Under the pieces are notes generated by a model. It ran no database searches. It worked only from the letters and a program-made list of their open reading frames with translations, and was not told the origin of the DNA. Source: Fibrobacterota bacterium (lineage in GTDB: Bacteria; Fibrobacterota; Fibrobacteria; UBA11236). Taken from it: DNA of 64,000 nucleotides. Below are positions 1 through 64,000 of this stretch, one piece after another. The position numbers and the translations under genes are program-made. Each line of letters begins with the position of its first letter. Positions within the stretch are counted from its first letter, which is position 1. Where the stretch lies: assembly GCA_028287505.1 (NCBI GenBank), contig JAQBPN010000007.1, positions 1 through 64,000 of the forward strand, read 5' to 3'.

Positions 1-103
1 GCGCCCCGAAGCAGGAATAGTGGGCCTATTCCAAGGAGGGGCAACGCAGCCCTGGGCCCCAAGACCCGGCGAAAGCGTTTCACAATTGGGCTGTCTGGGC
101 ACT
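1..103. repeat. Partial copy of dispersed inverted-repeat element, cut by window edge
   Basis: This stretch aligns without gaps to positions 30969-31071, with about 5 mismatches in 103 bases. It contains the same GGAATAG-TGGGC-CTATTCC hairpin and the same end, which closely matches the terminal inverted repeat of the full copy. The left half lies outside the window. Read towards feoB, the element end falls on the TAG stop codon of that gene. Confidence 0.85.
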
Positions 104-2216
104 AAGCCACGCCCAGGGCCCTCAGGCCCTGGACCAGAATCACCGTAAGCACATAAGCGACCCCGGTGTAGACCACCAGCTGGATGGCCGCCAGCTTCCA
201 TCCCCCCGACTCCGCCTTGGCCACGGCAACGGTGGAGAAGCACTGCAGCGCGATCATGAAGAAGAGGATCACGCCCAGCACGGAAGAAACGGTGAAGACC
301 TTTTCATTGGTTCCCTCGAAGGTCACTTCCGACATGCGCGCCAGCAGCCTGTCCGCCAGGCCGTCGCCCTGGGTATCATCGATGCGGTACATGAGCGCCA
401 TGGCGCTGACGAACACCTCCCGCGCCGCGAAGCCGCAGATCATGGCAACCCCGCCGCGCCAGTCCAGGCCCATGGGTCGCGTGACGGGTTCGATGAAGCG
501 GCCGAGCTGGGCCGCGTAGGAATGGGTCACGGTAACGTATTCGCGGCCGCCGGGTTCCGGACTGGGCGCTAGCGCCGAAGGCGGTGCGCTCTCCAAGCCC
601 GCGACAGCCGATACGGCTGCGGGAGCGGATACCGCCGCGGACGCGGAGACGCTCGGGGCTTCCACCGGCGGCGTATGCGTCAGCACCCACAGCCCTAAGG
701 AAATGGCCACGATGGTCAATCCCGCCTTGCGCAGGTATTGCTCCGCCTTGTGATAGGTGGAGGCCACCACCACGCGCAGCACGGGCTTGCGCAGGGCCGG
801 CAGTTCCAGGATGAATCCGGAAATGTCCTTGTTGCGGCGCAGCTTGCTGATGACGGTGGAGACCAAGGCGCCCAGCACCATGCCGGCCAGGTAGAGTCCG
901 GTCAGGGCCAGGCCCCCGATCCACGGCTTGCCGCGGGGAGTGATGAACGCCAGCAGCAGGGTGTATACGGGCAGGCGCGCGCTGCAGCTCATGAGCGGGA
1001 TGATGAAGATGGTCAGGTTGCGCTCGTAGCGGTTGGGGATGGTGCGCGCCGCCATCATGGCGGGAATGGCGCAGGCATAGCCGGAGAGCAAGGGCACGAA
1101 GGATTTACCGTTGAGGCCTATCTTGGACAGGGGCTTGTCCACCAGGGCCGCGCCCCGCGCCAGGTATCCGGAGTCCTCCAGGTATCCCATGGCGAAAAAG
1201 AGGATGAGGATCTGCGGCAGGAAAACCATCACGGTGCCCACGCCGCCGATGGCCCCGTCCGCGATCAGGTCCACGATCCACGATTGGGGCAGCACGTGCT
1301 TGAGGCCGGAGATGGTCCAGCCGAACGCGCCGTCGATCAGGTCCATGAAAGGCGTCGCCATCCAGAAGATGGACGTGAAGATGACGAACATGGCGGCCAG
1401 GAAGATGGCCAGCCCATAGACGGGATGCAGCAGGATGCGATCGGCCGAGGCGAAGCGCGCGCCCGGTTCCTTTTTCCCATCGTCCTGGACGGAGACCAGG
1501 CGTTCCACTTCGTCCAGGGCCGCGTAATATCCCTGCACGCGCTCTTCCGTCATCCCTGCGGCGAATGCCTTGTACGCCTGCTGATCCGCCCCCGTCCGGC
1601 CCGATGCCGCGCGGCCGGCCAGCCAGCGCTCCTCCACCAATCGTCCCAGGTCCGCCGCTTTGTCCTTCCTGCGGGGATCGAGAGGGAGCACCGGACACTC
1701 CAGCATTTCGGACAGCTTGCGCGCGTCGATGTGCCGGCCCCGCTGGACCAGCAAATCGGACATGGTGAGGGCGATGACCAGGTTGAATCCCAGGTCCTGC
1801 AACTGCTTGACCAGGTAGAGATGGCGCGACAACTGATTGGCGTCCACCACCGCCACCACCACGTCCGGCCGGTGCCTGGCGAACAGGGCGTCCACGGTCA
1901 CCTTCTCGTCCAGCGACGCGGGAATCAGGCTGGTGAGCCCGGGCGTATCCATCACGCGGCACGGGAAACCCAGGAATGTCTTGCCGGGACCGATGGCGAA
2001 CTCGACCGTGGCCCCGGGATAATTGATGGTGTTGTAATGCGAGCCGGTGAGCAGATTGAAAAGGGTGGTCTTGCCGGAATTCGCGGATCCCACCAGGGCG
2101 ATCAACGGCTCCGAACCGGATCCGGCCCCGGAAGCCGCGTTCACGGAAGCGTCGGGAGACCCGGAGGCGGCCGTATCGGAGGGCGCGGAAGGATTCAGGT
2201 CCGGACGCGGATGCAC
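102..2216 (-). CDS. feoB: Ferrous iron transport protein B (FeoB)
   Basis: Inner-membrane Fe(II) permease with an N-terminal cytosolic G domain. The G1 loop GSANSGKT lies at about residues 43-50 and G3 DTPG at 90-93. G4 reads TMSD (151-154) instead of the usual NKxD. Gate and core membrane segments follow from about residue 265 to the end. At 704 residues it is slightly shorter than typical FeoB. It has two low-complexity additions: an Ala/Ser/Gly-rich N-terminal tail of about 35 residues before the G domain, and an Ala/Pro/Ser-rich insert at roughly 515-560 in a loop between membrane segments. It overlaps feoA by 22 bp, so the two are probably translationally coupled and read from the promoter at 2521-2549. 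Its TAG stop coincides with the end of a repeat. Confidence 0.95.
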   Translation of the reverse strand: MHPRPDLNPSAPSDTAASGSPDASVNAASGAGSGSEPLIALVGSANSGKTTLFNLLTGSHYNTINYPGATVEFAIGPGKTFLGFPCRVMDTPGLTSLIPASLDEKVTVDALFARHRPDVVVAVVDANQLSRHLYLVKQLQDLGFNLVIALTMSDLLVQRGRHIDARKLSEMLECPVLPLDPRRKDKAADLGRLVEERWLAGRAASGRTGADQQAYKAFAAGMTEERVQGYYAALDEVERLVSVQDDGKKEPGARFASADRILLHPVYGLAIFLAAMFVIFTSIFWMATPFMDLIDGAFGWTISGLKHVLPQSWIVDLIADGAIGGVGTVMVFLPQILILFFAMGYLEDSGYLARGAALVDKPLSKIGLNGKSFVPLLSGYACAIPAMMAARTIPNRYERNLTIFIIPLMSCSARLPVYTLLLAFITPRGKPWIGGLALTGLYLAGMVLGALVSTVISKLRRNKDISGFILELPALRKPVLRVVVASTYHKAEQYLRKAGLTIVAISLGLWVLTHTPPVEAPSVSASAAVSAPAAVSAVAGLESAPPSALAPSPEPGGREYVTVTHSYAAQLGRFIEPVTRPMGLDWRGGVAMICGFAAREVFVSAMALMYRIDDTQGDGLADRLLARMSEVTFEGTNEKVFTVSSVLGVILFFMIALQCFSTVAVAKAESGGWKLAAIQLVVYTGVAYVLTVILVQGLRALGVA

Positions 2217-2482
2217 TTGGCCTCGCTCTTGCGCAACGCAATCGACGTCCCACGCAATGCGTAAATGTTGGGATCGCCGAAGGGCGTGGACATGAGGAAG
2301 GAGATGGCGCTGCCGGCCACGAAACCGAGCTCCATCAGGTGCAGTTTCAAAGCGGGTTCGGCGCTGATGTGGAGGATGGTTCCCGCCTCGCCGGGCTTCA
2401 GGGAATCGAGGGCGACGCCGGATTCGGCACCGGCGGTTTCCGTTCCCGCCACCACGGGTTCGCGATTGATGATCTTTACCAT
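2195..2482 (-). CDS. feoA: Ferrous iron transport protein A (FeoA)
   Basis: A 95-residue protein with a FeoA/SH3-like domain over about residues 25-95. The family pattern is visible: LKPGEAGTI near the start, the central LMELGFVAGS, and the C-terminal ALRGTSIALRKSEA. FeoA proteins are cytosolic partners that modulate FeoB. The first 25 residues are an extra tail not expected for the domain. It lies immediately upstream of feoB with a 22-bp overlap, which supports the call. An AGGAAG Shine-Dalgarno sits about 10 nt before the ATG. Confidence 0.92.
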   Translation of the reverse strand: MVKIINREPVVAGTETAGAESGVALDSLKPGEAGTILHISAEPALKLHLMELGFVAGSAISFLMSTPFGDPNIYALRGTSIALRKSEAKCIRVRT

Positions 2483-2520
2483 TGGGAACGCACTTCCTGG
2501 AAAATCAGGTCCTTAGCCTA

Positions 2521-2559
2521 ATTATACGCAGGTGGCGGCGCAAAATCAAGACTTAGTCT
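2521..2559 (-). promoter_or_regulatory. Sigma-70-type promoter of feoAB with overlapping palindrome
   Basis: On the minus strand TTGATT (2544-2549) and TATAAT (2521-2526) are separated by exactly 17 bases, about 40 nt upstream of the feoA start. The inverted repeat AGACT-T-AGTCT at 2549-2559 touches the -35 box and could be an operator. It does not match a Fur box that I recognise. The promoter call is from sequence; the regulator is unknown. Confidence 0.65.
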
Positions 2560-2616
2560 CAATCTCGCCAAACAAACAGGGAAAGAACCGCCGGAATTCC
2601 GGGAATTCCGTCAATT

Positions 2617-4257
2617 CTAGGAGGTCGGTGCGGTGGAACCGAGGGGCAGGAAAATGGTGAAGGTCGAGCCTTTTCCGGGCTGGCTTTGGACCTCGATACG
2701 CCCATTGTGCTTCTTGATGATGCCGTGGCATAGGGACAGGCCCAGTCCTACGCCCTTGCCCACCGGCCTGGTGGTGAAAAAGGGGGTGAACAGCTTCGGC
2801 AGATTCTCCTCCGGGATCCCCACCCCCGTGTCTGTGATGGCCACCCTGATTTTACCCTCTTCGATGCGCGACTCCACGGTGATTTCCCCCTGGCCGGAGA
2901 TGGCCTGGGCCGCATTGGTGATGAGGTTCAGAAGGGCGTGGTTCAATTGCCCGGGACAGCATAGCAAGAACGGAAGATGTCCCAAGCGTTTGTGGACCGT
3001 GCACCCGGGCACGGATTCCAGTCCGGAGATCTTGAGGGTGGACTCGATGCTTTCGTTGACGTCCACCCTCTTCATCTCGGCTTCGTCCAGACGGGCGAAG
3101 GTCTTGAGGTTGGCCACGATATCCTTGATCCGGTTGCCGCCTTCCAGGGATTCGGAGGTGATCTTCTCGATGTCTTCCAGGATAAAGGGAATATCCTCCC
3201 GTTCCCAGACTTTGGAAATGGATTCGAATTCCGCCGTCTTCCCCGTCCCCCTCTCGGCGCGCGCCTCCGCATCCGCCTCAGCGAGGGCGTAGAGCGGGAG
3301 CAGGGTTTCCTGGATAGGTCCAAGATACCTCATAAGGCAGGAGAGATTGCTCAGGATGAAGCTCATGGGATTGTTGATCTCATGGGCGACCCCGGCCGCT
3401 AGCTGGCCGATGGAGGCCATCTTTTCGGATTGCAGCAGTTGGTTCTGGTTTTCCGTGAGCTTCTGGTTCATCTCCTGGAGCTCCGCATGCTTTCGGCTCA
3501 GATCCGCCGTGCGTTCGGCCACCTTGGATTCCAGGCTCCGGTTCAACGCCTCCAACTCACCGGACTTTTCGAGCAGTTGCCGATTGGCGCGGAAAAGATC
3601 GAGCTGCCATTTGCGCAGTAACTGGAGAATGATGAGCCATGCGATGAACAGGCCCGAAGCCATTCCCACGATGATAAGGACGGATACCAGGGTGCTTCGT
3701 TTCTGGTCCTTCATCATCAGCCCGGTTCCCTCGTCCAGGACGCGGATGATCTCGGCGATTTTGCGGTGGAGGGAATCCTGGGCGGCCATATACTTCCGTC
3801 CGAAAACGAGGTACTGCGCCGTCTCCCTTTCATCGGACGCGATCATTTCGATGGCTTGGTGGCTCAGGCGGTTGAACTCGGAGTACTCCCCCCGGTATTG
3901 CAGTTCCGGCGACACCCCATCCGGGGCCGGGAGCGAAATGGACCCTTGCAGCGCAGAGTCCAGCTTGGTTTCGTATTCGCAATAGCGATCCGTCCAATAC
4001 TGGTTCCCGGTGGAGACCGCCAGATGCATGGACGAAGAGAGGATTTCCTGGTATAGAAGCAGGTCGTCCTTCGCTTTTTCCGACTGGGAGATCCTGTTCG
4101 TGGTGGATTTCAATTTCTCGAAGGCATGGTAGGTATTCCAGGCCAGCATCCCAAGGACCAATTCCGTGCCGAGGATGGCGGCCACGATGATCAGCGTCTG
4201 CAGACGGGGATGGGCGGCCGCTCCCGCATTCATCATGGGCTTATCCTGATCCGCCAT
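2617..4257 (-). CDS. Membrane-bound sensor histidine kinase
   Basis: A 546-residue sensor kinase. It has TM1 at about residues 20-41, a periplasmic sensor region of about 150 residues with no family I recognise, and TM2 at about 190-214. A coiled-coil linker follows (about 225-280), then a HisKA domain with phospho-acceptor His292 in GVAHEINNP. The HATPase_c domain has an N box (NLITNAAQAI), a G1 box (DTGVGIPEENL) and a G2 region (GVGLGLSLCHGI). It starts 5 nt after the stop of the cupredoxin-like gene, so the two are almost certainly cotranscribed. The cupredoxin may be its periplasmic signal partner (inference). No cognate regulator is fused; candidates lie within 4 kb. Confidence 0.93.
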   Translation of the reverse strand: MADQDKPMMNAGAAAHPRLQTLIIVAAILGTELVLGMLAWNTYHAFEKLKSTTNRISQSEKAKDDLLLYQEILSSSMHLAVSTGNQYWTDRYCEYETKLDSALQGSISLPAPDGVSPELQYRGEYSEFNRLSHQAIEMIASDERETAQYLVFGRKYMAAQDSLHRKIAEIIRVLDEGTGLMMKDQKRSTLVSVLIIVGMASGLFIAWLIILQLLRKWQLDLFRANRQLLEKSGELEALNRSLESKVAERTADLSRKHAELQEMNQKLTENQNQLLQSEKMASIGQLAAGVAHEINNPMSFILSNLSCLMRYLGPIQETLLPLYALAEADAEARAERGTGKTAEFESISKVWEREDIPFILEDIEKITSESLEGGNRIKDIVANLKTFARLDEAEMKRVDVNESIESTLKISGLESVPGCTVHKRLGHLPFLLCCPGQLNHALLNLITNAAQAISGQGEITVESRIEEGKIRVAITDTGVGIPEENLPKLFTPFFTTRPVGKGVGLGLSLCHGIIKKHNGRIEVQSQPGKGSTFTIFLPLGSTAPTS

Positions 4258-4262
4258 CGGGA

Positions 4263-4889
4263 TTACCGCCTCGACAAGGACAAGTCGCCGTCTTTTTTTC
4301 CGCCTTTTGCCACCGGCAAGCTCAGCATGGCGCCCTCTTTCAAGTCCGCTTCAATGGCCTCATGCTTGGGAAACCACACGCGGACGCGGGACAGTCCCTC
4401 GGGTATGTTCTCGATCTTGAAGCCGGTCTTCCGATCGGTGGATTTGAACTCCACGATCGCGTAATGAGAGCTGGAAATATTCGCGACATAGGCCTGCATC
4501 CTGGGGTGGATCTTGCAGCCCACGCGCGCTACCTCCCCTTCATCCCAATTCATCGCCACCCGGGTCACCTCCCCGGGCGAAACCACGCCGGCATTGGAAT
4601 TCACCTTTGTTTTCGGATCGTTCACGTAGAGGTCGTGTTCCACGCTATCGGAGTTCTTGAAGACAATCTCGGTCCCCTTGGCTCCCACCACCATCTTTTC
4701 AAGGAACTGCTTGTTCTTCTCTTCCACCACGGTCTTGGATGCCTTGGACCGGGAGTGATCCTCGCTGAAATAGACCAACGCGACCGAGGGCGGGGATTCC
4801 TCAAAGGAAAAGGTTCCGGTCAAGGTGTCCGCCCCGGCCGAAGCCGCGAGGCACAGCGTCAACTGGAGACGGCGTCTGAAAGTTCGCAT
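4263..4889 (-). CDS. Exported cupredoxin-like (methylamine-utilization-like) protein
   Basis: A 208-residue protein with a basic, hydrophobic N-terminus typical of a Sec signal (cleavage near residue 20). A cupredoxin-like fold follows. His85 (SVEHDLYV), Cys125, His128 and Met131 (CKIHPRM) reproduce the His-Cys-His-Met set of a type 1 copper site. This supports copper binding and either electron transfer or copper sensing in the periplasm. The C-terminal third (about 140-208) resembles a small beta domain that I cannot name. A strong AAGGGA Shine-Dalgarno precedes the ATG. The gene lies 5 nt ahead of the histidine kinase, an unusual pairing that suggests a role in signal input. The fold assignment is from motif and length only. 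Confidence 0.75.
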   Translation of the reverse strand: MRTFRRRLQLTLCLAASAGADTLTGTFSFEESPPSVALVYFSEDHSRSKASKTVVEEKNKQFLEKMVVGAKGTEIVFKNSDSVEHDLYVNDPKTKVNSNAGVVSPGEVTRVAMNWDEGEVARVGCKIHPRMQAYVANISSSHYAIVEFKSTDRKTGFKIENIPEGLSRVRVWFPKHEAIEADLKEGAMLSLPVAKGGKKDGDLSLSRR

Positions 4890-5022
4890 CAGGATCCCTT
4901 GGAGCCTTCTCCCCTGAGTTCTTTTGGGGACTTAGGGTGCTTGAGGTGTATCATACCGGCCGGGCCCGCGGCGCGTCAACTTCGGCGCCAGTCAATTCGC
5001 GGTCAGACATGCCATGAATCCA

Positions 5023-6399
5023 TCAGTTACCGGGCGACGGGACTGGGGACTTTGACGGGGATTCCGCGGCCGCTTCGGCCGGGGTCCGCCGGATGAAAAC
5101 GTCACCCGCCTCGATCTGTTCCGTGTTCAGGAAGATTGTGATGCGCGCCAAATGTTCGGCGGAAAGGGCGGTGCCTCTCGCCAGCAGCAGCACTCCTTGC
5201 GAGCCGCGGACGTCCCGGCTCAGAACCATGCCCTCGCGCAGATCGGAAAGGGAAACTTCCACCTCGTTGCTTTCCGGTCCGTTGGACTCTTCCTTGAGGC
5301 TTGCGACCAGGGCCTCGAGGACCGCGGGATCGAATTCCATCGCGGAGCGGTTGAGCAGCCAGGCAAGGGCCTTTTCCGGCGTCGCCATCTGATAATCGGC
5401 CTTGTTGTTCAGGATGCCGTCGTAAGCGTCCGCGACGGCGATGATGCGGGCCCCCAAAGGAATGTTTTCGCCTTTCAACCGATCCGGGAATCCCGAGCCG
5501 TTGTAATTTTCATGGTGGTGCCGGACCATCTTGGAGGCTTTTTCAAAATGAGGCACCATGCGGAGCACGCCGTCTCCCTGGAGCACGTGCTTCTGCCAGA
5601 TTTGCAGCTCATTGGGTTTCAGGAGGTTGGCCGGCTTGCGGAGGATCTCGGGAGGAAGGGCGATTTCCCCGATATCGTGCAGGAGCGCCGCGACTTCCAA
5701 TTGCATCGCGTCCTTGGAAGGCAGGCCCAAAAGCCTGGCCATGGCCTTGCTCCTGGCCGCCACCCTGCGGGAATGGCTTCCGATATGCGGGCTGTTCATT
5801 TCGGTGAACCCGGCCAAGGCGCGCACGGAAGCCAGAAAACTCTTTTCCAAATCCTTGTGGAGACGGACCGTTTCCGCGGTGCGTTCCTCCACTTTTTTTT
5901 CCAGGTTCCCGTTCAGGTCCCGGAGTTCGTGGTTCTGCGCAAGCGTCAGCTCATGCAGCCGGCGGTTCTCCTGCAACAGGTCGAATTGGGCCACCGCCTG
6001 GCGCACGGTCATTATCAGTTCCTGATCATTCCAAGGCTTGGAGAGAAAGCGGTAGACAAAGCCCTTGTTGATGGCGTCCAGGGTGGCGTTCAGGTCCGCG
6101 TATCCCGTGAGGATGACGCGGACGGTTTCGGGGGAAATCTTTTTGACGCGCTCGAGCAGCGCCGTCCCTTCCATTTCCGGCATGCGGTGATCGGAGATCA
6201 CGGCTGCGAATTTTTCCCCCGCCACCAGCTTCAGGGCTTCCTCCGGAGAAGTGGTGGTGCGGATATCGTAGCTCTCCTTGCGGAGCAGCCTTTGCAAGGC
6301 AGACAGGATGCCGGCCTCGTCATCGACGAAGAGCACTTTCGGCTTCGGCTGGGAATCGCCGTTCAATGGCCCGTCGGAAAGGATTGGAACTTCGCTCAC
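5023..6399 (-). CDS. Response regulator with HD-GYP phosphodiesterase domain
   Basis: An N-terminal receiver domain (VLFVDDE acidic pocket; phospho-acceptor Asp in ISDHRMPEM) is followed by a coiled coil and an HD-GYP domain. HD-GYP signatures are visible: HSRRVA, LLHDIGEIALP and HHHENYNGSGFP. The last is a GFP variant of the family GYP. HD-GYP domains hydrolyse cyclic di-GMP. A further 100 residues or so at the C-terminus carry a PilZ/SAF-like beta segment that I cannot assign. The longest frame starts at a GTG at 6462 with no ribosome site. I prefer the GTG at 6399, preceded by AAAGG at good spacing, giving 458 residues. It probably belongs functionally with the neighbouring kinases. Confidence 0.9.
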   Translation of the reverse strand: MSEVPILSDGPLNGDSQPKPKVLFVDDEAGILSALQRLLRKESYDIRTTTSPEEALKLVAGEKFAAVISDHRMPEMEGTALLERVKKISPETVRVILTGYADLNATLDAINKGFVYRFLSKPWNDQELIMTVRQAVAQFDLLQENRRLHELTLAQNHELRDLNGNLEKKVEERTAETVRLHKDLEKSFLASVRALAGFTEMNSPHIGSHSRRVAARSKAMARLLGLPSKDAMQLEVAALLHDIGEIALPPEILRKPANLLKPNELQIWQKHVLQGDGVLRMVPHFEKASKMVRHHHENYNGSGFPDRLKGENIPLGARIIAVADAYDGILNNKADYQMATPEKALAWLLNRSAMEFDPAVLEALVASLKEESNGPESNEVEVSLSDLREGMVLSRDVRGSQGVLLLARGTALSAEHLARITIFLNTEQIEAGDVFIRRTPAEAAAESPSKSPVPSPGN

Positions 6400-6561
6400 G
6401 ATATGCCTTTGGGTATTTCCGGCCGGAAGCGGACGGCTTCCGGCCAAGGATAAGGCTATCACATGAACAACATTCGAACCCAGTAGAATCTTGACGGATC
6501 GGAAATTCTTCCGGATTGGGATAAAATGGATTCAAACCGGGTCAAATGGGCAAGACTGGCT

Positions 6562-6591
6562 TTGACTTGGGAACCGGCCGCCCTTTAGAAT
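6562..6591 (+). promoter_or_regulatory. Sigma-70-type promoter of the single-domain receiver gene
   Basis: TTGACT (6562-6567) and TAGAAT (6586-6591) are spaced by 18 bases. The -10 box ends only 9 nt before the ATG at 6601, so transcription would start within a few bases of the start codon. The mRNA would be essentially leaderless. Confidence 0.5.
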
Positions 6592-6600
6592 CAGGGTGCC

Positions 6601-6957
6601 ATGAAGCCCAAAAGCATTCTTTGCGTCGACGATGAGCCCTATGTGCTCAACGCACTGAGACGGCTCCTGAGAATGGAACCGGTGGAATTGATCTGCGCGG
6701 GAAGCGCCGAGGAAGGCTTGGCGGCTCTGGCGGGGAAGCGGTTCGACGTCATCGTTTCCGACTATATCATGCCCGGAAAGAACGGAGTGGAGTTTCTGGC
6801 CGAAGCCAGGAAGGCCCTCCCCGAATCCCACCGCATCCTTCTCACCGGGCATGGCGACCACAGCCGTATCGAGCAGGCGCTCGGCTGCGGAGATGTCCAC
6901 GAGTTCTTCACCAAACCCTGGGACAGCGAATTGTTGAAGATGAAAATCCTGTCTTGA
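6601..6957 (+). CDS. Single-domain response regulator (receiver only)
   Basis: 118 residues that consist entirely of a CheY-like receiver. The acidic pair is in LCVDDEP, the phospho-acceptor is Asp54 (SDYIMPG), and the conserved Lys is Lys105 in FTKPWD. The KPW motif is shared with receivers of the RpfG/HD-GYP type, including the neighbour at 5023-6399. It has no output domain, so it probably acts as a phosphate relay or protein-interaction partner. It lies divergent from the HD-GYP regulator and 116 nt upstream of the soluble hybrid kinase. Confidence 0.9.
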   Translation: MKPKSILCVDDEPYVLNALRRLLRMEPVELICAGSAEEGLAALAGKRFDVIVSDYIMPGKNGVEFLAEARKALPESHRILLTGHGDHSRIEQALGCGDVHEFFTKPWDSELLKMKILS

Positions 6958-7073
6958 AACAACGATTTCCCGCCAGAATGTGCCATCCGGCAACTCTTGT
7001 ACATTGTGTACGCGCCGTCAAGGATAAACCCATTTCAGCCGCGCCTGAACGATGTTAGGATAATCCAGGAAAT

Positions 7074-8747
7074 ATGCCGGAAATTATTTTGAAAGGAACC
7101 CTGTCCATCCTGCACGTGGAGGATAGTGATCTGGATTCGGCGATAGCGGAGTCGGTCCTGAAAGCGGCGGGTCTGAAAGTCAACATCCGGCGCGTGGAGG
7201 ACGAGGAGGAATTCCTGTTGGCCTTCCGCTCAGGCCATTGGGATTTGGTTCTCGCGGACTACTCCCTGCCCACGTTCAACGGTTTCAAAGCCCTGGAACT
7301 GACCCGCGCCCTCCAACCCGACCTGCCTTTCATCTTCCTTTCCGGGACAATGGGCGAGGAACTGGCGGTGGAATCCTTGCGGCAAGGAGCCATCGACTAC
7401 GTTCTCAAAAACTCTCCCCAGCGTCTTCCCAACTCGGTGGCCAGGGCATTGAAAGCCGCGGTCGCCCAAAGGGAAAAGGCCGCCGCAGAACGCGAGCTGC
7501 GGGAATCGGAGGCCAGGCTTGCGGCCCTCATCGAGAATTCGCAGGATTCCATCTGGTCGGTGGATAGGGAATATCGCCTCATGTCCTTCAACTCCACCTC
7601 CCTGGAAATGTTCAAGACCAACCTGGGAGTGGATCTTGCGCTGGGAATCCGGATGGACGAAATCATGCCCGCGGAGGCGCTCAGGGCGGAAATGCGGGAA
7701 CGGCTGGACCGGGCCTTAAGAGGAGAGCGTTTCCTGGTGGAGGTATCCCCGCCTCCGCGGGGCGGAAAGGAAAACCATCTGGAAATCGCCTACAACCCCA
7801 TCCGCGTGGCCGGCGACGTGATCGGGGTGGTGGTCTTTACCCGTAACGTGACGGAAAGGAAAATGGCCCACGAAGAGATCCTCCGGCATCGGGACGAGCT
7901 GGAGAAAATCAACGCGCGCCTTTTGGAAAACCAGGCCCAGTTGCTGCAATCGGAGAAACTGGCCTGCATCGGGCAATTGGCCGCGGGCGTCACCCATGAG
8001 ATCAACAATCCCATGACCTTCGTCACCTCCAACCTCGCAACCTTGACCGAATACGTCGAGACCCTCAAGATGGCGATCGCGGAGTGCGCGGGCCTGCTTC
8101 AGGCCGCCCAGGCCAGTTCGGATCCCAAGATCATGGCCGAGCTGGATCACTTCAGGACCATGCGCCGTGACAAACAATTGAACGACGTGCTCGAGGACAT
8201 CGGACCCTTGGTAACGGAAACCCTGAACGGGGCCAAGCGGGTCAATGAAATCGTCAATAGCCTCAAGACCGTCGCCCGGGCCGACGACTCCCGCGTCCAA
8301 CTCGTGGACGTCCAGGTCTGCCTGGAGGAAGCCTTGAAGTTGGCCTGGAACGAAGTGAAGTACAAATGCACCATCCGGAAGGATTTCAACCCGGTGTCCA
8401 TGGTATCGGGGCACCCGGGACAGCTTCAGCAGGTTTTCCTGAACCTGCTCATGAACGCCGCTCAAGCCATTCCCAAAAAAGGGGAAGTCATACTGCGCAC
8501 GCGGGAAGAGCCGGGATCCGTAGTCCTGGAAATCCAGGACGATGGTTCCGGCATCGCTCCCGAAAACCTGGCCAAGATCTTTACGCCGTTTTTCACCACA
8601 AAGCCGGTCGGCAAGGGGACCGGCCTCGGCTTGTCCATTTCCTACGGGATTATCCAAGCCCATGGCGGCACGATGAATGTGAAATCCCAACCCGGCACGG
8701 GCACCACCTTCGTGATAAGCCTGCCCAAGTTGGCGCCGGCCACCTAA
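7074..8747 (+). CDS. Soluble receiver-PAS-histidine kinase
   Basis: 557 residues without membrane segments. An N-terminal receiver (Asp62 in LADYSLP, Lys112) is followed by a PAS domain (about 145-262), a coiled coil, HisKA with His308 (GVTHEINNP), and HATPase_c (NLLMNAAQAI, DDGSGIAPENL, GTGLGLSISYGI). The receiver at the N-terminus makes it a likely relay component that receives phosphate from another kinase. The kinase core closely resembles that at 2617-4257, including the FTPFFTT(K/R)PVGKG segment, so the two probably arose by duplication. An AGGA site precedes the ATG. Confidence 0.92.
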   Translation: MPEIILKGTLSILHVEDSDLDSAIAESVLKAAGLKVNIRRVEDEEEFLLAFRSGHWDLVLADYSLPTFNGFKALELTRALQPDLPFIFLSGTMGEELAVESLRQGAIDYVLKNSPQRLPNSVARALKAAVAQREKAAAERELRESEARLAALIENSQDSIWSVDREYRLMSFNSTSLEMFKTNLGVDLALGIRMDEIMPAEALRAEMRERLDRALRGERFLVEVSPPPRGGKENHLEIAYNPIRVAGDVIGVVVFTRNVTERKMAHEEILRHRDELEKINARLLENQAQLLQSEKLACIGQLAAGVTHEINNPMTFVTSNLATLTEYVETLKMAIAECAGLLQAAQASSDPKIMAELDHFRTMRRDKQLNDVLEDIGPLVTETLNGAKRVNEIVNSLKTVARADDSRVQLVDVQVCLEEALKLAWNEVKYKCTIRKDFNPVSMVSGHPGQLQQVFLNLLMNAAQAIPKKGEVILRTREEPGSVVLEIQDDGSGIAPENLAKIFTPFFTTKPVGKGTGLGLSISYGIIQAHGGTMNVKSQPGTGTTFVISLPKLAPAT

Positions 8748-8769
8748 CAGGCGGGATGCCCATGTGGGC

Positions 8770-9999
8770 CTAGGGCAAGGCGTTCCGGTATACCGTGGCG
8801 GTATTCAAGCCGCTCGCAAGCGAACCGGTCACGAGCAGATCGGGACGGGCGTCATGGTTGAAATCCCCGAAGCGAACGGTACCCCAATCTACTCCGGGAA
8901 TGCTGCCGGGGCTGGTTTCCACGAACACGGGATTGGCGCCCGCACCCTGGTTCAGGTAGACACGGGTCTTCAACCCGGAGGCGGTATTTCCGGATAGGAC
9001 CAGATCCGGCTTCCCGTCCAGGTTGATGTCGGCAAAGTCCGCGGTGGATCGGCCGAATGCGTCGAGGCCGGTGTTGCCGACCGCCACGAAGACGAAATTC
9101 CCGTCGTTGCGATAAAGGCCTACACTCCAGCCGTTCGTGGAACCCAAAGTACAACCCGTCACGAGAATATCCAGATCCCCGTCGCCGTCATAATCGAACA
9201 GGGTAATCGAGCCGGAGGTTACCGGCGCCAGATCCGCCTTGGCAGTATAGTGCAGTTGGTTGTAAGGGAGGGTCAGTGCGCCCCGGCAAACCCGGGTCAG
9301 GGGTTGAGTGCCCATGGGTGAACTTGTTTCCCCGCTCTCGACGACATCCGGGAGTCCGTCGTTGTCCAGATCGCCTACCGCCAGCGCCGTGCGTCCGGAA
9401 GAGGTCACCGGTGTCAAGCCGAGATTCATGGGTTCGGTATAATGGAAGTAATCATTCTGGTGCATGCTGACCACCGCGTTGGGGAGATCGCCCGTCCCGA
9501 TGGCGACCACATCCTGCCAGCCGCTCTGGTTCAAATCCGCAATTCGGAAATCCTGGTACCCCCGACAGAGATAGACTGCGGTATTGTACTGGATGCTGCC
9601 CGCGGCGGTACCCTGGTTCATGAACCAGGTGCCGACCTGGTTGGCGGACGTCACCAGGAGATCGGGCCATCCGTTCTTGTCGAGATCGCCCCAACCCAGG
9701 CGCAACCCGCCCAGATTCCAGCCGACATGCAGATCAAACCGGTTCAGGGACGGATTGTAACGGTAGAGTTCGGTCCTGGTGGTGTCCGGATTCATTCTCC
9801 GGCCGACCATCCTTCCAGGCTGAATATAGGACAAGGCCAAATCCTGATACCCATCCTGATTGAAATCCGCCCAGGCGCCATCGGAATAGATGCCGGCGGG
9901 AAGGTTGCTTTGGAAGGGAACGAGAATCTGTCCCCAGGCTATACCCGCCAAGGTTTGGAAACCCAAGGCCATTGCCGCAGTCCATGCGATTCTTTTCAT
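8770..9999 (-). CDS. Secreted FG-GAP/VCBS-repeat protein
   Basis: A signal peptide (KRIAWTAAMALGF, cleavage after about IAWGQ) is followed by several repeats of the FG-GAP/VCBS type. Calcium-binding loop motifs recur: ADFNQDGYQDL, GDLDKNGWPDLLV, GDLDNDGLPDVV, FDYDGDGDLDILV, ADINLDGKPDLVL and GDFNHDARPDLLV. These fold as a beta-propeller on secreted or surface proteins; the ligand is unknown. I chose the second Met because AAGGGGCGG lies just upstream. A start 15 nt earlier is possible. No catalytic domain is attached. Confidence 0.88.
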   Translation of the reverse strand: MKRIAWTAAMALGFQTLAGIAWGQILVPFQSNLPAGIYSDGAWADFNQDGYQDLALSYIQPGRMVGRRMNPDTTRTELYRYNPSLNRFDLHVGWNLGGLRLGWGDLDKNGWPDLLVTSANQVGTWFMNQGTAAGSIQYNTAVYLCRGYQDFRIADLNQSGWQDVVAIGTGDLPNAVVSMHQNDYFHYTEPMNLGLTPVTSSGRTALAVGDLDNDGLPDVVESGETSSPMGTQPLTRVCRGALTLPYNQLHYTAKADLAPVTSGSITLFDYDGDGDLDILVTGCTLGSTNGWSVGLYRNDGNFVFVAVGNTGLDAFGRSTADFADINLDGKPDLVLSGNTASGLKTRVYLNQGAGANPVFVETSPGSIPGVDWGTVRFGDFNHDARPDLLVTGSLASGLNTATVYRNALP

Positions 10000-10144
10000 T
10001 TTCCGCCCCTTCATTTTCCGGAATTCCCATCCCGGTTCCTCGGGATAATCTACTCTCGGATTTCAGGACAGTCGTCACCAATTAAAATGGTGACCGGGGC
10101 GGGCCTTGGGCCGCCGGTGCGCGCAAAGCGATGGACCATGGAGA

Positions 10145-11326
10145 CTATCGGGGCGTGATGGAGCGGATAGGAACCCGGGTTCCGTTCGACAGATACGTTC
10201 CTTCGGGGCCGCGCAGCAGGATTTCCCGAGCGCGCCCTTTCCCGACTCCCCGGATGAGAGGGCCTTTGCCGGATGCGGGGCCGGCGCTCCGCCCGGGCCG
10301 CACGGCCGCTCCGGGGAAGAACGGATACTTGTCGTCGCCGTCGAGGATCCACATGTTGCGGAAGCAGACCGAGCCGCCGTTTTCCTGCAGGGCGATATTG
10401 ACCGCCGTGGCCATGGCCGGCAGTTCCCGGCCGGAATGGATCAGGATGCCGTTGTGCCAGACCGTCATGTTGCCTTTCCCCACCGCGTTGCTATCCGCGG
10501 ACACGGGCGTGGTCAGGTGGATATCGTAGGTCTGCCAGGTCAGAGGCGGGAAGCTGGCCACCACGTCGGGAGCGAAGAAGACTTCGATACCGCCGCACTC
10601 GTCCTCGCGCGCTTCGTTTCCGAAGGAATCCAGGATCTGGATTTCGGCGAAGAAGGCTTTGGCGATCAGGAACTTCAGGCCGCTATTGCCCCGGGGCTGC
10701 CCCTGGGCGAAGGGCATGAAGGGCTCCCGGAATTCCAAGTGCAGGGAAAAGTTCGCGAACTTCTTCCTGGTCATGGCGATGGGGCTCAAGGGAGCGAAAA
10801 AGTTCCGCGAGTCCTTGTCGGCGTTGTCCCACTCATCCAGGGACGAACCGTCGAAGAGGACCGTCGCTTTCGCGGGAGGCGCCAGGCCCACGGTGGGACT
10901 GATGCGGTTTTTCCGGATGAGGACGAAACGCTCGCCACCGGTATTTCCGCCTTTCAGGGAATCTCCCGTGATACTGCCCTGATAATCGCCTCCGGAAATC
11001 CCGGTCCCGCCCGCGCCGGTCTGCCCCACGGACTCGAATCGATCGGTTCCCGTCCACCCGTCGCCGGGCAGGCCGCCGGGGAAAAACACCACTCGGAAAT
11101 TCCCGTCCCCGTTGGCCACCACCTGGGCCCCCAGCTTGGCCGGGGCCTGAGAGCCCTGCGGTTCGGTCATGCCCGAGTATTCCCCTTGCACCGCGAAATC
11201 GGGCCCGGCCTGATCCGGTTCCAAAGCAATCAATTGGGCGGAAGCCGGAAGGGCCAGGAAACCGCAGAGAATGGCGGCGGCCTGGAACGGGAGGAAATGC
11301 TTGTTTCGGAAAATCGGCTGGGGCAT
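10145..11326 (-). CDS. Secreted DUF1080 (3-keto-disaccharide hydrolase-like) protein
   Basis: A signal peptide (to about ALPASAQ) precedes about 110 residues of unassigned beta-rich sequence. A DUF1080/LamG-like domain follows, starting at VLFDGSSLDEW and including FSLHLEFREPF, GNSGLKF, QILDSFGNE and WQTYDIHL. Members of this family bind or cleave sugars, and some are 3-keto-glycoside hydrolases. The last 60 residues or so are Gly/Arg-rich and end in a short beta segment. A TATATT box lies 7 nt before the ATG at 11326, which may indicate a leaderless message. A TTG 9 nt further upstream is the alternative. It is divergent from ilvA. Confidence 0.8.
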   Translation of the reverse strand: MPQPIFRNKHFLPFQAAAILCGFLALPASAQLIALEPDQAGPDFAVQGEYSGMTEPQGSQAPAKLGAQVVANGDGNFRVVFFPGGLPGDGWTGTDRFESVGQTGAGGTGISGGDYQGSITGDSLKGGNTGGERFVLIRKNRISPTVGLAPPAKATVLFDGSSLDEWDNADKDSRNFFAPLSPIAMTRKKFANFSLHLEFREPFMPFAQGQPRGNSGLKFLIAKAFFAEIQILDSFGNEAREDECGGIEVFFAPDVVASFPPLTWQTYDIHLTTPVSADSNAVGKGNMTVWHNGILIHSGRELPAMATAVNIALQENGGSVCFRNMWILDGDDKYPFFPGAAVRPGRSAGPASGKGPLIRGVGKGRAREILLRGPEGTYLSNGTRVPIRSITPR

Positions 11327-11385
11327 TGAATGCAATATAGCCCTTACGGGTCCCGGCGGCTGATGCTACTTTGCCAGGACCCATC

Positions 11386-12906
11386 ATGAACAAAACCCCC
11401 ATCGACTATCTCCGGAAAATCCTCACCGCCAACGTCTATGACGTGGCCGTGGAAACGCCTCTCGATCCGGCGCCCAATCTGTCCGCGCGCATCCTGAACC
11501 GGGTGCTGCTGAAACGCGAAGACATGCAGCCCGTATTCAGCTTCAAGCTGCGCGGCGCCTACAACAAGATGGCCGGCCTCTCCCCGGCAGCGCTCAAGCG
11601 GGGGGTAATCTGCGCCTCGGCCGGAAACCATGCCCAAGGCGTGGCGCTGGCCGCGCAGAAACTCGGCGCCCGCGCGGTCATCGTCATGCCGACGACCACG
11701 CCGCTCATCAAAATCGACGCGGTGAAACGCCGGGGCGGCGAGGTGGTGCTGTTCGGGGATTCCTATTCGGAAGCGCATATCCATGCGGTGGAATTGGAAA
11801 AGACGCGGAAGCTCACCTTCGTGCACCCGTACGACGACCCCGAAGTGATCGCGGGCCAGGGCACCATCGGCATGGAAATCCTGCGGCAGCACCCAAAACC
11901 CATCCACGCCATCTTCTGCTGCGTGGGCGGAGGCGGCCTGCTGGCCGGCGTGGCCGCCTATGTAAAGCGGGTGCGGCCGGATATCAAGGTGATCGGCGTG
12001 GAAGCGGTGGACGCGGACGCGATGACGCGTTCCCTGGCCGCGGGCAAGCGGATCACGCTCAAACATGTGGGACTCTTCGCCGACGGCGCGGCCGTCAAGC
12101 AGGTGGGCGAGGAAACCTTCCGCCTTTGCCGCGAATACGTCGACGACATGGTGCTGGTGGACAACGACGCCATCTGCGCCGCGATCAAGGACGTATTCGA
12201 AGACACCCGCAGCATCCTTGAGCCCGCCGGCGCGCTGGCCCTGGCGGGCGCCAAAGCCTACGCCGCGCGCCATAATCTCAAGGAAAAGACCCTGGTGGCC
12301 ATCGCCAGCGGCGCCAACATGAACTTCGATCGCCTCCGCTTCGTGGCCGAACGCGCCGAAGTCGGGGAGCAGCGGGAGGCCGTGCTGGCTGTCACCATTC
12401 CGGAAAAGCCCGGCTCCTTCAAGAAATTCTGCACCCTCCTGGGCCGCCGCAACGTCACCGAGTTCAACTACCGCTTCGCGGATTCGGATCAGGCCCACGT
12501 CTTCGTCGGCGTCGGCATCCACAACCGGACCGAAGGCCTCCGCCTGGTGGAGACCCTGCGGCGCCATGGTCTCCCCTGCCTCGACCTCACGGACGACGAC
12601 ATGGCCAAGAGCCATGTCCGTTACATGGTCGGCGGCCATGCCCCGCAGGCCCGGAATGAATTGCTTTACCGCTTCATATTCCCGGAGCGGCCGGGGGCGC
12701 TCCTCAACTTTCTCGACACCCTGCGGTCCGATTGGAACATCAGCCTCTTCCACTACCGCAACCACGGCGCCGACTTCGGCCGCGTGTTGGTGGGCATGCA
12801 GGTTCCCCCCGCGGATCGCAAAGCCTTCCTGGCCTTTCTGGGGCGACTGGGTTATGAATACGCGGAGGAGACCGGGAATCCCGCTTATCGAATGTTCCTG
12901 GGATAG
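11386..12906 (+). CDS. ilvA: Threonine dehydratase (biosynthetic, IlvA type)
   Basis: A 506-residue PLP enzyme that deaminates threonine to 2-oxobutanoate, the first step towards isoleucine. The PLP lysine is Lys54 in FSFKLRGAYNKM. The glycine-rich phosphate-binding loop is CVGGGGLLAG. Two ACT-like regulatory repeats follow (about 325-405 and 420-500), with VTIPEKPGSFKKF and RFIFPERPGALLNF as their starts. Two ACT repeats and the length fit the long, isoleucine-inhibited biosynthetic form. I chose the ATG at 11386 over an in-frame TTG 15 nt upstream because CCAGGA sits upstream of the ATG. Confidence 0.95.
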   Translation: MNKTPIDYLRKILTANVYDVAVETPLDPAPNLSARILNRVLLKREDMQPVFSFKLRGAYNKMAGLSPAALKRGVICASAGNHAQGVALAAQKLGARAVIVMPTTTPLIKIDAVKRRGGEVVLFGDSYSEAHIHAVELEKTRKLTFVHPYDDPEVIAGQGTIGMEILRQHPKPIHAIFCCVGGGGLLAGVAAYVKRVRPDIKVIGVEAVDADAMTRSLAAGKRITLKHVGLFADGAAVKQVGEETFRLCREYVDDMVLVDNDAICAAIKDVFEDTRSILEPAGALALAGAKAYAARHNLKEKTLVAIASGANMNFDRLRFVAERAEVGEQREAVLAVTIPEKPGSFKKFCTLLGRRNVTEFNYRFADSDQAHVFVGVGIHNRTEGLRLVETLRRHGLPCLDLTDDDMAKSHVRYMVGGHAPQARNELLYRFIFPERPGALLNFLDTLRSDWNISLFHYRNHGADFGRVLVGMQVPPADRKAFLAFLGRLGYEYAEETGNPAYRMFLG

Positions 12907-12917
12907 TCGATAGGGAC

Positions 12918-12971
12918 TTGACAATCCTTCCGCTCTACTGTATATTACCATTTAGTTATGCAACCAATTGG
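12918..12971 (+). promoter_or_regulatory. Consensus promoter and inverted-repeat operator of the ArsR-type gene
   Basis: TTGACA (12918-12923) and TATATT (12941-12946) are separated by exactly 17 bases. CCATTTAGTT (12948-12957) and AACCAATTGG (12962-12971) form an imperfect inverted repeat (8 of 10 matching) centred on the ATG at 12958. Inside its right half is the perfect palindrome AACCAATTGGTT. A dimeric ArsR repressor bound here would cover the transcription start, which suggests autorepression (inference). Confidence 0.7.
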
Positions 12972-13341
12972 TTATGGACAAACGACCCCTTCCCGCCTGG
13001 ACGCGACGTTCGCGGCGCTGTCGGATCCCACGCGCCGGGCCATCCTGGCGCGGCTTATGGCGGGCGAGGCTTCGGTGCTGGAGCTGGCGGAGCCTTTCAA
13101 AATGAGCCAGCCGGCCATCTCCAAACACATCAAGGTGCTGGAGCGCGTGGGCCTGGTTTCGCGGGGGCGGGATGCCCAGCGCCGGCCGTGCCGGCTGGAG
13201 GCCAAGCCGCTGGCGGAGGCGGTGGATTGGCTGGAAGGGTATCGGCGCTTCTGGGAAGGCCGTTTCCGCCACCTGGACGCCCTGCTCGTTGAAATGAAGG
13301 CCAAAGAGAAGAAATCCATGAAGAGAAAGAGGAAATCATGA
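12958..13341 (+). CDS. ArsR-family winged-helix transcriptional repressor
   Basis: 127 residues. The winged-helix domain starts with FAALSDPTRRAILARL, the typical opening of the ArsR/SdpR group that is found beside SRPBCC and VOC genes. The recognition helix region is MSQPAISKHIKVLERVGLV. No metal-binding ELCVCD motif is present, so it is not an arsenic or metal sensor of the classic type. A Lys/Arg-rich tail ends the protein. It overlaps the next gene by 4 bp (ATGA). The usual partners are partly missing here: a VOC gene downstream is broken and the SRPBCC gene is 8 kb away. Confidence 0.9.
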   Translation: MQPIGYGQTTPSRLDATFAALSDPTRRAILARLMAGEASVLELAEPFKMSQPAISKHIKVLERVGLVSRGRDAQRRPCRLEAKPLAEAVDWLEGYRRFWEGRFRHLDALLVEMKAKEKKSMKRKRKS

Positions 13342-13748
13342 GTGAAACGGATCGTCCCCGCAACGTTATGAGAAGCATCGGAGCCGTGCTGGCGGGATTT
13401 GTCGCCGTATTCGTGCTGTCAATGGGTACGGATATGGTGCTGCATGCGGCGGGAGTATACCCGGCCTGGGGACTGGCGATGTCCCAGCAGCTCTTCCTGC
13501 TCGCCACGGCCTATCGCATCGTCTATGGCCTGGTGGGCGGTTACATAACGGCCCGGCTGGCCCCCTCCGGTCCCATGCGCCATGCCATCATCCTGGGCTT
13601 GATCGGAACCGTGGTGGGCCTCGTGGCCACCGCCGCGACCTGGAACAAGGGACCGGAGTTCGGGCCGAAATGGTATGCATTGGCGATAGCCGCCATTGCG
13701 TTGCCCTGCTCCTGGGCGGGCGGGCGGATGGCCGCTCGCCGCAAGTAG
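13338..13748 (+). CDS. Small integral membrane protein, function unknown
   Basis: 136 residues with four predicted hydrophobic segments: near 13-33, 47-68, 80-101 and 110-130. It ends in an Arg/Lys-rich tail. No family is recognised with confidence. Its start overlaps the ArsR gene stop (ATGA), so it belongs to the same transcription unit and is probably controlled by that repressor. Its TAG stop is followed in the same reading frame by the VOC remnant. Confidence 0.75.
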   Translation: MSETDRPRNVMRSIGAVLAGFVAVFVLSMGTDMVLHAAGVYPAWGLAMSQQLFLLATAYRIVYGLVGGYITARLAPSGPMRHAIILGLIGTVVGLVATAATWNKGPEFGPKWYALAIAAIALPCSWAGGRMAARRK

Positions 13749-14033
13749 TCGCATCCGCACTTCGCTTTCACTCCCGCCATATCCTTTTTCGTGAACTGCG
13801 ATACCCAGGCGGAAGTGGACGGGTTCTGGAAGAAGCTTTCCAAAGGCGGGGAAAAAAGCAGGTGCGGCTGGCTCAAGGACAAATACGGAGTGTCCTGGCA
13901 GATTGTCCCCTCCATCCTGGGCAAGCTGTTGCACGGGAAGGACGCGGCCAAATCCCAGCGGGTGATGGCGGCCATGATGGAAATGGACAAGCTGGACATC
14001 AAGAAATTGCAGCGGGCCGCTGGAGGCAAATAG
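13749..14033 (+). pseudogene. Remnant of a VOC/PhnB-like (3-dmu-9_3-mt) protein, 3' half only
   Basis: The frame reads ...FTPAISFFVNCD, then EVDGFWKKLS and CGWLKDKYGVSWQIVP. These are characteristic of the second half of the 3-demethylubiquinone-methyltransferase-like VOC family, usually about 150 residues long. Everything before this is absent. The reading frame continues directly from the TAG stop of the preceding membrane-protein gene, so the 5' half appears to have been deleted. A GTG at 13791 could start an 80-residue protein, but no ribosome site supports it and half of the fold would be missing. Confidence 0.65.
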
Positions 14034-14498
14034 CCCTTAGCTAAAACGCCCGCCGGAGGGAATTCCTCACGCAATTACTACTGGACTCGGCTATTCCGCT
14101 GGAAAAGGCGGCCGAATTGCTTGCAGCGATCCTCTTCTCGATCTACTTCATCCTTTGGATTGTCCTGCCGAGGTCGCGGAGATTGAAGCGCATCATGGCG
14201 GCAAGCAGGTGAAGAGCAAGCGCATCGTATCGAAGAAGTCCTCTGGATGGCATTGCGCATTCTTTTTTCCGGATTTAGTTGGAGTTGCTTGGGTCTTGGC
14301 GCGCACCGGCCGATCCCGTCAGCAGCGATTTCCAGGTTCAAATGGCATGCGGTAAGCCCTTTCCAGTCTGATTCTTCCCATTGCGAAATCAGCTATTGCC
14401 GATCACCGCTTTTAAACCTTATTCCCCGAATACCGTGCGCAACAATGCCATAATCGATCATCCCACCAAAGCGTTGTCTTCGCAAAGAGGTTACTTAA
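14034..14498. other. Intergenic region without a supported gene
   Basis: 465 bp between the VOC remnant and the first ice-binding gene, with lower G+C than its surroundings. Short open frames occur on both strands, but none has a ribosome site or a recognisable product. It may be decayed coding DNA left by the deletion that truncated the VOC gene (inference). The last 60 bp carry a CATAAT box and the GAGG ribosome site of the next gene. Confidence 0.5.
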
Positions 14499-15572
14499 AT
14501 GAAAAGTCCCATTGATAAATCCATGTCTCCCGCCGCCCTGATGGCCATCGCAATGATGCTGAGCGTTTCCATAGCCGGCCATAGTTACGGAAAAGGGGTG
14601 ATGAAATCCTCATTGAACCCTGATACCACCAGCCCGGGCCCCGGCACAGGCCGGTCCGGACAAGGGAAAGGCCCTGCGCCTCTTGACCTGGGAAAGTCGG
14701 GCGACTACGTAATCCTGGCCAAAAGCGGAATCTCCACCACGGGTGTCACCGCGATTACGGGGGATATCGGCGTGAGCCCGAACAAGGCGTCCGCAATCAC
14801 CGGATTCGACATCATCGCGCCTCCGAGCACTTATGCCACTTCCGCGGTCGTCACGGGGAAGATTTACGCCTCCGACTACGATTCTCCCACTCCCGCGAAC
14901 CTGACCACGGCCGTGCTGGACATGATGACGGCCTACACCGATGCCGCGGGACGGGCTCCGGATTACATCGAACTGGGCGCGGGGGATATCGGCGGGAAGA
15001 CGCTGGCTCCCGCCGTCTATAAGTGGGGCACCAATGTGCTGATCCCGGCGGACGTCACCTTGTCCGGCGGTCCGAACGATGTCTGGATTTTCGAGATCGC
15101 CGGCAACCTCAGCCTGGCCTCGGGCGTACAGGTGATCCTGAAAGGCGGCGCCTTGCCCCGGAACATCTTCTGGCAGGTGGCCGGAGCCACCGAACATGCG
15201 ACCACGTCGCATTTCGAGGGCGTCATTCTTTCCGAAACCGCGATCATCCTGAAGACCGGCGCCACCGCGAACGGAAGGCTGCTGGCGCAAACCGCCGTGG
15301 TCCTGGACGCGAACACGCTGGTGAAACCCGCGGAAAGCGATCCGACCGCGATCCGTTCGACCCGTCCGGTTCCCTCCCAGGCCATCCGCTTCGTCTCCAT
15401 AGGCGACAAGCTGGCCCTGTTTATGGGCGGCTCGGCTTCGGCGCGCACGGTTGCCGTTTACGACGTAAACGGCATGCTCCGGCACATGGTTTTCGTTCCC
15501 GCCGGGCAGACACGCACAGTGATTTCCAACCGGTACTCTCCGGACAACGGCTTCCTGTTCCAGGTGAAATAA
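14499..15572 (+). CDS. Secreted ice-binding-like (DUF3494) protein with C-terminal tail
   Basis: 357 residues. A signal peptide (about 1-30) and a short linker lead to a DUF3494 beta-solenoid domain of about 200 residues. Family motifs include ITGDIGVSP, GKIYASDYDSPTPANL, LDMMTAYTDAAGR, DIGGKTLAPAVYKW, VTLSGGPNDVWIFEIAG and NIFWQVAGATE. Family members bind ice or act as secreted adhesins. About 70 extra residues follow, ending in VAVYDVNGMLRHMV plus a beta strand, which looks like a type IX sorting domain. GAGG lies 8 nt before the ATG. The next gene is a close paralogue lacking this tail. Confidence 0.88.
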   Translation: MKSPIDKSMSPAALMAIAMMLSVSIAGHSYGKGVMKSSLNPDTTSPGPGTGRSGQGKGPAPLDLGKSGDYVILAKSGISTTGVTAITGDIGVSPNKASAITGFDIIAPPSTYATSAVVTGKIYASDYDSPTPANLTTAVLDMMTAYTDAAGRAPDYIELGAGDIGGKTLAPAVYKWGTNVLIPADVTLSGGPNDVWIFEIAGNLSLASGVQVILKGGALPRNIFWQVAGATEHATTSHFEGVILSETAIILKTGATANGRLLAQTAVVLDANTLVKPAESDPTAIRSTRPVPSQAIRFVSIGDKLALFMGGSASARTVAVYDVNGMLRHMVFVPAGQTRTVISNRYSPDNGFLFQVK

Positions 15573-15594
15573 CCGCATCAAAAAGGATGTACCG

Positions 15595-16422
15595 ATGAAA
15601 AGATTCACTACGGGTTCCATATCGCTTGCCGCCATGCTGTCGATGGCGTTGCTTCCCGGCGCCTTTCTCAACGGTTGCTCCGGCGACGGGATCAGCGGCG
15701 TTTCCGATCCCGTCACTCCGGGAACGGGCACGGGTCTTTCCGGATTGGGCAAAGGACCCTCTCCGGTGATCCTCGGCAAAGCGGGCGAGTACGTGGTTCT
15801 GGCCAAAACCGCAGTCTCCACCACGGGGACCACCACCATCACGGGAAATATCGGAGTGAGTCCGGCGGCGGCGAGTTTCATCACCGGGTTTTCCCTGGTC
15901 GATCCTCCCGGCGTCTATTCGGTTTCCGCCCTCGTGACCGGGAAAATCTACGCGGCCGACTATGATTCCCCCACCCCGGTGAACCTGACCACGGCCGTGC
16001 TGGACATGATGACGGCCTACACCGACGCGGCCGGCCGGCCCGCCGACTACGTTGAACTGGGCGCCGGCAACATCGGCGGGAAAACCCTCCCTCCCGCGGT
16101 CTACAAATGGGGAACCGATCTTTTGATCCCGGTGGACGTCACCCTCTCCGGCGGTCCCTATGACGTCTGGATTTTCCAGATCGCGGGAAACCTCACCCAG
16201 GCTTCCGGCGTAAGGGTCATCCTGAAAGGCGGAGCCTTGGCCAAGAACATTTTCTGGCAGGTGGCCGGCGCCGCCGATCACGCGACCACGTCCCATTTCG
16301 AAGGCGTAGAGCTTTCGCAAACCTCGATCACCTTGAAGACCGGCGCGACCGTGAACGGAAGACTGCTGGCGCAATCCGCGGTCGTCCACGATGCCAATGT
16401 GGTGGTAGAGCCCGCCCCTTAA
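15595..16422 (+). CDS. Ice-binding-like (DUF3494) lipoprotein
   Basis: 275 residues. The signal peptide ends in a lipobox-like LNGC, so the mature protein is probably lipid-anchored. The single DUF3494 domain is nearly identical in layout to the upstream gene, with GNIGVSPAAASF, GKIYAADYDSPTPVNL, LDMMTAYTDAAGR, VTLSGGPYDVWIFQIAG and NIFWQVAGAAD. It lies 22 nt after that gene and appears to be a tandem duplicate in the same operon. It ends right after the domain, without the C-terminal sorting-like tail of its neighbour. The likely role is binding at the cell surface; the ligand is not known. Confidence 0.87.
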   Translation: MKRFTTGSISLAAMLSMALLPGAFLNGCSGDGISGVSDPVTPGTGTGLSGLGKGPSPVILGKAGEYVVLAKTAVSTTGTTTITGNIGVSPAAASFITGFSLVDPPGVYSVSALVTGKIYAADYDSPTPVNLTTAVLDMMTAYTDAAGRPADYVELGAGNIGGKTLPPAVYKWGTDLLIPVDVTLSGGPYDVWIFQIAGNLTQASGVRVILKGGALAKNIFWQVAGAADHATTSHFEGVELSQTSITLKTGATVNGRLLAQSAVVHDANVVVEPAP

Positions 16423-16440
16423 CGCCCCTTGACCGGTTCG

Positions 16441-17757
16441 TCATTTTCCCGTGAAAAGCAGCCGCAAGACACGGACGCGCAAGACCAGGTAGTGATGGAA
16501 GGCAAGGCTGACGGCCAGGCTCACTCCCAGGATGAGACCGAATTCCAGGAAGACGTTCCATTCCTTGCGCGCCATGTACAGGCCCAGCCCCACGACACAG
16601 ACGTGGTGGAAGAGGTAGATGCTGTAGGATGCCTCCGAGAGATAGACGAAGATCCGGTATTTGCGGTTGAGCAGGAACCGGAAGGCCGCGAAAAGCAGGG
16701 CGCAACAGCACCAGACCACGTAAGCGTCCAGGTAGAAGATGGCGGCCCGGGCCGCATCGGATCCGGACAGGGCATCCAGGAGGAACTCCAGGGCCACGGC
16801 GACGGGAATCGAAAGGATTTGCCAGGGACGCACGCGATGGAACGATTCGCGAAGCCGCGGCTCCAGGAAGAGCAGCAGACCCAGAAAGTAGTAGGGAAAG
16901 GAAAAAGCCAACTCGTATCCGGAAAGGCCTCCCCAATTCCAATATAGGAAGGGCAGGAAAGAGGCTGCGGCGAAAGCGGCCAGTTGCACCGCGGGAAGCA
17001 GCAGCATGAAAAGACCTTGTCCGATCAACAGGCGGGAAAGCGTCGGGAACGATTTCGAGAGATGCTCCCGGATCCCGGCGGCATGGGGCCGCAAGCGTTT
17101 CCAGACGCCCCACAGACCGGCGGCGACGGCGGAATAGATCAACACGTCCACCAGGAACCAGAGATGACCGATCCATTCCCCGCTCTTCCAGAAATCGCCG
17201 TAGTCCGGAGAGGCGAGGAACCCGGCCAGACTCCACCCATGGGCTTTGGCGGCGTGGAGAAAATAGGATTGCACCGAATTGAAAAGGATAGCGGTGGAGA
17301 GAAGCGGCAGGGCCAGCCGCCGGAGCCGGGCGCGGAGGAATTTCCCCTGGCCGTATTTATGCAATAACATCTGTGAAAAGAATCCCGACAGGATGAAGAA
17401 GCAGGGGATGCGGAAGAAATGGATGGACGCGTTCACCCAATAGAGAAGACTGGAACTGTCGTTGTCCTTGACCAGCCAGGTCTTGCCCGCCGCATAGAGA
17501 AAAGAGGCGTGCAGGAACACCCCCAGTACCATGAGAATACTGCGGAATGCGTCCAGATGATATTGCCGCTCTTCACCTTTGCCATTGTCTTCGGCTTGGA
17601 TTCCGCCTGGAACCCGGTCCCGGATCCGGATCCGAGGGCGCGAGGGCCCGCCCCTGCGGGATTTCCGGACCGTTCCCCCATGCCCTGGCGCGGGCCGGAG
17701 CATATCGGGATCTGCAAGCAGGATGTCTCCCGCCGGATTTGGATTCGTATTATCCAA
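16441..17757 (-). CDS. Acyltransferase family 3 (OpgC/OafA-like) membrane protein
   Basis: 438 residues in the longest frame, with about ten membrane segments. The family opening YHLDAFRSILMVLGVFLH and the RIPCFFILSGFF segment mark acyltransferase family 3, which transfers acyl groups to extracytoplasmic glycans or lipids. The first 65 residues or so are charged, low-complexity and unlike the family. The longest frame starts at a TTG. An ATG at 17703 is an alternative, and the true start may be nearer the first membrane helix. It converges with the DUF3494 pair, and a 14-bp palindrome lies upstream. Confidence 0.82.
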   Translation of the reverse strand: MDNTNPNPAGDILLADPDMLRPAPGHGGTVRKSRRGGPSRPRIRIRDRVPGGIQAEDNGKGEERQYHLDAFRSILMVLGVFLHASFLYAAGKTWLVKDNDSSSLLYWVNASIHFFRIPCFFILSGFFSQMLLHKYGQGKFLRARLRRLALPLLSTAILFNSVQSYFLHAAKAHGWSLAGFLASPDYGDFWKSGEWIGHLWFLVDVLIYSAVAAGLWGVWKRLRPHAAGIREHLSKSFPTLSRLLIGQGLFMLLLPAVQLAAFAAASFLPFLYWNWGGLSGYELAFSFPYYFLGLLLFLEPRLRESFHRVRPWQILSIPVAVALEFLLDALSGSDAARAAIFYLDAYVVWCCCALLFAAFRFLLNRKYRIFVYLSEASYSIYLFHHVCVVGLGLYMARKEWNVFLEFGLILGVSLAVSLAFHHYLVLRVRVLRLLFTGK

Positions 17758-17769
17758 AGCTTACTCTCG

Positions 17770-17783
17770 CTAGTAGGTACTAG
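17770..17783. repeat. Perfect 14-bp palindrome upstream of the acyltransferase
   Basis: CTAGTA and TACTAG are separated by two bases, 12 bp upstream of the longest acyltransferase frame. It could be a regulator-binding site or part of the promoter region. Nothing else identifies it. Confidence 0.35.
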
Positions 17784-17908
17784 AAAAAGATAAGGCTTGG
17801 GATCACGGGGGGATAGGACTCTTTCCCGTATGCTTTTCCGACTCCAGCGGGAACTTTTACAATCCATTACAATAATATGACGGTACGCGGGCTCCCATCG
17901 ATTGCGCG

Positions 17909-19081
17909 TCAGAATCCTTCCATCCGGTAGATGGTATCGGAATTGACGCCCATGACGTACACGTTACCGTGGGAATCGGCGTTGAAGGAGGAAATGCCGA
18001 TGGCCGGCGGCTTGGCCAGGGGAGAGGCCTGGCCGGCTTTGGTCAGGGACCAGACATTATTGGTTCCATAATCCCCGAATATGAAAGTCCCGAAGAAGGG
18101 CGAAGCGGGTTTGCCCCGGTAGACGACGCCCCCGGTGACGCTGATGCCTCCTTTGGCGTCCCGTCCGTAGGCATAGACCGGAAACTTGTATCCGTTCGAA
18201 TCGCAGGCCGTGCCGCCGGCGGGATAGCATTGATTGCCCTCCCACGCATTCCATCCGTAGTTGCCGCCCTTCTCGATGAGGTCGACCTCTTCCAGCCGGT
18301 TCTGGCCAACGTCTCCGGCCCACAGATCCCCGGTCGCGGAATCGAAACTCCACTTCCAGGGGTTCCGCATCCCGTAGGCCCAGACTTCGGGAGCGCCGCT
18401 GCCGTCCAGGAAGGGATTGTCGGCCGGGATCGCATAGGGCTTGCCGTCCGCCTGGGAGTCGACGTCAATCCTCAGGAACTTGCCCAGCAAGGCATTCTTG
18501 TTCTGGCCGTTGCCGAACGGATCCCCTGCCGAACCGCCGTCCCCGATGCCTATATAGAGGAAGCCATCCTTGGGTCCGAAGGCCAGGGTGCCGCCGTTAT
18601 GGTTCGGAAAGGGATCGGGTATGCTGAAGAGCCGGCGCAAGGGCGCGCCGGAATCCTTTATGAGGGAAGTGTCGGCGACGCCTTCCGAAAGTACGTCCTG
18701 GGAAGCCTTCACGAAATAGACGTAATACTTCCGGTTCGCCGCGTAGCCGGGATGGAAAGCGAATCCCAGCAGTCCCCTTTCATCGCCATCCGATTCGCCT
18801 CCGGTCACTTCGAACCGGGCGAATTCGCTTTTGCTCCAGCCCGTGCCTTTACCATCGGGGCTGACGATTTGGATGGCGCCAGGCTGCTCCAATATCAGGA
18901 AGGTATTCGGTTTGCCGGGCACTTCGCCCAGGAATACCGGCCGCGTGAAGGTGACGCCGGGGAAAGCGTCCTGGTAGGATATCCTGGTGTCCCCGGGAAC
19001 GGCTTTGTCTTCCGCCGATCCCGAGCAACCGGCCAAAAGAACCATTCCCAGGAGGAGTGCGATCAGGTTGCGGTTGCGCAT
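17909..19081 (-). CDS. PQQ-dependent glucose/sorbosone dehydrogenase-like lipoprotein
   Basis: 390 residues. The signal peptide ends in LLAGCSGS, a lipobox, so it is probably anchored in the periplasm or outer membrane. A six-bladed GSDH propeller follows, with RGLLGFAFHPGY, PNHNGGTLAFGP (carrying the family catalytic-region His), GFLYIGIGDGG, RNPWKWSFD and YGWNAWEGNQCYP. Such enzymes oxidise sugars or related aldoses with PQQ; the substrate cannot be told from sequence. It is a single gene. The second family member in the window (45805-47355) belongs to a different branch. Confidence 0.88.
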   Translation of the reverse strand: MRNRNLIALLLGMVLLAGCSGSAEDKAVPGDTRISYQDAFPGVTFTRPVFLGEVPGKPNTFLILEQPGAIQIVSPDGKGTGWSKSEFARFEVTGGESDGDERGLLGFAFHPGYAANRKYYVYFVKASQDVLSEGVADTSLIKDSGAPLRRLFSIPDPFPNHNGGTLAFGPKDGFLYIGIGDGGSAGDPFGNGQNKNALLGKFLRIDVDSQADGKPYAIPADNPFLDGSGAPEVWAYGMRNPWKWSFDSATGDLWAGDVGQNRLEEVDLIEKGGNYGWNAWEGNQCYPAGGTACDSNGYKFPVYAYGRDAKGGISVTGGVVYRGKPASPFFGTFIFGDYGTNNVWSLTKAGQASPLAKPPAIGISSFNADSHGNVYVMGVNSDTIYRMEGF

Positions 19082-19175
19082 ATCCCTCCAATCCCATCCG
19101 CCCGGGAACGGACGGAAGCCGCTACAACCTAATTTCCACCGTTGGCGGGCGCCAGGATGTTTTTCCGGGCGGGGA

Positions 19176-19742
19176 TCAAAGCGACCAGCCGATGTTCAGA
19201 TTGAGCAGGGGAATTCCGGAATCCGTGGAAGACTCGACCTCATTGCCGTTCGCATCCGTGGTTTTCGCCTGAGCGAAAAGGAATTCATAGCCGAGTTGGG
19301 CCATCAGGGTCAGGCCGAAACGCGCCGCCCACTTATACCCAATCAATGGCCCCACGGCGACTCCGTTGGCGGTTCCGGACACGTCCTCGCCCTTGGGGAG
19401 GGACAGTTTGATCCAGAGCAGCTCGCCACCCAGCTGCATTCCGTGCCGGAAGCTGCCGACCAGGTAATAGTTCATCTGGCCCCCAAGCTCCAGGAAAGGA
19501 ATATTGATGCTTTTGGTTTCGAGGGTGCTGTTGTCGGTTTCCTTGATCGATATCGATCCGAAACCGGCAATGGCGGAGACGCCGAACTTGGGCGCGAGGG
19601 CATACTCGCCGGTCAACTCGAGCGCGGGAAGGGCAAGGTGGATGGGCGACATGGTCAATGAAAACCGCTTTTCAACCTGGGCATGGGCGGCGGTCAGGCA
19701 AAGAGCGCACGCAATCAAAAGGCGACATCCTTTGAATATCAT
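19176..19742 (-). CDS. Outer-membrane beta-barrel-like protein
   Basis: 188 residues from the ATG at 19742, which has a GGAGGAACA ribosome site. The open frame extends further upstream, but that part lacks start signals and overlaps the divergent gene. A signal peptide (MIFKGCRLLIACALCL, cleavage after AHAQ) is followed by alternating hydrophobic and polar strands. It ends in NLNIGWSL, compatible with a small barrel of eight or so strands. No named family was recognised. It is divergent from the next barrel-like gene, with 30 bp between them. Confidence 0.7.
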   Translation of the reverse strand: MIFKGCRLLIACALCLTAAHAQVEKRFSLTMSPIHLALPALELTGEYALAPKFGVSAIAGFGSISIKETDNSTLETKSINIPFLELGGQMNYYLVGSFRHGMQLGGELLWIKLSLPKGEDVSGTANGVAVGPLIGYKWAARFGLTLMAQLGYEFLFAQAKTTDANGNEVESSTDSGIPLLNLNIGWSL

Positions 19743-19772
19743 TGTTCCTCCGGCGGGTAAATAAGACGTAAA

Positions 19773-20837
19773 ATGATTAGCTTTTCGAATAGTAATATTT
19801 ATCGCGCCATCATGAGAAACATTCGCTTCCAATTTCGGATGAAAATCCTCCGACGCCTTTCGGCCTTGGCGCTGACTGCCGTGTCCGTTCCCTTCGCGCA
19901 GACGACGCTGGAACCCTATATGCTGCACGGGTACGGTTCCACCCTATTTCGCTTCGAGTTCACGGAGCCGGTCACCCCGGGCGATCCCAATCCGCCTCCG
20001 GACAATACGGACCGGCTGGCGCAAAGCGAATTGGAATATCCCTTGGACGTATTCGTGGCCGGCCTGCGATTCAAGCACGGGTTCCGGATGGAAGGCGAAC
20101 GGTCCGTCGGCCTGATACTGAATGCATGGACGAGTATTTCGGCGCCGGAAGGAAAGATGCAAGACTCGGACTGGTTCGGAATCAAATCCAGTTCCGTAGG
20201 CACTACCGAGACTTCTCTCTTCAAGTTCAGCTATACCCAATCGCGGGCGGAATTGCATTGGTTCGGCGGAGAAGCGGGATTGGATTTCGGATACTTCCAC
20301 TTGTTGGACAAGCCCATCCGGTACGGTCTTCTGGTCCATGCCGATTGGTTCTCCTATCGGATGTTCGGAGCGGAAGGCTGGCAGAGGCTTCCCGACCAGC
20401 CGGCCCAGGCGGTGGATTTCGCTCCCGACTCCCTGGTCCTGACCTATAAGCTCGTGCGTATCATGCCGAGACTGTTCGCCGATATGACCCTGATCGACCA
20501 CGGGGCTTTCGCCTGGAATGCGGCCCTATCGGCCGCCCCTGCATTCGCCACGGATCATGACGACCACGTCCTGCGCAAGAAGCAATCGGATTCCTTCGCC
20601 GCCGGGTTCGAACTGGGAATCCTCACCGAATTGCATTTCCGCCTGTCGGACCATTTCGGCCTCTCGGCGGCGGCGGATCTCCGGTACCTGAGGACCAAAG
20701 GGGAATTGGACCAGAAATTCTACGGGGATGATCCCGGCACCCCGAATGATGAGACGGGCCTTGGCTTCAAAAACCTGGTGACGCGGATCATCGGATTCGG
20801 CGGCGGCCTATCCCTGGGCGCCGGCTACTTCTTCTGA
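19773..20837 (+). CDS. Probable outer-membrane protein, function unknown
   Basis: Up to 354 residues. The clear signal peptide begins at MKILRRLSALALTAV (residue 23 of the longest frame) and is cleaved after VPFAQ. Starts at 19812 or 19839 are therefore also plausible, and none has a convincing ribosome site. The mature part has many amphipathic strands separated by polar loops and ends in LSLGAGYFF, an aromatic C-terminus as in barrel proteins. It is divergent from the barrel gene at 19176-19742, so the short gap probably holds both promoters. Confidence 0.65.
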   Translation: MISFSNSNIYRAIMRNIRFQFRMKILRRLSALALTAVSVPFAQTTLEPYMLHGYGSTLFRFEFTEPVTPGDPNPPPDNTDRLAQSELEYPLDVFVAGLRFKHGFRMEGERSVGLILNAWTSISAPEGKMQDSDWFGIKSSSVGTTETSLFKFSYTQSRAELHWFGGEAGLDFGYFHLLDKPIRYGLLVHADWFSYRMFGAEGWQRLPDQPAQAVDFAPDSLVLTYKLVRIMPRLFADMTLIDHGAFAWNAALSAAPAFATDHDDHVLRKKQSDSFAAGFELGILTELHFRLSDHFGLSAAADLRYLRTKGELDQKFYGDDPGTPNDETGLGFKNLVTRIIGFGGGLSLGAGYFF

Positions 20838-20862
20838 CCGCTTCCGGAATAATCCCGCGGGC

Positions 20863-21318
20863 TCAGGCGTGGACTTCCTGTTGCCGCGCCGGCTTCACTT
20901 TTCCACGCGCCCCTTCTCCCGCCAGCATGCGATCGAAGCTCCACTTTCCCGCGCCGCGGCATGCCATATACAGGAACAGCACCGAGTACATGAGCGCGGG
21001 TTCTCCTTGGTTGGCGGCGGGAAGGAACTTCTCGCCGAAAGCGAATTTCCAATGGAACTGGACGTAGGCGACGGCCATGGTGCCGCTGGCCAGGAAAGCC
21101 ATCCAGGGCGTCAGCAAACCTATCGCGATCCCCAGGCCCGTCACCAACTCGATAACGCTGCCGTACCAGCCCTGGGTTCCGAAATGGGGCGCGTATTCCG
21201 GCGGGATCAGGTAGCCGGTCAATCCCTGCATGCCGTGGAAGGCGAAGAGCAATCCTATGATGATGCGAAGGAAGGTATACGAGGCTTCGGTTTTGGGTTC
21301 CAATAAGCGAGCGAGCAT
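20863..21318 (-). CDS. DoxX-family membrane protein
   Basis: 151 residues with four membrane segments. The family opening ASYTFLRIIIGLLFAFHGMQ and the helix SVIELVTGLGIAIGLLTPW are typical of DoxX proteins, small inner-membrane proteins often linked to redox or oxidative-stress loci. The ATG at 21318 has a strong AAAGGAGA ribosome site. The longer frame from 21351 does not. It is the last gene of the MFS-SRPBCC-DoxX operon, whose first gene has an ECF42-type promoter. Confidence 0.88.
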   Translation of the reverse strand: MLARLLEPKTEASYTFLRIIIGLLFAFHGMQGLTGYLIPPEYAPHFGTQGWYGSVIELVTGLGIAIGLLTPWMAFLASGTMAVAYVQFHWKFAFGEKFLPAANQGEPALMYSVLFLYMACRGAGKWSFDRMLAGEGARGKVKPARQQEVHA

Positions 21319-21374
21319 GTTGTTTCTCCTTTGAATGGCATTGGTAATCATCTAGATTCAGTCTTGAATGTACA

Positions 21375-21836
21375 TTACTCCATCTTGCGCAGGCGTTCTT
21401 CCAGGCGATCCAGATTCTGGCGGTTCCCCTCCACTGCGAATCCCTTGACCTTGTCGTATTCCGCCGCGGTCTCGAAGAGCATGCGCCAATCCACCAGCGT
21501 CTTGCCGGCCTGCCCGGTGAAAGTGACCGTAGCCCGGAACCTGGGCCCCGAAACGTGGTCGAAGACGATGCGCTCCGGCCTGACGATTTCGACGAAGATG
21601 CTTTCGTTCTGGTAGTCGGTGCCGTCCGGACCGTGCATGACGAAGCGCCACACGCCGCCGGGCCTGGCGTCGAACTCGTGGAAGGTGTTGGTGAAGCCCT
21701 TGGGCCCCCACCAATGCTTCAGGTGATCCGGATCGGTCCAGGCCTTGAACACCAGTTCCCGCGGCGCGTCGAAAACGCGCGAACTGACGATTTCCCGATC
21801 CGACGTATCCATTCCCGCGCTGTTTCCTTTCGTCAT
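21375..21836 (-). CDS. SRPBCC/AHSA1-domain protein
   Basis: 153 residues forming a single START-like AHSA1 domain, with SSRVFDAPRELVFKAWTD, HLKHWWGPKGFTN, GGVWRFVMHGPDG and a C-terminal helix LDRLEERLRKM. This cytosolic fold binds small hydrophobic ligands. Relatives are common beside YCII, DoxX and VOC genes in sigma-factor or ArsR-controlled loci. It sits 12 nt after the MFS transporter gene and 56 nt before DoxX, all in one direction. A GGAG-like site within the gap supports the ATG used. Confidence 0.9.
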   Translation of the reverse strand: MTKGNSAGMDTSDREIVSSRVFDAPRELVFKAWTDPDHLKHWWGPKGFTNTFHEFDARPGGVWRFVMHGPDGTDYQNESIFVEIVRPERIVFDHVSGPRFRATVTFTGQAGKTLVDWRMLFETAAEYDKVKGFAVEGNRQNLDRLEERLRKME

Positions 21837-21848
21837 CGTCCTTCTCCT

Positions 21849-23354
21849 TTAATGGATCGAGCCAGCCACGGCTTCCGTTCTTCCCGGAGCGGTACCGGCG
21901 TGGCCCGGGCCGGAACCGGCCGTCTCGCGGAGGAGCGCGCCTCCGAGGACGGCGGCCAGGGCGGCGAATACCGCCCCGGTGAGGAATGCGATGTGGTAAC
22001 CGCCGTTGAGGGCGTCAAGCGGGGCGGCGCCTGATGCAATCAGGCTGCCGGTGCGGGACGCGGCGAGGCTGGCGAGGACGGCCAAACCGAGCGCCCCGCC
22101 CATCATGAAGGACGTGTTGACCAGCCCGGATGCGAGGCCGGATTCCTCCGGCGCCGAGTCGCTCATGGCCGCGAGCAGCAAGGGGTTGAATGCGATGCCG
22201 GCGCCCAGACCGAGAAGAAGCATGCTCGGAAGCACATCGGCGATGAAGGTTCCGTTCGCGGGAGCCCGGGCGAAAAGCAACAGGCCCACGGCCGCCGCAG
22301 CCAGCCCGGCGGCCAGGGGAATCCTAAGACCGAAACGTCCTACCAACCTCGCCGAAAGGCCGAGCGAGAAAGCCGCCATGATGAGATTGGCCGGCAGGAA
22401 GGCGAGACCCACGCGCAGAGGGTTGTATCCCAGCACCAATTGAAGGTAAAGGGCGGAGAGGAAGAACCAGGCGAACATGGCGGCCGCCCACAGGATGCCC
22501 GCGATATTGGCGGTCGAGACGTTGCGCGATCTGAAAATGCCCAGCGGCACCAGGGGCGAGCGGACCCGGGACTCGATGAAGAGAAACAGACCCAGCAGAG
22601 CCGCCGCCACGGCCAGCAGACCCAGGGTTCTGGCGGAGGTCCATCCGGCCTGGTTCCCATTCACGATGGCGAAAACGGCGAGCATCAGGGATACCGTCAC
22701 GGTGACCGCGCCGCCCACGTCCAGGCTGCCGGTTTCCGCCCGTCCGTGCGAAGCGGGCAGCAGTTTCCAGGTGAGGGCGAAGACCGCCGCGCCTACGGGC
22801 AGGTTCACCAGGAAGATGAAGTGCCAGTCGAAGGCGTTGGTCAGTAAACCGCCGAGCACGGCTCCCAGACTGCCGCCCCCGGAACAGACGAAGCCGAAAA
22901 TGCCCATGGCCTTGGCGCGTTCGCCCGGCTCCGGGAACAGGTTCATCATCAGGGAAAGCACCACGGCGTTGACGACGGCGCCGCCCAGCCCTTGCAGCCC
23001 CCGCGCCGCGATGAGGAACCATTGCGTGGTGGCCATGCCGCAAGCGAGCGAAGCCAGGGTGAAGACCGTGATGGAAACGAGAAAGACCCGCCGATGGCCG
23101 AAAAGATCGCCCAACCTGCCGCCCAGAAGGAGAAACCCGCCGAAGGTGAGCATGTAGGCGTTCACGACCCAGGCGAGGGAGGTTTCCGAGAAGCCCAGAT
23201 CCGTCCGGATGGAAGGCAGCGCCACGTTCACGATGGTCGAGTCGAGCACGATCATGATGGCGCCGAGACAGAGCACCATGAAGGCCAACCAGCGCCTCCG
23301 GCCTTGCATTTCATGGGTCAAAATCTTCCCTTCCTGGGCTTCCGTTGCCATCAT
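21849..23354 (-). CDS. MFS drug-efflux transporter, DHA2 (EmrB/QacA) type
   Basis: 501 residues with 14 predicted membrane segments. Motifs of the DHA2 family are visible: LDSTIVNVALPSI in the first helix, the loop GGRLGDLFGHRRVFL (motif A), and the motif C region GFVCSGGGSLGAVLGGLL. It probably exports hydrophobic drugs or toxic metabolites by proton antiport. GGAACGG precedes the ATG. Upstream, at 23376-23402, is a TGTCGA-N17-CGTC motif matching that of the YCII/sigma operon. It therefore probably belongs to the same ECF42 regulon, although the chitinase gene stands between them. Confidence 0.9.
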   Translation of the reverse strand: MMATEAQEGKILTHEMQGRRRWLAFMVLCLGAIMIVLDSTIVNVALPSIRTDLGFSETSLAWVVNAYMLTFGGFLLLGGRLGDLFGHRRVFLVSITVFTLASLACGMATTQWFLIAARGLQGLGGAVVNAVVLSLMMNLFPEPGERAKAMGIFGFVCSGGGSLGAVLGGLLTNAFDWHFIFLVNLPVGAAVFALTWKLLPASHGRAETGSLDVGGAVTVTVSLMLAVFAIVNGNQAGWTSARTLGLLAVAAALLGLFLFIESRVRSPLVPLGIFRSRNVSTANIAGILWAAAMFAWFFLSALYLQLVLGYNPLRVGLAFLPANLIMAAFSLGLSARLVGRFGLRIPLAAGLAAAAVGLLLFARAPANGTFIADVLPSMLLLGLGAGIAFNPLLLAAMSDSAPEESGLASGLVNTSFMMGGALGLAVLASLAASRTGSLIASGAAPLDALNGGYHIAFLTGAVFAALAAVLGGALLRETAGSGPGHAGTAPGRTEAVAGSIH

Positions 23355-23375
23355 TTTTCCGTTCCTTATATCCTA

Positions 23376-23402
23376 GACGTTCGGGAACCCTCGATTTCGA
23401 CA
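23376..23402 (-). promoter_or_regulatory. ECF42-type promoter of the MFS-SRPBCC-DoxX operon
   Basis: On the minus strand TGTCGA (23397-23402) and CGTC (23376-23379) are 17 bases apart, about 22 nt before the transporter start. ECF42 sigma factors are reported to use a TGTCGA -35 and a CG(A/T)C -10. The same arrangement with the same spacing occurs at 24919-24945. Confidence 0.65.
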
Positions 23403-23582
23403 AGGGCGCGTTTATTTTTTCCGGCCGGGCTTTTATCCCGGAAACGCCGATAGTTCCCGGTCCAAACGGCGGGAAGCGTCATTTTAAATACTCTTGGGCG
23501 GAAAATCCGTCAAGGGCCCGGAATAAGCGTCAGGAGGGCGGCCTGGCGGCCGCATTTTCCAGTCCGCGGGTCGGTCGGTGCG

Positions 23583-24659
23583 TCAATCCGTAAGGATGGC
23601 TTTGGAAAAATCCGCATTCGTTCCCGCCGAAAGCCGGATGACATATGCCCCCGCGGCTCCGGGGTTTCTCACGCGGATTCCCTGGAAGTCGTACACCCCC
23701 GGAACCAGGGCGCCATCGGGACCCGGAATCGCGGCATAGGAAATCCCGTTCCGGCCCGTGAGGCCGTTGCGCTTTATCGAGAAGGAAGCGTTGTCCCGCT
23801 TGAAGTTCCCGATGGTGGATATCCCCGTGGTATAGGCGAGCGACACGTAGCGGGCCACCGTGTCCATGGTCGCGGCGGGCGCATGGGTGATGTCCCAGAC
23901 CATGATGCCGCCGTAGCCGTTGTCGATGGCGTAACGGCATTTGGCCGCGATGTCGGCCACGTCCGTGATCTCATTGTCCGTATCGAAGCCGAACCCCACG
24001 CCTTGCAGGCCTTTCGGGACTCCCTTGTCGAGCACGGGCTTGAAGAGGCCGTCCATGTCCTTCACGCGGTTGTAATAGGACATGTTGTTCATCTGATCGA
24101 GGTAGGGAGCGATGGAGGCGGTGCAATTGGGATACCAGTCCGTGGCCACCGCCGCGGTCATCATGGGCCGGGGGGACATCTTATCGATCGAGTCGCGCAA
24201 TTCCTTGTGCAGGCTCTTGAACCTGGTCACCATGGCGGCATTGTCGTTTTCCTCGCCCGCCTCCCAATCCATGTCCACGCCATCGTAACCGCCGCTCCGG
24301 ACCAGGTTGAGGATGTTCTTGACCAGAATGGTCTGGGTGGCGGCGCTGCCGGTCGCGGCCGAAAAATGCGGGCTTTCCCCCGCTCCGCCGATGCAGACCA
24401 GGGCCTTCACGCCATGCTGATGGCAGGCGGAAACGAAGGTCGCCGAATTCATGGCCAGGCTGCCCGGGTTGATGCTTCCGTTGCCGGAAACCGTGACCTG
24501 GAAGTTGAGAAGATGCGTGAAAGACTTCCAGGCTACCTGGCTGGTGCTGCCCGTGAAGATATAACCCGCGGACCAGCCTACATATTTGCCCTTGTATTGG
24601 GCCTGGGCCATAACGCCCGTGGTCAAGATCAAAGCTGCCGTCAAAAGCGACTTGTTCAT
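23583..24659 (-). CDS. Secreted glycoside hydrolase family 18 chitinase-like protein
   Basis: 358 residues. A signal peptide (1-20, cleavage after AQAQ) precedes a GH18 barrel. The SxGG-like strand ALVCIGGAG (about 86-94) and the catalytic DGVDMDWE (126-133, proton donor Glu133) are intact. The MNNMSYYN segment and the final GGIMVWDI strand also fit. It probably cleaves chitin or related N-acetylglucosamine polymers outside the cell. The last 80 residues or so form a beta-rich tail with a GVYDFQGIRV segment and a hydrophobic end, resembling a type IX sorting domain. It lies between the two arms of the ECF42 locus without an ECF42-type motif of its own. Confidence 0.9.
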   Translation of the reverse strand: MNKSLLTAALILTTGVMAQAQYKGKYVGWSAGYIFTGSTSQVAWKSFTHLLNFQVTVSGNGSINPGSLAMNSATFVSACHQHGVKALVCIGGAGESPHFSAATGSAATQTILVKNILNLVRSGGYDGVDMDWEAGEENDNAAMVTRFKSLHKELRDSIDKMSPRPMMTAAVATDWYPNCTASIAPYLDQMNNMSYYNRVKDMDGLFKPVLDKGVPKGLQGVGFGFDTDNEITDVADIAAKCRYAIDNGYGGIMVWDITHAPAATMDTVARYVSLAYTTGISTIGNFKRDNASFSIKRNGLTGRNGISYAAIPGPDGALVPGVYDFQGIRVRNPGAAGAYVIRLSAGTNADFSKAILTD

Positions 24660-24988
24660 TCTGGAACTCCCCCTCCGGATTGGAAACGGCCGAGGCCGAA
24701 AACCAACAGGTCGACTTACATGCGGGTAATCTTCCTGCGGTTAATATGGGACGGGAAAAGGCGCTTCACCGGCTGAGAGGATTGCACAATTACAGAATGC
24801 GTCCAATGCTCCCGAAACTATCCTCTTCGATTGGAGTTTATTGGCGCCGACGATGGAAATTTCATTTTTTCGTGATGTTTTCGCTGATTTTGAAAATCGG
24901 CGGGATCCGATGAGCGCATGTCGAATTCCGGTCCGCCCGTTCGACTACTGGATGAAGCCGGTCCATTTCCCGACTTGGAGAGGAAGCG
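24660..24988 (+). promoter_or_regulatory. Divergent control region holding the ECF42-type promoter of the YCII operon
   Basis: No gene is supported in these 329 bp. On the plus strand TGTCGA (24919-24924) and CGAC (24942-24945) are 17 bases apart, 43 nt before the first YCII gene. Just upstream, GATTTT-G-AAAATC (24886-24898) is a perfect inverted repeat that could bind a second regulator. AGAGGAAG serves as the ribosome site of the YCII gene. Confidence 0.65.
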
Positions 24989-25363
24989 ATGAAATATCTC
25001 TGCCTGGTATACCTGGAAGAAAGAATGCGCGATGCATTGCCCAAGGCCGAATTGGATGCCTGGATCCGCGACGCGTTGTCCTACCATGAAACGCTCCGGA
25101 AAAGCGGGCATTTCCTGGCCGCGCAGGCCCTGCAATCCGTGCATGCCGCCACCACCTTGCGGGCGCGGGGCGGCAAGGTTTCCCTGACGGACGGCCCTTT
25201 CGCGGAAACGAAGGAGCAGTTGGCCGGTTTCATCCTGATCGAGGCCCGGGACCTGAATGAAGCCATCCATGCGGCGTCCAGGATTCCCGGAGCCAGGTAT
25301 GGAAGCGTCGAAGTGCGGCCGATTTGGGAATTGAACGATCTATATTCAAACGAAAGGGACTGA
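24989..25363 (+). CDS. YCII/DGPF-domain protein 1
   Basis: 124 residues forming one YCII-related fold (dimeric ferredoxin-like). It has the opening MKYLCLVYLEE, the DGPF signature LTDGPFAETKEQLAGF and the LNEAIHAASRIP helix. DGPF proteins are the genetic hallmark partners of ECF42 sigma factors; their biochemical role is not settled. A strong ribosome site and the ECF42-type promoter precede it. It is followed by a tiny coupled frame, a second YCII gene and the sigma factor. Confidence 0.92.
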   Translation: MKYLCLVYLEERMRDALPKAELDAWIRDALSYHETLRKSGHFLAAQALQSVHAATTLRARGGKVSLTDGPFAETKEQLAGFILIEARDLNEAIHAASRIPGARYGSVEVRPIWELNDLYSNERD

Positions 25364-25364
25364 T

Positions 25365-25430
25365 ATGAGAAAGATAATCCTGCCGAACATGACGACCCCG
25401 AACAATCTTATATCAGACTGGAGAGAATGA
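25365..25430 (+). CDS. Possible 21-residue peptide, coupled between the two YCII genes
   Basis: An ATG starts 1 nt after the stop of the first YCII gene, with AAAGGGA upstream at usable spacing. The frame encodes 21 residues beginning MRKIILPNMTTP, and its TGA overlaps the ATG of the second YCII gene. The opening resembles the N-terminus of RibD-type dihydrofolate reductase family proteins, which are common in such loci. It may therefore be the stub of a deleted gene rather than a functional peptide. Confidence 0.35.
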   Translation: MRKIILPNMTTPNNLISDWRE

Positions 25431-25801
25431 TGAAATACCTTTGCCTGGCCTATTACGACGTACCCAAATACGAAGCCACTCCCCCCGCCGAGTTTGAAGC
25501 CATGGTGGCCCAATGCGCGGCTTACGATAAGAAGCTCAAGGCGAGCGGACGCCTGTTCGCACATGGATCCCTGGGAGCTCCCAAGGACACGCGCAACCTG
25601 CTGCCCCGGAGCGGCAAGGCCATCGTAACCGACGGCCCCTACATCGAGACCAAGGAGCAGGTGGGCGGCTGGTTCATCATCGAGGCCAAGGACATGGACG
25701 ATGCCCTGGAAGTGGCCAAGAACCATCCGGCCGCCAATATGGGAGAGCAGATGGGATGGGGCATAGAAGTCCGCTCCGCGGATTTTTTCGAGTCGTTCTG
25801 A
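25427..25801 (+). CDS. YCII/DGPF-domain protein 2
   Basis: 124 residues with one YCII domain. It begins MMKYLCLAYYD and contains VTDGPYIETKEQVGGWF (a DGPY variant of the DGPF motif) and MDDALEVAKNHP. It is a paralogue of the gene 64 nt upstream and probably forms a homo- or hetero-dimer with it. The GGAGAGA ribosome site lies inside the short frame that precedes it. It lies 31 nt before the sigma factor in the same operon. Confidence 0.92.
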   Translation: MMKYLCLAYYDVPKYEATPPAEFEAMVAQCAAYDKKLKASGRLFAHGSLGAPKDTRNLLPRSGKAIVTDGPYIETKEQVGGWFIIEAKDMDDALEVAKNHPAANMGEQMGWGIEVRSADFFESF

Positions 25802-25832
25802 GGCGGAAAAAGGAAAGGGACAAGGATAGGGG

Positions 25833-27110
25833 ATGAGCGGCGAGATCGGCCGGGAGACGGCCGGCGAATCCGGCGGGGACGTGCGGCAAAAGGTGGACGC
25901 CGTCTACCGCGAAGAGTCGCGCCGCGTCCTGGCCACCTTGATCCGCTTGCTCGGCGATTTCGATCTGGCCGAGGAGGCCTTGCACGACGCCTTCCGCGCG
26001 GCCCTGGAACAATGGCCCCGGGTGGGCATACCCGCCAACCCCCGCGCCTGGCTGGTCTCGGCCGGGCGCTTCAAGGCCATCGACGCCATCCGCCGCCGCG
26101 CCCGCTTCGACGCCTTGGACGATCCCGATGCGCAGGCAGCCCCCGCTCCGGACGATGCCGAGGCCTGGGAGCGCGAAAGCGTGGAGGACGACCGTCTGCG
26201 CCTGATCTTCACCTGCTGCCATCCCGCCCTGCCGCCGGAAGCCCAGGTAGCCTTGACGTTACGCGAGGTGTGCGGCCTCACCACCGAGGAAATCGCCCGG
26301 GCCTTCCTGAAGGGGGCGCCCACCCTGGCCCAGCGCATCGTGCGCGCCAAGGCCAAGATCCGCGAGGCGCGCATCCCCTTCCAGGTCCCGCCCCCGGCGG
26401 ATTTGCCCGGACGGCTGGATTCGGTGCTCCACGTGGTCTACCTGGTTTTCAACGAAGGCTACTCCGCGTCCTCGGGCGCGTCCCTGACGCGGCATGACCT
26501 TTCCGGAGAGGCCATCCGCCTGGGCCGGCTGCTGGTGGAATTGCTGCCGGAGCCGGAAGCGATCGGCCTGCTGGCCTTGATGCTCCTGCATGAGTCCCGG
26601 CGGGCCGCGCGCGCCACGCCCCAAGGGGAGCTTATCCTGTTGCCCGATCAGGATCGTTCCCTATGGGATAAGGACAAGATCGCGGAAGGTTGCGCCCTGG
26701 TGGAAAAGGCCCTGACCTCGCGCCGGTTCGGGCCGTACACGTTGCAAGCGGCCATCTCCGCCGTCCACGCCGAAGCCCCCGCGGCGGAGGCCACGGACTG
26801 GCCCCAGATCGTGGGATTGTACGACGTGCTGCTGCGGGCGGACCCATCGCCGGTGGTGGAGTTGAACCGGGCCGCGGCGGTGGCCATGCGGGACGGACCG
26901 GCGGCGGGTCTGGCCCTGATCGATGCCCTCCTGGAACGAGGCGATTTGTCCGATTATTATCTGGCGCATTCGGCGCGGGCGGATCTGTGCCGCCGCCTGG
27001 GAAAAAACGCGGAAGCCGGCGCGGCCTACCGGCGCGCCCTGGAGTTGACCCTTCAGGAGCCGGAGCGGAGGTTTCTGGAGCGGAGGCTGGCGGAACTGCA
27101 GGCCAATTGA
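25833..27110 (+). CDS. ECF42-group RNA polymerase sigma factor with C-terminal TPR-like extension
   Basis: 425 residues, more than twice the length of a typical ECF sigma factor. Region 2 lies at about 15-85 (LIRLLGDFDLAEEALHDAF, NPRAWLVSAGRFKAIDAIRR) and region 4 at about 135-185 (LTLREVCGLTTEEIARAF, TLAQRIVRAKAKIREARI). The remaining 240 residues are helical repeats (DUF6596/TPR-like). They include DSVLHVVYLVFNEGYSASSG, VELNRAAAVAMRDGP and YYLAHSARADLCRRLG, the standard ECF42 extension. No anti-sigma gene is adjacent; in this group the C-terminal extension is needed for activity. It probably drives both TGTCGA-type promoters in this locus. Confidence 0.93.
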   Translation: MSGEIGRETAGESGGDVRQKVDAVYREESRRVLATLIRLLGDFDLAEEALHDAFRAALEQWPRVGIPANPRAWLVSAGRFKAIDAIRRRARFDALDDPDAQAAPAPDDAEAWERESVEDDRLRLIFTCCHPALPPEAQVALTLREVCGLTTEEIARAFLKGAPTLAQRIVRAKAKIREARIPFQVPPPADLPGRLDSVLHVVYLVFNEGYSASSGASLTRHDLSGEAIRLGRLLVELLPEPEAIGLLALMLLHESRRAARATPQGELILLPDQDRSLWDKDKIAEGCALVEKALTSRRFGPYTLQAAISAVHAEAPAAEATDWPQIVGLYDVLLRADPSPVVELNRAAAVAMRDGPAAGLALIDALLERGDLSDYYLAHSARADLCRRLGKNAEAGAAYRRALELTLQEPERRFLERRLAELQAN

Positions 27111-27173
27111 ACCGTTCGCTTCCGGCGCTTTTTTTTGCACATTAGGGTCAGACCTTTCCGACCCGGGAATCCC

Positions 27174-27743
27174 ATGACCAAAGACTTTCCGATTGCCCAT
27201 CGATCCATTCCGGCGGTGCTCGCCCTCGCATGTCTCTGGCTGGGGATGGCCTGCTCGGGTTCCAAGCAGGCCGATTCGGAAAAACCCGTAACCGTTCTGA
27301 ACCTGGATTCCCTCAACACGGTGGTGGAACACAAGGATTCGGTGGAGTCGAACCATTTCTTCTATGAAGAAGCCTACGAGACTTACCACAAGAAATTCCC
27401 CGGGGTGGACAAGCCCGCGTTCATGCGCATCGCCAAGGGCAAGGATCAGAACTTCTGCCTGTTCATGTCGAACCCGGCCGCTACCTGCCTGGACAACGGC
27501 GACAAGTTCAACGATCTGAATCTGAAGGAGCCCGCCAGGGATGCCTATCAGGCCGGCCTCCTCTCGGAGGGGTACAACGAATCGCGCCACAACGTCCGGC
27601 TCTGGGCCAGCATGGGGCAGCTTTCCCTGGAGGCCAAGGAATACGGGGAGGGGCGGACTTTTCTCATGAAGATCCTGGAAGTGGAGCCCAAGAACAAATG
27701 GGCCAAAAAGCTGCTTGCCTCCATCCCTAAGGACAAGTACTGA
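27174..27743 (+). CDS. Lipoprotein with TPR-like helices, function unknown
   Basis: 189 residues from the ATG at 27174. The signal peptide ends in LGMACSGS, a lipobox. The mature protein is mainly helical. Its C-terminal half (RDAYQAGLLSEGYNE, QLSLEAKEYGEGRTFLMKILEVEPKNKWAKKLL) resembles TPR units. No enzyme motif is seen. It is followed 30 nt later by the copper-radical oxidase gene, with which it may be cotranscribed. The longer frame from 27135 would spoil the signal peptide. Confidence 0.72.
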   Translation: MTKDFPIAHRSIPAVLALACLWLGMACSGSKQADSEKPVTVLNLDSLNTVVEHKDSVESNHFFYEEAYETYHKKFPGVDKPAFMRIAKGKDQNFCLFMSNPAATCLDNGDKFNDLNLKEPARDAYQAGLLSEGYNESRHNVRLWASMGQLSLEAKEYGEGRTFLMKILEVEPKNKWAKKLLASIPKDKY

Positions 27744-27773
27744 ATCCCACGGAAATTCGGATAGGAATATGCC

Positions 27774-29525
27774 ATGCCCCGCTTCGCCCTACCCTTCGCC
27801 TTGCTTTGCCTGATTTCCGCCTTCCTTTCGCCGGCCGCCACGGCCGACGAGGATCCGGCCGTGGTGGGCCGCTTCGGGCCCTTGATCAAGACGGAGGTCC
27901 TCCCCATCCACGTGGTCCTGCTTCCCACGGGAAAGATCCTGTATTGGGACCGGCACGATCAGGGAACGCATGACATCATCCCCCGGGTCTGGGATCCCGC
28001 GGCCAATACCACCATCAAGACTCCCAATCCCGGATACGATCTGTTCTGCTCGGGCCATTCCATCCTCCGGAACGGGGACGTGCTGATCGCCGGCGGCCAT
28101 ATCGTGGACGGGACGGGCGAAGACAAGATGCGCATCTACAACTACAAGACCAACACCTGGGACGCCGGCATCGGGCCCATGAACGACGGGCGGTGGTACC
28201 CGACCAACACCACCTTGCCCAACGGGGACGTGCTCATCACCAGCGGATCCACGGAAACGGACGTGGGGAACGAAATGCCGCAGATTTACCAGTATCGGAC
28301 GCGCACCCTGAGGAATCTCGACAGCGCCCTGCTGGAAGTGGGATTGTATCCCGTCATGCACGTCATCACTTACAACAAGGTCTTCCTGGCGGGGCCGGAT
28401 TCGCTGACGCGCTTCCTGGATCTCCGCGGCAGGGGCAAGTGGATCGACGTGGGTTTCACCAACCTGCGCAAGGTCCGGAGCTACGGCTCCTCGGTCCTGT
28501 ACGCGCCGGGCAAAATCATGATTTGCGGCGGCGCCAAATTCCCGCCCAGCGCCTCCGTGGAACTCATCGACGCGAACGCGGCGTCTCCCAAATGGGTGTA
28601 TTCCGATTCCATGCACTATGCCAGGCGCCACCATACCGCCGTGATGCTGCCGGACGGAAAAGTGATGGTCACCGGCGGGACCAGCGGCGAAGGATTCAAC
28701 AACGCCACCGGCGCGGTGTACGCTTCGGAAATGTGGGATCCGGCCACCGGCCATTGGACCGTCATGGCCTCCGCCAAATCCGCGCGGCTGTATCATTCCT
28801 TTTCACTGCTGCTGCCCGACGGTCGCCTGCTCACCGGCGGCGGGGGCCATCCCGGGGACGATATCGATTTTCTCTCCGAGCATCCCGATTTCGAAATCTA
28901 CGAGCCTCCCTATCTGTTCCGTGGGACCCGGCCCGTCATCGACGCGGCGCCGGACACCCTGTACTACGGCCAATCGTTCCATATCACCACCGCGAGCGTA
29001 GGTGACATGCATGTTACCTTGCTGCGCCTGGCGGCGGTGACCCATGCATTGGACATGAATGCGGACTTCAACCGCCTGCCCTCCCAGAGGGAAGGCACCG
29101 ACGACTTCATCGTGGCCGCTCCGGAGGATTCCGTGGTTTCCCAACCTGGACCCCATATGCTGTTCCTGTTGGACAGCGCGGGCACGCCTTCGGTGGCGAA
29201 AATCGTCTTCCTCACCTCGCCCCATGGACCCGCCTCCATCGCCGCGTCCGGCAAGAGCGCGGTCCGTTACGGCTTCAGCGTGTCCGGCAACCGCCTCAGG
29301 ATCGCGGGACTGGGCAAGGAGGCCGGAACGTCCTGTTCCCTGCTGACGCCCCAAGGAGGCCGGGTGGCTGAGCTGAAGCGCTTTTCCGGCGGGGCCGGCG
29401 GGATTGGCGAGACCGGCGGCACCGACGGGGATTTCCGCTTGCCGGCGCAAAAGCTTTCGGGCGCCTACGTGGTGGTGGTCCGGACGAAGAGCGGAAAGCA
29501 TACGGGGAAGATTTTCATCCCCTGA
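27774..29525 (+). CDS. Secreted copper-radical oxidase (galactose/glyoxal oxidase-like)
   Basis: 583 residues. A signal peptide (to about ATA-DE) is followed by a kelch propeller and a DUF1929-like domain. All five active-site residues of copper-radical oxidases appear conserved: Cys92 (FCSGH) and Tyr142 (RWYPT), which would form the thioether-linked radical cofactor, plus Tyr340-His341 (RLYHS) and His424 (VTHALD) as copper ligands. Family members oxidise primary alcohols or aldehydes and release hydrogen peroxide. The terminal 75 residues (RIAGLGKEAG, GAYVVVVRTKSGK) form a beta tail resembling a type IX sorting domain. The substrate is unknown. The RWYPT context is closer to glyoxal oxidase than to fungal galactose oxidase. 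Confidence 0.87.
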   Translation: MPRFALPFALLCLISAFLSPAATADEDPAVVGRFGPLIKTEVLPIHVVLLPTGKILYWDRHDQGTHDIIPRVWDPAANTTIKTPNPGYDLFCSGHSILRNGDVLIAGGHIVDGTGEDKMRIYNYKTNTWDAGIGPMNDGRWYPTNTTLPNGDVLITSGSTETDVGNEMPQIYQYRTRTLRNLDSALLEVGLYPVMHVITYNKVFLAGPDSLTRFLDLRGRGKWIDVGFTNLRKVRSYGSSVLYAPGKIMICGGAKFPPSASVELIDANAASPKWVYSDSMHYARRHHTAVMLPDGKVMVTGGTSGEGFNNATGAVYASEMWDPATGHWTVMASAKSARLYHSFSLLLPDGRLLTGGGGHPGDDIDFLSEHPDFEIYEPPYLFRGTRPVIDAAPDTLYYGQSFHITTASVGDMHVTLLRLAAVTHALDMNADFNRLPSQREGTDDFIVAAPEDSVVSQPGPHMLFLLDSAGTPSVAKIVFLTSPHGPASIAASGKSAVRYGFSVSGNRLRIAGLGKEAGTSCSLLTPQGGRVAELKRFSGGAGGIGETGGTDGDFRLPAQKLSGAYVVVVRTKSGKHTGKIFIP

Positions 29526-29575
29526 CGCAGGAGCTATATTTCCCGTCCTACCAAAACAAGGAAAGCGATTCGCAC

Positions 29576-30103
29576 ATGGATACCCAAGCCCTGAAAATCC
29601 CCGGAAACGAGCCCGACGCGGCCGAATGGGCCGATGCCGTGGGGGGATTCTTCCGGAACTTCGCCGTGATCGAATTGCTCACCATAGAGTTCGTCACGCG
29701 CATGGCGGACCCGTTCAAATACAAGTCCATGAAGAAGAAGTTCCTGGCGCAACGGCTGACCTGGATCATCGACAACATCCACGAGCATACCGTTTCGGAT
29801 CCGGAGAAGATCCAGGAGTTGATCGGGATTCTGGAAAGCATCCGGGAGGAATCCTATTTCCGGAACGTATTGGCGCATGGCGCCGCCGGCTTCGCCTTCC
29901 CCGCGGAAGGCGCCGGAGGAAGCCAGACCTTGAAGGGCGTGATGAACTTCAAACCCGAGGACGATACCCAGGACGCCGAATTGATCTCCATGGAGGAGAT
30001 CAAAGGGCGCCGGGATGAAGCCGCCGCGCTGGCCGGGAAGCTGCTGGCCTCCCTGAACGGATTGGAATTGACCGTGGCCGCCGGAGCCGAGAGCGCCGAA
30101 TAG
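29576..30103 (+). CDS. Helical protein with HEPN-like RNxxxH motif
   Basis: 175 residues, predicted mostly alpha-helical, cytosolic, with no signal peptide. The helix containing YFRNVLAHG (Arg96, His101) carries an R-N-x3-H pattern like the RX4-6H catalytic motif of HEPN nucleases. The upstream helices (FFRNFAVIELLTIEFVTRM, MKKKFLAQRLTWIIDNI) fit a HEPN four-helix bundle. I cannot place it in a named family. It ends 13 nt before the DTW-domain tRNA-modification gene, so a shared RNA-related role is possible. The HEPN call is inference from motif spacing. Confidence 0.55.
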   Translation: MDTQALKIPGNEPDAAEWADAVGGFFRNFAVIELLTIEFVTRMADPFKYKSMKKKFLAQRLTWIIDNIHEHTVSDPEKIQELIGILESIREESYFRNVLAHGAAGFAFPAEGAGGSQTLKGVMNFKPEDDTQDAELISMEEIKGRRDEAAALAGKLLASLNGLELTVAAGAESAE

Positions 30104-30116
30104 GCCGCCGGGCCTT

Positions 30117-30911
30117 ATGCGACCGATGGATAAAGCGGCCTATATCGAATTGAAGCGGAAACGCCTGGACGCGGTGGTGACCTATAAAAAGGAAACCACC
30201 TGTTTCAACTGCTATTGGATCAAGGAAAACTGCCGTTGCCACCTGATCAAGCCGTTCGACACGGAAATCCGGTTCGTCATCCTCATGCATTTCAAGGAAG
30301 CCAAGAAGGAGAAGCTCGGCACCGGCCGCATCTGCCGCGCCACCCTCAGGAATTCCGAGATCATCATCGGCATCGATTTCACGCGCAACGAGGAAGTCAA
30401 CGCGCTGATCCGGGATCCGCGCAACGATTGCCGGGTCATGTATCCCGGCAGGAAATCCCTGGACGTTTCCAAGGACGACGTGTCTCCGTTGCTGGAGACG
30501 AAGAAATCCGGGCGCAGGCTGGTCATCTTCCTGGTGGACGGAACCTGGCAATGCGCCAAGAAGATGATGAGGCAATCGTTGAACATCCGCAGCCTTCCCC
30601 GCATCGGATTCACCGCCTCCCATGAATCCATCTTCTATATCAAGGAACAGCCGGCGGCTTATTGCCTGTCGACCCTGGAGTCCATCCATTTCTTCCTGAG
30701 CGAAGCGGATCGGCGCGGCGTGGAACGCCTGCCCGGACGGCCCCAGGACAATCTCATCGTGGTGTTCAAATCCATGATCGACTTCATGGTCAAGTGCGCC
30801 CTGGATCCGTCCCGGTCCAGCTACCGGGGCAGCAAAACCGGGTACAGCCCCAGGGAAACCCGGAAGAAGCGCAAGCCTTCCGCGATGCGCAGCATCGTGT
30901 TGCCGGACTAG
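30117..30911 (+). CDS. DTW-domain protein, probable tRNA-uridine aminocarboxypropyltransferase
   Basis: 264 residues. An N-terminal zinc-ribbon-like cluster (Cys29, Cys32, Cys39, Cys41) precedes the DTW domain. The signature DGTW is at 141-144, in FLVDGTWQCAKKM. DTW proteins such as TapT/TuaA transfer the 3-amino-3-carboxypropyl group of SAM to uridine in tRNA (acp3U). A basic C-terminal tail of about 30 residues may bind RNA. An ATG 9 nt downstream is also possible. Its TAG stop is the first base triplet touching the 161-bp repeat. Confidence 0.88.
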   Translation: MRPMDKAAYIELKRKRLDAVVTYKKETTCFNCYWIKENCRCHLIKPFDTEIRFVILMHFKEAKKEKLGTGRICRATLRNSEIIIGIDFTRNEEVNALIRDPRNDCRVMYPGRKSLDVSKDDVSPLLETKKSGRRLVIFLVDGTWQCAKKMMRQSLNIRSLPRIGFTASHESIFYIKEQPAAYCLSTLESIHFFLSEADRRGVERLPGRPQDNLIVVFKSMIDFMVKCALDPSRSSYRGSKTGYSPRETRKKRKPSAMRSIVLPD

Positions 30912-31071
30912 TGCCCCGACAGCCCAATTGTGAGACGAAGGCGGCGAGGGATTGGGGTCCAGGGCAAGGCGCCCCGACGCAGGAATAGTGGGCCTATTCC
31001 AAGGAGGGGCAACGCAGCCCTGGGCCTCAAGACCCGGCGAAAGCGGCTCACAATTGGGCTGTCGGGGCACT
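30911..31071. repeat. Complete 161-bp element with perfect 25-bp terminal inverted repeats
   Basis: The left end (30911-30935) is the exact reverse complement of the right end (31047-31071). The interior holds further nested stems: CCAGGGC/GCCCTGG, GCCCC/GGGGC and the central GGAATAG-TGGGC-CTATTCC. It encodes no protein and is too short for a transposase, so it is MITE- or REPIN-like. A second copy, 95% identical over the visible part, is at 1-103, and an end fragment is at 43305-43320. Confidence 0.85.
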
Positions 31072-31088
31072 GGGAAGCGGTCTGGTGG

Positions 31089-31104
31089 GCCCGCACTGGC
31101 GGGC
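31089..31104. other. GC-rich hairpin between convergent genes
   Basis: GCCCGC and GCGGGC form a 6-bp stem with a 4-base loop, between the DTW gene and the convergent glycosidase gene. No T-run follows on either strand, so it is not a standard intrinsic terminator. It might block read-through in both directions together with the adjacent repeat. Confidence 0.3.
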
Positions 31105-31110
31105 ATAAAC

Positions 31111-32730
31111 CTAGCGGGAAATAACCAAGGGTTTGGCGACCGAACCCGCGGGCCCTGAGAACACCGCGCGATAGACCCCTTGCGGCAACCGGGTACCGGC
31201 CGAGTTACGGCCGTCCCATTCCACGGACTCCGCGTCCACCGCCAGGGTCTTTTCGATCCGGCCCGACAATCCCAGGACGGAAATCCCGCGGACCCCGTCC
31301 AGATGGAGGAAGGAAACGGATCCGCCCAGGCTTCGCAGCTGCGGGGACAGGGCGATGCGGCCCGCATGGTTTGCGGCGGAAACGGTTCCGCTGACGTTGA
31401 AGGTCACGCCCTCCACCGTGCTCACGCGGACGCTCACCGGCTGGGTGGCGTTGGCCGGGACCGTCCATTTGTAGGTTCCCGTGTTTTCCGTCTGGGTGGC
31501 GATGCGCACCCAGGAACCGGCGCTCATATAGTCCAGGTTGACGTAATAGACGATCCCCTCGGTCTCCCAGGTGATGGTCTGCGCCGTTCCCGCGCCCCAG
31601 GCGGCGGCCGCGGCGGGCGCCTTGACCGACAAGGCGGGAGCCAGGGTGGCGTTCCTGCCGGCCTTGGCGAGGATCATTTTCAGCAAGGTGGCTCCGTAGC
31701 CTTCGTACATATACCCTTTGGAATAGGTGAAATCCGCGGTGCCGTCCACGTTGGTGGGCGGCGACACCACGGTGGGTTCAATCTCGGAATCCTCCCACCA
31801 TTCGTTCCAACTGCAGATGGCCGTGCCCACTGCCGAGTCCCCTTCCTCAAGGCCCACGGTCAGCATCTGGTTGAAGGTCGAGCCTTCGGCGGAATCGGCG
31901 GCCACCTTGCGGGGGATGGGATAATTGTTCGCTTCCAGGCGCTGGGCCCGGTCATTGTAACCCGGAATGACGTTGGACATCAGCTTGGTGGCGGTGCCCA
32001 CGAGGGCCTTCTTGTGGGTTTGGAAATTCTTCCGGCAGCCTTCGATGAAGCCCGTGGTCTTGGGGTAGCCGTCGTAGGTCTTGAGGCCGTGGGAATTGTA
32101 GATGGTGATGGCGTCCCAGTTCTTGTGGCGGTCAGGTTCCGCGGGGCCGAAATGGAAATCGTCCCCTATCAGGTAGACGTTGAAATCCTTGCGCACGCGG
32201 GTGAGGGCTTCCGCATAATTGCCGCTCATCTGCCGGGACAGGTAGACCACCACCACGGGGCGGCCGCCTATCTTCCAATAGTTGGGATGGGAGAAGAAAT
32301 TGTCGTTCATGTATTTGATATGGTCGTAGAAGAGCTGCACTTCCGTGGGGCCGAAGGTCCAATTGCTCCCGTAGAAGTTGCTGGTTTCGTAGAAGAGGCA
32401 GAAGGTCATATTGGTGCCCACCATGTTGGGCATGATGTTCTTGAGGATGGCGTTGCTCTGGTAGGAATTGGGCCCCCACCAGGAGCAGATCCAATTGTCG
32501 ATCCCGAAATTGGTGGACCATTCGATGTGCTGCTTGGCCGTGACCCTGTTGACCACGTTGTCGTAGGTTCCGATGAGGGGAGGGATGTTCATGCGGTTTT
32601 TGCCGCGCAGGAATTTATTCTGATCCCAGTTGGCGCCGCTGTACCAGGGATAGTAGTAGACGCTCACCGGCGCCGCGGAGACGGCCGCAGCCGCCCCGAT
32701 GAGCAGGCCGAAAGACAAAGCGCGCCTCAT
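31111..32730 (-). CDS. Secreted GH99-like glycosidase with sorting-domain-like tail
   Basis: 539 residues from the ATG at 32730, which has GGAACGG upstream. A signal peptide (to VSAAP) is followed by a GH71/GH99-like barrel. Features include VSVYYYPWYSGANWD near the start, IDNWICSWWGPNS, GGRPVVVVYLSR and AICSWNEWWEDSEIEP. The last is a typical WNEWxExxxIEP end motif of the family, which includes endo-mannanases and WbsX-like proteins. A Thr/Ala-rich Ig-like segment comes next. About 60 C-terminal residues (ISVLGLSGRIEKTL, GTRLPQGVYRAVFSG) form a FlgD/type IX-like domain. The longer frame to 32943 lacks start signals. Confidence 0.82.
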   Translation of the reverse strand: MRRALSFGLLIGAAAAVSAAPVSVYYYPWYSGANWDQNKFLRGKNRMNIPPLIGTYDNVVNRVTAKQHIEWSTNFGIDNWICSWWGPNSYQSNAILKNIMPNMVGTNMTFCLFYETSNFYGSNWTFGPTEVQLFYDHIKYMNDNFFSHPNYWKIGGRPVVVVYLSRQMSGNYAEALTRVRKDFNVYLIGDDFHFGPAEPDRHKNWDAITIYNSHGLKTYDGYPKTTGFIEGCRKNFQTHKKALVGTATKLMSNVIPGYNDRAQRLEANNYPIPRKVAADSAEGSTFNQMLTVGLEEGDSAVGTAICSWNEWWEDSEIEPTVVSPPTNVDGTADFTYSKGYMYEGYGATLLKMILAKAGRNATLAPALSVKAPAAAAAWGAGTAQTITWETEGIVYYVNLDYMSAGSWVRIATQTENTGTYKWTVPANATQPVSVRVSTVEGVTFNVSGTVSAANHAGRIALSPQLRSLGGSVSFLHLDGVRGISVLGLSGRIEKTLAVDAESVEWDGRNSAGTRLPQGVYRAVFSGPAGSVAKPLVISR

Positions 32731-32855
32731 GACCGTTCCGGTTTTCCGATCCCTTTTATCCACGATTACCCCCGCCCTATAATAAGGCGGGCGGCGGAAT
32801 TTCGCGACGTTTCTTTTGATTACACGCCCATCCGGCGGGAACATTCCCGGGGGGA

Positions 32856-34064
32856 TTGCTCCCGTCGCGTCCCGGACGGGACACGCCGCCTTTACCTTTG
32901 GATCCGAATTGGCTAAGATCGGAAAGGCTTCGGCCGGTTTCAAATTTTGAGAACAGGCAAATCATCGCAAAAATATCGCATATCGAAATATTCAAGCTGG
33001 CCTTGCCCATGGAGCCCTTCATCATCGCGACGGAAGTTTCCACCGTCGCCCAGAACACCTTCATCCGCATCCACACCGACGATGGCCTGACGGGCATGGG
33101 GGAATGCTCCGCCTTTCCCATGCTGGTGGGCGAAACCCAGGAGACCTGCTTCGCCGTGGCCCGGGAATTCGCGCGACTCCTGAAAGGCAAGGATGCTTCC
33201 GACATCCGCGCGAGGATGGCCGGACTCCACGCATTCATCGCCTTCAATTCGACCATCAAAAGCGCGTTCGATATGGCCTTGCACGATCTGGCCGCCAAGG
33301 AAAAAGGGGTGCCCCTGTACAAGTTCCTGGGCGGTACGAAAAAGATCGTCGAAACGGATCTCACCCTGGGCATAGGCGCTCCCGCCGCGATGGCGGCCAA
33401 GGCGGTCGCCTGGGTGGAAAAGGGCGTGAAGACGCTGAAGATCAAACTCGGCAAGGACGGGAAAGAGGACGTGGAAAGGGTGCGCCTGATCCGCGCGGCG
33501 GTGGGTCCCGGGATCGGATTGCGCATCGATGCCAACCAAGGCTGGGATTTCGACACCGCCGTGGAAACCCTGAAGGCGCTGGAAGGGTTCGCCATCCAGT
33601 TTTGCGAACAGCCCATCCACCACGATTACGATTACCTGCTACCCTCCCTGCGGGAGCAGGTCCCCATCCGGATCATGGCCGATGAAAGCGTGTTCAACCA
33701 TCATGACGCCATCCGGCTGATCGAATCCGCCTCCGCGGACTACCTCAATGTCAAGCTGGCCAAATCGGGCGGCATTCTGGAAGCCATCGAGATCGCCGAT
33801 ACCGCCCAGCGCTACGGCGTGCCCTGCATGCTGGGCGGCATGCTGGAGAGCCGGCTGGCGCTCACCGCCAATGCGCATCTGGCCATGTCCCACGGGAATT
33901 TCGCATTCTACGATTTGGATACCTGCCTGCTGGGCCAGTTGCAGGATCCCGTCGTGGGCGGGGCGGTGTACAATGGCTTTGTCCTGGAGCTTCCCGACGC
34001 GCCCGGCATCGCCGCGGACATCGATCCCGCGTTCCTGGAAACATGCGAGTCCGTGGTGGTTTGA
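32856..34064 (+). CDS. Enolase-superfamily dipeptide epimerase-like enzyme
   Basis: 402 residues in the longest frame. The enolase/MLE barrel residues are intact: Lys195 and Lys197 (LKIKLG), metal ligands Asp225 (IDANQGW), Glu251 (CEQP) and Asp276 (MADES), and Lys300 (NVKLAKSGG). A D-x-D pair (353-355, FYDLDT) near the end is typical of dipeptide epimerases, such as L-Ala-D/L-Glu epimerase, which recycle murein peptides. The start is unclear. The frame has no ATG before the enolase N-domain begins at about residue 37, and the longest frame opens with a TTG after a G-run. It overlaps the upstream non-coding leader of the divergent glycosidase gene. Confidence 0.85.
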   Translation: MLPSRPGRDTPPLPLDPNWLRSERLRPVSNFENRQIIAKISHIEIFKLALPMEPFIIATEVSTVAQNTFIRIHTDDGLTGMGECSAFPMLVGETQETCFAVAREFARLLKGKDASDIRARMAGLHAFIAFNSTIKSAFDMALHDLAAKEKGVPLYKFLGGTKKIVETDLTLGIGAPAAMAAKAVAWVEKGVKTLKIKLGKDGKEDVERVRLIRAAVGPGIGLRIDANQGWDFDTAVETLKALEGFAIQFCEQPIHHDYDYLLPSLREQVPIRIMADESVFNHHDAIRLIESASADYLNVKLAKSGGILEAIEIADTAQRYGVPCMLGGMLESRLALTANAHLAMSHGNFAFYDLDTCLLGQLQDPVVGGAVYNGFVLELPDAPGIAADIDPAFLETCESVVV

Positions 34065-34101
34065 GGGCGATCGGGAACGTTTGCGCGCGCAGGCCCGTTG
34101 A

Positions 34102-36492
34102 TCAGAACCCGATGATGAATCCGCCCATGGGGAAGAAGGGCAATTGCTTCACCGTGACCCGTTTTCCCGTCTGGTCATTGTAGAGATAGGTGAATACGTT
34201 TTCCCGGCCCAGCACGTTCTGGAAATCGAAATAGAACATCATGCGCAGCCAGCCGTAGCCAAGGCGCTTCTCCAGCCGCACGTCCAGGGAGTAATAATCC
34301 GGAAACCGTTGCGAGTTGATGGCTTCCGTCCGCAAAGCCCAGCGGCGGAAGGCGGGATCATAGGCGAGCGGCGTGTAAGGCCGGCCCGTGGAATAGCGCA
34401 AGCGGAAGGAACCTTCCAGCCTGTCCCCCAGGGGAATCAACCAACAGAGCGACTTGAACCAGGCGGTTTCCCGCATGTCCCGGTACCAGCTTTTGCCCGA
34501 CAGATCGTAAACGGCGCCCCCGGTGAAGTTGACCACGTGGGTGAAATCGAAGTCCGAAGGGAACCAATCGTAGCCGTTCAGCTCCTGAAAGCGGGTTTCA
34601 GAAATGGAGTATGAATACGCCAGGCTGGAAAACCAGTTCCCGGCCAGTTTCCTTTCGAGGAACAGCTCCACCCCGCGGCTCAGGGCTTCGCCGTCGTCCA
34701 GGCGATCGGGCGAACTCTGGAATTGGTATACGGGGCCGTTCCCGGCCAGGACGGCATCCATGAGGAGGTTGTCGTAATGCTTGGCATACACGTTCAACCC
34801 CAGGTTGGTGATGTGCCGGCGCGGATACCAATCCAGTTCCAACGACGCCGTCGCCGCCCGTTTGGAATCCAGGGTGCGGTTTTCCGCCTTGGCCATGTAG
34901 TCGATGGGATTCTGGGTCTGGGTCTGCAATCCCGCCGCCGCAGTAACGTCCAGGTTACCCAGCGCGGCCCAGCGGAGGCTCGCCCGCGGCATCAAGTACC
35001 AATCGTCGGCATACGCGAAATGCTCCCCCCGCAGACCGAGCGCGAGAAAGAGCCGCTTGGATGCCGCGAAGTTCACCGAGGCATACATCGCCTCTTTATG
35101 GGTATCCAGTTGAGATGAAGGCGCGATGAATTTCCCGACTACCTTTCCCGACGGGTCCAGGAACGGCGTGCCCACGGTGTCGGATGCGGAGGCGTAGGCT
35201 TTCAAGGTGTCCGGCCTGGCGCGATTGTCGTCCCGGAACAGGATCCATTCGGATTCCCCGCCCACGGTCCACTTGGCTTTGTCGGCGGCGAAATAGACCG
35301 CCTCGCCTTTGGCCGCGTCTTCGTATTCCCGGGTCTCCCGATCCGAGAGCACGGTATCCGCGCCCTTGAAAAACTGCTCGCGCCGGGTGATGTTGCCCGT
35401 ACCGGAAATAGTGGCCGAGTATTCCCATTGGTCGCCGGCGTATTGCGTCAAGGTGCTTCCCACGGCGAACACGTCGCCGCCGGCCTCGATGACGTCCCCT
35501 TCGGTTCCGAAGGAGTTTTCCGCATCCTCGATGCGGATGGAACTCCTGCCAATCAATCCGTCGGCAATCAGGCTTCCGTTCCCGGCCCGCTGGGTCACCT
35601 TGGTCTGGCCGCCCCAGAACCTGGGGATGGCGGTGGAAGGCTCGAATTCGGCCACCACGTCCAGGTAGCTCTTCTTATAGGAGGTGAGGAAGGATGCGCC
35701 CGGCCACAAGGGGCCTTCCGCGAGCAGGCCCGCCCCGGAAAATCCCAGGTCCAGCCCGCCGAACACGGTTTGGGAATTCCCGTCCCTAAGGCTGATATCC
35801 AATACCGAGGAAGCCTTGCCGCCATAGCGGGCCGGAGGCGCGCCGGAATTGAAGGTCAGCTTTTTGACCATCAGGGGATTGACGACGGAAATCACGCCCC
35901 CGCCCGTGCCTTGGTTGCCGAAGTAGTTGGGGTTGGGAATCTCGATGTTGTCCAGGATGAAAAGATTCTCTCCCGGGAATCCACCCCGAGCGATGACCTC
36001 GTTGACATTGTCCCCGCGGGCCTGCACGCCGGGAAACTTCTGCACAACCCGTTGCACGTCCATCAATGCGCCCGGTGTCCGCCGGATCTCTTCGGCATCG
36101 ATCACATGGGTGGAGTTGGGCATGTCGTAGATTTTCTGGACGGGAGCCGCGATCGCCTTGCGTTCCGCCAGCTCGAGAGTGGGCGGCATCAATTCCACTT
36201 CCCGCTCCTCGGCCACTTCGCCCAATAGGATGATGTTCTGGATCAGAGCCGCCTCGTATTCCCCATGGCGGACCAGCAGATCGTAGGACCCGGGCGGAAG
36301 GCTGTCCAACCGGAACCGTCCCGAGGAATCGGTAGCGGCCTCCCTGTCCATGCCGTCCGGCTTGACAATCATCACTTTCGCGCCCGGCACCGGTTTTCCG
36401 GAAACGGCGCTGAGGACCCGGCCTTTGAGCATCCCCTGGGAATGGGCCAGGGCCGCCAGGCAAAGGATCAATGCGAACCGGGGGAACTTCAT
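34102..36492 (-). CDS. TonB-dependent outer-membrane receptor with carboxypeptidase-regulatory-like domain
   Basis: 796 residues. A signal peptide (to ALAHS) is followed by a carboxypeptidase-regulatory-like beta domain (about 20-100), a plug domain (about 115-225, ARGGFPGENLFILDNIEI and GGVISVVNPLMVKK), and a barrel ending in PFFPMGGFIIGF. It imports a large or scarce ligand across the outer membrane using TonB energy. The regulatory-like domain is typical of Bacteroidetes-like receptors and related phyla. Neighbours (dipeptide epimerase, aminopeptidase) hint at peptides as ligands, but this is inference only. No SusD partner is present. Confidence 0.92.
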   Translation of the reverse strand: MKFPRFALILCLAALAHSQGMLKGRVLSAVSGKPVPGAKVMIVKPDGMDREAATDSSGRFRLDSLPPGSYDLLVRHGEYEAALIQNIILLGEVAEEREVELMPPTLELAERKAIAAPVQKIYDMPNSTHVIDAEEIRRTPGALMDVQRVVQKFPGVQARGDNVNEVIARGGFPGENLFILDNIEIPNPNYFGNQGTGGGVISVVNPLMVKKLTFNSGAPPARYGGKASSVLDISLRDGNSQTVFGGLDLGFSGAGLLAEGPLWPGASFLTSYKKSYLDVVAEFEPSTAIPRFWGGQTKVTQRAGNGSLIADGLIGRSSIRIEDAENSFGTEGDVIEAGGDVFAVGSTLTQYAGDQWEYSATISGTGNITRREQFFKGADTVLSDRETREYEDAAKGEAVYFAADKAKWTVGGESEWILFRDDNRARPDTLKAYASASDTVGTPFLDPSGKVVGKFIAPSSQLDTHKEAMYASVNFAASKRLFLALGLRGEHFAYADDWYLMPRASLRWAALGNLDVTAAAGLQTQTQNPIDYMAKAENRTLDSKRAATASLELDWYPRRHITNLGLNVYAKHYDNLLMDAVLAGNGPVYQFQSSPDRLDDGEALSRGVELFLERKLAGNWFSSLAYSYSISETRFQELNGYDWFPSDFDFTHVVNFTGGAVYDLSGKSWYRDMRETAWFKSLCWLIPLGDRLEGSFRLRYSTGRPYTPLAYDPAFRRWALRTEAINSQRFPDYYSLDVRLEKRLGYGWLRMMFYFDFQNVLGRENVFTYLYNDQTGKRVTVKQLPFFPMGGFIIGF

Positions 36493-36581
36493 CAGGATGA
36501 TTGTAGCAAATCGCGTTTATCGGCCGCCAGGAACCAAACCGCCCGCCGCATTTTAGGATATATTCTCTGCGTGGAGGCCTT

Positions 36582-37571
36582 ATGTACAAGAAGATGATTT
36601 CGGGTGCGATGTCGGCGGGGGTTGCCATTCTGCTGGCATCTTGTTCCGTGGACGATTTCCTGGCCACGGCCACCGCGGGAAACTCCGACACCACCGTATC
36701 CGGCAAGGTGGTGCTGGGCCTCAAGACCGCCCTCAAACTGGGTATCGATTCGAGTTCCCTGTCGGCCTCCAAGATCAATGGTTATCTGGCCAACAAGGCG
36801 ATCAAGATCCTGCTTCCCCAAGAAGCCGAACAGGCTTTGGCGACCGCGGAAAAAATAGGCGGCTATGTCGCCCCGTTCAAGAACGATCTGCAAGCGATCC
36901 AGGAGGTGGTGGATTTTACCGGCGGCGTCGATCAGAATGCTTTCCAGAGCAATCTCAGCAATTCCGGTTCGCTTTTGACCGAACTGGCCGGGCTGGAACA
37001 CCTGAGCGATTCATTGATCCTGTATATGAATCGGGCCGCGGAATACGCGGCGCCCCGATCGGTCCCCATTTTCAAGAACGCGATCACAAGCATTACCATC
37101 ACGGACGGGCTGTCGCTGCTGAACAGTTCCGACAGCACCGCCGCCACGTCCTTTCTCAGCGTGAGGACATTCGATCCCCTGAAGACATCCTACACGCCCA
37201 TCGTCGATTCCACCCTGTCCCTGGTGCCTTTGACCAAGTACTGGGGCGATTTCAGGACCACCTACAATTCCGTGCTCTCCCGCTACAACGGGCTGCTGGC
37301 ATTCCAGACGGCCTGGAACAAGAACGCGGTGGTGGCGTCCATATCGGATCTGCAGGTCAACGCGCTGAAGCCGGTAGTCTACGATTCCATCCGGACGGAA
37401 AGCCTGGGAGCCTGGACCACGGGCAAGGCTTTGGGCGGGCTTTTCTACCTGGTGGGCCAGGAAGAGAAGGACATCCGCCGCGATCCCTTCGCGTACATCA
37501 AGAGCCTGGCGTCGGACATTTCCGATCTCCTGGGCGAAGTGTTCGGCGAAATCATGAAAATGGACAAGTGA
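36582..37571 (+). CDS. DUF4197-domain lipoprotein
   Basis: 329 residues. The signal peptide ends in LLASCSVD, a lipobox. The DUF4197 domain is recognisable from GLKTALKLGID, NKAIKILLPQEAEQAL, MNRAAEYAAPRSVPIFKNAI and ITITDGLSLLNSSDSTAATSFL. It then continues about 100 residues past the usual end of the family. The function of DUF4197 is unknown. A GGAGG ribosome site and a TATATT box precede the ATG. It is divergent from the TonB-dependent receptor gene, 89 bp away. Confidence 0.85.
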   Translation: MYKKMISGAMSAGVAILLASCSVDDFLATATAGNSDTTVSGKVVLGLKTALKLGIDSSSLSASKINGYLANKAIKILLPQEAEQALATAEKIGGYVAPFKNDLQAIQEVVDFTGGVDQNAFQSNLSNSGSLLTELAGLEHLSDSLILYMNRAAEYAAPRSVPIFKNAITSITITDGLSLLNSSDSTAATSFLSVRTFDPLKTSYTPIVDSTLSLVPLTKYWGDFRTTYNSVLSRYNGLLAFQTAWNKNAVVASISDLQVNALKPVVYDSIRTESLGAWTTGKALGGLFYLVGQEEKDIRRDPFAYIKSLASDISDLLGEVFGEIMKMDK

Positions 37572-37596
37572 AGCGCGAGCCGCGCCCGGACACCGC

Positions 37597-38610
37597 CTAA
37601 ACGGCCGCGGGCGCGAACCAGGCCCCGTTCCGGAACACGATCTCCCCGTCCAGCAGCACCGACTCCGTCACCGCGAACACATCCACGTGATGCCTGCCGT
37701 CCTTGCGCCTGAAGTCGGGTTTTTGGTAGACGGCATGCTTGGCCCCCAGGGAAAGATGGATCCCGCACATGCGCTCCAGCGTTCCGATATCGCTGACCAT
37801 GCGGTCCCGGGTGAAGGCCCGGTTCATGCCGAACCCGAGCTCGCGCACCCAGACTTCGCCCTCGTCGGCGCGGATCAGGGCCAGGACCTTTTCGAAATCC
37901 GGAGTCGAATCGACGGCCTCCACCACCCGTCCCTTGGCGATTACCAGGGTGATGGGCTTCTCCGGCTTGTTGACCATGAAGTTCGTGTCCGCGAAAATGA
38001 AAATGCGGATGCGGCCGCTGACCGATTCCAGGTCCCGCGCTTCCGTGAACACCTCGCCGATGGGAAACTGGCCGCCGATGTTCTTCATGCCCCGATAGTC
38101 GCCCACGTTCAGTTTGGCGGATTCGAAAGGCGAAGCGAAAACCAGGCGTTCGCCCCCGCTGTCCACCGTTCCCGATCCCGCGCGGTCGATGCGTTCCTTG
38201 AGGGCGTTGCCGACCCCGCGGTAATACTCCGGATCATAAGCCAGGGCGTCCACGTACCAGGCCGCCTCCGGACCGCGCATGCGGGCCAAGTGCGGATGCT
38301 CGATCACCTTGAGCATGCGCTTGAAGAGTTCCACGCGGATGCGGAAGGCCTCCAAGCGGAAGCTCGTGGACTGGATGAGCACGACCAGATCGGATTCCCG
38401 CAGGGGTTCGAAGGCGGAGCGGACCGCGTCGGCGGGAACCGCATCGAAATCGATGAGGCGGGCGGCAGGCAGGCAGCGGCGATAGGCCTCGGTGAGGGTG
38501 ACGGCCAGTTCGCTTTGGCTGTCGAAGACCACCACGGCGGACCGGTCGGACGTGTGCCCGAACGCGAGCGACAGGATGTCGCGGAGATGCTTTTCCGTGG
38601 CGTCAATCAA
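37597..38610 (-). CDS. M29-like metallopeptidase (thermophilic aminopeptidase family)
   Basis: 337 residues, cytosolic. The C-terminal catalytic half shows the M29 layout. There is a Glu in GGQFPIGEVFTEA, a Glu in VRELGFGMN, and a final cluster with His in IHLSLGAKHAVYQ and the HxD in RHHVDVF, which would bind two metals. Aminopeptidase T-type enzymes release N-terminal residues from peptides. It could also be a related dioxygenase-like member. It converges with the DUF4197 gene. Its neighbourhood with a dipeptide epimerase and a TonB-dependent receptor fits peptide use. Confidence 0.78.
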   Translation of the reverse strand: MIDATEKHLRDILSLAFGHTSDRSAVVVFDSQSELAVTLTEAYRRCLPAARLIDFDAVPADAVRSAFEPLRESDLVVLIQSTSFRLEAFRIRVELFKRMLKVIEHPHLARMRGPEAAWYVDALAYDPEYYRGVGNALKERIDRAGSGTVDSGGERLVFASPFESAKLNVGDYRGMKNIGGQFPIGEVFTEARDLESVSGRIRIFIFADTNFMVNKPEKPITLVIAKGRVVEAVDSTPDFEKVLALIRADEGEVWVRELGFGMNRAFTRDRMVSDIGTLERMCGIHLSLGAKHAVYQKPDFRRKDGRHHVDVFAVTESVLLDGEIVFRNGAWFAPAAV

Positions 38611-38699
38611 TTCCAGTGCGGCCTCCAGGAGTTTACACTACATTCAAAATAGACAAATATCGGATTGGGTCCCGCACCCCGACCAGGAATGAGTACGAA

Positions 38700-39953
38700 G
38701 TGAAAGCACCGATTTGCGCTGCGCTGTTGTTGCTTGCGGCGGGCGCCTCCGCCAATCCGGATTTTCCCGGGCAATGGATCGATCCCCAACTTGCCGGCGT
38801 CGGGGAGAAACGGCTGGAAATCCTGGCCGCATTCCGGAACCGCCTGCTGGAAGCCGTGAAGACCGATGACGGGCCGCAGATGGATTCCATCCTATCGCAA
38901 GGTGATATGGAATTCGGCCGAAGGATCTGGTTGCTTCCCGAGGAACGGTTTTACATCTACCTGATCCTGGGCGCGGGTGACAAGATCATAAGCGACTTTG
39001 AGATGAGGAGAGTCGTGTGGACCTTTAAAGGGGATTCTCCCTACACCTTGGTCGCCAGTTTCTGCCCGGAGCGGCCGGAAGGGAAAGCCCGGGGCATGGG
39101 GCCTGAAAAACCGGGCTATGCTCCCGACCTCCTGGATCACCTTACGGAGGCTTTCCTGAAGAATCCGGAAAAGTATCTGCGCGGATTGGAAAAGGTCCCG
39201 GACCTGGCGGCTTTTCTCGGCATGGCACGCTGCAAGCCCGGGATTATCAAGGCATCGGGTTATGAAAAACCTTGGCTTTCGCATGCGGAAAAAAAGAGCA
39301 TGGCCGCATTCGCGAAATCCTTTCCCGCTTCCGGGTTCACCGCGGATATGAACGAGTTCTCGAACCTGTTCACGGGCTGGACCGGGACCGGATTCCTCTT
39401 CGGAGGCGGCCCAAGTTGGGAAGCTTATGGGGGACAGGCGCATCCGGTTTTGTCGGACGGGTTCCACGGCGGTTTCTTCTTCGATGTCAATACGCCCGCC
39501 GTCAAGGTGGGCCTCGACATGCAGATCCGGACCTTCACCGCGGGAAGCGATGTATTCCTGGAAGACACCCTACTAAGCGCAGGGGTGGAGGTGAAGATGG
39601 TGATCACAAGCTTCAATGCCGGATACTCCATCCCGGTTTTCGAAAACGCCTTCCTCACGCCCTTTACCGGATTCCTGGTCACCAATTTCAGGTTGACTAC
39701 CCAAGAAGTCACGGCCCTGAATATCCACAACCACACCGGCAGTTCCGTCGGCATCCCCTTCGGGGCGAATTTCGATTATCTGGCCTTGCCGTTCGGCGAC
39801 TATTCCGATCTCATCAAATGCGGAGTGGGCTTGCGGCTGACCGCCGTATATCATTACGGAAGATGGAGCGAGGCGGAAGCGGGCCTGGGAGACCATGGCT
39901 TTTCGGTGGAGGCCAAAGTGTTTACCGGATTCTTCGGGTTCGCGCGCCTGTAG
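38700..39953 (+). CDS. Secreted protein of unknown function
   Basis: 417 residues from the GTG at 38700, which begins a good signal peptide (KAPICAALLLLAAG, cleavage after ASA). The longer frame would place 28 unrelated residues before it. The N-terminal half is helical. The C-terminal 180 residues look like alternating beta strands with Gly/aromatic residues, ending in FTGFFGFARL, which suggests an outer-membrane barrel. No family is recognised. It is divergent from the M29-like peptidase gene. Confidence 0.68.
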   Translation: MKAPICAALLLLAAGASANPDFPGQWIDPQLAGVGEKRLEILAAFRNRLLEAVKTDDGPQMDSILSQGDMEFGRRIWLLPEERFYIYLILGAGDKIISDFEMRRVVWTFKGDSPYTLVASFCPERPEGKARGMGPEKPGYAPDLLDHLTEAFLKNPEKYLRGLEKVPDLAAFLGMARCKPGIIKASGYEKPWLSHAEKKSMAAFAKSFPASGFTADMNEFSNLFTGWTGTGFLFGGGPSWEAYGGQAHPVLSDGFHGGFFFDVNTPAVKVGLDMQIRTFTAGSDVFLEDTLLSAGVEVKMVITSFNAGYSIPVFENAFLTPFTGFLVTNFRLTTQEVTALNIHNHTGSSVGIPFGANFDYLALPFGDYSDLIKCGVGLRLTAVYHYGRWSEAEAGLGDHGFSVEAKVFTGFFGFARL

Positions 39954-40326
39954 TGAAGACCGGCGCCTGCAACAGCTTTGATCCCGGCTACTTGAAATTC
40001 TGGAGGGCCGGGAGCATGATTGCCATCCATCGCATGGCCCCTAATGTATGGAAGGACGGGCGCTTTGCCAACGGCTATGATCCGGCTTGCACCACCGGAT
40101 GCCCCAGGGACGATCTCCTCCGCTCAAAACTTGACCGGCAGAAGGGATGGAGCTCCTCCGATCGGTCCATTTTTCAATGGGATGTGGATGCGATGCGAGT
40201 GGGATGGGGATTGGCCGCCTTGGCATGGTACTTGCATTTAGGGAAGATGCAGCCACCAAAGGGTTCCCGAAAATCGGAGACCCAGATACCAAAGCACAAT
40301 GTCAGCCCCAGGCAGATGGAGATCCC
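39954..40326 (+). promoter_or_regulatory. Leader region with a sigma-54 promoter
   Basis: No gene is supported in these 373 bp. At 40221-40236 TGGCA-N6-TTTGCA-like spacing is exact: GG at 40222-40223 and GC at 40234-40235, ten bases apart (TGGCATGGTACTTGCA). This is a near-consensus -24/-12 promoter, with the start codon of the VIT-like protein gene 91 nt downstream. About 260 bp upstream is free for an enhancer-binding protein. Confidence 0.7.
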
Positions 40327-42558
40327 ATGTTTTCCTTTCATGCAAAGTTGGCCTTCCGGACGGGAGTCGCATTGGCATGCGCTCTGGGAACGGGCCGGGC
40401 GGCCCTCGACTTCGACACCTACCGGATCATCCAGGACAGGATCAAAATCACCCGCTCCGGGGTGACCACGGACAGCATCCGCACAACCTACGAGTTGACG
40501 CGCTTGGGCTCGACCTCGCTGGAAGCCTCCTCCATCACCCTGACCTCCCATGGCGGATACCTCTCCGTGACGGAAGAGGCCACCTTGACGGGAAACGTCG
40601 AGAACCGGCCGCATGACATCACCCAGGATTTCCTTCTGCAGGGCAGCCTTCCCATTCCTCCCTTGGCGGCGGTCCGCTCTTTGTCGGCCATCCATGGCGA
40701 CACCTTGTTCCATGCCAAATTGCGGAAGATGACCTACAGCCTGAACGACTCCTTTCTGGACACGGTATCGATGCAGGCCACCCTCGACAACCGGGTCGCA
40801 TTCCTGCAACAGCTCACCGACGTCGGATTCGAGGCCACCTTTTCCAAGCTCTCCCTGGGGGAACCGGTGCGGGTGCGGATCGAGTACGACATCCCTTTCC
40901 CCGGCGCGCCCGGGGCATCGCTCCGCATTCCCGTCCTGTTCCATCCCTCCGGCACGCCGCCCAGGCAGGCGCAGATCACTTTTTTCGAAAAGGCGGAAGG
41001 CCTGCCCGCGGTCCAATGGCTGAGCGATAACGGGCGGGTTACCCTGAACGACGCGGAAACCCATACGGTACAGTACCAGAGCGAATTCCTTTTCCGCCGC
41101 GATGAAAGCCCCAAGACGGTGGCCAGCATGCAGGCCACCACTTTCGAATCGGGGGCGTTCAAGGGGAATTACCTGTTGTTCAAAGGCGGACTGAACGATT
41201 CCCTGATGAACATCCTGTCGCGGCCGCTGGAAGTGGCTTTCCTGTGGCGGTGGAACCCTCCCTACAACTTCGTGGAGATCCGGGATGGGCTGAAAACCTT
41301 GTCCGCTTCCGGCCAGATGGCCGCCCTGGAGGCCAGGACCCTCAAACAAATCATCCTGGAATTCGCGCCGCGCGGGCATCGCTTCGGCCTTTTGCGCAGC
41401 GCCCCCGGGAGCGCGGACGACTATTTCGCTCCCGCGGAAGCCGGCAGCGAGGGGTATGGGAAACTCCTGGCCTATCTCGATCAATTCACCGAACAGCGTC
41501 TGTATGCGGATTACAAGGACTACAAGGACGGCACCCTGCCCTGGGCCGCGACGGCGTGGACCGATTCAGGTGAAATCGTGAAAAGCCAGAAAGAGTTCCT
41601 GGCCGTGCTGGCGCGCATCCGCGGAGGATTCAGCGACCGTCCCGAAGCCTTGCGGCATATCGAAATGATAGGATTGGGATCCTCTCCCTCCACGCTCATC
41701 GATTTGAAGGATCCGAAGCAACTGGAAGCGGCGATCGACAGCACCACCCTTTCCAACGTGCTGGCATCGTGGCCCGGGGTGGATCTGGGCCAGGCCTTGC
41801 AATTGAAAGCGAACGCCACGCTCCGTCCCCTGGACGTGAACTCCCCGCTGGCGGCGGGTCTGCCGCCGCTGCTGTTTCCCGTCTTCCAACCCACTTCCGT
41901 GGAGTACCGGGCCTTCACGCCGGCGCGCAGCCACGCGGTGGTGCTTCCCTTCAGCCTCAGCGCCCAGCGCGAAGCCATGATCAAAGCGGAGAGTCCCTTC
42001 GGCGATACGGTGCAACTGCAGGGCATCGATGCCTTGGGCCGCAAAACCCGCATCTTCACCCTCACGCCGCGCATGCTGCGCGCCCAGGCCGATTCCAGCA
42101 TGGCGAGATTGTGGGCGGCGGATCCCGATCGCATCTCGGAAGCGAGCGAAGTGGATATCGGAATGCGTTACGGTATCCTCACCAAGGGCAGCTATTGGGG
42201 GGCCGGTATCGGGGACGCCACCCTCTATCAGGGCGGAACGGTTCCGCCCGGCACCCCCATTCTGCCCAAGCTGGTGCATGCGGGCAGCGGGCAATCCTTC
42301 CGCGTGGAAAACGGATTCCTGCGCCTGGACGCCGCGGCCATGGGCCGGGACCTTTACGGCAAAGCCCCCCGGCTGGAAATCTACGACCTCCGGGGACGGA
42401 TGGTGGCCAGCTTTTCCCTGGCCGATTTCCGGAGCGCGAACGGATTCGCCATACCCATCGAATTCCTGAGACGACTGGGACACTCCGGGTTGGTGCTCAT
42501 CCTGCGCGGAGCCGGCCGCGTACAACCGTTCTCCCTTACCTTCGGAGGCATGCTGTGA
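40327..42558 (+). CDS. Secreted VIT-domain-like protein with sorting-like tail
   Basis: 743 residues from the ATG at 40327 (GGAG 9 nt upstream), with a signal peptide cleaved near GRAAL. The region LDNRVAFLQQLTDVGF to PVRVRIEYDIPF resembles a VIT domain. MARLWAADPDRI to GMRYGILTKGSYW resembles the C-terminal segment of VIT-vWA proteins. The part between them occupies the vWA position, but no DxSxS metal site is visible. A tail with LEIYDLRGRMVASF and a hydrophobic last strand looks like a type IX sorting domain. It is translationally coupled to the barrel gene (GTGA overlap) and preceded by a sigma-54 promoter. The family call is from pattern only. Confidence 0.65.
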   Translation: MFSFHAKLAFRTGVALACALGTGRAALDFDTYRIIQDRIKITRSGVTTDSIRTTYELTRLGSTSLEASSITLTSHGGYLSVTEEATLTGNVENRPHDITQDFLLQGSLPIPPLAAVRSLSAIHGDTLFHAKLRKMTYSLNDSFLDTVSMQATLDNRVAFLQQLTDVGFEATFSKLSLGEPVRVRIEYDIPFPGAPGASLRIPVLFHPSGTPPRQAQITFFEKAEGLPAVQWLSDNGRVTLNDAETHTVQYQSEFLFRRDESPKTVASMQATTFESGAFKGNYLLFKGGLNDSLMNILSRPLEVAFLWRWNPPYNFVEIRDGLKTLSASGQMAALEARTLKQIILEFAPRGHRFGLLRSAPGSADDYFAPAEAGSEGYGKLLAYLDQFTEQRLYADYKDYKDGTLPWAATAWTDSGEIVKSQKEFLAVLARIRGGFSDRPEALRHIEMIGLGSSPSTLIDLKDPKQLEAAIDSTTLSNVLASWPGVDLGQALQLKANATLRPLDVNSPLAAGLPPLLFPVFQPTSVEYRAFTPARSHAVVLPFSLSAQREAMIKAESPFGDTVQLQGIDALGRKTRIFTLTPRMLRAQADSSMARLWAADPDRISEASEVDIGMRYGILTKGSYWGAGIGDATLYQGGTVPPGTPILPKLVHAGSGQSFRVENGFLRLDAAAMGRDLYGKAPRLEIYDLRGRMVASFSLADFRSANGFAIPIEFLRRLGHSGLVLILRGAGRVQPFSLTFGGML

Positions 42559-43307
42559 AAACCCTCTCGCGCATCGGAACCCTTTTCGCTCCGGCTCTTG
42601 TCTCCGCCTTTCTGCTGGCGGCCGCTCCGGGCGCGCACGCGGATGGGGATTCGCAACCGAAATCCCCCTCGCGATTGGCGCGTCTGCTGCCCGACCGGCT
42701 CCAGGTGGGGCCGCATTTCGGCTTCACGGCCTCCCGGTTCACGGGCTCCAGCGAATACAAGTCCCTGATCGAACCCACGCCCGCGTCCCGGGAAGCCTGG
42801 ACCGCCCCGAGCTACGGCGCATTCATCACGGCGCGCTGGCGCAGCGGGATCTCCCTGACCTTCTCGCCGCGGTATGAAAGCTACGGCGTGGATACGCGCG
42901 AGGAAACGGTTTCCTTCCCGGACAATCCCTTTCCCCACACCCTGGAATCCTCCACCGAATTGGGCTACGACGTTTGGCCCCTGCTGCTGGGGTTCGGATG
43001 GTTCAACGCCAGGCAGCATTTCCAGATCCAGCTGGGAACCTATGCCGCATTCCTCGATCACGCCGACATAAACTGGACCGTGGACGGCCAGCCCTATCCC
43101 AACCGGCCGCAGCCGAACGTGCGGGAGACCCAGACGGGATGGATCCTGGCCACCGAATACGGGCTTCGCATGGGACCGGGGGAATTGATCCTGGGAATGG
43201 AAACGCAACGCCAGGCCCATTCCCTGATGGGCGGCTTGCCGGGCACGGTCAAAGCCCAATCGGCGCGCCTCAGCCTGGCTTATGCCTGGACCGTGATGCA
43301 ACGTTAG
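42555..43307 (+). CDS. Outer-membrane barrel-like partner of the VIT-like protein
   Basis: 250 residues starting at a GTG whose last two bases begin the TGA stop of the upstream gene. GGAGG lies 9 nt before. A signal peptide (cleavage after AHAD) is followed by regularly alternating strands (VGPHFGFTASRF, ISLTFSPRYESYGV, FQIQLGTYAAFL, WILATEYGLRM, ARLSLAYAWTVM). This is typical of an 8-10 strand barrel. No family is recognised. It shares the sigma-54 transcription unit with the VIT-like gene, so the two products probably work together at the outer membrane. Its TAG stop is followed by a fragment of the dispersed repeat. Confidence 0.72.
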   Translation: MKTLSRIGTLFAPALVSAFLLAAAPGAHADGDSQPKSPSRLARLLPDRLQVGPHFGFTASRFTGSSEYKSLIEPTPASREAWTAPSYGAFITARWRSGISLTFSPRYESYGVDTREETVSFPDNPFPHTLESSTELGYDVWPLLLGFGWFNARQHFQIQLGTYAAFLDHADINWTVDGQPYPNRPQPNVRETQTGWILATEYGLRMGPGELILGMETQRQAHSLMGGLPGTVKAQSARLSLAYAWTVMQR

Positions 43308-43320
43308 CGCCCCGACAGCC
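43305..43320. repeat. End fragment of the dispersed repeat element
   Basis: TAGCGCCCCGACAGCC differs by one base from the end sequence of the full element at 30909-30924. As there, it starts on a TAG stop codon. The rest of the element is not recognisable downstream, so this is either a decayed copy or chance similarity. Confidence 0.5.
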
Positions 43321-43410
43321 AGACCATCGAATATTTTCCCTTCCTGAAAATCCCGGTTATATTTTGATTGCCGCAGTGACGGCTTTCGCATCCGCGCGAG
43401 GAAGGAAATC

Positions 43411-44511
43411 ATGGGAGACAAGATCAGGATCGGACTGGTATTCGGGGGCAAATCCGTCGAACATGAGATCTCCCTGCAATCCGCCAAGAACATCTTCGAC
43501 GCCTTGGACAAGGAAAAGTACCAGGCCGTTCTGATAGGCATCGATAAGGAAGGCAAGTGGCTGCTGGGAAAGCCGCTTCCGGCGGAGACGGGATCCAAGG
43601 CGGGAAACCAGTTGCCCATTCCCAACCTGGCGGAAAACCGGATGGCGCTGGTGCCGGGAGATTCCCAGGGACTTCTCCAGATATCCGGAGCGCCCTCCCT
43701 GAAAGAAGTCGATGTCGTTTTTCCCGTCCTGCATGGACCGTACGGAGAAGACGGAAGCGTGCAGGGCCTTTTGAAGCTGGCGGGGATCCCTTTCGTCGGC
43801 CCGTCCATCCTGGGTTCGGCCGTATCCATGGACAAGGATTTCACCAAGCGCCTTTTGCGGGACGCGGGGATCAAGGTGGCGGATTTCCTGGTCTACGGAA
43901 AGCATCAGATGAAATCGATCCGCTTCCAGGAGGTGACCGCTTCCCTGGGCCTGCCTTTTTTCGTCAAGCCCGCGAACCTGGGTTCCTCCGTGGGGATTTC
44001 CAAAGTCCGATCGGAAAGCGAAATGCACGCCGCTCTGGAAAAAGCATTCGCCTTCGACCGGAAAATCCTGATCGAAAGGGCCATCAAGGGGCGGGAAATC
44101 GAATGCGGCATCCTGGGCAATGAAAACCCCTCCGCGTCGATATTGGGAGAGGTTCTGCCCAAGGCGGATTTCTATTCGTACGAGGCCAAGTATATCGACG
44201 AGAACGGCGCGGCCCTGGAATTGCCCGCAAGGCTATCCGAAGAAAAATCCGCCGAGATGCGCGGGCTCGCCCTCAGGGTATTCGACATCCTGGCTTGCGA
44301 AGGCATGGCCAGGGTGGACTTCTTCCTGACCGAGGCGGGCGAGGTCCTGGTCAACGAGGTGAATACCATTCCGGGCTTCACCCGGAACAGCATGTATCCC
44401 AAGCTGTGGGAAATGAGCGGTGTCCCCTATCCCAAGCTCATCGACCGGTTGGTGGAACTGGCCTTGGAAAGGCATGCGCTGGAGAAGGATCTCAAGACCA
44501 GTTACCAATGA
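43411..44511 (+). CDS. ddl: D-alanine--D-alanine ligase
   Basis: 366 residues, an ATP-grasp enzyme that makes the D-Ala-D-Ala dipeptide for peptidoglycan. Motifs include FGGKSVEHEISLQSA, HGPYGEDGSVQG, PFVGPSILGSAVSMDK, FVKPANLGSSVGI and the C-terminal FFLTEAGEVLVNEVNTIPGF that holds the magnesium ligands. A GGAAGG site lies just before the ATG. It is transcribed with the DUF4112 gene 62 nt downstream or alone. The dipeptide-epimerase-like gene 10 kb upstream may serve the same wall metabolism, but is not linked. Confidence 0.96.
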   Translation: MGDKIRIGLVFGGKSVEHEISLQSAKNIFDALDKEKYQAVLIGIDKEGKWLLGKPLPAETGSKAGNQLPIPNLAENRMALVPGDSQGLLQISGAPSLKEVDVVFPVLHGPYGEDGSVQGLLKLAGIPFVGPSILGSAVSMDKDFTKRLLRDAGIKVADFLVYGKHQMKSIRFQEVTASLGLPFFVKPANLGSSVGISKVRSESEMHAALEKAFAFDRKILIERAIKGREIECGILGNENPSASILGEVLPKADFYSYEAKYIDENGAALELPARLSEEKSAEMRGLALRVFDILACEGMARVDFFLTEAGEVLVNEVNTIPGFTRNSMYPKLWEMSGVPYPKLIDRLVELALERHALEKDLKTSYQ

Positions 44512-44572
44512 CCCGGGAGCCGTTCCCGGCGCCCGGTCTTCCTGGCCGGGGCGAAAGTTTTATCTTATTCCC

Positions 44573-45082
44573 ATGGAAAAACCCACCGTGGAAGTGGGCC
44601 GATGGGACCAACGCGATCCCGGGCGCCGCGCCGCGCCCCAATCCGCCTTGGACGGTCTGGAAGCGCTGGCCTGGCTGCTCGATAGCAGCATACCGGTTCC
44701 CGGAACCGGCTTCCGGGTCGGCCTGGATTCGCTGATCGGCCTGATACCGGTGATCGGCGACGCCATCGGCGCGATTCTCTCCACCTACATCCTGGTCATG
44801 TCCGCCAGAATGGGCGTTCCCCGCGTGACTCTGCTCCGGATGGGATTCAACATCACCCTGGAAGCGGTGGTGGGCGTGGTTCCCTTGGCGGGAGACCTGT
44901 TCGACTTCGCATGGAAGGCCAACCGCCGCAATGTGGCATTGCTCCGCGCCCACGCGGAAAATCCCTCCCAGGCGCGGCGGGGGGATTGGCTTTTCGCCGG
45001 GCTGTTCATGTTCCTGGTGCTGGCCGTCCTATGCGGTCTGGGTTGGGCCGGTTACTCCCTGGGCAGGTGGCTGCTGTCCTGA
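44573..45082 (+). CDS. DUF4112 membrane protein
   Basis: 169 residues. The DUF4112 domain covers most of it: LAWLLDSSIPVPGTGFRVGLD, LIGLIPVIGDAIGAILSTYI and VGVVPLAGDLFDFAWKANRRN. The last of these is the conserved end motif. It has two central membrane segments and one C-terminal segment (LFAGLFMFLVLAVLCGLGW). The function of DUF4112 is unknown. The 5' extension of the open frame into ddl is in another frame and is not real. The last 54 bp overlap the 3' end of the oppositely oriented receiver gene. Confidence 0.87.
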   Translation: MEKPTVEVGRWDQRDPGRRAAPQSALDGLEALAWLLDSSIPVPGTGFRVGLDSLIGLIPVIGDAIGAILSTYILVMSARMGVPRVTLLRMGFNITLEAVVGVVPLAGDLFDFAWKANRRNVALLRAHAENPSQARRGDWLFAGLFMFLVLAVLCGLGWAGYSLGRWLLS

Positions 45083-45544
45083 ATCCGGCGCAGACGCAGG
45101 GGCAGGGGCGCCGACCGCGAAGCTGATCGCGGTTTCGATCATTTCCTTCAAAGGTTCCAGGAGGATCGGCTTGGACAGGCATCCGTCCATTCCCGATACC
45201 GCGCATTTTTCGCGCGTGCCCGGCATCACGTCCGCCGTCATCGCCGAGATGAAGACCCTTCGCTTGTCCATCTTCTTTTCCAGCAGCCGGATGCAGGCGG
45301 TGGCGGCATAGCCGTCCATCTCCGGCATCAGGCAATCCATGAAGATCAGGTCGTAGTCGCCCTTCAGGCAGGCGTTGACGGCTTCCCTGCCGTTCCCGGC
45401 CATTTCGGCGCGGTAGCCCAGCCTTTCCAGAAAATCGGCAATGACGAACCGGTTGATCCCATTGTCCTCCGCGACCAGGATACGGAGGGGCGAATGCTTG
45501 CGCTCGGTTCCGTCCTGGAGGATTTCGTCTTTCGGCATGGCCAC
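45029..45544 (-). CDS. Receiver-domain response regulator with disordered tail
   Basis: 171 residues. The receiver domain spans about 20-140, with acidic residues in LVAEDNGINR, phospho-acceptor Asp70 (FMDCLMPEMDG) and Lys125 (LSKPI). The AEDNxxN and MDxxMPxMDG patterns are those of receivers from hybrid sensor kinases. A Pro/Ala/Gln-rich tail of about 28 residues follows, without an output domain. That tail is encoded over the 3' end of the DUF4112 gene on the opposite strand. A start at the third residue is also possible. It is a single gene with no kinase adjacent. Confidence 0.88.
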   Translation of the reverse strand: MAMPKDEILQDGTERKHSPLRILVAEDNGINRFVIADFLERLGYRAEMAGNGREAVNACLKGDYDLIFMDCLMPEMDGYAATACIRLLEKKMDKRRVFISAMTADVMPGTREKCAVSGMDGCLSKPILLEPLKEMIETAISFAVGAPAPASAPDSGQQPPAQGVTGPTQTA

Positions 45545-45710
45545 CTTGGTTGATGCCGAAAGTATAGGCTCAGGAAAGATTCGAAGTAAACGCCGCCCAA
45601 GCCATCCGTACGCTCATTTCGTACGCGCCGGCCAGGGGCAATATCCAGGAATAATTCCCAAAGATTCCCAAGGGCCAGGGTGGTTTTGGCCCCATCCCGC
45701 CGCCAAAAAG

Positions 45711-45740
45711 TTGCCCTTTCCCGCGGGTATCGCCTATTCT
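45711..45740 (+). promoter_or_regulatory. Sigma-70-like promoter of the second sugar dehydrogenase
   Basis: TTGCCC (45711-45716) and TATTCT (45735-45740) are 18 bases apart, leaving a leader of about 60 nt before the ATG at 45805, which has a GGGAGA ribosome site. Confidence 0.4.
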
Positions 45741-45804
45741 ATAGGCAACCGGCCCGGGCGCCGGTCACGGTAATCGGAACGATACCGCCGCACAGGGAGA
45801 CAAT

Positions 45805-47355
45805 ATGCAGGCAACGCTCAAGAACGGTTTCACTTCCGCACTGCTTCTGGGCTGCGCCCTTTCGGCGCCCCGGGTTTCCGCGGCTTTCTCCTATCCCGGT
45901 TGCCCCGACGTGGCCGCTACGGATTTCGAAATGCAGACCCTGGTCGCCAACGCCAACGACAAACTCACGGAAGAGCCCATGAAGATGGCCTTCGACATGG
46001 ACGCCTCCGGCAACGTCAGCGTCTATTTCACCCAGCGCCAGGGATTGCTGCGCAAATACGATCCGATCAAGAAGAGCGTGGTCGAGATCGCCAACCTCAA
46101 CAAATACCCGGGCTTCCCCACCAGCTTCTCCGGCGGCAGCGACGGCCTGTTGGGGATCGCGACGGATCCCGCCTTCAAGAGCAACCATTGGCTGTACCTG
46201 GACATCAGCACCAAGACGGATTGGCGCGTGGTCCGCTATACCATGAACGGGGACGCCCTGGATATGGCCTCGGAGAAGGTCGTCATCGCGGTCCCCCAGG
46301 AGCCGCTCAGCCAGCATCCCGGCAGCGCCCTGGCTTTCGACAACCGCGGCGATCTGTGGGTCACCACGGGCGACAACCACAAGGAATGGCCCGCCGCCAA
46401 CACCAACGACCTGCGCGGCAAGATCCTGCGCATCCATCCCACCCCCGAAGGGACCTATACCATTCCGGATGGCAACCTGTTCCCGCCGGGAACCGCCAAG
46501 ACCAAACCCGAGATCTTCATCATGGGCAACCGCAATCCCTACACCATCACCATCGACACCGTCCGCCACGGCGTGACCTGGGGCGATGTGGGGCCCGATG
46601 CGGGAGCCATCACGGAAGAGCGCGACTTCGCCGTCAAACCGGGATTCCACGGGTGGCCTTTCTGGTCCGGCAACCAGGTGACCCAGGGCAAGGGCGCGGG
46701 CACGGTGGACAAGCCCATCAACAACGATCCCAACAATACCGGCCTGGCGGAACTCCCCGCCGCCATCCCCGGCTTCGACAGTTACAAGCAGTCCTGCTCC
46801 ATCACGGGTCCCGTCTACTATTACAACGCGGCCAGCCCTTCCACCGTCAAGATGCCGCCCCACTTCAACGGAATCTGGTTCGTCAGCGACTTCAGCCATT
46901 TCGCGGTGGAAGGCCTGAGCCTGGACGCCGCGGGGAGCAAAATCCTGGGCCGCCAGCCCATCTTCGCGAACATTCAACTCGACCGCATCACGGATTTCCA
47001 GACCGGGCCGGACGGCGCATTCTATTTCGTGAACTACGCGGGTTACCGCGACTTCACTTCCAAGACCGGCATCGTGCGCATCGTCTACAAGGGAACCTGC
47101 CGGCCCACCACGACCAACGCGTTCAGCAAGCCCGCCTGGGTGGATCGGGACGTGCAATTGCTGGGGTCGGTGGTTTCCATTTCCGCCGCGGGTTCCCATA
47201 CTTTGCAGGTGAAGGACCTTGCCGGCCGCCTCCTGGAAAGCCGCAGCGGCCGCGGCCGCGCGAGCTACGATCTGGCGGGCATCCGCAATGCGGGCTTGTG
47301 CGTGGTGACCGTCGCCACGGAGCAGGGAAGCTTCGCCTGGAAAATGATCCGCTGA
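45805..47355 (+). CDS. Secreted PQQ-dependent sugar dehydrogenase-like protein
   Basis: 516 residues. A signal peptide (to RVSAA) is followed by a GSDH-type propeller. Features include DGLLGIATDPAFKSNHWLYL, HPGSALAFDNRGDLWVTTGDN, DLRGKILRIHPTPEG, GNRNPYTITID and FHGWPFWSGNQ. It oxidises a sugar or aldehyde in the periplasm or outside the cell, with PQQ as the expected cofactor; the substrate is unknown. This is the branch found in multidomain secreted proteins, distinct from the lipoprotein at 17909-19081. The last 75 residues (LQVKDLAGRLLESR, AGLCVVTVATEQGSFAWKMIR) are a type IX-like sorting domain. Confidence 0.88.
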   Translation: MQATLKNGFTSALLLGCALSAPRVSAAFSYPGCPDVAATDFEMQTLVANANDKLTEEPMKMAFDMDASGNVSVYFTQRQGLLRKYDPIKKSVVEIANLNKYPGFPTSFSGGSDGLLGIATDPAFKSNHWLYLDISTKTDWRVVRYTMNGDALDMASEKVVIAVPQEPLSQHPGSALAFDNRGDLWVTTGDNHKEWPAANTNDLRGKILRIHPTPEGTYTIPDGNLFPPGTAKTKPEIFIMGNRNPYTITIDTVRHGVTWGDVGPDAGAITEERDFAVKPGFHGWPFWSGNQVTQGKGAGTVDKPINNDPNNTGLAELPAAIPGFDSYKQSCSITGPVYYYNAASPSTVKMPPHFNGIWFVSDFSHFAVEGLSLDAAGSKILGRQPIFANIQLDRITDFQTGPDGAFYFVNYAGYRDFTSKTGIVRIVYKGTCRPTTTNAFSKPAWVDRDVQLLGSVVSISAAGSHTLQVKDLAGRLLESRSGRGRASYDLAGIRNAGLCVVTVATEQGSFAWKMIR

Positions 47356-47362
47356 GCGTCCA

Positions 47363-48289
47363 TCAGCCCAGGTTCTTGAGGAGGATGCCCACCTCTTCCC
47401 GGTAGTTGCCCAGAAAATCCAGCAGGACGGCGTGCGGATTGCGCCCGCTGCGGTGCGCATGGTGCAGGCGCCGGTACATGGCCCCCATGAAGGACCGCAA
47501 TTTCCGTCCCCGCTCCCCATCCGCGCCGGGCTCCGTTTTTTCCGCTTCCAGGAACAGCCGTTCCAGGAACCGCAAATCATCTTCCGCCTCATCGCCGTTA
47601 CGGGCTTCTCCTTCCGCGCTCAGGGTATGCAACAGGAAAAGGCCGGCGGGAATGTCGCTGAGGCTGTGCTGTTTGACATGGATGATGGACTCGACGATGC
47701 GCAGGGCGCGCTCCTCCAGGAATGCCTTCTCGGCGGAGAAGTCCTCTCCGGGACCGCCCAGGCGATCCAGGCTGGCGCCTATGCGGCGGGCATTGTAGCG
47801 GGCTATCATGACGTGCAGGGAGGGGAAGCAGAAGGAATTGCGATCGCTCAGATGGATGATCAGGGATTCCAGGCTGGGCAGAGGACCCGGCCGGGAGGCC
47901 ACGGTGGAATCGCGCTGGGAGAATATCTTGTGGGCTTCCAGGAAAAGCGTCTCCAGCCCGGCCACGAAGGCTTCCATTTCCGGAAGCGCGCGATCGCCGA
48001 AACGCACATGCAACCATCCCAGGGAACCCACCCACAGGCGTACGAACCCCAGGTAACAGGGAAGCCACGTGGGATCGAACGGCACCAGCCCGTCCAATTC
48101 CATATCCAGGGGAATGCGGGTATGGCCGCGGCGGCGGAAGAATTGGGGCTTGAAGTAGATGCGGAAGATGTTCCCGATCAAGCGCAGGTACCGCCGCCGG
48201 AAGCGCGGATTCCGGAAGACGATCCAATACAGACGCAGGACGCTCGCGGCGGATGTGATGGGGTGATCGGGTGGCTTGCGGCCGGGCAT
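47363..48289 (-). CDS. Divergent PAP2/Aur1-like protein
   Basis: 308 residues from the ATG at 48289. The centre contains CFPSLHVMIARYNARRI followed about 50 residues later by VKQHSLSDIPAGLFLLH. These match the C2 (PSLH) and C3 (HxxxD) motifs of PAP2_3-type lipid phosphatases and phosphotransferases. The normal spacing and membrane helices are weak, however. Only short hydrophobic stretches flank the motifs, and the C1 KxxxxxxRP motif is not obvious. The N-terminus is very Arg/aromatic-rich (RLYWIVFRNPRFRRRYLRLI). It may be a modified phosphatase or a non-catalytic relative. Confidence 0.5.
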   Translation of the reverse strand: MPGRKPPDHPITSAASVLRLYWIVFRNPRFRRRYLRLIGNIFRIYFKPQFFRRRGHTRIPLDMELDGLVPFDPTWLPCYLGFVRLWVGSLGWLHVRFGDRALPEMEAFVAGLETLFLEAHKIFSQRDSTVASRPGPLPSLESLIIHLSDRNSFCFPSLHVMIARYNARRIGASLDRLGGPGEDFSAEKAFLEERALRIVESIIHVKQHSLSDIPAGLFLLHTLSAEGEARNGDEAEDDLRFLERLFLEAEKTEPGADGERGRKLRSFMGAMYRRLHHAHRSGRNPHAVLLDFLGNYREEVGILLKNLG

Positions 48290-48357
48290 GGGTATCCTAT
48301 AGAAAATAGGAAATACGGGGGTTTGGAGGATCGGGGCCCGATTTATAAGATTTTCCC

Positions 48358-49686
48358 ATGCCCGCCCCCGACGATTTGATTCCTTCCCTGCGCGAAGCCC
48401 TGCAACTGACGCCCGGAAACCTTTCATTGCGCGTCCATTTGGGCGAATTGCTTTTGCAACAAGGGGAAACGGGCGAGGCTGAAAAAGAATTCCGACAGGC
48501 GCTGGGCCAATCGCCCGGCCACGAACAGGCCAGATTGGGATTGGTGGAATCCTTCTGCCGCCAGGGAAAGACCTCGGCCGCCTTGGTGCTGCTGGAGGGA
48601 TGGCTGACCCAGCCCGGCGCTCCCGCGAAAGCCTTCCTTTGGGCGGCCCGGGCCCATCTGGACGACGGAAAACCCGCCGAAGCGGAAAAGTGCTATCGCA
48701 AAGCCCTGGGTCTGGATCCGTCCCTGCTCGATCCCGAATGGGAAGCGCGCCTGCATGCCGGCGCGGAACCCGCCAAGGCCATGGCCGGCCGGGAGGAAAC
48801 CCCGGTGTTACCGGAAGGGCAGGCTCTCATCGAGCGGCCGGTCATCGATTTCTCCGACGTGGGCGGCATGGAAAAGCTCAAGGAGGAGATCAATCTCAAG
48901 ATCATCCACCCCATCGAGCATCCGGAAATCTACCGCGCCTACGGCAAGAAGATCGGCGGCGGCATCCTGTTGTACGGACCGCCCGGCTGCGGCAAGACCT
49001 ATCTGGCCCGCGCCACCGCCGGCCAGGTGAAATCCTTTTTCATTTCCGTGGGCATCCACGACGTGCTCAACATGTACCTGGGCCAGAGCGAGCGGAACCT
49101 GCACGACATCTTCGAAACCGCGCGCAACAACACGCCCTGCGTGCTGTTCTTCGACGAGGTGGACGCCCTGGCCGCCAACCGGACGGATATGCGCCAAAGC
49201 GCCGGCCGCCAGCTCATCAACCAGTTCCTCTCGGAACTGGACGGCATCGGCACCGACAACGAAGGCATCCTGGTTCTGGCCGCCACCAACGCGCCCTGGC
49301 ACCTGGATTCGGCCTTCCGGCGTCCGGGACGTTTCGATCGCATCCTGTTCGTGCCGCCTCCGGACGCGGCCGCCCGCGCGGAAATCTTCCGCATCGTCCT
49401 CAAGGACAAGCCCATCGAGGATATCGACTACGCCAAGCTGGCCAAAGCCTCGGAAGGTTTCTCGGGAGCGGACATCAAGGCGGCGGTGGAAGATGCCGTG
49501 GAATCCAAGCTGCGCGAGGCCATCAAGGCCGGCAAACCTTCCCCGTTGACCACCAAGGACCTGCTGGCGGCGGCCAAGACGGCGCGGCCCTCCGCCAAAG
49601 AGTGGTTCTCCACGGCCCGCAACTACGCCCTCTATTCCAACCAGGGCGGCATCTACGACGATATCCTGGCCTACCTGAAACTGTGA
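48358..49686 (+). CDS. TPR-AAA ATPase
   Basis: 442 residues. The N-terminal 125 residues or so form three TPR-like hairpins. After a linker, DFSDVGGMEKLKEEI begins a single Cdc48/FtsH-type AAA module. Walker A is at 207-214 (GPPGCGKT), Walker B at 263-267 (LFFDE), followed by sensor/SRH ATNAPWHLDSAFRRPGRFDR and the helical lid GFSGADIKAAVEDAV. It probably remodels or unfolds a protein partner chosen through the TPRs. It lies 4 nt before a TPR-membrane protein gene, so the two are likely to form one assembly. There is no peptidase domain. Confidence 0.9.
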   Translation: MPAPDDLIPSLREALQLTPGNLSLRVHLGELLLQQGETGEAEKEFRQALGQSPGHEQARLGLVESFCRQGKTSAALVLLEGWLTQPGAPAKAFLWAARAHLDDGKPAEAEKCYRKALGLDPSLLDPEWEARLHAGAEPAKAMAGREETPVLPEGQALIERPVIDFSDVGGMEKLKEEINLKIIHPIEHPEIYRAYGKKIGGGILLYGPPGCGKTYLARATAGQVKSFFISVGIHDVLNMYLGQSERNLHDIFETARNNTPCVLFFDEVDALAANRTDMRQSAGRQLINQFLSELDGIGTDNEGILVLAATNAPWHLDSAFRRPGRFDRILFVPPPDAAARAEIFRIVLKDKPIEDIDYAKLAKASEGFSGADIKAAVEDAVESKLREAIKAGKPSPLTTKDLLAAAKTARPSAKEWFSTARNYALYSNQGGIYDDILAYLKL

Positions 49687-49690
49687 TCCC

Positions 49691-50917
49691 ATGAGCGTCG
49701 ATATCGAGCGCGCCCAGCTCCTGATCAACCAGTCCCGTTTCGACATGGCCGAACGCGAACTACGCGCCGCCTTGTCCCAGGATCCGGACGATTTCCGGGC
49801 CCATGCCCTGCTGGCCTATTGCCTGTTGCGCCTTGCCCGCCCCAAGGACGCCCTGGAAGAAGCCAATCTGGCGGTGGCCAAGGAACCGGCGGCGCCCTAT
49901 GCGCGTTACATCCAGGCCCTGACCCTGATGGAATCGGGACGCCGCGAGGACGCCAAAGCGGCGGCGCGGGAAGCCATCCAACTGGATCCCGCGGACGCGG
50001 ATTATTTCGCCCTCCTGGGCGGGCTCCACCTGGACGGGAAAAACTGGAACGAGGCGCTCAAGAGCGCCGAATCCGCCCTGCTGCTGGACGCGGAGAACGT
50101 GCAGGGGGCCAACGTGCGCGCCGCGGCCCTGGTCAAGCTGGGCCGGGGAGCGGAAGCGGGCCTCACCCTGGACTCCGCCCTGGCGCGCGAACCCGAAAGC
50201 GCCGTGACCCACGCCAACATGGGCTGGACGCTGCTCGAGCGCGGCGACCACAAGAAGGCCCTGGAGCATTTCCGCGAGGCCCTGCGCCTGGAACCGGATC
50301 AGGAATGGGCCCGGGAAGGCATCGTGGAATCGATGAAGGCGCGCAATCCCCTTTACCGCCTGATGCTGCAATATTTCTTTTTCATGTCCAAGCTTCCCGC
50401 CAAATCGCAATGGGCCGTGGTGCTCATCGCCCTGCTGGGAACGCGTCTGCTGCGCGCCACCGCGCGCGCCTACCCTCCCTTCGAACCCGCCGCCATGGTC
50501 ATCGGAGTGATGTACGTGCTGTTCATGGCCGCCACCTGGCTGGCGCGGCCCCTGTTCGATCTGGTTCTGCGCCTGGATCGGTTCGGACGCCTTTGCCTCT
50601 CCGAGGATCAGATCAAGGGTTCCAATTGGCTGGGTCTCACCCTGCTGGCCTCCCTCGCGTTCCTGGCGGTGCTTTTCGCCACGGGCAACGGGGATTTCCT
50701 GGCCGCCGCCATAGGGTGCCTGGCCCTCAGCGTGCCGGTGGCCGGCATCTATCAGACCGCGAATCCCAAACGGCGCCGGTTCCGGGCGGCCTATTCCATC
50801 GCCCTGGCGCTGCTGGGCGTCTGCGCCCTGGTCCTGCCCGACGTGAACCATCGGGTGATGGCGGGAGGGGTTTTCGTGGGCGGGGTGATCGTATATACCT
50901 GGATCGCGAATCTCTGA
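49691..50917 (+). CDS. TPR protein with C-terminal membrane domain
   Basis: 408 residues. The N-terminal 215 residues contain about six TPR units (AERELRAALSQDPDDFRAHALLAYCLL; SAESALLLDAENVQGANVRA; ALEHFREALRLEPDQEWA). The remainder has about six hydrophobic segments, beginning at SQWAVVLIALLGTRLL and ending in VFVGGVIVYTWIANL. The TPRs would lie in the cytosol and could dock the AAA protein encoded 4 nt upstream. The function is unknown. Confidence 0.82.
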   Translation: MSVDIERAQLLINQSRFDMAERELRAALSQDPDDFRAHALLAYCLLRLARPKDALEEANLAVAKEPAAPYARYIQALTLMESGRREDAKAAAREAIQLDPADADYFALLGGLHLDGKNWNEALKSAESALLLDAENVQGANVRAAALVKLGRGAEAGLTLDSALAREPESAVTHANMGWTLLERGDHKKALEHFREALRLEPDQEWAREGIVESMKARNPLYRLMLQYFFFMSKLPAKSQWAVVLIALLGTRLLRATARAYPPFEPAAMVIGVMYVLFMAATWLARPLFDLVLRLDRFGRLCLSEDQIKGSNWLGLTLLASLAFLAVLFATGNGDFLAAAIGCLALSVPVAGIYQTANPKRRRFRAAYSIALALLGVCALVLPDVNHRVMAGGVFVGGVIVYTWIANL

Positions 50918-50951
50918 AATTCCGAAAAAATCCCGTGATTTCGGCCAACAA

Positions 50952-51002
50952 TTGCATTCTTGTACGCCTGTTGGTATAACAGTACGTATATTAAGCGTAC
51001 AA
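50952..51002 (+). promoter_or_regulatory. Promoter and nested inverted-repeat operator of the toxin-antitoxin operon
   Basis: TTGCAT (50952-50957) and TATAAC (50975-50980) are spaced by 17 bases. The boxes are covered by two perfect inverted repeats: TTGTACGC (50960-50967) with GCGTACAA (50995-51002), and inside it CTGTT-GGTAT-AACAG (50968-50982). This is a likely binding site for the ribbon-helix-helix antitoxin and would give autorepression (inference from family behaviour). Confidence 0.65.
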
Positions 51003-51015
51003 AGGACGAAACCCG

Positions 51016-51318
51016 ATGCCGACAAAACCGACTCCCAAGAAAAAGGCCAACTCCCGCTCTTCCCGGCTCGGTCTCAGGGCTACGGGTGAGCAGGAGAGGG
51101 TGTTACGCCGCGCTGCGGATGCCAGTCACAAATCGCTGACCGATTTCATTCTGGATAGCGCCTGCCAGGCGGCGGAAAAGACATTGCTTGACCAACGGCT
51201 TTTCATGGTTTCCGACAGCCAATCCCGGGCATTGCTCGATTTGTTGGAGCGGCCGGCGCGAAGCAATTCCGGACTGCGCAATTTGTTTTCCAAGGCATCC
51301 CCTTGGGAAAAGCCCTGA
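51016..51318 (+). CDS. DUF1778 (TacA-like) antitoxin
   Basis: 100 residues. The N-terminal ribbon-helix-helix (SRLGLRATGEQERVLRRAAD, SLTDFILDSAC) is typical of DUF1778 antitoxins that bind DNA and neutralise GNAT-type toxins. The C-terminal RALLDLLERPARSNSGLRNLF is the toxin-binding segment. It overlaps the toxin gene by 16 bp. The Lys/Ser-rich first 15 residues are an added tail. The promoter contains nested inverted repeats. Confidence 0.92.
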   Translation: MPTKPTPKKKANSRSSRLGLRATGEQERVLRRAADASHKSLTDFILDSACQAAEKTLLDQRLFMVSDSQSRALLDLLERPARSNSGLRNLFSKASPWEKP

Positions 51319-51812
51319 ATCTTTCGGCTCCGGTCCCTCTGGAGCAAAAACACTCCCTTGCCGGATTCGATTGCGGAAACGCTTCGTTGAACGACTGGCT
51401 GATCCACCAAGCCTATCAGTCCCAATCGAGCGGATCGGCCAAGACCTTCGTTGTGTTTGATGGATCGCGCATTGCCGGATTTTTCAGCCTGACCGTGGGA
51501 CAGGTCGATACGCTCGAAGCACCTGACCGTGTGCGCAAGGGGATGGGAGGATACCCCATCCCGGTCGTCATCCTTGCCAGACTGGCCGTCGCAAAAATCG
51601 ATCGGGGTCGGGGGATAGGCAGAGGAATGCTTAAGGATTCCATTCGGCGCACTTTGCTCATTTCGGAGCAGGCGGGAATCCGGGCTTTATTGACCCATCC
51701 GATCGATGACGAAGCCGAAGCGTTTTACCTGAAATTCGGTTTCGAACCTTCGCCCGCGCGGGAGCGGCAATTGATCCTTCTCCTGAAAGACGCCCGGAAG
51801 ACCCTGGGCTAA
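51303..51812 (+). CDS. GNAT acetyltransferase toxin (TacT-like)
   Basis: 169 residues of the TacT/AtaT group. It has LSAPVPLEQKHSLAGFDCGNASLNDWL at the start and the acetyl-CoA loop region ARLAVAKIDRGRGIGRGMLKD (Q/RxxGxG/A type). The C-terminal segment HPIDDEAEAFYLKFGFEPSP carries the conserved Tyr-x-x-x-Gly-Phe. These toxins acetylate the amino group of aminoacyl-tRNAs and stop translation. It starts at a TTG inside the antitoxin gene, with AAGG upstream. Its end overlaps the last 4 bp of ligD, which is transcribed from the opposite strand. Confidence 0.9.
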   Translation: MGKALNLSAPVPLEQKHSLAGFDCGNASLNDWLIHQAYQSQSSGSAKTFVVFDGSRIAGFFSLTVGQVDTLEAPDRVRKGMGGYPIPVVILARLAVAKIDRGRGIGRGMLKDSIRRTLLISEQAGIRALLTHPIDDEAEAFYLKFGFEPSPARERQLILLLKDARKTLG

Positions 51813-54424
51813 AGCAGCTTCTCCAATTTCTTGACCGCCCCTTCCAACGCATTCCCCGCGCGCAAGACATCCTTGAACAAATCCCCCTTCTTCCCCAACC
51901 GCTTGGGCATGGTGCGGATGGTGAAGTCCTCGATCCCGATCTTCTTCTTCAGTTCGCCCCACTCCAGGGCCGCGCTCACCGGAGCCCCCGGTCGCTCCCG
52001 CACCGAGTAGACCGAGGCGACGGATTTGCCTTCCAAATTTTGCATGCAGTCCAGATAGATGCGGTCGGACTTGCGGACCTTGAGCGATCGTTCGACGGTG
52101 AAGGCGTCGGGTTTTTTCCGGACCGCGTACGCGGCGACCAGTTGCGCGAAGTCCAGGGCCTGGGAGAAATCGTAGGCGGGCTTCAAGGGAAGGTAGACGT
52201 GGATGCCCCGGGACCCGGAGGTTTTCGGGAACGCTTTCAATCCCAATCCGTCCAGGATTTCCTTCAGGTACAAGGCCATGCCGCATACTTCCGGGAAGGG
52301 GACTTCCTGGGGATCGAGATCGAATACGATCCAATCGGGCCGGGAAAGCCCGGGCGCGTGGGAGAGCCAGGGATGCATGGGAATGACCGCCAGGTTGGCG
52401 AGCCACAACAGGGTCTCCCGGTTTTGGCAAAGCACGTAATGGACCGCTGATCCGTCCGCCTCCTTGACCGGCAGGGTTTCCACGAAAGCGGGGGCGCTCT
52501 TCACGTCGTGTTGGTAAAAGGGCGGCGCCCCGATGCCGTTGGGGAAGCGCTTGAGGATCAGGGGTCGATCCTTGAGATGCGGCAACAGGAAGGGGGAAAC
52601 CGAATCGTAATACCGGGCCAGGTCGGCTTTGGTGTAGCCATCCTCGGGCCAGAGTTTCCTGTCCGGATGGGTAAGGACCGGACCCGGGGCGGATGCGGAG
52701 GCCGGCTTAGGCGTCTTGGCGGGGCGATTCGATTTTGCAGGGGGGACAACGGTTGCCATGGCTTCTTCCTTCAGCGTTTCCGCCGGCCGGGGGACTTCGC
52801 GCACGCACGCTTTCGGATCTTTGTCCGGACGCAGGCCCATGAAAATGGGCTGCCGCATCCGCCCGTCTTCCGTCCACTCCGCGAACTCGGCTTCCGCCAC
52901 CAGTTTGGGGCGAAGCCAATGGACTTTTTCATTGGTCTTGGGAACTTTCGCGAAGGGGCTGGCCTTGACCCGCAAAGGCTCCATGAATCCATATACGTCC
53001 TTGAGAAGCTTGGCGTTGAATCCGCCTCCCACATGGCCCGCGAATACGAAATCATCCCCTTCATAGAGACCCGCCACCAGAGAGCCGAACAGGGCGCGGC
53101 TTCCCCGCGGTTCCGTAAAGCCGGCTATGACCACTTCCTGCCGGAGCTTGGCCTTGATCTTGAGCCAATCCGCGCTGCGGCCGCGGATGTATGGGCCCGC
53201 CTTCAATTTGGCGACCACGCCTTCCAGGCCCAGGCTGACGGCCTGCCGGAACACTTCCGTTCCGCGTTCCCCGAAGTGCTCGGAAAAACGGATGGGCCCG
53301 GGGTCGCCAAAGGAAGCGGGCTCCGGGATGATTTTGCGCAAAACGGTTTTTCGATCCAACAGGCCGCAGGCGGTCAGATCCCATCCTTCGCAGAAAGGCA
53401 GATCGAACGCATAATAGACGATGCGCCCCTCCCCGCCGGGCCGCACCTTGCCCTTGAGGCGGTTCTGCAAAAGCTGGAAGCGGGGAACGCCTTGGCCGTC
53501 GAGGGCCACGATTTCCCCGTCGATCAGGACGGATCCGGCCGGGACGCTTTCCGACGCGGCCAGGATCTCCGGAAACATCGCGTTCAGGTTTTTGCCGGTG
53601 CGGGAAACCAGGTGGATGCCATGGGAATCCTTGCGCAGCAAGGCGCGCCAGCCGTCCCACTTGGTTTCGAAAATCCAATCGGGATCATCGAAAGGCTTAT
53701 CGGCGAGGGTGGCCAGCATGGGTTCGATGGAAGCGGGCAGGGGGTTCGGCTTGGCGCCCCGGGGCCATCCGTCCAGCGCGGCCTTGGAGGAAGCCCGCTT
53801 CACTGGTTTGGATTCGGTGGCGGCCCGCTTCTTGGGCGGACCGGAAACCTTCCGCAACGCCTCTTCCGGGATTTCGAACCCCGGAGGTTTTTCCGTGCGG
53901 GCCCCATAGGGCAGGATCAAGGCCGGCTGCCAATCCGCTTCGGCGGCATCGTCCTTCTTCTTGAAGAACAGCCATTGCCGATCATCACGAGAGGTGCGGA
54001 TGAGCATGAATCCGCCCTTGAGCTTTTCCCCCGCGAATTCGAGATGAAGCCTGCCGTTCCGGTACTGGTCGAGAGGATTCCCGCCGGGAGGAACGGAATA
54101 GGTACCGGTATCCCAGATGACCATCTGCCCGGCTCCGTATTGGCCGTCGCCGATGGATCCCTGGAAGGTCAGGTATTTGACGGGATGATCCTCCGTCTCC
54201 ACGGCCAGGCGGCGAACCTTGGGATCGAGAGACGGGCCCTTGGGAATCGCGAACGATTTGAGCACGCCGCCCATCTCCAGGCGCAGATCGAAATGGAGTC
54301 TGGAAGCGTGGTGTTCGTGCACTACGAAACGGCCTCCGGGTCCATTCTCCACTTTCGCAGGGGGCTCCGGGGTCCTTTTGAAATCCCGTTTCCCGCGGTA
54401 GGCGGCGAGAGCATGGCGTACCAT
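51809..54424 (-). CDS. ligD: ATP-dependent DNA ligase D (LigD)
   Basis: 871 residues in the order phosphoesterase, ligase, polymerase. The phosphoesterase domain (about 30-175) has HASRLHFDLRLE with His44 and Asp46. The ligase domain (about 230-530) has nucleotidyl Lys255 in ETKWDGWRALL. The polymerase/primase domain (about 590-860) has the catalytic DLD in WIVFDLDPQ. Together with Ku it repairs double-strand breaks by non-homologous end joining. This domain order is that of Pseudomonas LigD rather than the mycobacterial enzyme. Low-complexity Lys/Ala/Pro linkers join the domains. It follows ku by 5 nt. Confidence 0.96.
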   Translation of the reverse strand: MVRHALAAYRGKRDFKRTPEPPAKVENGPGGRFVVHEHHASRLHFDLRLEMGGVLKSFAIPKGPSLDPKVRRLAVETEDHPVKYLTFQGSIGDGQYGAGQMVIWDTGTYSVPPGGNPLDQYRNGRLHLEFAGEKLKGGFMLIRTSRDDRQWLFFKKKDDAAEADWQPALILPYGARTEKPPGFEIPEEALRKVSGPPKKRAATESKPVKRASSKAALDGWPRGAKPNPLPASIEPMLATLADKPFDDPDWIFETKWDGWRALLRKDSHGIHLVSRTGKNLNAMFPEILAASESVPAGSVLIDGEIVALDGQGVPRFQLLQNRLKGKVRPGGEGRIVYYAFDLPFCEGWDLTACGLLDRKTVLRKIIPEPASFGDPGPIRFSEHFGERGTEVFRQAVSLGLEGVVAKLKAGPYIRGRSADWLKIKAKLRQEVVIAGFTEPRGSRALFGSLVAGLYEGDDFVFAGHVGGGFNAKLLKDVYGFMEPLRVKASPFAKVPKTNEKVHWLRPKLVAEAEFAEWTEDGRMRQPIFMGLRPDKDPKACVREVPRPAETLKEEAMATVVPPAKSNRPAKTPKPASASAPGPVLTHPDRKLWPEDGYTKADLARYYDSVSPFLLPHLKDRPLILKRFPNGIGAPPFYQHDVKSAPAFVETLPVKEADGSAVHYVLCQNRETLLWLANLAVIPMHPWLSHAPGLSRPDWIVFDLDPQEVPFPEVCGMALYLKEILDGLGLKAFPKTSGSRGIHVYLPLKPAYDFSQALDFAQLVAAYAVRKKPDAFTVERSLKVRKSDRIYLDCMQNLEGKSVASVYSVRERPGAPVSAALEWGELKKKIGIEDFTIRTMPKRLGKKGDLFKDVLRAGNALEGAVKKLEKLL

Positions 54425-54429
54425 TCCGG

Positions 54430-55272
54430 TTACCCCGCCTTTTTTCGATGATAATGCTTTTCCGCATGGGCGGCGTGGGCGGCCTTGGCGGGCTTGCCGC
54501 CCTGTTGCAGGCTCTGCTTGAGCCGTTCCATCAGGTCGATGACCTTGCGCTCGCCGCCCGCCTTCCCGCCCGCCTCCGCGGTCACGCCCATCCCGGCGTC
54601 CACTTTGCCCTGGATGGTCTCCTCCAGGCGGGCCCGATGCGTATTCTCGAATTCCCCGGCCTGGAAATGGCCCTTGAGCGTGCCGACAAGCTGCTTGGCG
54701 AGATCCAGTTCTTTTTTCCCCACGGAAGTATTGAGGGGCGGGAATTTGAGCAGCTTGGGATCCTCCATCTCCTCGACGAAGTGCATGAGGTTGAGGACGA
54801 TGGCGGGGCCGTCGGCCTTGAGCGCGGCCAGATGCTCCTTGTTGCCGAACTGGATCTTGCCCACGCCGACCATGCCCGAAGCGCGTATGGCTTCGCGGAG
54901 GAGCACGTAAAGGTTCTCCGCGTTCTTTGCGGGCATCACGTAGTAAGGGCGCTCGTAAAGCTTGCCGTCGATCTCATCGTCCTTGACGAAGAGGCTGATC
55001 TCCAGATTGCGCGTGTTCGGCGCCTTGCCTTCTTCCAGCTCCTCCTTTTCCAGGGGGATGTAAGCATCCTTCTCGTGTTCGAATGCCTTGACGATGTCGT
55101 CCGCCTGCAGGATGCGTCCGCATTTCTTGCAGACCTTCTGGTAGCCGATGCGGCCGTGGTCCTTCTTATGGAGCAGGTGGAATTCCAATTCCTTGGATTT
55201 GAAGGTGGGATAGAGGGTGATGGGAATGTTCACCAGGCCGAAGCTGATGGTCCCTTTCCAGGCTGCAGGCAT
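54430..55272 (-). CDS. ku: Ku protein for non-homologous end joining
   Basis: 280 residues from the ATG at 55272, which has a GGAGG ribosome site. The frame open to 55422 has none. The Ku core begins MPAAWKGTISFGLVNIPI and includes KKCGRILQADDIVKAFEHEKD, IDGKLYERPYYVMPAK and LAKQLVGTLKGHFQ. It forms a ring dimer around DNA ends and recruits LigD, encoded immediately downstream. The Lys/Ala/His-rich C-terminal tail is typical of bacterial Ku and aids DNA binding. The operon has no other repair gene. Confidence 0.96.
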   Translation of the reverse strand: MPAAWKGTISFGLVNIPITLYPTFKSKELEFHLLHKKDHGRIGYQKVCKKCGRILQADDIVKAFEHEKDAYIPLEKEELEEGKAPNTRNLEISLFVKDDEIDGKLYERPYYVMPAKNAENLYVLLREAIRASGMVGVGKIQFGNKEHLAALKADGPAIVLNLMHFVEEMEDPKLLKFPPLNTSVGKKELDLAKQLVGTLKGHFQAGEFENTHRARLEETIQGKVDAGMGVTAEAGGKAGGERKVIDLMERLKQSLQQGGKPAKAAHAAHAEKHYHRKKAG

Positions 55273-55750
55273 CCGGATACCTCCCGTATCACGTTGTTTC
55301 CGAAGGGACCGCGGCGGAGCGGTTCCCGGGGCCGCCCGAAGCCGACAGACCCATTGGGAAAATATGTTCGGCCGGCGGCGGGGGCAAACGCTTGGGAAGC
55401 TTGGGGCGGATCGGTGGAACACGCCGATTGAGGCACCGACCGGCCACTCTGGCCACTCTAATAGGGGACCCTACGGAAAAGCCGCGTTTCCCAGGCTTCG
55501 CCCGGCCGGCGGCAAAACACGAAGTTTGACCGGAAGCTGCAGACGGCGCTGGCAATCCGCATGGACATTCGCTCGAAGTTTTTACCGGGCCCGCCAGGCG
55601 GCGGGGAAATATTTGCAGCCTGCTTCCACGTCCGCTTCAACTACAACATCAAAAATCGCGCGAATTGGGGGGCTTTTTTGGTTTGCCGGGATTGGCATCG
55701 CGATTGCTTTGATACCCTGCATACCATAACCGCTTTCCGAAGGGGCGTAT
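55273..55750 (+). promoter_or_regulatory. Divergent control region with a sigma-54 promoter for the glycosyltransferase operon
   Basis: No gene is supported in these 478 bp. At 55693-55708 TGGCATCGCGATTGCT has GG (55694-55695) and GC (55706-55707) ten bases apart, a near-consensus -24/-12 promoter. It lies 42 nt before the MerR-like gene. GGCCACTCT is repeated in tandem at 55442-55459. The ku promoter should lie near 55290-55330 on the other strand, but I see no clear boxes. Confidence 0.65.
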
Positions 55751-56134
55751 ATGTTTGCAGATACGATGGAAGTCATAGAAAAGAAAAACCAAGAACCCTT
55801 AATCAGTATCCGCGATGCCGCCCGCATCATCGGAGTTCCCCCCCATACCATCCGGTATTGGGAAAAGGAATTCTCCGATTTTCTGGTGGCTCCCCGCACG
55901 ATGGGGAAACAGCGCCGCTACGGTGACGCCCAGATCCACAAGCTGCGGACCATCTTCCGCATGCTCAAGGAAGAGGGTTATTCCATAGCCGGCGCCAAGC
56001 GCGCGCTTGCCAAGCAGAACCAGGCCGCCAACCTCGGCAACAGCCAGGCCAGCGGAACCCTGCAGAGCCTGAGCGCGGAAATGGCGGAAAAAATCCTCGC
56101 ATTGGTTAAGAATGAGCTCAGCTACCAGCTCTAG
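55751..56134 (+). CDS. MerR-like DNA-binding protein
   Basis: 127 residues. The MerR-type winged helix (LISIRDAARIIGVPPHTIRYWEKEF, then RRYGDAQIHKLRTIFRMLKEEGY) occupies about 15-90. A short helical tail (LQSLSAEMAEKILALVKNEL) could form a dimer coil. There are no cysteines for metal or redox sensing. AGGGG precedes the ATG. Its last 23 bp overlap the large glycosyltransferase gene, so the two are cotranscribed from the sigma-54 promoter, and it may regulate the operon. Confidence 0.88.
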   Translation: MFADTMEVIEKKNQEPLISIRDAARIIGVPPHTIRYWEKEFSDFLVAPRTMGKQRRYGDAQIHKLRTIFRMLKEEGYSIAGAKRALAKQNQAANLGNSQASGTLQSLSAEMAEKILALVKNELSYQL

Positions 56135-59100
56135 GAAGCCGCGCTACTCCGTAATCATCGTCACCTACAACTCCCGCGAGAACATCCGGGTCTGCCTGGA
56201 TTCCCTGAGGAGGTGCGGCAGCATCGCAAGCGACGCGAATGCCGGAGGGTTGCACGAGATTATCGTGGTGGACAACGCCTCCCGGGACGGGACAGGGGAT
56301 TACCTTACCGCCCAGGACGATATCCGCGCGATACTCAACACGGTGAACAACGGTTTCTCGAAGGGTTGCAACCAGGGAGCCGCGATCGCCCAAGGCGATT
56401 ACGTCATCTTCCTGAACCCGGATACCCTGGCCACGCCGGGATGGGCCGAAACCATGGCCCGCCATTTCCAGGACCCGTCGGTAGGCGCTGTCGGACCCGT
56501 ATCCAATTACGTGGCCGGCCTGCAACGCCTGGACGCGAACCTTCCCGCCGAATGGCGCACCGCCACCAGCTTTCCCGGCAACGGCGCCGTGGAGGTGGCC
56601 GACAACCTGGCCCGCATCCTCAAAGAAGGCAATGCCGACAAAGGCGTGACGACGAAGCTGCTGATCGGGTTCTGCCTGATGATGCCGCGTCCGCTTTACG
56701 AATCCATGGACGGAATGGACGAGAATCTCTTCCTGGGCAACGACGACCTTGACCTGAGCTGGCGCCTCCGCAACCTCGGCCGCAAGCTCGTCGTAGCCTC
56801 GGACGCATTCGTCTTCCACGAGGGCCAGAAAAGCTTCAAGACCGAAGCCAAGACCACGGTCGATCGCCTCACCCAGGAATCGACCGATGCCATGTACGTG
56901 AAGCTGGTCCATCATTACGGCGGCCGGGACAAGGTTCCCGCCCCTCTGGAACTCTGGGGCATCGGGTGGTTCAACCCGTCCCCGTCCCTGTTGCACGGGG
57001 CCATCCCCGCATTGCCGGCTCCCGCCGGGCTTTCGAAAAACGTTGCTAAGAAAGAATCGGAGGCGAACGTGAAAAGCGAATCGCGCGAACTGACAGCCTG
57101 GAAAGCCATCACCGCCCTGGTCTACGTAGGTCCCGACGCGGAGAGTCCGGGATCGGAATCCGCCGCGTCCCGCCTGGAACGCACGCTGGCCACCCTACCG
57201 GCCCGTCCGGGAATCGAAATCATCGTCCTGAATTGCTCCGGCCTGACCGCCGCGCCGGAAGCCCCCGCGGGCGCCACCCTGCGCAAACTCGATCTGGGAT
57301 CCGGGATCCCGCTCAAACAGGCCCTGGAAATCGCCATGGCCCTGTTGCCGGGAAGCCACGGGCTTTTCTGCGTGGCCGGAGTGGAATTCTCGGCCATGTT
57401 CAACCATTGGCTGGACAAGCACGACCTGAACGCGCTCGGCGCGTCCTTGCCTCTTCCCCTGCGCATCGGGGCGGAGGACAAGGGTGCCGCGTGCGCCGCC
57501 TATGCATTCCTGGGCCGCAAGGAATGGCTGAGTGACGCCCTCGCGTCCATGCCCTCCGCGGACGCGAAAAGCGTCCTGGCCGCGTTGGGGGAACGCCTTG
57601 TCCGCGACGCCGCCGCTAAATCCGCGTCCGGGAAATCCATCGATCCGCCCTGGTTGCTGGCCCGCGCCGCCGATCTGCCCGCGGTCGCCATCCCCGCCTC
57701 CGCCGCGCCGGTCGCGGCATCCATGCCCAAGACGTCCAACGAAAGCTGGACGCCGGTCGCCCATTCCGCCTCGCGGCAATCCGCGCCCGGAAGCAAGTCC
57801 GGCGCCACCCTGGATGGTTTCAACCTTTATCCCGAAAGCCTGCGGTCCGCCATGCGCGGGTCCAAGGAGATCGGCTTCGCCGGCACCACGGCAGAGCAGC
57901 CCCCCACGTCCGGGCCGTTCTGCGCCTTCGATGCCCAGGGCAGCCTGGTCCCCGTCTCCGACCAGGACCTGATCATCCTCCGCGTCACTCCCGATCTGAT
58001 CGACGGCCTATCCGAGCGCATGGCCAATATCCGGCGCCAGGCCCCGGGCCTGATGCGCTTCATCGCGGTATTCAACGGAGCCGATGCCCGCCGCGTTCCA
58101 GCCACCTCGGCCCTGGCTCCCGTGGACCTCACTCCCGAAGGCATGCGCACCGCGCTGTGGCGCGCCGGCTTCGCCGTGACCGGCGAGCGGCCCTACCTGG
58201 GTTTTCCCAACGCGAATCCCGATGGCGCCGACCTGAGAGGCTGGTCCCAGCTGGAAGCGATTCCGCGTTCCGCGGCCCATCATACGGAAAAGATGGTCTC
58301 CATCGTCATCCTCGGTTTCAACCAGATGGAATACACCAAGAAGTGCATCGAGTCCATCCGCAAATACACGCGCCAGAAATACGAACTGATCCTGGTCGAC
58401 AACGGCAGCAAGGACGGGACGGAGGCCTTTTTCCGATCCATTCCGGGCGCGAAGGTGATCCGCAACGCCGAGAACCTGGGCGTGTCCAAGGGCTGGAACC
58501 AGGGCATGCGCCTGGCCACGGGCGAATACATCCTCATCCTCAACAACGACATCATCGTCGGGCCGGACTGGCTGGAGAACATGGTGCGCCTGGCGGAAAG
58601 CGATCCGTCCATCGGCCTGGTGGGACCGCGCTCCAACTACATCGCGGGACCGCAGGTGGTGGCCGACGTGCCCTATAAGGCCGAAGGCGAGATCCAGGAC
58701 TTCATCCGCCAATGGCAGGGACGGCACGCCCTTTCCGCCGCCGAGTTCGGCTTCATCAAGGGCTTCTGCCATCTGATTCCCCGCCGCGTGTTCGCCAAGG
58801 TAGGTTTCTACGACGAGCGTTTCGGAAAGGGCAACTTCGAGGACGACGATTATTGCATGCGCGTCCGCATCCACGGTTTCCGCGCCCTGTTCGCCGACGA
58901 TTGTTTCATCCACCATTACGGCAGCGTTTCCTTCAACCAGGAATCCGTCGACTGGCGCGCCCTCATGATCGAGAACCAGAAGAAATACGAGCAGAAGTGG
59001 GCCAAAGGCGCCGCGGCCGTCAACGACACCCAGGTCTCGGTTCCCGGAGAAGCTCCCGCCGCGATCCCCGCGCCGCGCTCCGCTCCCGGAAAACTCGAAC

Positions 59101-60656
59101 AGGGCCGGATGGCCTACGAGAACGGCGACCTGAAACGCGCCCGCATCCTGTTCCTGGAAGCCCAGGGGGAAAGCCCCTCCGATCCGGAACCCTATTGCAG
59201 CCTGGGAGCCCTGATGTTCTCCGAAGGCGCCACCCAGGAGGCCGTCTCCTTTTTCATGAGATGCCTGAACCTGGATCCGGCCCATGCGGACGCGGCCCAG
59301 AACCTGCTGGATACCCTGTCGGCCCGTAACGGGGAAGTTTCCCCGGAGGAATGCGCCGCCCTGGTCTCCCGCTATCCCGGCAATCGCGTGTTCGCCGCCG
59401 CGCTCGCCTCCTCCGGAACGCGCGCGGTCCCGGCGCAAGCCGCCCCTTCTTCTCCCGCCCCGGTTCCCGCCCAAGTGAAAACCGCCGGGCTTCCCGCCTG
59501 GACGCCCGCTCCCGCCGCGCCCGCCTTTCCGGCCTGGCAGACGGAAGTGGAAAACCTGATCGAATCCGCCAAATACACCGCGGCCATGGACCTCCTGGAA
59601 AGCCGCGTGAGGCGCAACGAAGATCCAGGCCCCTGTTACAACTACCTGGGCATCATCGCCCACGCCTGCGGCGACGCCGACCTGGCGCTGAAGAACTTCG
59701 CCACCGCCCTCAAGCATGCTCCCGGGGAAGCGGACATCCTCTTCAACCTCTCCGATACCTTGCTGGCGGTGGGACGTTCCGGAGACGCGGCCAAACTGCT
59801 GGAAGACTCGGCCCATAAGACCGGAGTGGAGTCGGACCCGAACCTTCCCGATCTGGCCGCCACCGCGGAACAGATCCGCCATGCCATGTCCAAGGGCAGC
59901 GTGGATGCGGAACACCTGCTCGCCTCCCGCGACGCCAATCAACAGGCCGAAAGGCTGTTGCGTTCCGGCGCCCTGGCCGACGCCAAAGCCTACCTGGACG
60001 TCGCGCTGGAATCGGACGGCGGGGATTTCCGCGCCCTCAACAACCTGGGGTTGCTGGCCTGGTACCGGGAAGACGGGCAAGAGGCCTGGAGAAACTTCAC
60101 GCGCTGCCTGGCCGTGCGCCCCGCCTGGGTCGACGCCCTGGTGAACGCCTTCGACACCGCCATCGTCCTGGGAGACATGGGGATGTTCGCGCCCTGCCTG
60201 GAAAACGCCCTGGCCTCGGCGCCCAACCACGTCCAGGCTTCGGCCATGCGCCGCCATATCCAGGCGCAAGGCCTCGCCATCCATTGCTTCAAGAGCTTCG
60301 ACGAATTGGAAGCCAACGCCGCCGCCCTGCGCAAGGCCGAAACCGCCCTGGAGCAGGCGCGCCAAGGCGACGCCATCAACATCTACCTGGAGGCCCTGAA
60401 GATCCAGCCCCAGAATCCCCAGGTCTTCAACGGCCTGGGCATCATCGCCTTCAGCGAGAAGCGCTACGGGGATGCGTTCGGCCTGTTCGACGCGGCCGCC
60501 GGGCTGCACCCCACCGATCAGGACATCCTCCTGAATTTCTGGCAATGCGCCCAGGCCTTGCGCCGGGAGGGCGAAGTGCTTCCCAAGCTCAGGAATTCCC
60601 TGGAGCGGAATCCCGCCCTGGAAGACATCAAAGCGGTAATCAAGGAATACGCCTAG
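56112..60656 (+). CDS. Giant glycosyltransferase: two GT2 modules, a degenerate middle module and TPRs
   Basis: 1514 residues. A first GT2 module (about 12-270) opens SVIIVTYNSRENIRVCLDSL and has a DNAS..DGT nucleotide site and FLNPDTL. A second (about 725-960) opens SIVILGFNQMEYTKKCIESI and has DNGSKDGTE, NENLGVSKGWNQG-like sequence and LNNDIIVG. Residues 330-500 look like a further GT-A-like fold (TALVYVGPDAES, LFCVAGVEF) without an intact DxD. Pro/Ala-rich linkers separate the modules. From about 990 to the end are many TPR units. It probably adds sugars in sequence to a polysaccharide or protein in the cytosol; the acceptor is unknown. It overlaps the MerR-like gene by 23 bp. Confidence 0.88.
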   Translation: MSSATSSRKPRYSVIIVTYNSRENIRVCLDSLRRCGSIASDANAGGLHEIIVVDNASRDGTGDYLTAQDDIRAILNTVNNGFSKGCNQGAAIAQGDYVIFLNPDTLATPGWAETMARHFQDPSVGAVGPVSNYVAGLQRLDANLPAEWRTATSFPGNGAVEVADNLARILKEGNADKGVTTKLLIGFCLMMPRPLYESMDGMDENLFLGNDDLDLSWRLRNLGRKLVVASDAFVFHEGQKSFKTEAKTTVDRLTQESTDAMYVKLVHHYGGRDKVPAPLELWGIGWFNPSPSLLHGAIPALPAPAGLSKNVAKKESEANVKSESRELTAWKAITALVYVGPDAESPGSESAASRLERTLATLPARPGIEIIVLNCSGLTAAPEAPAGATLRKLDLGSGIPLKQALEIAMALLPGSHGLFCVAGVEFSAMFNHWLDKHDLNALGASLPLPLRIGAEDKGAACAAYAFLGRKEWLSDALASMPSADAKSVLAALGERLVRDAAAKSASGKSIDPPWLLARAADLPAVAIPASAAPVAASMPKTSNESWTPVAHSASRQSAPGSKSGATLDGFNLYPESLRSAMRGSKEIGFAGTTAEQPPTSGPFCAFDAQGSLVPVSDQDLIILRVTPDLIDGLSERMANIRRQAPGLMRFIAVFNGADARRVPATSALAPVDLTPEGMRTALWRAGFAVTGERPYLGFPNANPDGADLRGWSQLEAIPRSAAHHTEKMVSIVILGFNQMEYTKKCIESIRKYTRQKYELILVDNGSKDGTEAFFRSIPGAKVIRNAENLGVSKGWNQGMRLATGEYILILNNDIIVGPDWLENMVRLAESDPSIGLVGPRSNYIAGPQVVADVPYKAEGEIQDFIRQWQGRHALSAAEFGFIKGFCHLIPRRVFAKVGFYDERFGKGNFEDDDYCMRVRIHGFRALFADDCFIHHYGSVSFNQESVDWRALMIENQKKYEQKWAKGAAAVNDTQVSVPGEAPAAIPAPRSAPGKLEQGRMAYENGDLKRARILFLEAQGESPSDPEPYCSLGALMFSEGATQEAVSFFMRCLNLDPAHADAAQNLLDTLSARNGEVSPEECAALVSRYPGNRVFAAALASSGTRAVPAQAAPSSPAPVPAQVKTAGLPAWTPAPAAPAFPAWQTEVENLIESAKYTAAMDLLESRVRRNEDPGPCYNYLGIIAHACGDADLALKNFATALKHAPGEADILFNLSDTLLAVGRSGDAAKLLEDSAHKTGVESDPNLPDLAATAEQIRHAMSKGSVDAEHLLASRDANQQAERLLRSGALADAKAYLDVALESDGGDFRALNNLGLLAWYREDGQEAWRNFTRCLAVRPAWVDALVNAFDTAIVLGDMGMFAPCLENALASAPNHVQASAMRRHIQAQGLAIHCFKSFDELEANAAALRKAETALEQARQGDAINIYLEALKIQPQNPQVFNGLGIIAFSEKRYGDAFGLFDAAAGLHPTDQDILLNFWQCAQALRREGEVLPKLRNSLERNPALEDIKAVIKEYA

Positions 60657-60693
60657 CTCCGTCCGGACAGGGTCCGGGCGGTTTGGGAGATCT

Positions 60694-63288
60694 ATGCGGC
60701 CTTTGTTGACGGTGGCGGTGATCGCCAAGGACGAGGAGAAGACGCTTCCCTCGTTGTTCGGTTCCCTGGCGGGCCTTTCCGACCGTACCGGTTCCCAGTT
60801 GGTCCTGGTGGATACCGGCAGCCGGGACGGCACGCCCGCCCTGGCCGCTTCCCACGGGGCGGAAGTGCACGCCTTCGAATGGCGCGACGATTTCTCCGCG
60901 GCGCGCAACCGCGCCCTGGAACTCTCCCGCGGCGAATGGATCCTCTGGCTGGACGCGGACGATGAGCTTCCCCCGGAAACCCGCGCGTGGCTGGATGCGA
61001 ATCTCGGAAGCCTCGATCCCGGCCGCGCCTACGCCTTCCGCGTGCGCTCGCCCGGCCCGGACGGCGGCGAATCCGCCTGCTCGCAAATCCGCCTCTTCCC
61101 CAACGGCCTGGGCCTCAGCTTCCGCAATCCCATACACGAGAGCATCGGCGATTCGGTTCTCGAGGCCGGACTCTCGGTGAGCTCGACCGGCCTGGACATC
61201 CTCCACACCGGGTACCGGGACGCCGGTTCCGTGGAGCGCAAACGCATCCGCAACCGCGCGCTGCTGGAAAAGGCCGTGTCCGTTCCCGCCGCCGCGCCCT
61301 CCCTCTGGCTGGCCTGGGGCCGCATGCGCATGGCGGAAGCGGCCTACCCGCAAGCGGAAAGCGCATTCCGCAGCGCCCTGGAATCCCCGGCGCCTGTCTC
61401 CCGGGACGTCCGCCTGGCGGCCCTGGTGAACCTGGGACAGAGCCTTTGCTTCCAGAACCGCGCACCGGAAGCCTTGCAGGTTTTCCGCTCCGCCCGCGGC
61501 GAGGGTAACACCCACGCGCCGTACCTGCTGGAATACGGGAAGGCCCTTTGGATCACCGGCCAGGTGGCCCAAGCGCGCGAAGCCTGGACCGCATGCCTCA
61601 ATGCCGGACCCGAATTCGGCGGAGTCCCAACCGATTGGGACGGCATCCGCGCCGGCGCCGGAACATTGCTGAAGGAAACCCATCCCATGACCCGCAAGCC
61701 CATCCGCCCTCCCGCGCCCCCGGACGAACCCAAGGACAAAGGCGGCGGAGGCGGAGGCCGGCTCGACCTTACCGTATGCAGCATCGTCCGCGATGAAGCC
61801 GCCAACCTGGAAGGCCTGCTCGCCGGCATTCCCCTCTCGCGGGTGGAATGGATCGTGATGGACACGGGTTCCCGGGACGCCACCGTGGAACTCCTGTTGC
61901 AAGCGGGCATCAAGGCCCATCCTTTCACGTGGCGCGACGACTTCTCCGCCGCCCGCAACGCCTCCTTGGAATTGGCCGCGCGCGGCTGGATTCTCTGGAT
62001 CGACGCGGACGATCGGCTCGACGAATCCTTCTGGGAGGCCCTGGCCCCCTTGCTGGACGGTCCCAAGCGCGCCTACCGTTTCCTGGTGCGCAGCCCGCGA
62101 GAGAATTCCCGCGGGGATTGCTTCCGCCAGATCCGCCTGTTCCCGAACCATCTGGGCGTGACCTTCGAAGGCCGCATCCATGAGCAGTTGGGCACGTCCC
62201 TTTCCAGGCTCCGCATCCCCGTGGAGCAAGCCAACCTGGAAATCCTGCATATGGGCTACGATACCGCCGCCAAGCGCGGGGCCAAACTCAAGCGCAACCG
62301 GGCCCTGTTGGAACGGGAACGCCTGGACCACCCCCGCGATCCCGCCGTGATCATGGAATACGGGAACTGCCTGTACCAATCGGGCGAATACGCGGAAGCG
62401 CGCAAGGTCTATCTGTCCCTGATGCCCTCCGCGGAAGCGCGCGCCTGCGGGGACGCGCCCGCGGACGAAGTGCTCCGGCATTATCCCGCCCTGCTGGGGG
62501 AAACCTGCGTCAAACTGAACGCGGAAGAAGAGGCGGGCGAATGGTTCCGCCTGGCCGCGGGCTGGAACCCCAACGACATCAAGCCCCTGTATTGGCTGGG
62601 AAAGAAAGCGCTGGAAGCCGGCAACGTGCACGGGGCCCTGGAATTCTTCTACGCCGCCGTGGATCGCCCCGTGACGATCGGCCGGGTGGCCACCGACAAC
62701 CATACCGTGCGCCGCAACGCCCTGGCCCTGGTGGTCCTGTGCGAAATGCAATTGTTCGGCGCGGAGAAAGCGCCGCGCGGCCGCGAATGCCTGCGCGAAC
62801 TGATCGCCGGCGGCCTCCGCAATTTCCCCCTGGAACCGCGGGTTCCCTGGGATTTCCTGCGCGCCGCCGATTCCCATGCCGACGCGGAATGTTACGCCCG
62901 GGCCTACCTGGACCTGGCACCCGGAGACACGTCGATGTGGGAAGATCTCCTGGAACACCTGTTCGCCGCCAATCGGCACCGGGAAGTCCTGGAGATTTTC
63001 ACCCAGCGTCCCCAGTTGTGCGGGCGCTCCGGGGTCCTGGAGGCCTTCCGGGCCAAATGCGGCGAATCCACCGGACGCGCCACCGAGGAAATCTACGCCG
63101 TCTACCGGGAAGCCCTGCGGAAGTTCCCGGATGACCCGACCTTGCTGGTTTACTTTTCCGACTTCGTAAACCATAATAAGCTCTACGCCCGGTGCTATGC
63201 GGACCTGAAAACCCTGGCCCGGCCCTCGGAAACGGTGCGGGATTTCCTGCGCCAGATCGAAGCCATGGGTTTCGGCGGCGTCGCCTAA
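60694..63288 (+). CDS. Glycosyltransferase with two GT2 modules and interleaved TPRs
   Basis: 864 residues. Module 1 (about 1-190) begins TVAVIAKDEEKTLPSLFGSL, with DTGSRDGT, FEWRDDFSAARN and LWLDADDELP. TPR-like helices follow. Module 2 (about 350-540) begins LTVCSIVRDEAANLEGLL, with DTGSRDAT, FTWRDDFSAARN and LWIDADDRLD. More TPRs run to the end. Both modules keep the DADD metal-binding acidic motif and the WRDDFSAARN segment seen in the SunS/TPR-GT2 group. The repeat of the whole GT-TPR unit points to internal duplication. It lies 37 nt after the preceding glycosyltransferase gene in the same direction. Confidence 0.9.
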   Translation: MRPLLTVAVIAKDEEKTLPSLFGSLAGLSDRTGSQLVLVDTGSRDGTPALAASHGAEVHAFEWRDDFSAARNRALELSRGEWILWLDADDELPPETRAWLDANLGSLDPGRAYAFRVRSPGPDGGESACSQIRLFPNGLGLSFRNPIHESIGDSVLEAGLSVSSTGLDILHTGYRDAGSVERKRIRNRALLEKAVSVPAAAPSLWLAWGRMRMAEAAYPQAESAFRSALESPAPVSRDVRLAALVNLGQSLCFQNRAPEALQVFRSARGEGNTHAPYLLEYGKALWITGQVAQAREAWTACLNAGPEFGGVPTDWDGIRAGAGTLLKETHPMTRKPIRPPAPPDEPKDKGGGGGGRLDLTVCSIVRDEAANLEGLLAGIPLSRVEWIVMDTGSRDATVELLLQAGIKAHPFTWRDDFSAARNASLELAARGWILWIDADDRLDESFWEALAPLLDGPKRAYRFLVRSPRENSRGDCFRQIRLFPNHLGVTFEGRIHEQLGTSLSRLRIPVEQANLEILHMGYDTAAKRGAKLKRNRALLERERLDHPRDPAVIMEYGNCLYQSGEYAEARKVYLSLMPSAEARACGDAPADEVLRHYPALLGETCVKLNAEEEAGEWFRLAAGWNPNDIKPLYWLGKKALEAGNVHGALEFFYAAVDRPVTIGRVATDNHTVRRNALALVVLCEMQLFGAEKAPRGRECLRELIAGGLRNFPLEPRVPWDFLRAADSHADAECYARAYLDLAPGDTSMWEDLLEHLFAANRHREVLEIFTQRPQLCGRSGVLEAFRAKCGESTGRATEEIYAVYREALRKFPDDPTLLVYFSDFVNHNKLYARCYADLKTLARPSETVRDFLRQIEAMGFGGVA

Positions 63289-63333
63289 GCTCGACAACTC
63301 GCGACAACTCACGCAGCGTGCGGAAAGAGCGGC

Positions 63334-64000
63334 ATGTCCAAGTCCGGCAAGAAAACCAAGGTACAGCAGCGGCAGGCCCATGCCGATTGGGCCGGCAAAT
63401 TGGTCCCCCGGGAAAGACCTTCCGGACAACCTGATCCCGCCCTTTCGGACCTCTCCGACGATCTGGGCCCCGAAGAACTCGCCGCGCGTTTCGGGACCAT
63501 CGCGGGGCCGGTCGACTCCCCCTATCCCCCCGGCACCGTTTCCGTGGTCATGATCGTCAAGGACGAAGCGGCCAACATCAAGGCCGCGGTGGAGAGCTTC
63601 CGCCCCATCGCGGACGAGATCATCGTGTACGACACCGGTTCCACGGACGGCACCCAGGAACTCCTGGCCGGGTTGGGCGTGAAATGGATCCAGGGAGAAT
63701 GGCGCAATGATTTCGCCTGGGCCCGCAACCGATCCATCGAGCCCGCCGCCTGCGCCTGGGTGCTGTGGATGGACGCGGACGATCGCATTCCCGCCGACCA
63801 GATCGCCAATTTCCGCAAGTTGAAAACGGCCCCCCTGGACAGGGCCTTCGGCTTCCAGGTGATCAACACCCAGGGCGGACTCCCCTTGGGCGGCCGCTTC
63901 ATGCAATTGCGCATGTTCCCGAACCATCCGGATCTGCGTTTCCGTTACCGGGTGCACGAGCAGTTGTTCCACAGCATCGCCAAGCTGGGCCTGCATTGCT
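63334..64000 (+). CDS. GT2 glycosyltransferase, 5' part, cut by window end
   Basis: The frame is open for 222 codons from the ATG at 63334 to the window edge. A 65-residue charged N-terminal tail (MSKSGKKTKVQQRQ) precedes a GT2 module: VSVVMIVKDEAANIKAAVESF, YDTGSTDGTQELL, GEWRNDFAWARN and LWMDADDRIP. This is the same subgroup as the two modules of the upstream gene, 45 nt away, and extends the glycosyltransferase operon beyond the window. The 3' end and any TPR part are not visible. Confidence 0.87.
   Translation, partial: MSKSGKKTKVQQRQAHADWAGKLVPRERPSGQPDPALSDLSDDLGPEELAARFGTIAGPVDSPYPPGTVSVVMIVKDEAANIKAAVESFRPIADEIIVYDTGSTDGTQELLAGLGVKWIQGEWRNDFAWARNRSIEPAACAWVLWMDADDRIPADQIANFRKLKTAPLDRAFGFQVINTQGGLPLGGRFMQLRMFPNHPDLRFRYRVHEQLFHSIAKLGLHC

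Follow-up and report, generated by a model that had tools for sequence, protein, structure and literature searches.

A predicted ECF42 sigma-factor regulon joining YCII genes to a drug-type efflux operon in a Fibrobacterota bacterium

ECF42 sigma factors are already known to occur together with YCII (DGPF) proteins and to use a distinctive promoter class, and the question raised by this locus is whether such a sigma factor also directly transcribes an efflux operon. A preliminary description of the window (the whole 64,000-nucleotide stretch analysed here, positions 1 to 64,000 of contig JAQBPN010000007.1, assembly GCA_028287505.1) had proposed that two matched promoters tie a YCII-YCII-sigma operon and an MFS-SRPBCC-DoxX operon into one regulon. 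Both motifs lie at the positions and on the strands that it gave (Table 1), and Pfam and NCBIfam upheld its gene names (MFS_1, AHSA1/SRPBCC and DoxX; YCII, YCII and sigma-70 regions 2 and 4 with DUF6596). The two motifs are the only matches to TGTCGA-N17-CGWC in the window, where 0.20 were expected and two occurred in 1 of 100 shuffles. Both are close to gene starts: 21 nt separate the −10 element of the MFS promoter from the MFS ATG (23354), with a Shine-Dalgarno-like AAGGA between, and 43 nt separate that of the YCII promoter from the ATG of the first YCII gene (24989), with a Shine-Dalgarno-like GAGAGGAAG between. The two promoters are about 1.5 kb apart, and the space between them holds a GH18 chitinase-type gene; in the matrix scan described below this gene had no ECF42-type site of its own and is not evidently a regulon member.

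Table 1 Features of the two operons, their predicted promoters and a further candidate target
Feature	Position	Strand	Basis
DoxX-family membrane protein, third gene of the MFS operon	20863..21351	-	Pfam DoxX 7.7e-10
AHSA1/SRPBCC ligand-binding-type protein, second gene of the MFS operon	21375..21836	-	Pfam AHSA1 1.4e-29
DHA2/EmrB-QacA-type MFS efflux transporter, 501 aa, first gene of the MFS operon	21849..23354	-	Pfam MFS_1 1.6e-51
ECF42-type promoter, MFS-SRPBCC-DoxX operon	23376..23402	-	−35 TGTCGA 23402-23397, N17, −10 CGTC 23379-23376, then TA
GH18 chitinase-type gene	23583..24659	-	Pfam Glyco_hydro_18
ECF42-type promoter, YCII-YCII-sigma operon	24919..24945	+	−35 TGTCGA, N17, −10 CGAC, then TA
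YCII (DGPF) protein 1	24989..25363	+	Pfam YCII 1.4e-21
YCII (DGPF) protein 2	25427..25801	+	Pfam YCII 6.2e-19
ECF42-group sigma factor, 425 aa, helical TPR-like C-terminal extension	25833..27110	+	Pfam Sigma70_r2, r4_2, DUF6596 4e-37
ECF42-type promoter, 16-nt spacer, TGTCGATTTATGGGTCTCCGTTCGACTA, before YCII-SRPBCC pair	own genome (G000), C6:36705-36732 (L241)	-	N16 scan

The transporter scored 254.2 bits against NCBIfam TIGR00711 (cut-off 230.2), which places it among the DHA2 (EmrB/QacA-type) exporters. The AHSA1/SRPBCC gene follows 12 nt after the MFS gene, and the DoxX gene more likely starts at 21318, preceded by AAGGAGAAA, than at 21351.

The sigma factor had been assigned to the motif-using ECF42 group, and its anatomy fits. 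As described for the Streptomyces venezuelae members Sven_0747, Sven_4377 and Sven_7131, this group has a sigma2-sigma4 core with a TPR-type C-terminal extension of ~200 residues, a YCII/DGPF neighbour and no anti-sigma gene alongside (PMC8999054). The window protein likewise matched Sigma70_r2 and Sigma70_r4_2 above the Pfam cut-offs and lacks region 3, and its C-terminus of comparable length matched DUF6596 and, weakly, TPR_12. In the AlphaFold2 model the chain is all helical past residue 188, with pLDDT values that mostly exceed 90 beyond residue 240, and the best Foldseek matches in the PDB were TPR proteins (2pl2, TMt 0.72) and ECF sigma factors, with low whole-chain TM-scores. Two YCII genes lie directly 5′ of the sigma gene, YCII genes were also present at nearly all of 80 related ECF42 loci, and the main genes between 19773 and 29525 include no anti-sigma gene recognised by Pfam. 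Together with window sites that have the TGTCG −35 and CG(A/T)C −10 elements of ECF42 target promoters, these hallmarks of sequence and modelled structure identify the protein as a predicted ECF42 sigma factor. Where S. venezuelae has a YCII neighbour, the window has two YCII genes before the sigma gene and, in addition, a separate DHA2 efflux-SRPBCC-DoxX operon with the same promoter. Close 3′ of the sigma gene lies a gene for a galactose-oxidase-like protein with kelch repeats (27774-29525, plus strand), whose product reached 196 bits against the NCBIfam GlxA model, below the cut-off of 800; in a congener (G005, L136:6193-7923) a protein with a similar N-terminus adjoins an ECF42b gene.

How much weight the two sites can bear depends on bases beyond the bare motif. 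The preliminary description had proposed a genome scan in which a short list dominated by YCII, DoxX, SRPBCC and efflux genes would support its view, and the scan came out in its favour: of the 13 matches to TGTCGA-N17-CGWC in the 6.07 Mb genome, the four just 5′ of YCII, SRPBCC or efflux genes belong to MFS-SRPBCC-DoxX, YCII-YCII-ECF42, YCII-ECF42b and SRPBCC. The motif itself proved unselective: most other matches fall inside genes, and the count is not above chance (~19 expected, from 0.20 per shuffled window × 95), so that the bare motif was rejected as proof. A looser form, TGTCG-N16-20-CGWC, was uninformative as well (466 matches vs 351 for a reversed control). Because the bare motif is weak evidence, we collected 80 foreign loci around relatives of the window sigma factor from many phyla (1.16 Mb) as the source of a consensus. 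In these loci the 17-nt spacer gave 75 matches, compared with 3–27 at each other spacer from 10 to 25, nearly all of them immediately 5′ of YCII or other small genes adjoining the sigma gene. A matrix trained on 72 of these foreign sites, with the window left out, has the consensus TGTCGA-W-T-Y-N9-CC-R-WW-CGAC-TA. It scored the YCII-YCII-sigma site at 38.1 and the MFS site at 26.8, whereas the third-best place in the window scored 5.1, the best of 30 shuffled windows 14.3 and the remaining 11 bare matches of the genome at most 14.1; the computed expectation for scores of at least 26.8 is 0.007–0.009 per genome. In IUPAC form (TGTCGA-WWY-N9-CCRWW-CGWC-TA, hereafter the extended pattern) a search of the whole 6.07 Mb genome gave two matches without mismatch, which are the two window sites, and allowing one or two mismatches added none. 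Of the two measures of rarity, that from the matrix is the fairer, because the training set excluded the window and the pattern was composed with both window sites already in view; our genome-wide statements rest on pattern searches. What makes the window sites exceptional is thus WWY after TGTCGA, CCRWW before the −10 element and TA after it.

The genome carries four DUF6596 (ECF42) sigma genes, in the window and on contigs C59, C46 and C76, and the MFS operon could mainly be read by one of the paralogs, for instance that on C59, or by several. The C59 protein is 48% identical to the window sigma factor, and its locus (C59:30594, L005) has its own YCII gene behind a different promoter version (TGTCGATTCCGG...TCGTCGT) that is shared by an SRPBCC gene on contig C123 (C123:26251, L013) and by a congener's ECF42b locus (L135). 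These C59-type promoters have TTYCSG after TGTCGA, and CGTC followed by GT. The CGTC of the C59 YCII, C123 SRPBCC and congener ECF42b promoters recurs as the −10 element of the MFS site, whereas CGAC stands in 71 of the 72 sigma-linked training sites, and this agreement speaks for a paralog as reader. However, the MFS site combines CGTC with CCGAA before and TA after it, as in the window sigma's class; it reaches 26.8 on the window-class matrix vs 14.1 for the C59 and 6.3 for the C123 site, and it lies 1.5 kb from its class-mate. We therefore consider reading mainly by a paralog unlikely and the window sigma factor the likeliest reader of the MFS site on sequence grounds, although the three other ECF42 paralogs could contribute cross-talk. 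Since the second sub-type (TGTCGATTYCSG...TCGTCGT) is found with a lone SRPBCC gene as well as with the second ECF42 paralog, two partly insulated ECF42 circuits may run in this genome.

Spacer length adds a further candidate target. In congeners G002–G005 (L099-L101, L106, L140-L143) the same −35 and −10 blocks, the former beginning with CGTCGA in G004, precede YCII-ECF42 operons at a spacer of 16 nt, and the sigma factors of these loci are ~75% identical to that of the window, whose genome uses 17. An N16 scan of the own genome gave four matches; three lie inside genes and were dropped, and the one upstream site, before a YCII-SRPBCC pair on contig C6, was retained as probably marking a third target of the window sigma factor. 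Within the genus the strict pattern otherwise occurs almost only in ECF42 loci, with a single match in G001, the sole genome without ECF42; the regulon thus appears small, comprising YCII-YCII-sigma, MFS-SRPBCC-DoxX and probably YCII-SRPBCC. The regulon picture of the preliminary description accordingly stands with regard to its two matched promoters, but it has to be amended by the presence of four ECF42 genes and of a second promoter sub-type, and by the likely C6 target, which it had missed.

Sites of this kind recur in front of pumps in other bacteria. A search of 46 genomes with ECF42 relatives for the extended pattern (at most one mismatch) gave 67 matches vs 2 for the reversed control, with one to five sites each in 40 of the 46; they precede YCII, glyoxalase-like, DUF899, DUF1428, SRPBCC and efflux genes. 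Proteins of the DUF899 and DUF1428 types are recurrent behind such promoters (L198, L203, L212, L196, L206, L222, L224), which ties them to the ECF42 regulon. The CGTC form of the −10 element was found at 7 of the 67 sites, e.g., before an RND pump of an Acidobacteria genome (L192, G091:C39), where the promoter lies 20 nt before the adaptor-pump pair; a Gammaproteobacteria genome (L195, G098:C168) has one 28 nt before such a pair, and in Inquilinus (L215) a site lies 29 nt before an MFS gene. In Collimonas sp. OK242 (L217) a perfect site stands ~78 nt before an MFS gene whose product is 73% identical to that of the window. Within the family of Collimonas, the Oxalobacteraceae, a close MFS ortholog was found in 10 of 146 genomes and the promoter upstream of it in five of these ten (scores 33–38; MFS ~73% identical to the window's), all five of which carry ECF42 elsewhere in the genome, away from the pump.

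This pairing is not universal. In 13 genomes compared (the own genome, the ten Oxalobacteraceae and G007 and G009 from the window's family) a site precedes the MFS gene in six of the nine that have ECF42 and in none of the four that lack it (Fisher p ~0.05 by hand, with relatedness ignored). Three Oxalobacteraceae genomes (G206, G208, G223) have ECF42 and the MFS gene with no site before it. G206 belongs to another phylum than the window, and its MFS ortholog shares a strand with a YCII-ECF42 locus ~3 kb away (L234, G206:C3:101600-106067); no strong site precedes that gene despite the physical linkage. Across 369 genomes of the class Gammaproteobacteria, a scan for the MFS protein gave only three strong matches, of which the two that were new lacked a site, and the ortholog is absent from the other genomes of the window's genus. 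In G007 and G009 the MFS protein is 70–71% identical to the window's, with SRPBCC adjoining and in G009 DoxX too; unlike the window, these neighbourhoods have neither an ECF42 gene nor an ECF42-type promoter, so this operon type also exists without ECF42 control. Among the 80 ECF42 loci (E 1e-8), SRPBCC lies beside 19, MFS beside one and DoxX beside none. Since MFS and DoxX are so rare there, the link between ECF42 and the pump is carried by an unlinked promoter and not by local synteny.

Chance resemblance of the MFS site, with the YCII-YCII-sigma promoter alone being real, would agree with the bare motif being no commoner than chance (13 vs ~19) and falling mostly inside genes. It is nevertheless very improbable: a site of the extended consensus, expected ~0.01 times per genome, is found immediately before a gene and close to an ECF42 operon, and the same promoter stands at orthologous pumps of another phylum. 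Its presence before the same pump in bacteria that are unrelated suggests a real link and not a local coincidence.

The layout itself has precedents. Promoters of the ECF42 member RpoE10 of Sinorhizobium meliloti, mapped by RACE or RNA-Seq, have the form TGTCGG...CGTC (PMC6180224), and their layout is that of the window sites. By comparison, it is hardly credible that the element instead binds a repressor or activator controlling the efflux and YCII genes. ArsR/TetR-type regulators are frequent for efflux and SRPBCC genes, and one congener has an ArsR-like gene next to a related SRPBCC-DoxX operon, yet the element consists of two short blocks at a constant distance, lacks symmetry, keeps one orientation to the gene and lies near start codons. 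This layout, shared with the mapped RpoE10 promoters, points to a sigma-factor promoter. RpoE10 also has targets outside its own operon, among them glyoxalase-like proteins and one that carries a hydrophobic-ligand-binding domain, and over-expression of RpoE10 elicited no response from its YCII-rpoE10 operon (PMC6180224). The named RpoE10 targets include no efflux pump (PMC6180224), a target present only on the side of the window. The extension of the ECF42-DGPF pair that the preliminary description saw here was therefore new only in part: regulons beyond YCII were already on record for S. meliloti (PMC6180224), but the link to efflux recurs. In Pseudomonas putida, inactivation of ECF-10 (PP4553, ECF42) raises antibiotic resistance 2-4 fold, and the review reporting this makes no mention of a direct pump promoter (PMC4613276). 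Both systems are tied to resistance or efflux, with the ECF-10 effect opposite in sign to that of a directly activated pump. In the ECF42 literature covered, which leaves out the main Streptomyces paper, no efflux target of the group is described, and we found no directly controlled efflux pump that is conserved across phyla.

Taken together, we favour, with a probability of roughly 0.8, an ECF42 regulon in which the window sigma factor acts directly both on its own YCII operon, by autoregulation, and on MFS-SRPBCC-DoxX, and probably also on the YCII-SRPBCC pair on C6. The sigma factor would recognise the extended pattern at both window sites. At its own operon this would constitute positive autoregulation that amplifies sigma-factor synthesis, and at the second site it would switch on the DHA2 exporter together with the AHSA1/SRPBCC and DoxX proteins. 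The earlier proposal of efflux and ligand-binding genes as direct targets is supported in this form by sequence evidence, including the same promoter before the orthologous pump in five Oxalobacteraceae genomes. Control of ECF42 activity by the TPR-like extension through a partner has been proposed (review PMC8999054), and the C-terminus of the window protein may likewise control its activity in response to a signal or a partner, for which the YCII proteins are possible candidates. The output could be defence against a small toxic compound, which YCII and SRPBCC proteins would bind or modify and the MFS pump would export.

We lean somewhat towards a broader reading, in which ECF42 runs a compound-export response across several phyla with a drug-type efflux pump as a recurring, often unlinked, direct target: orthologous DHA2 MFS pumps in Fibrobacterota and Oxalobacteraceae, and RND pumps in Acidobacteria and Gammaproteobacteria genomes. 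In that circuit, ligand handling would fall to the YCII and SRPBCC proteins. ECF42 is a widespread group of sigma factors whose best-described targets so far are YCII proteins. A conserved, directly transcribed efflux pump would supply a physiological output for the group, and with it a simple assay based on inducers and exported compounds, and would thereby turn the nature of the ECF42 signal into a testable question, while the extended consensus makes it possible to compile the regulon of any ECF42-bearing genome.
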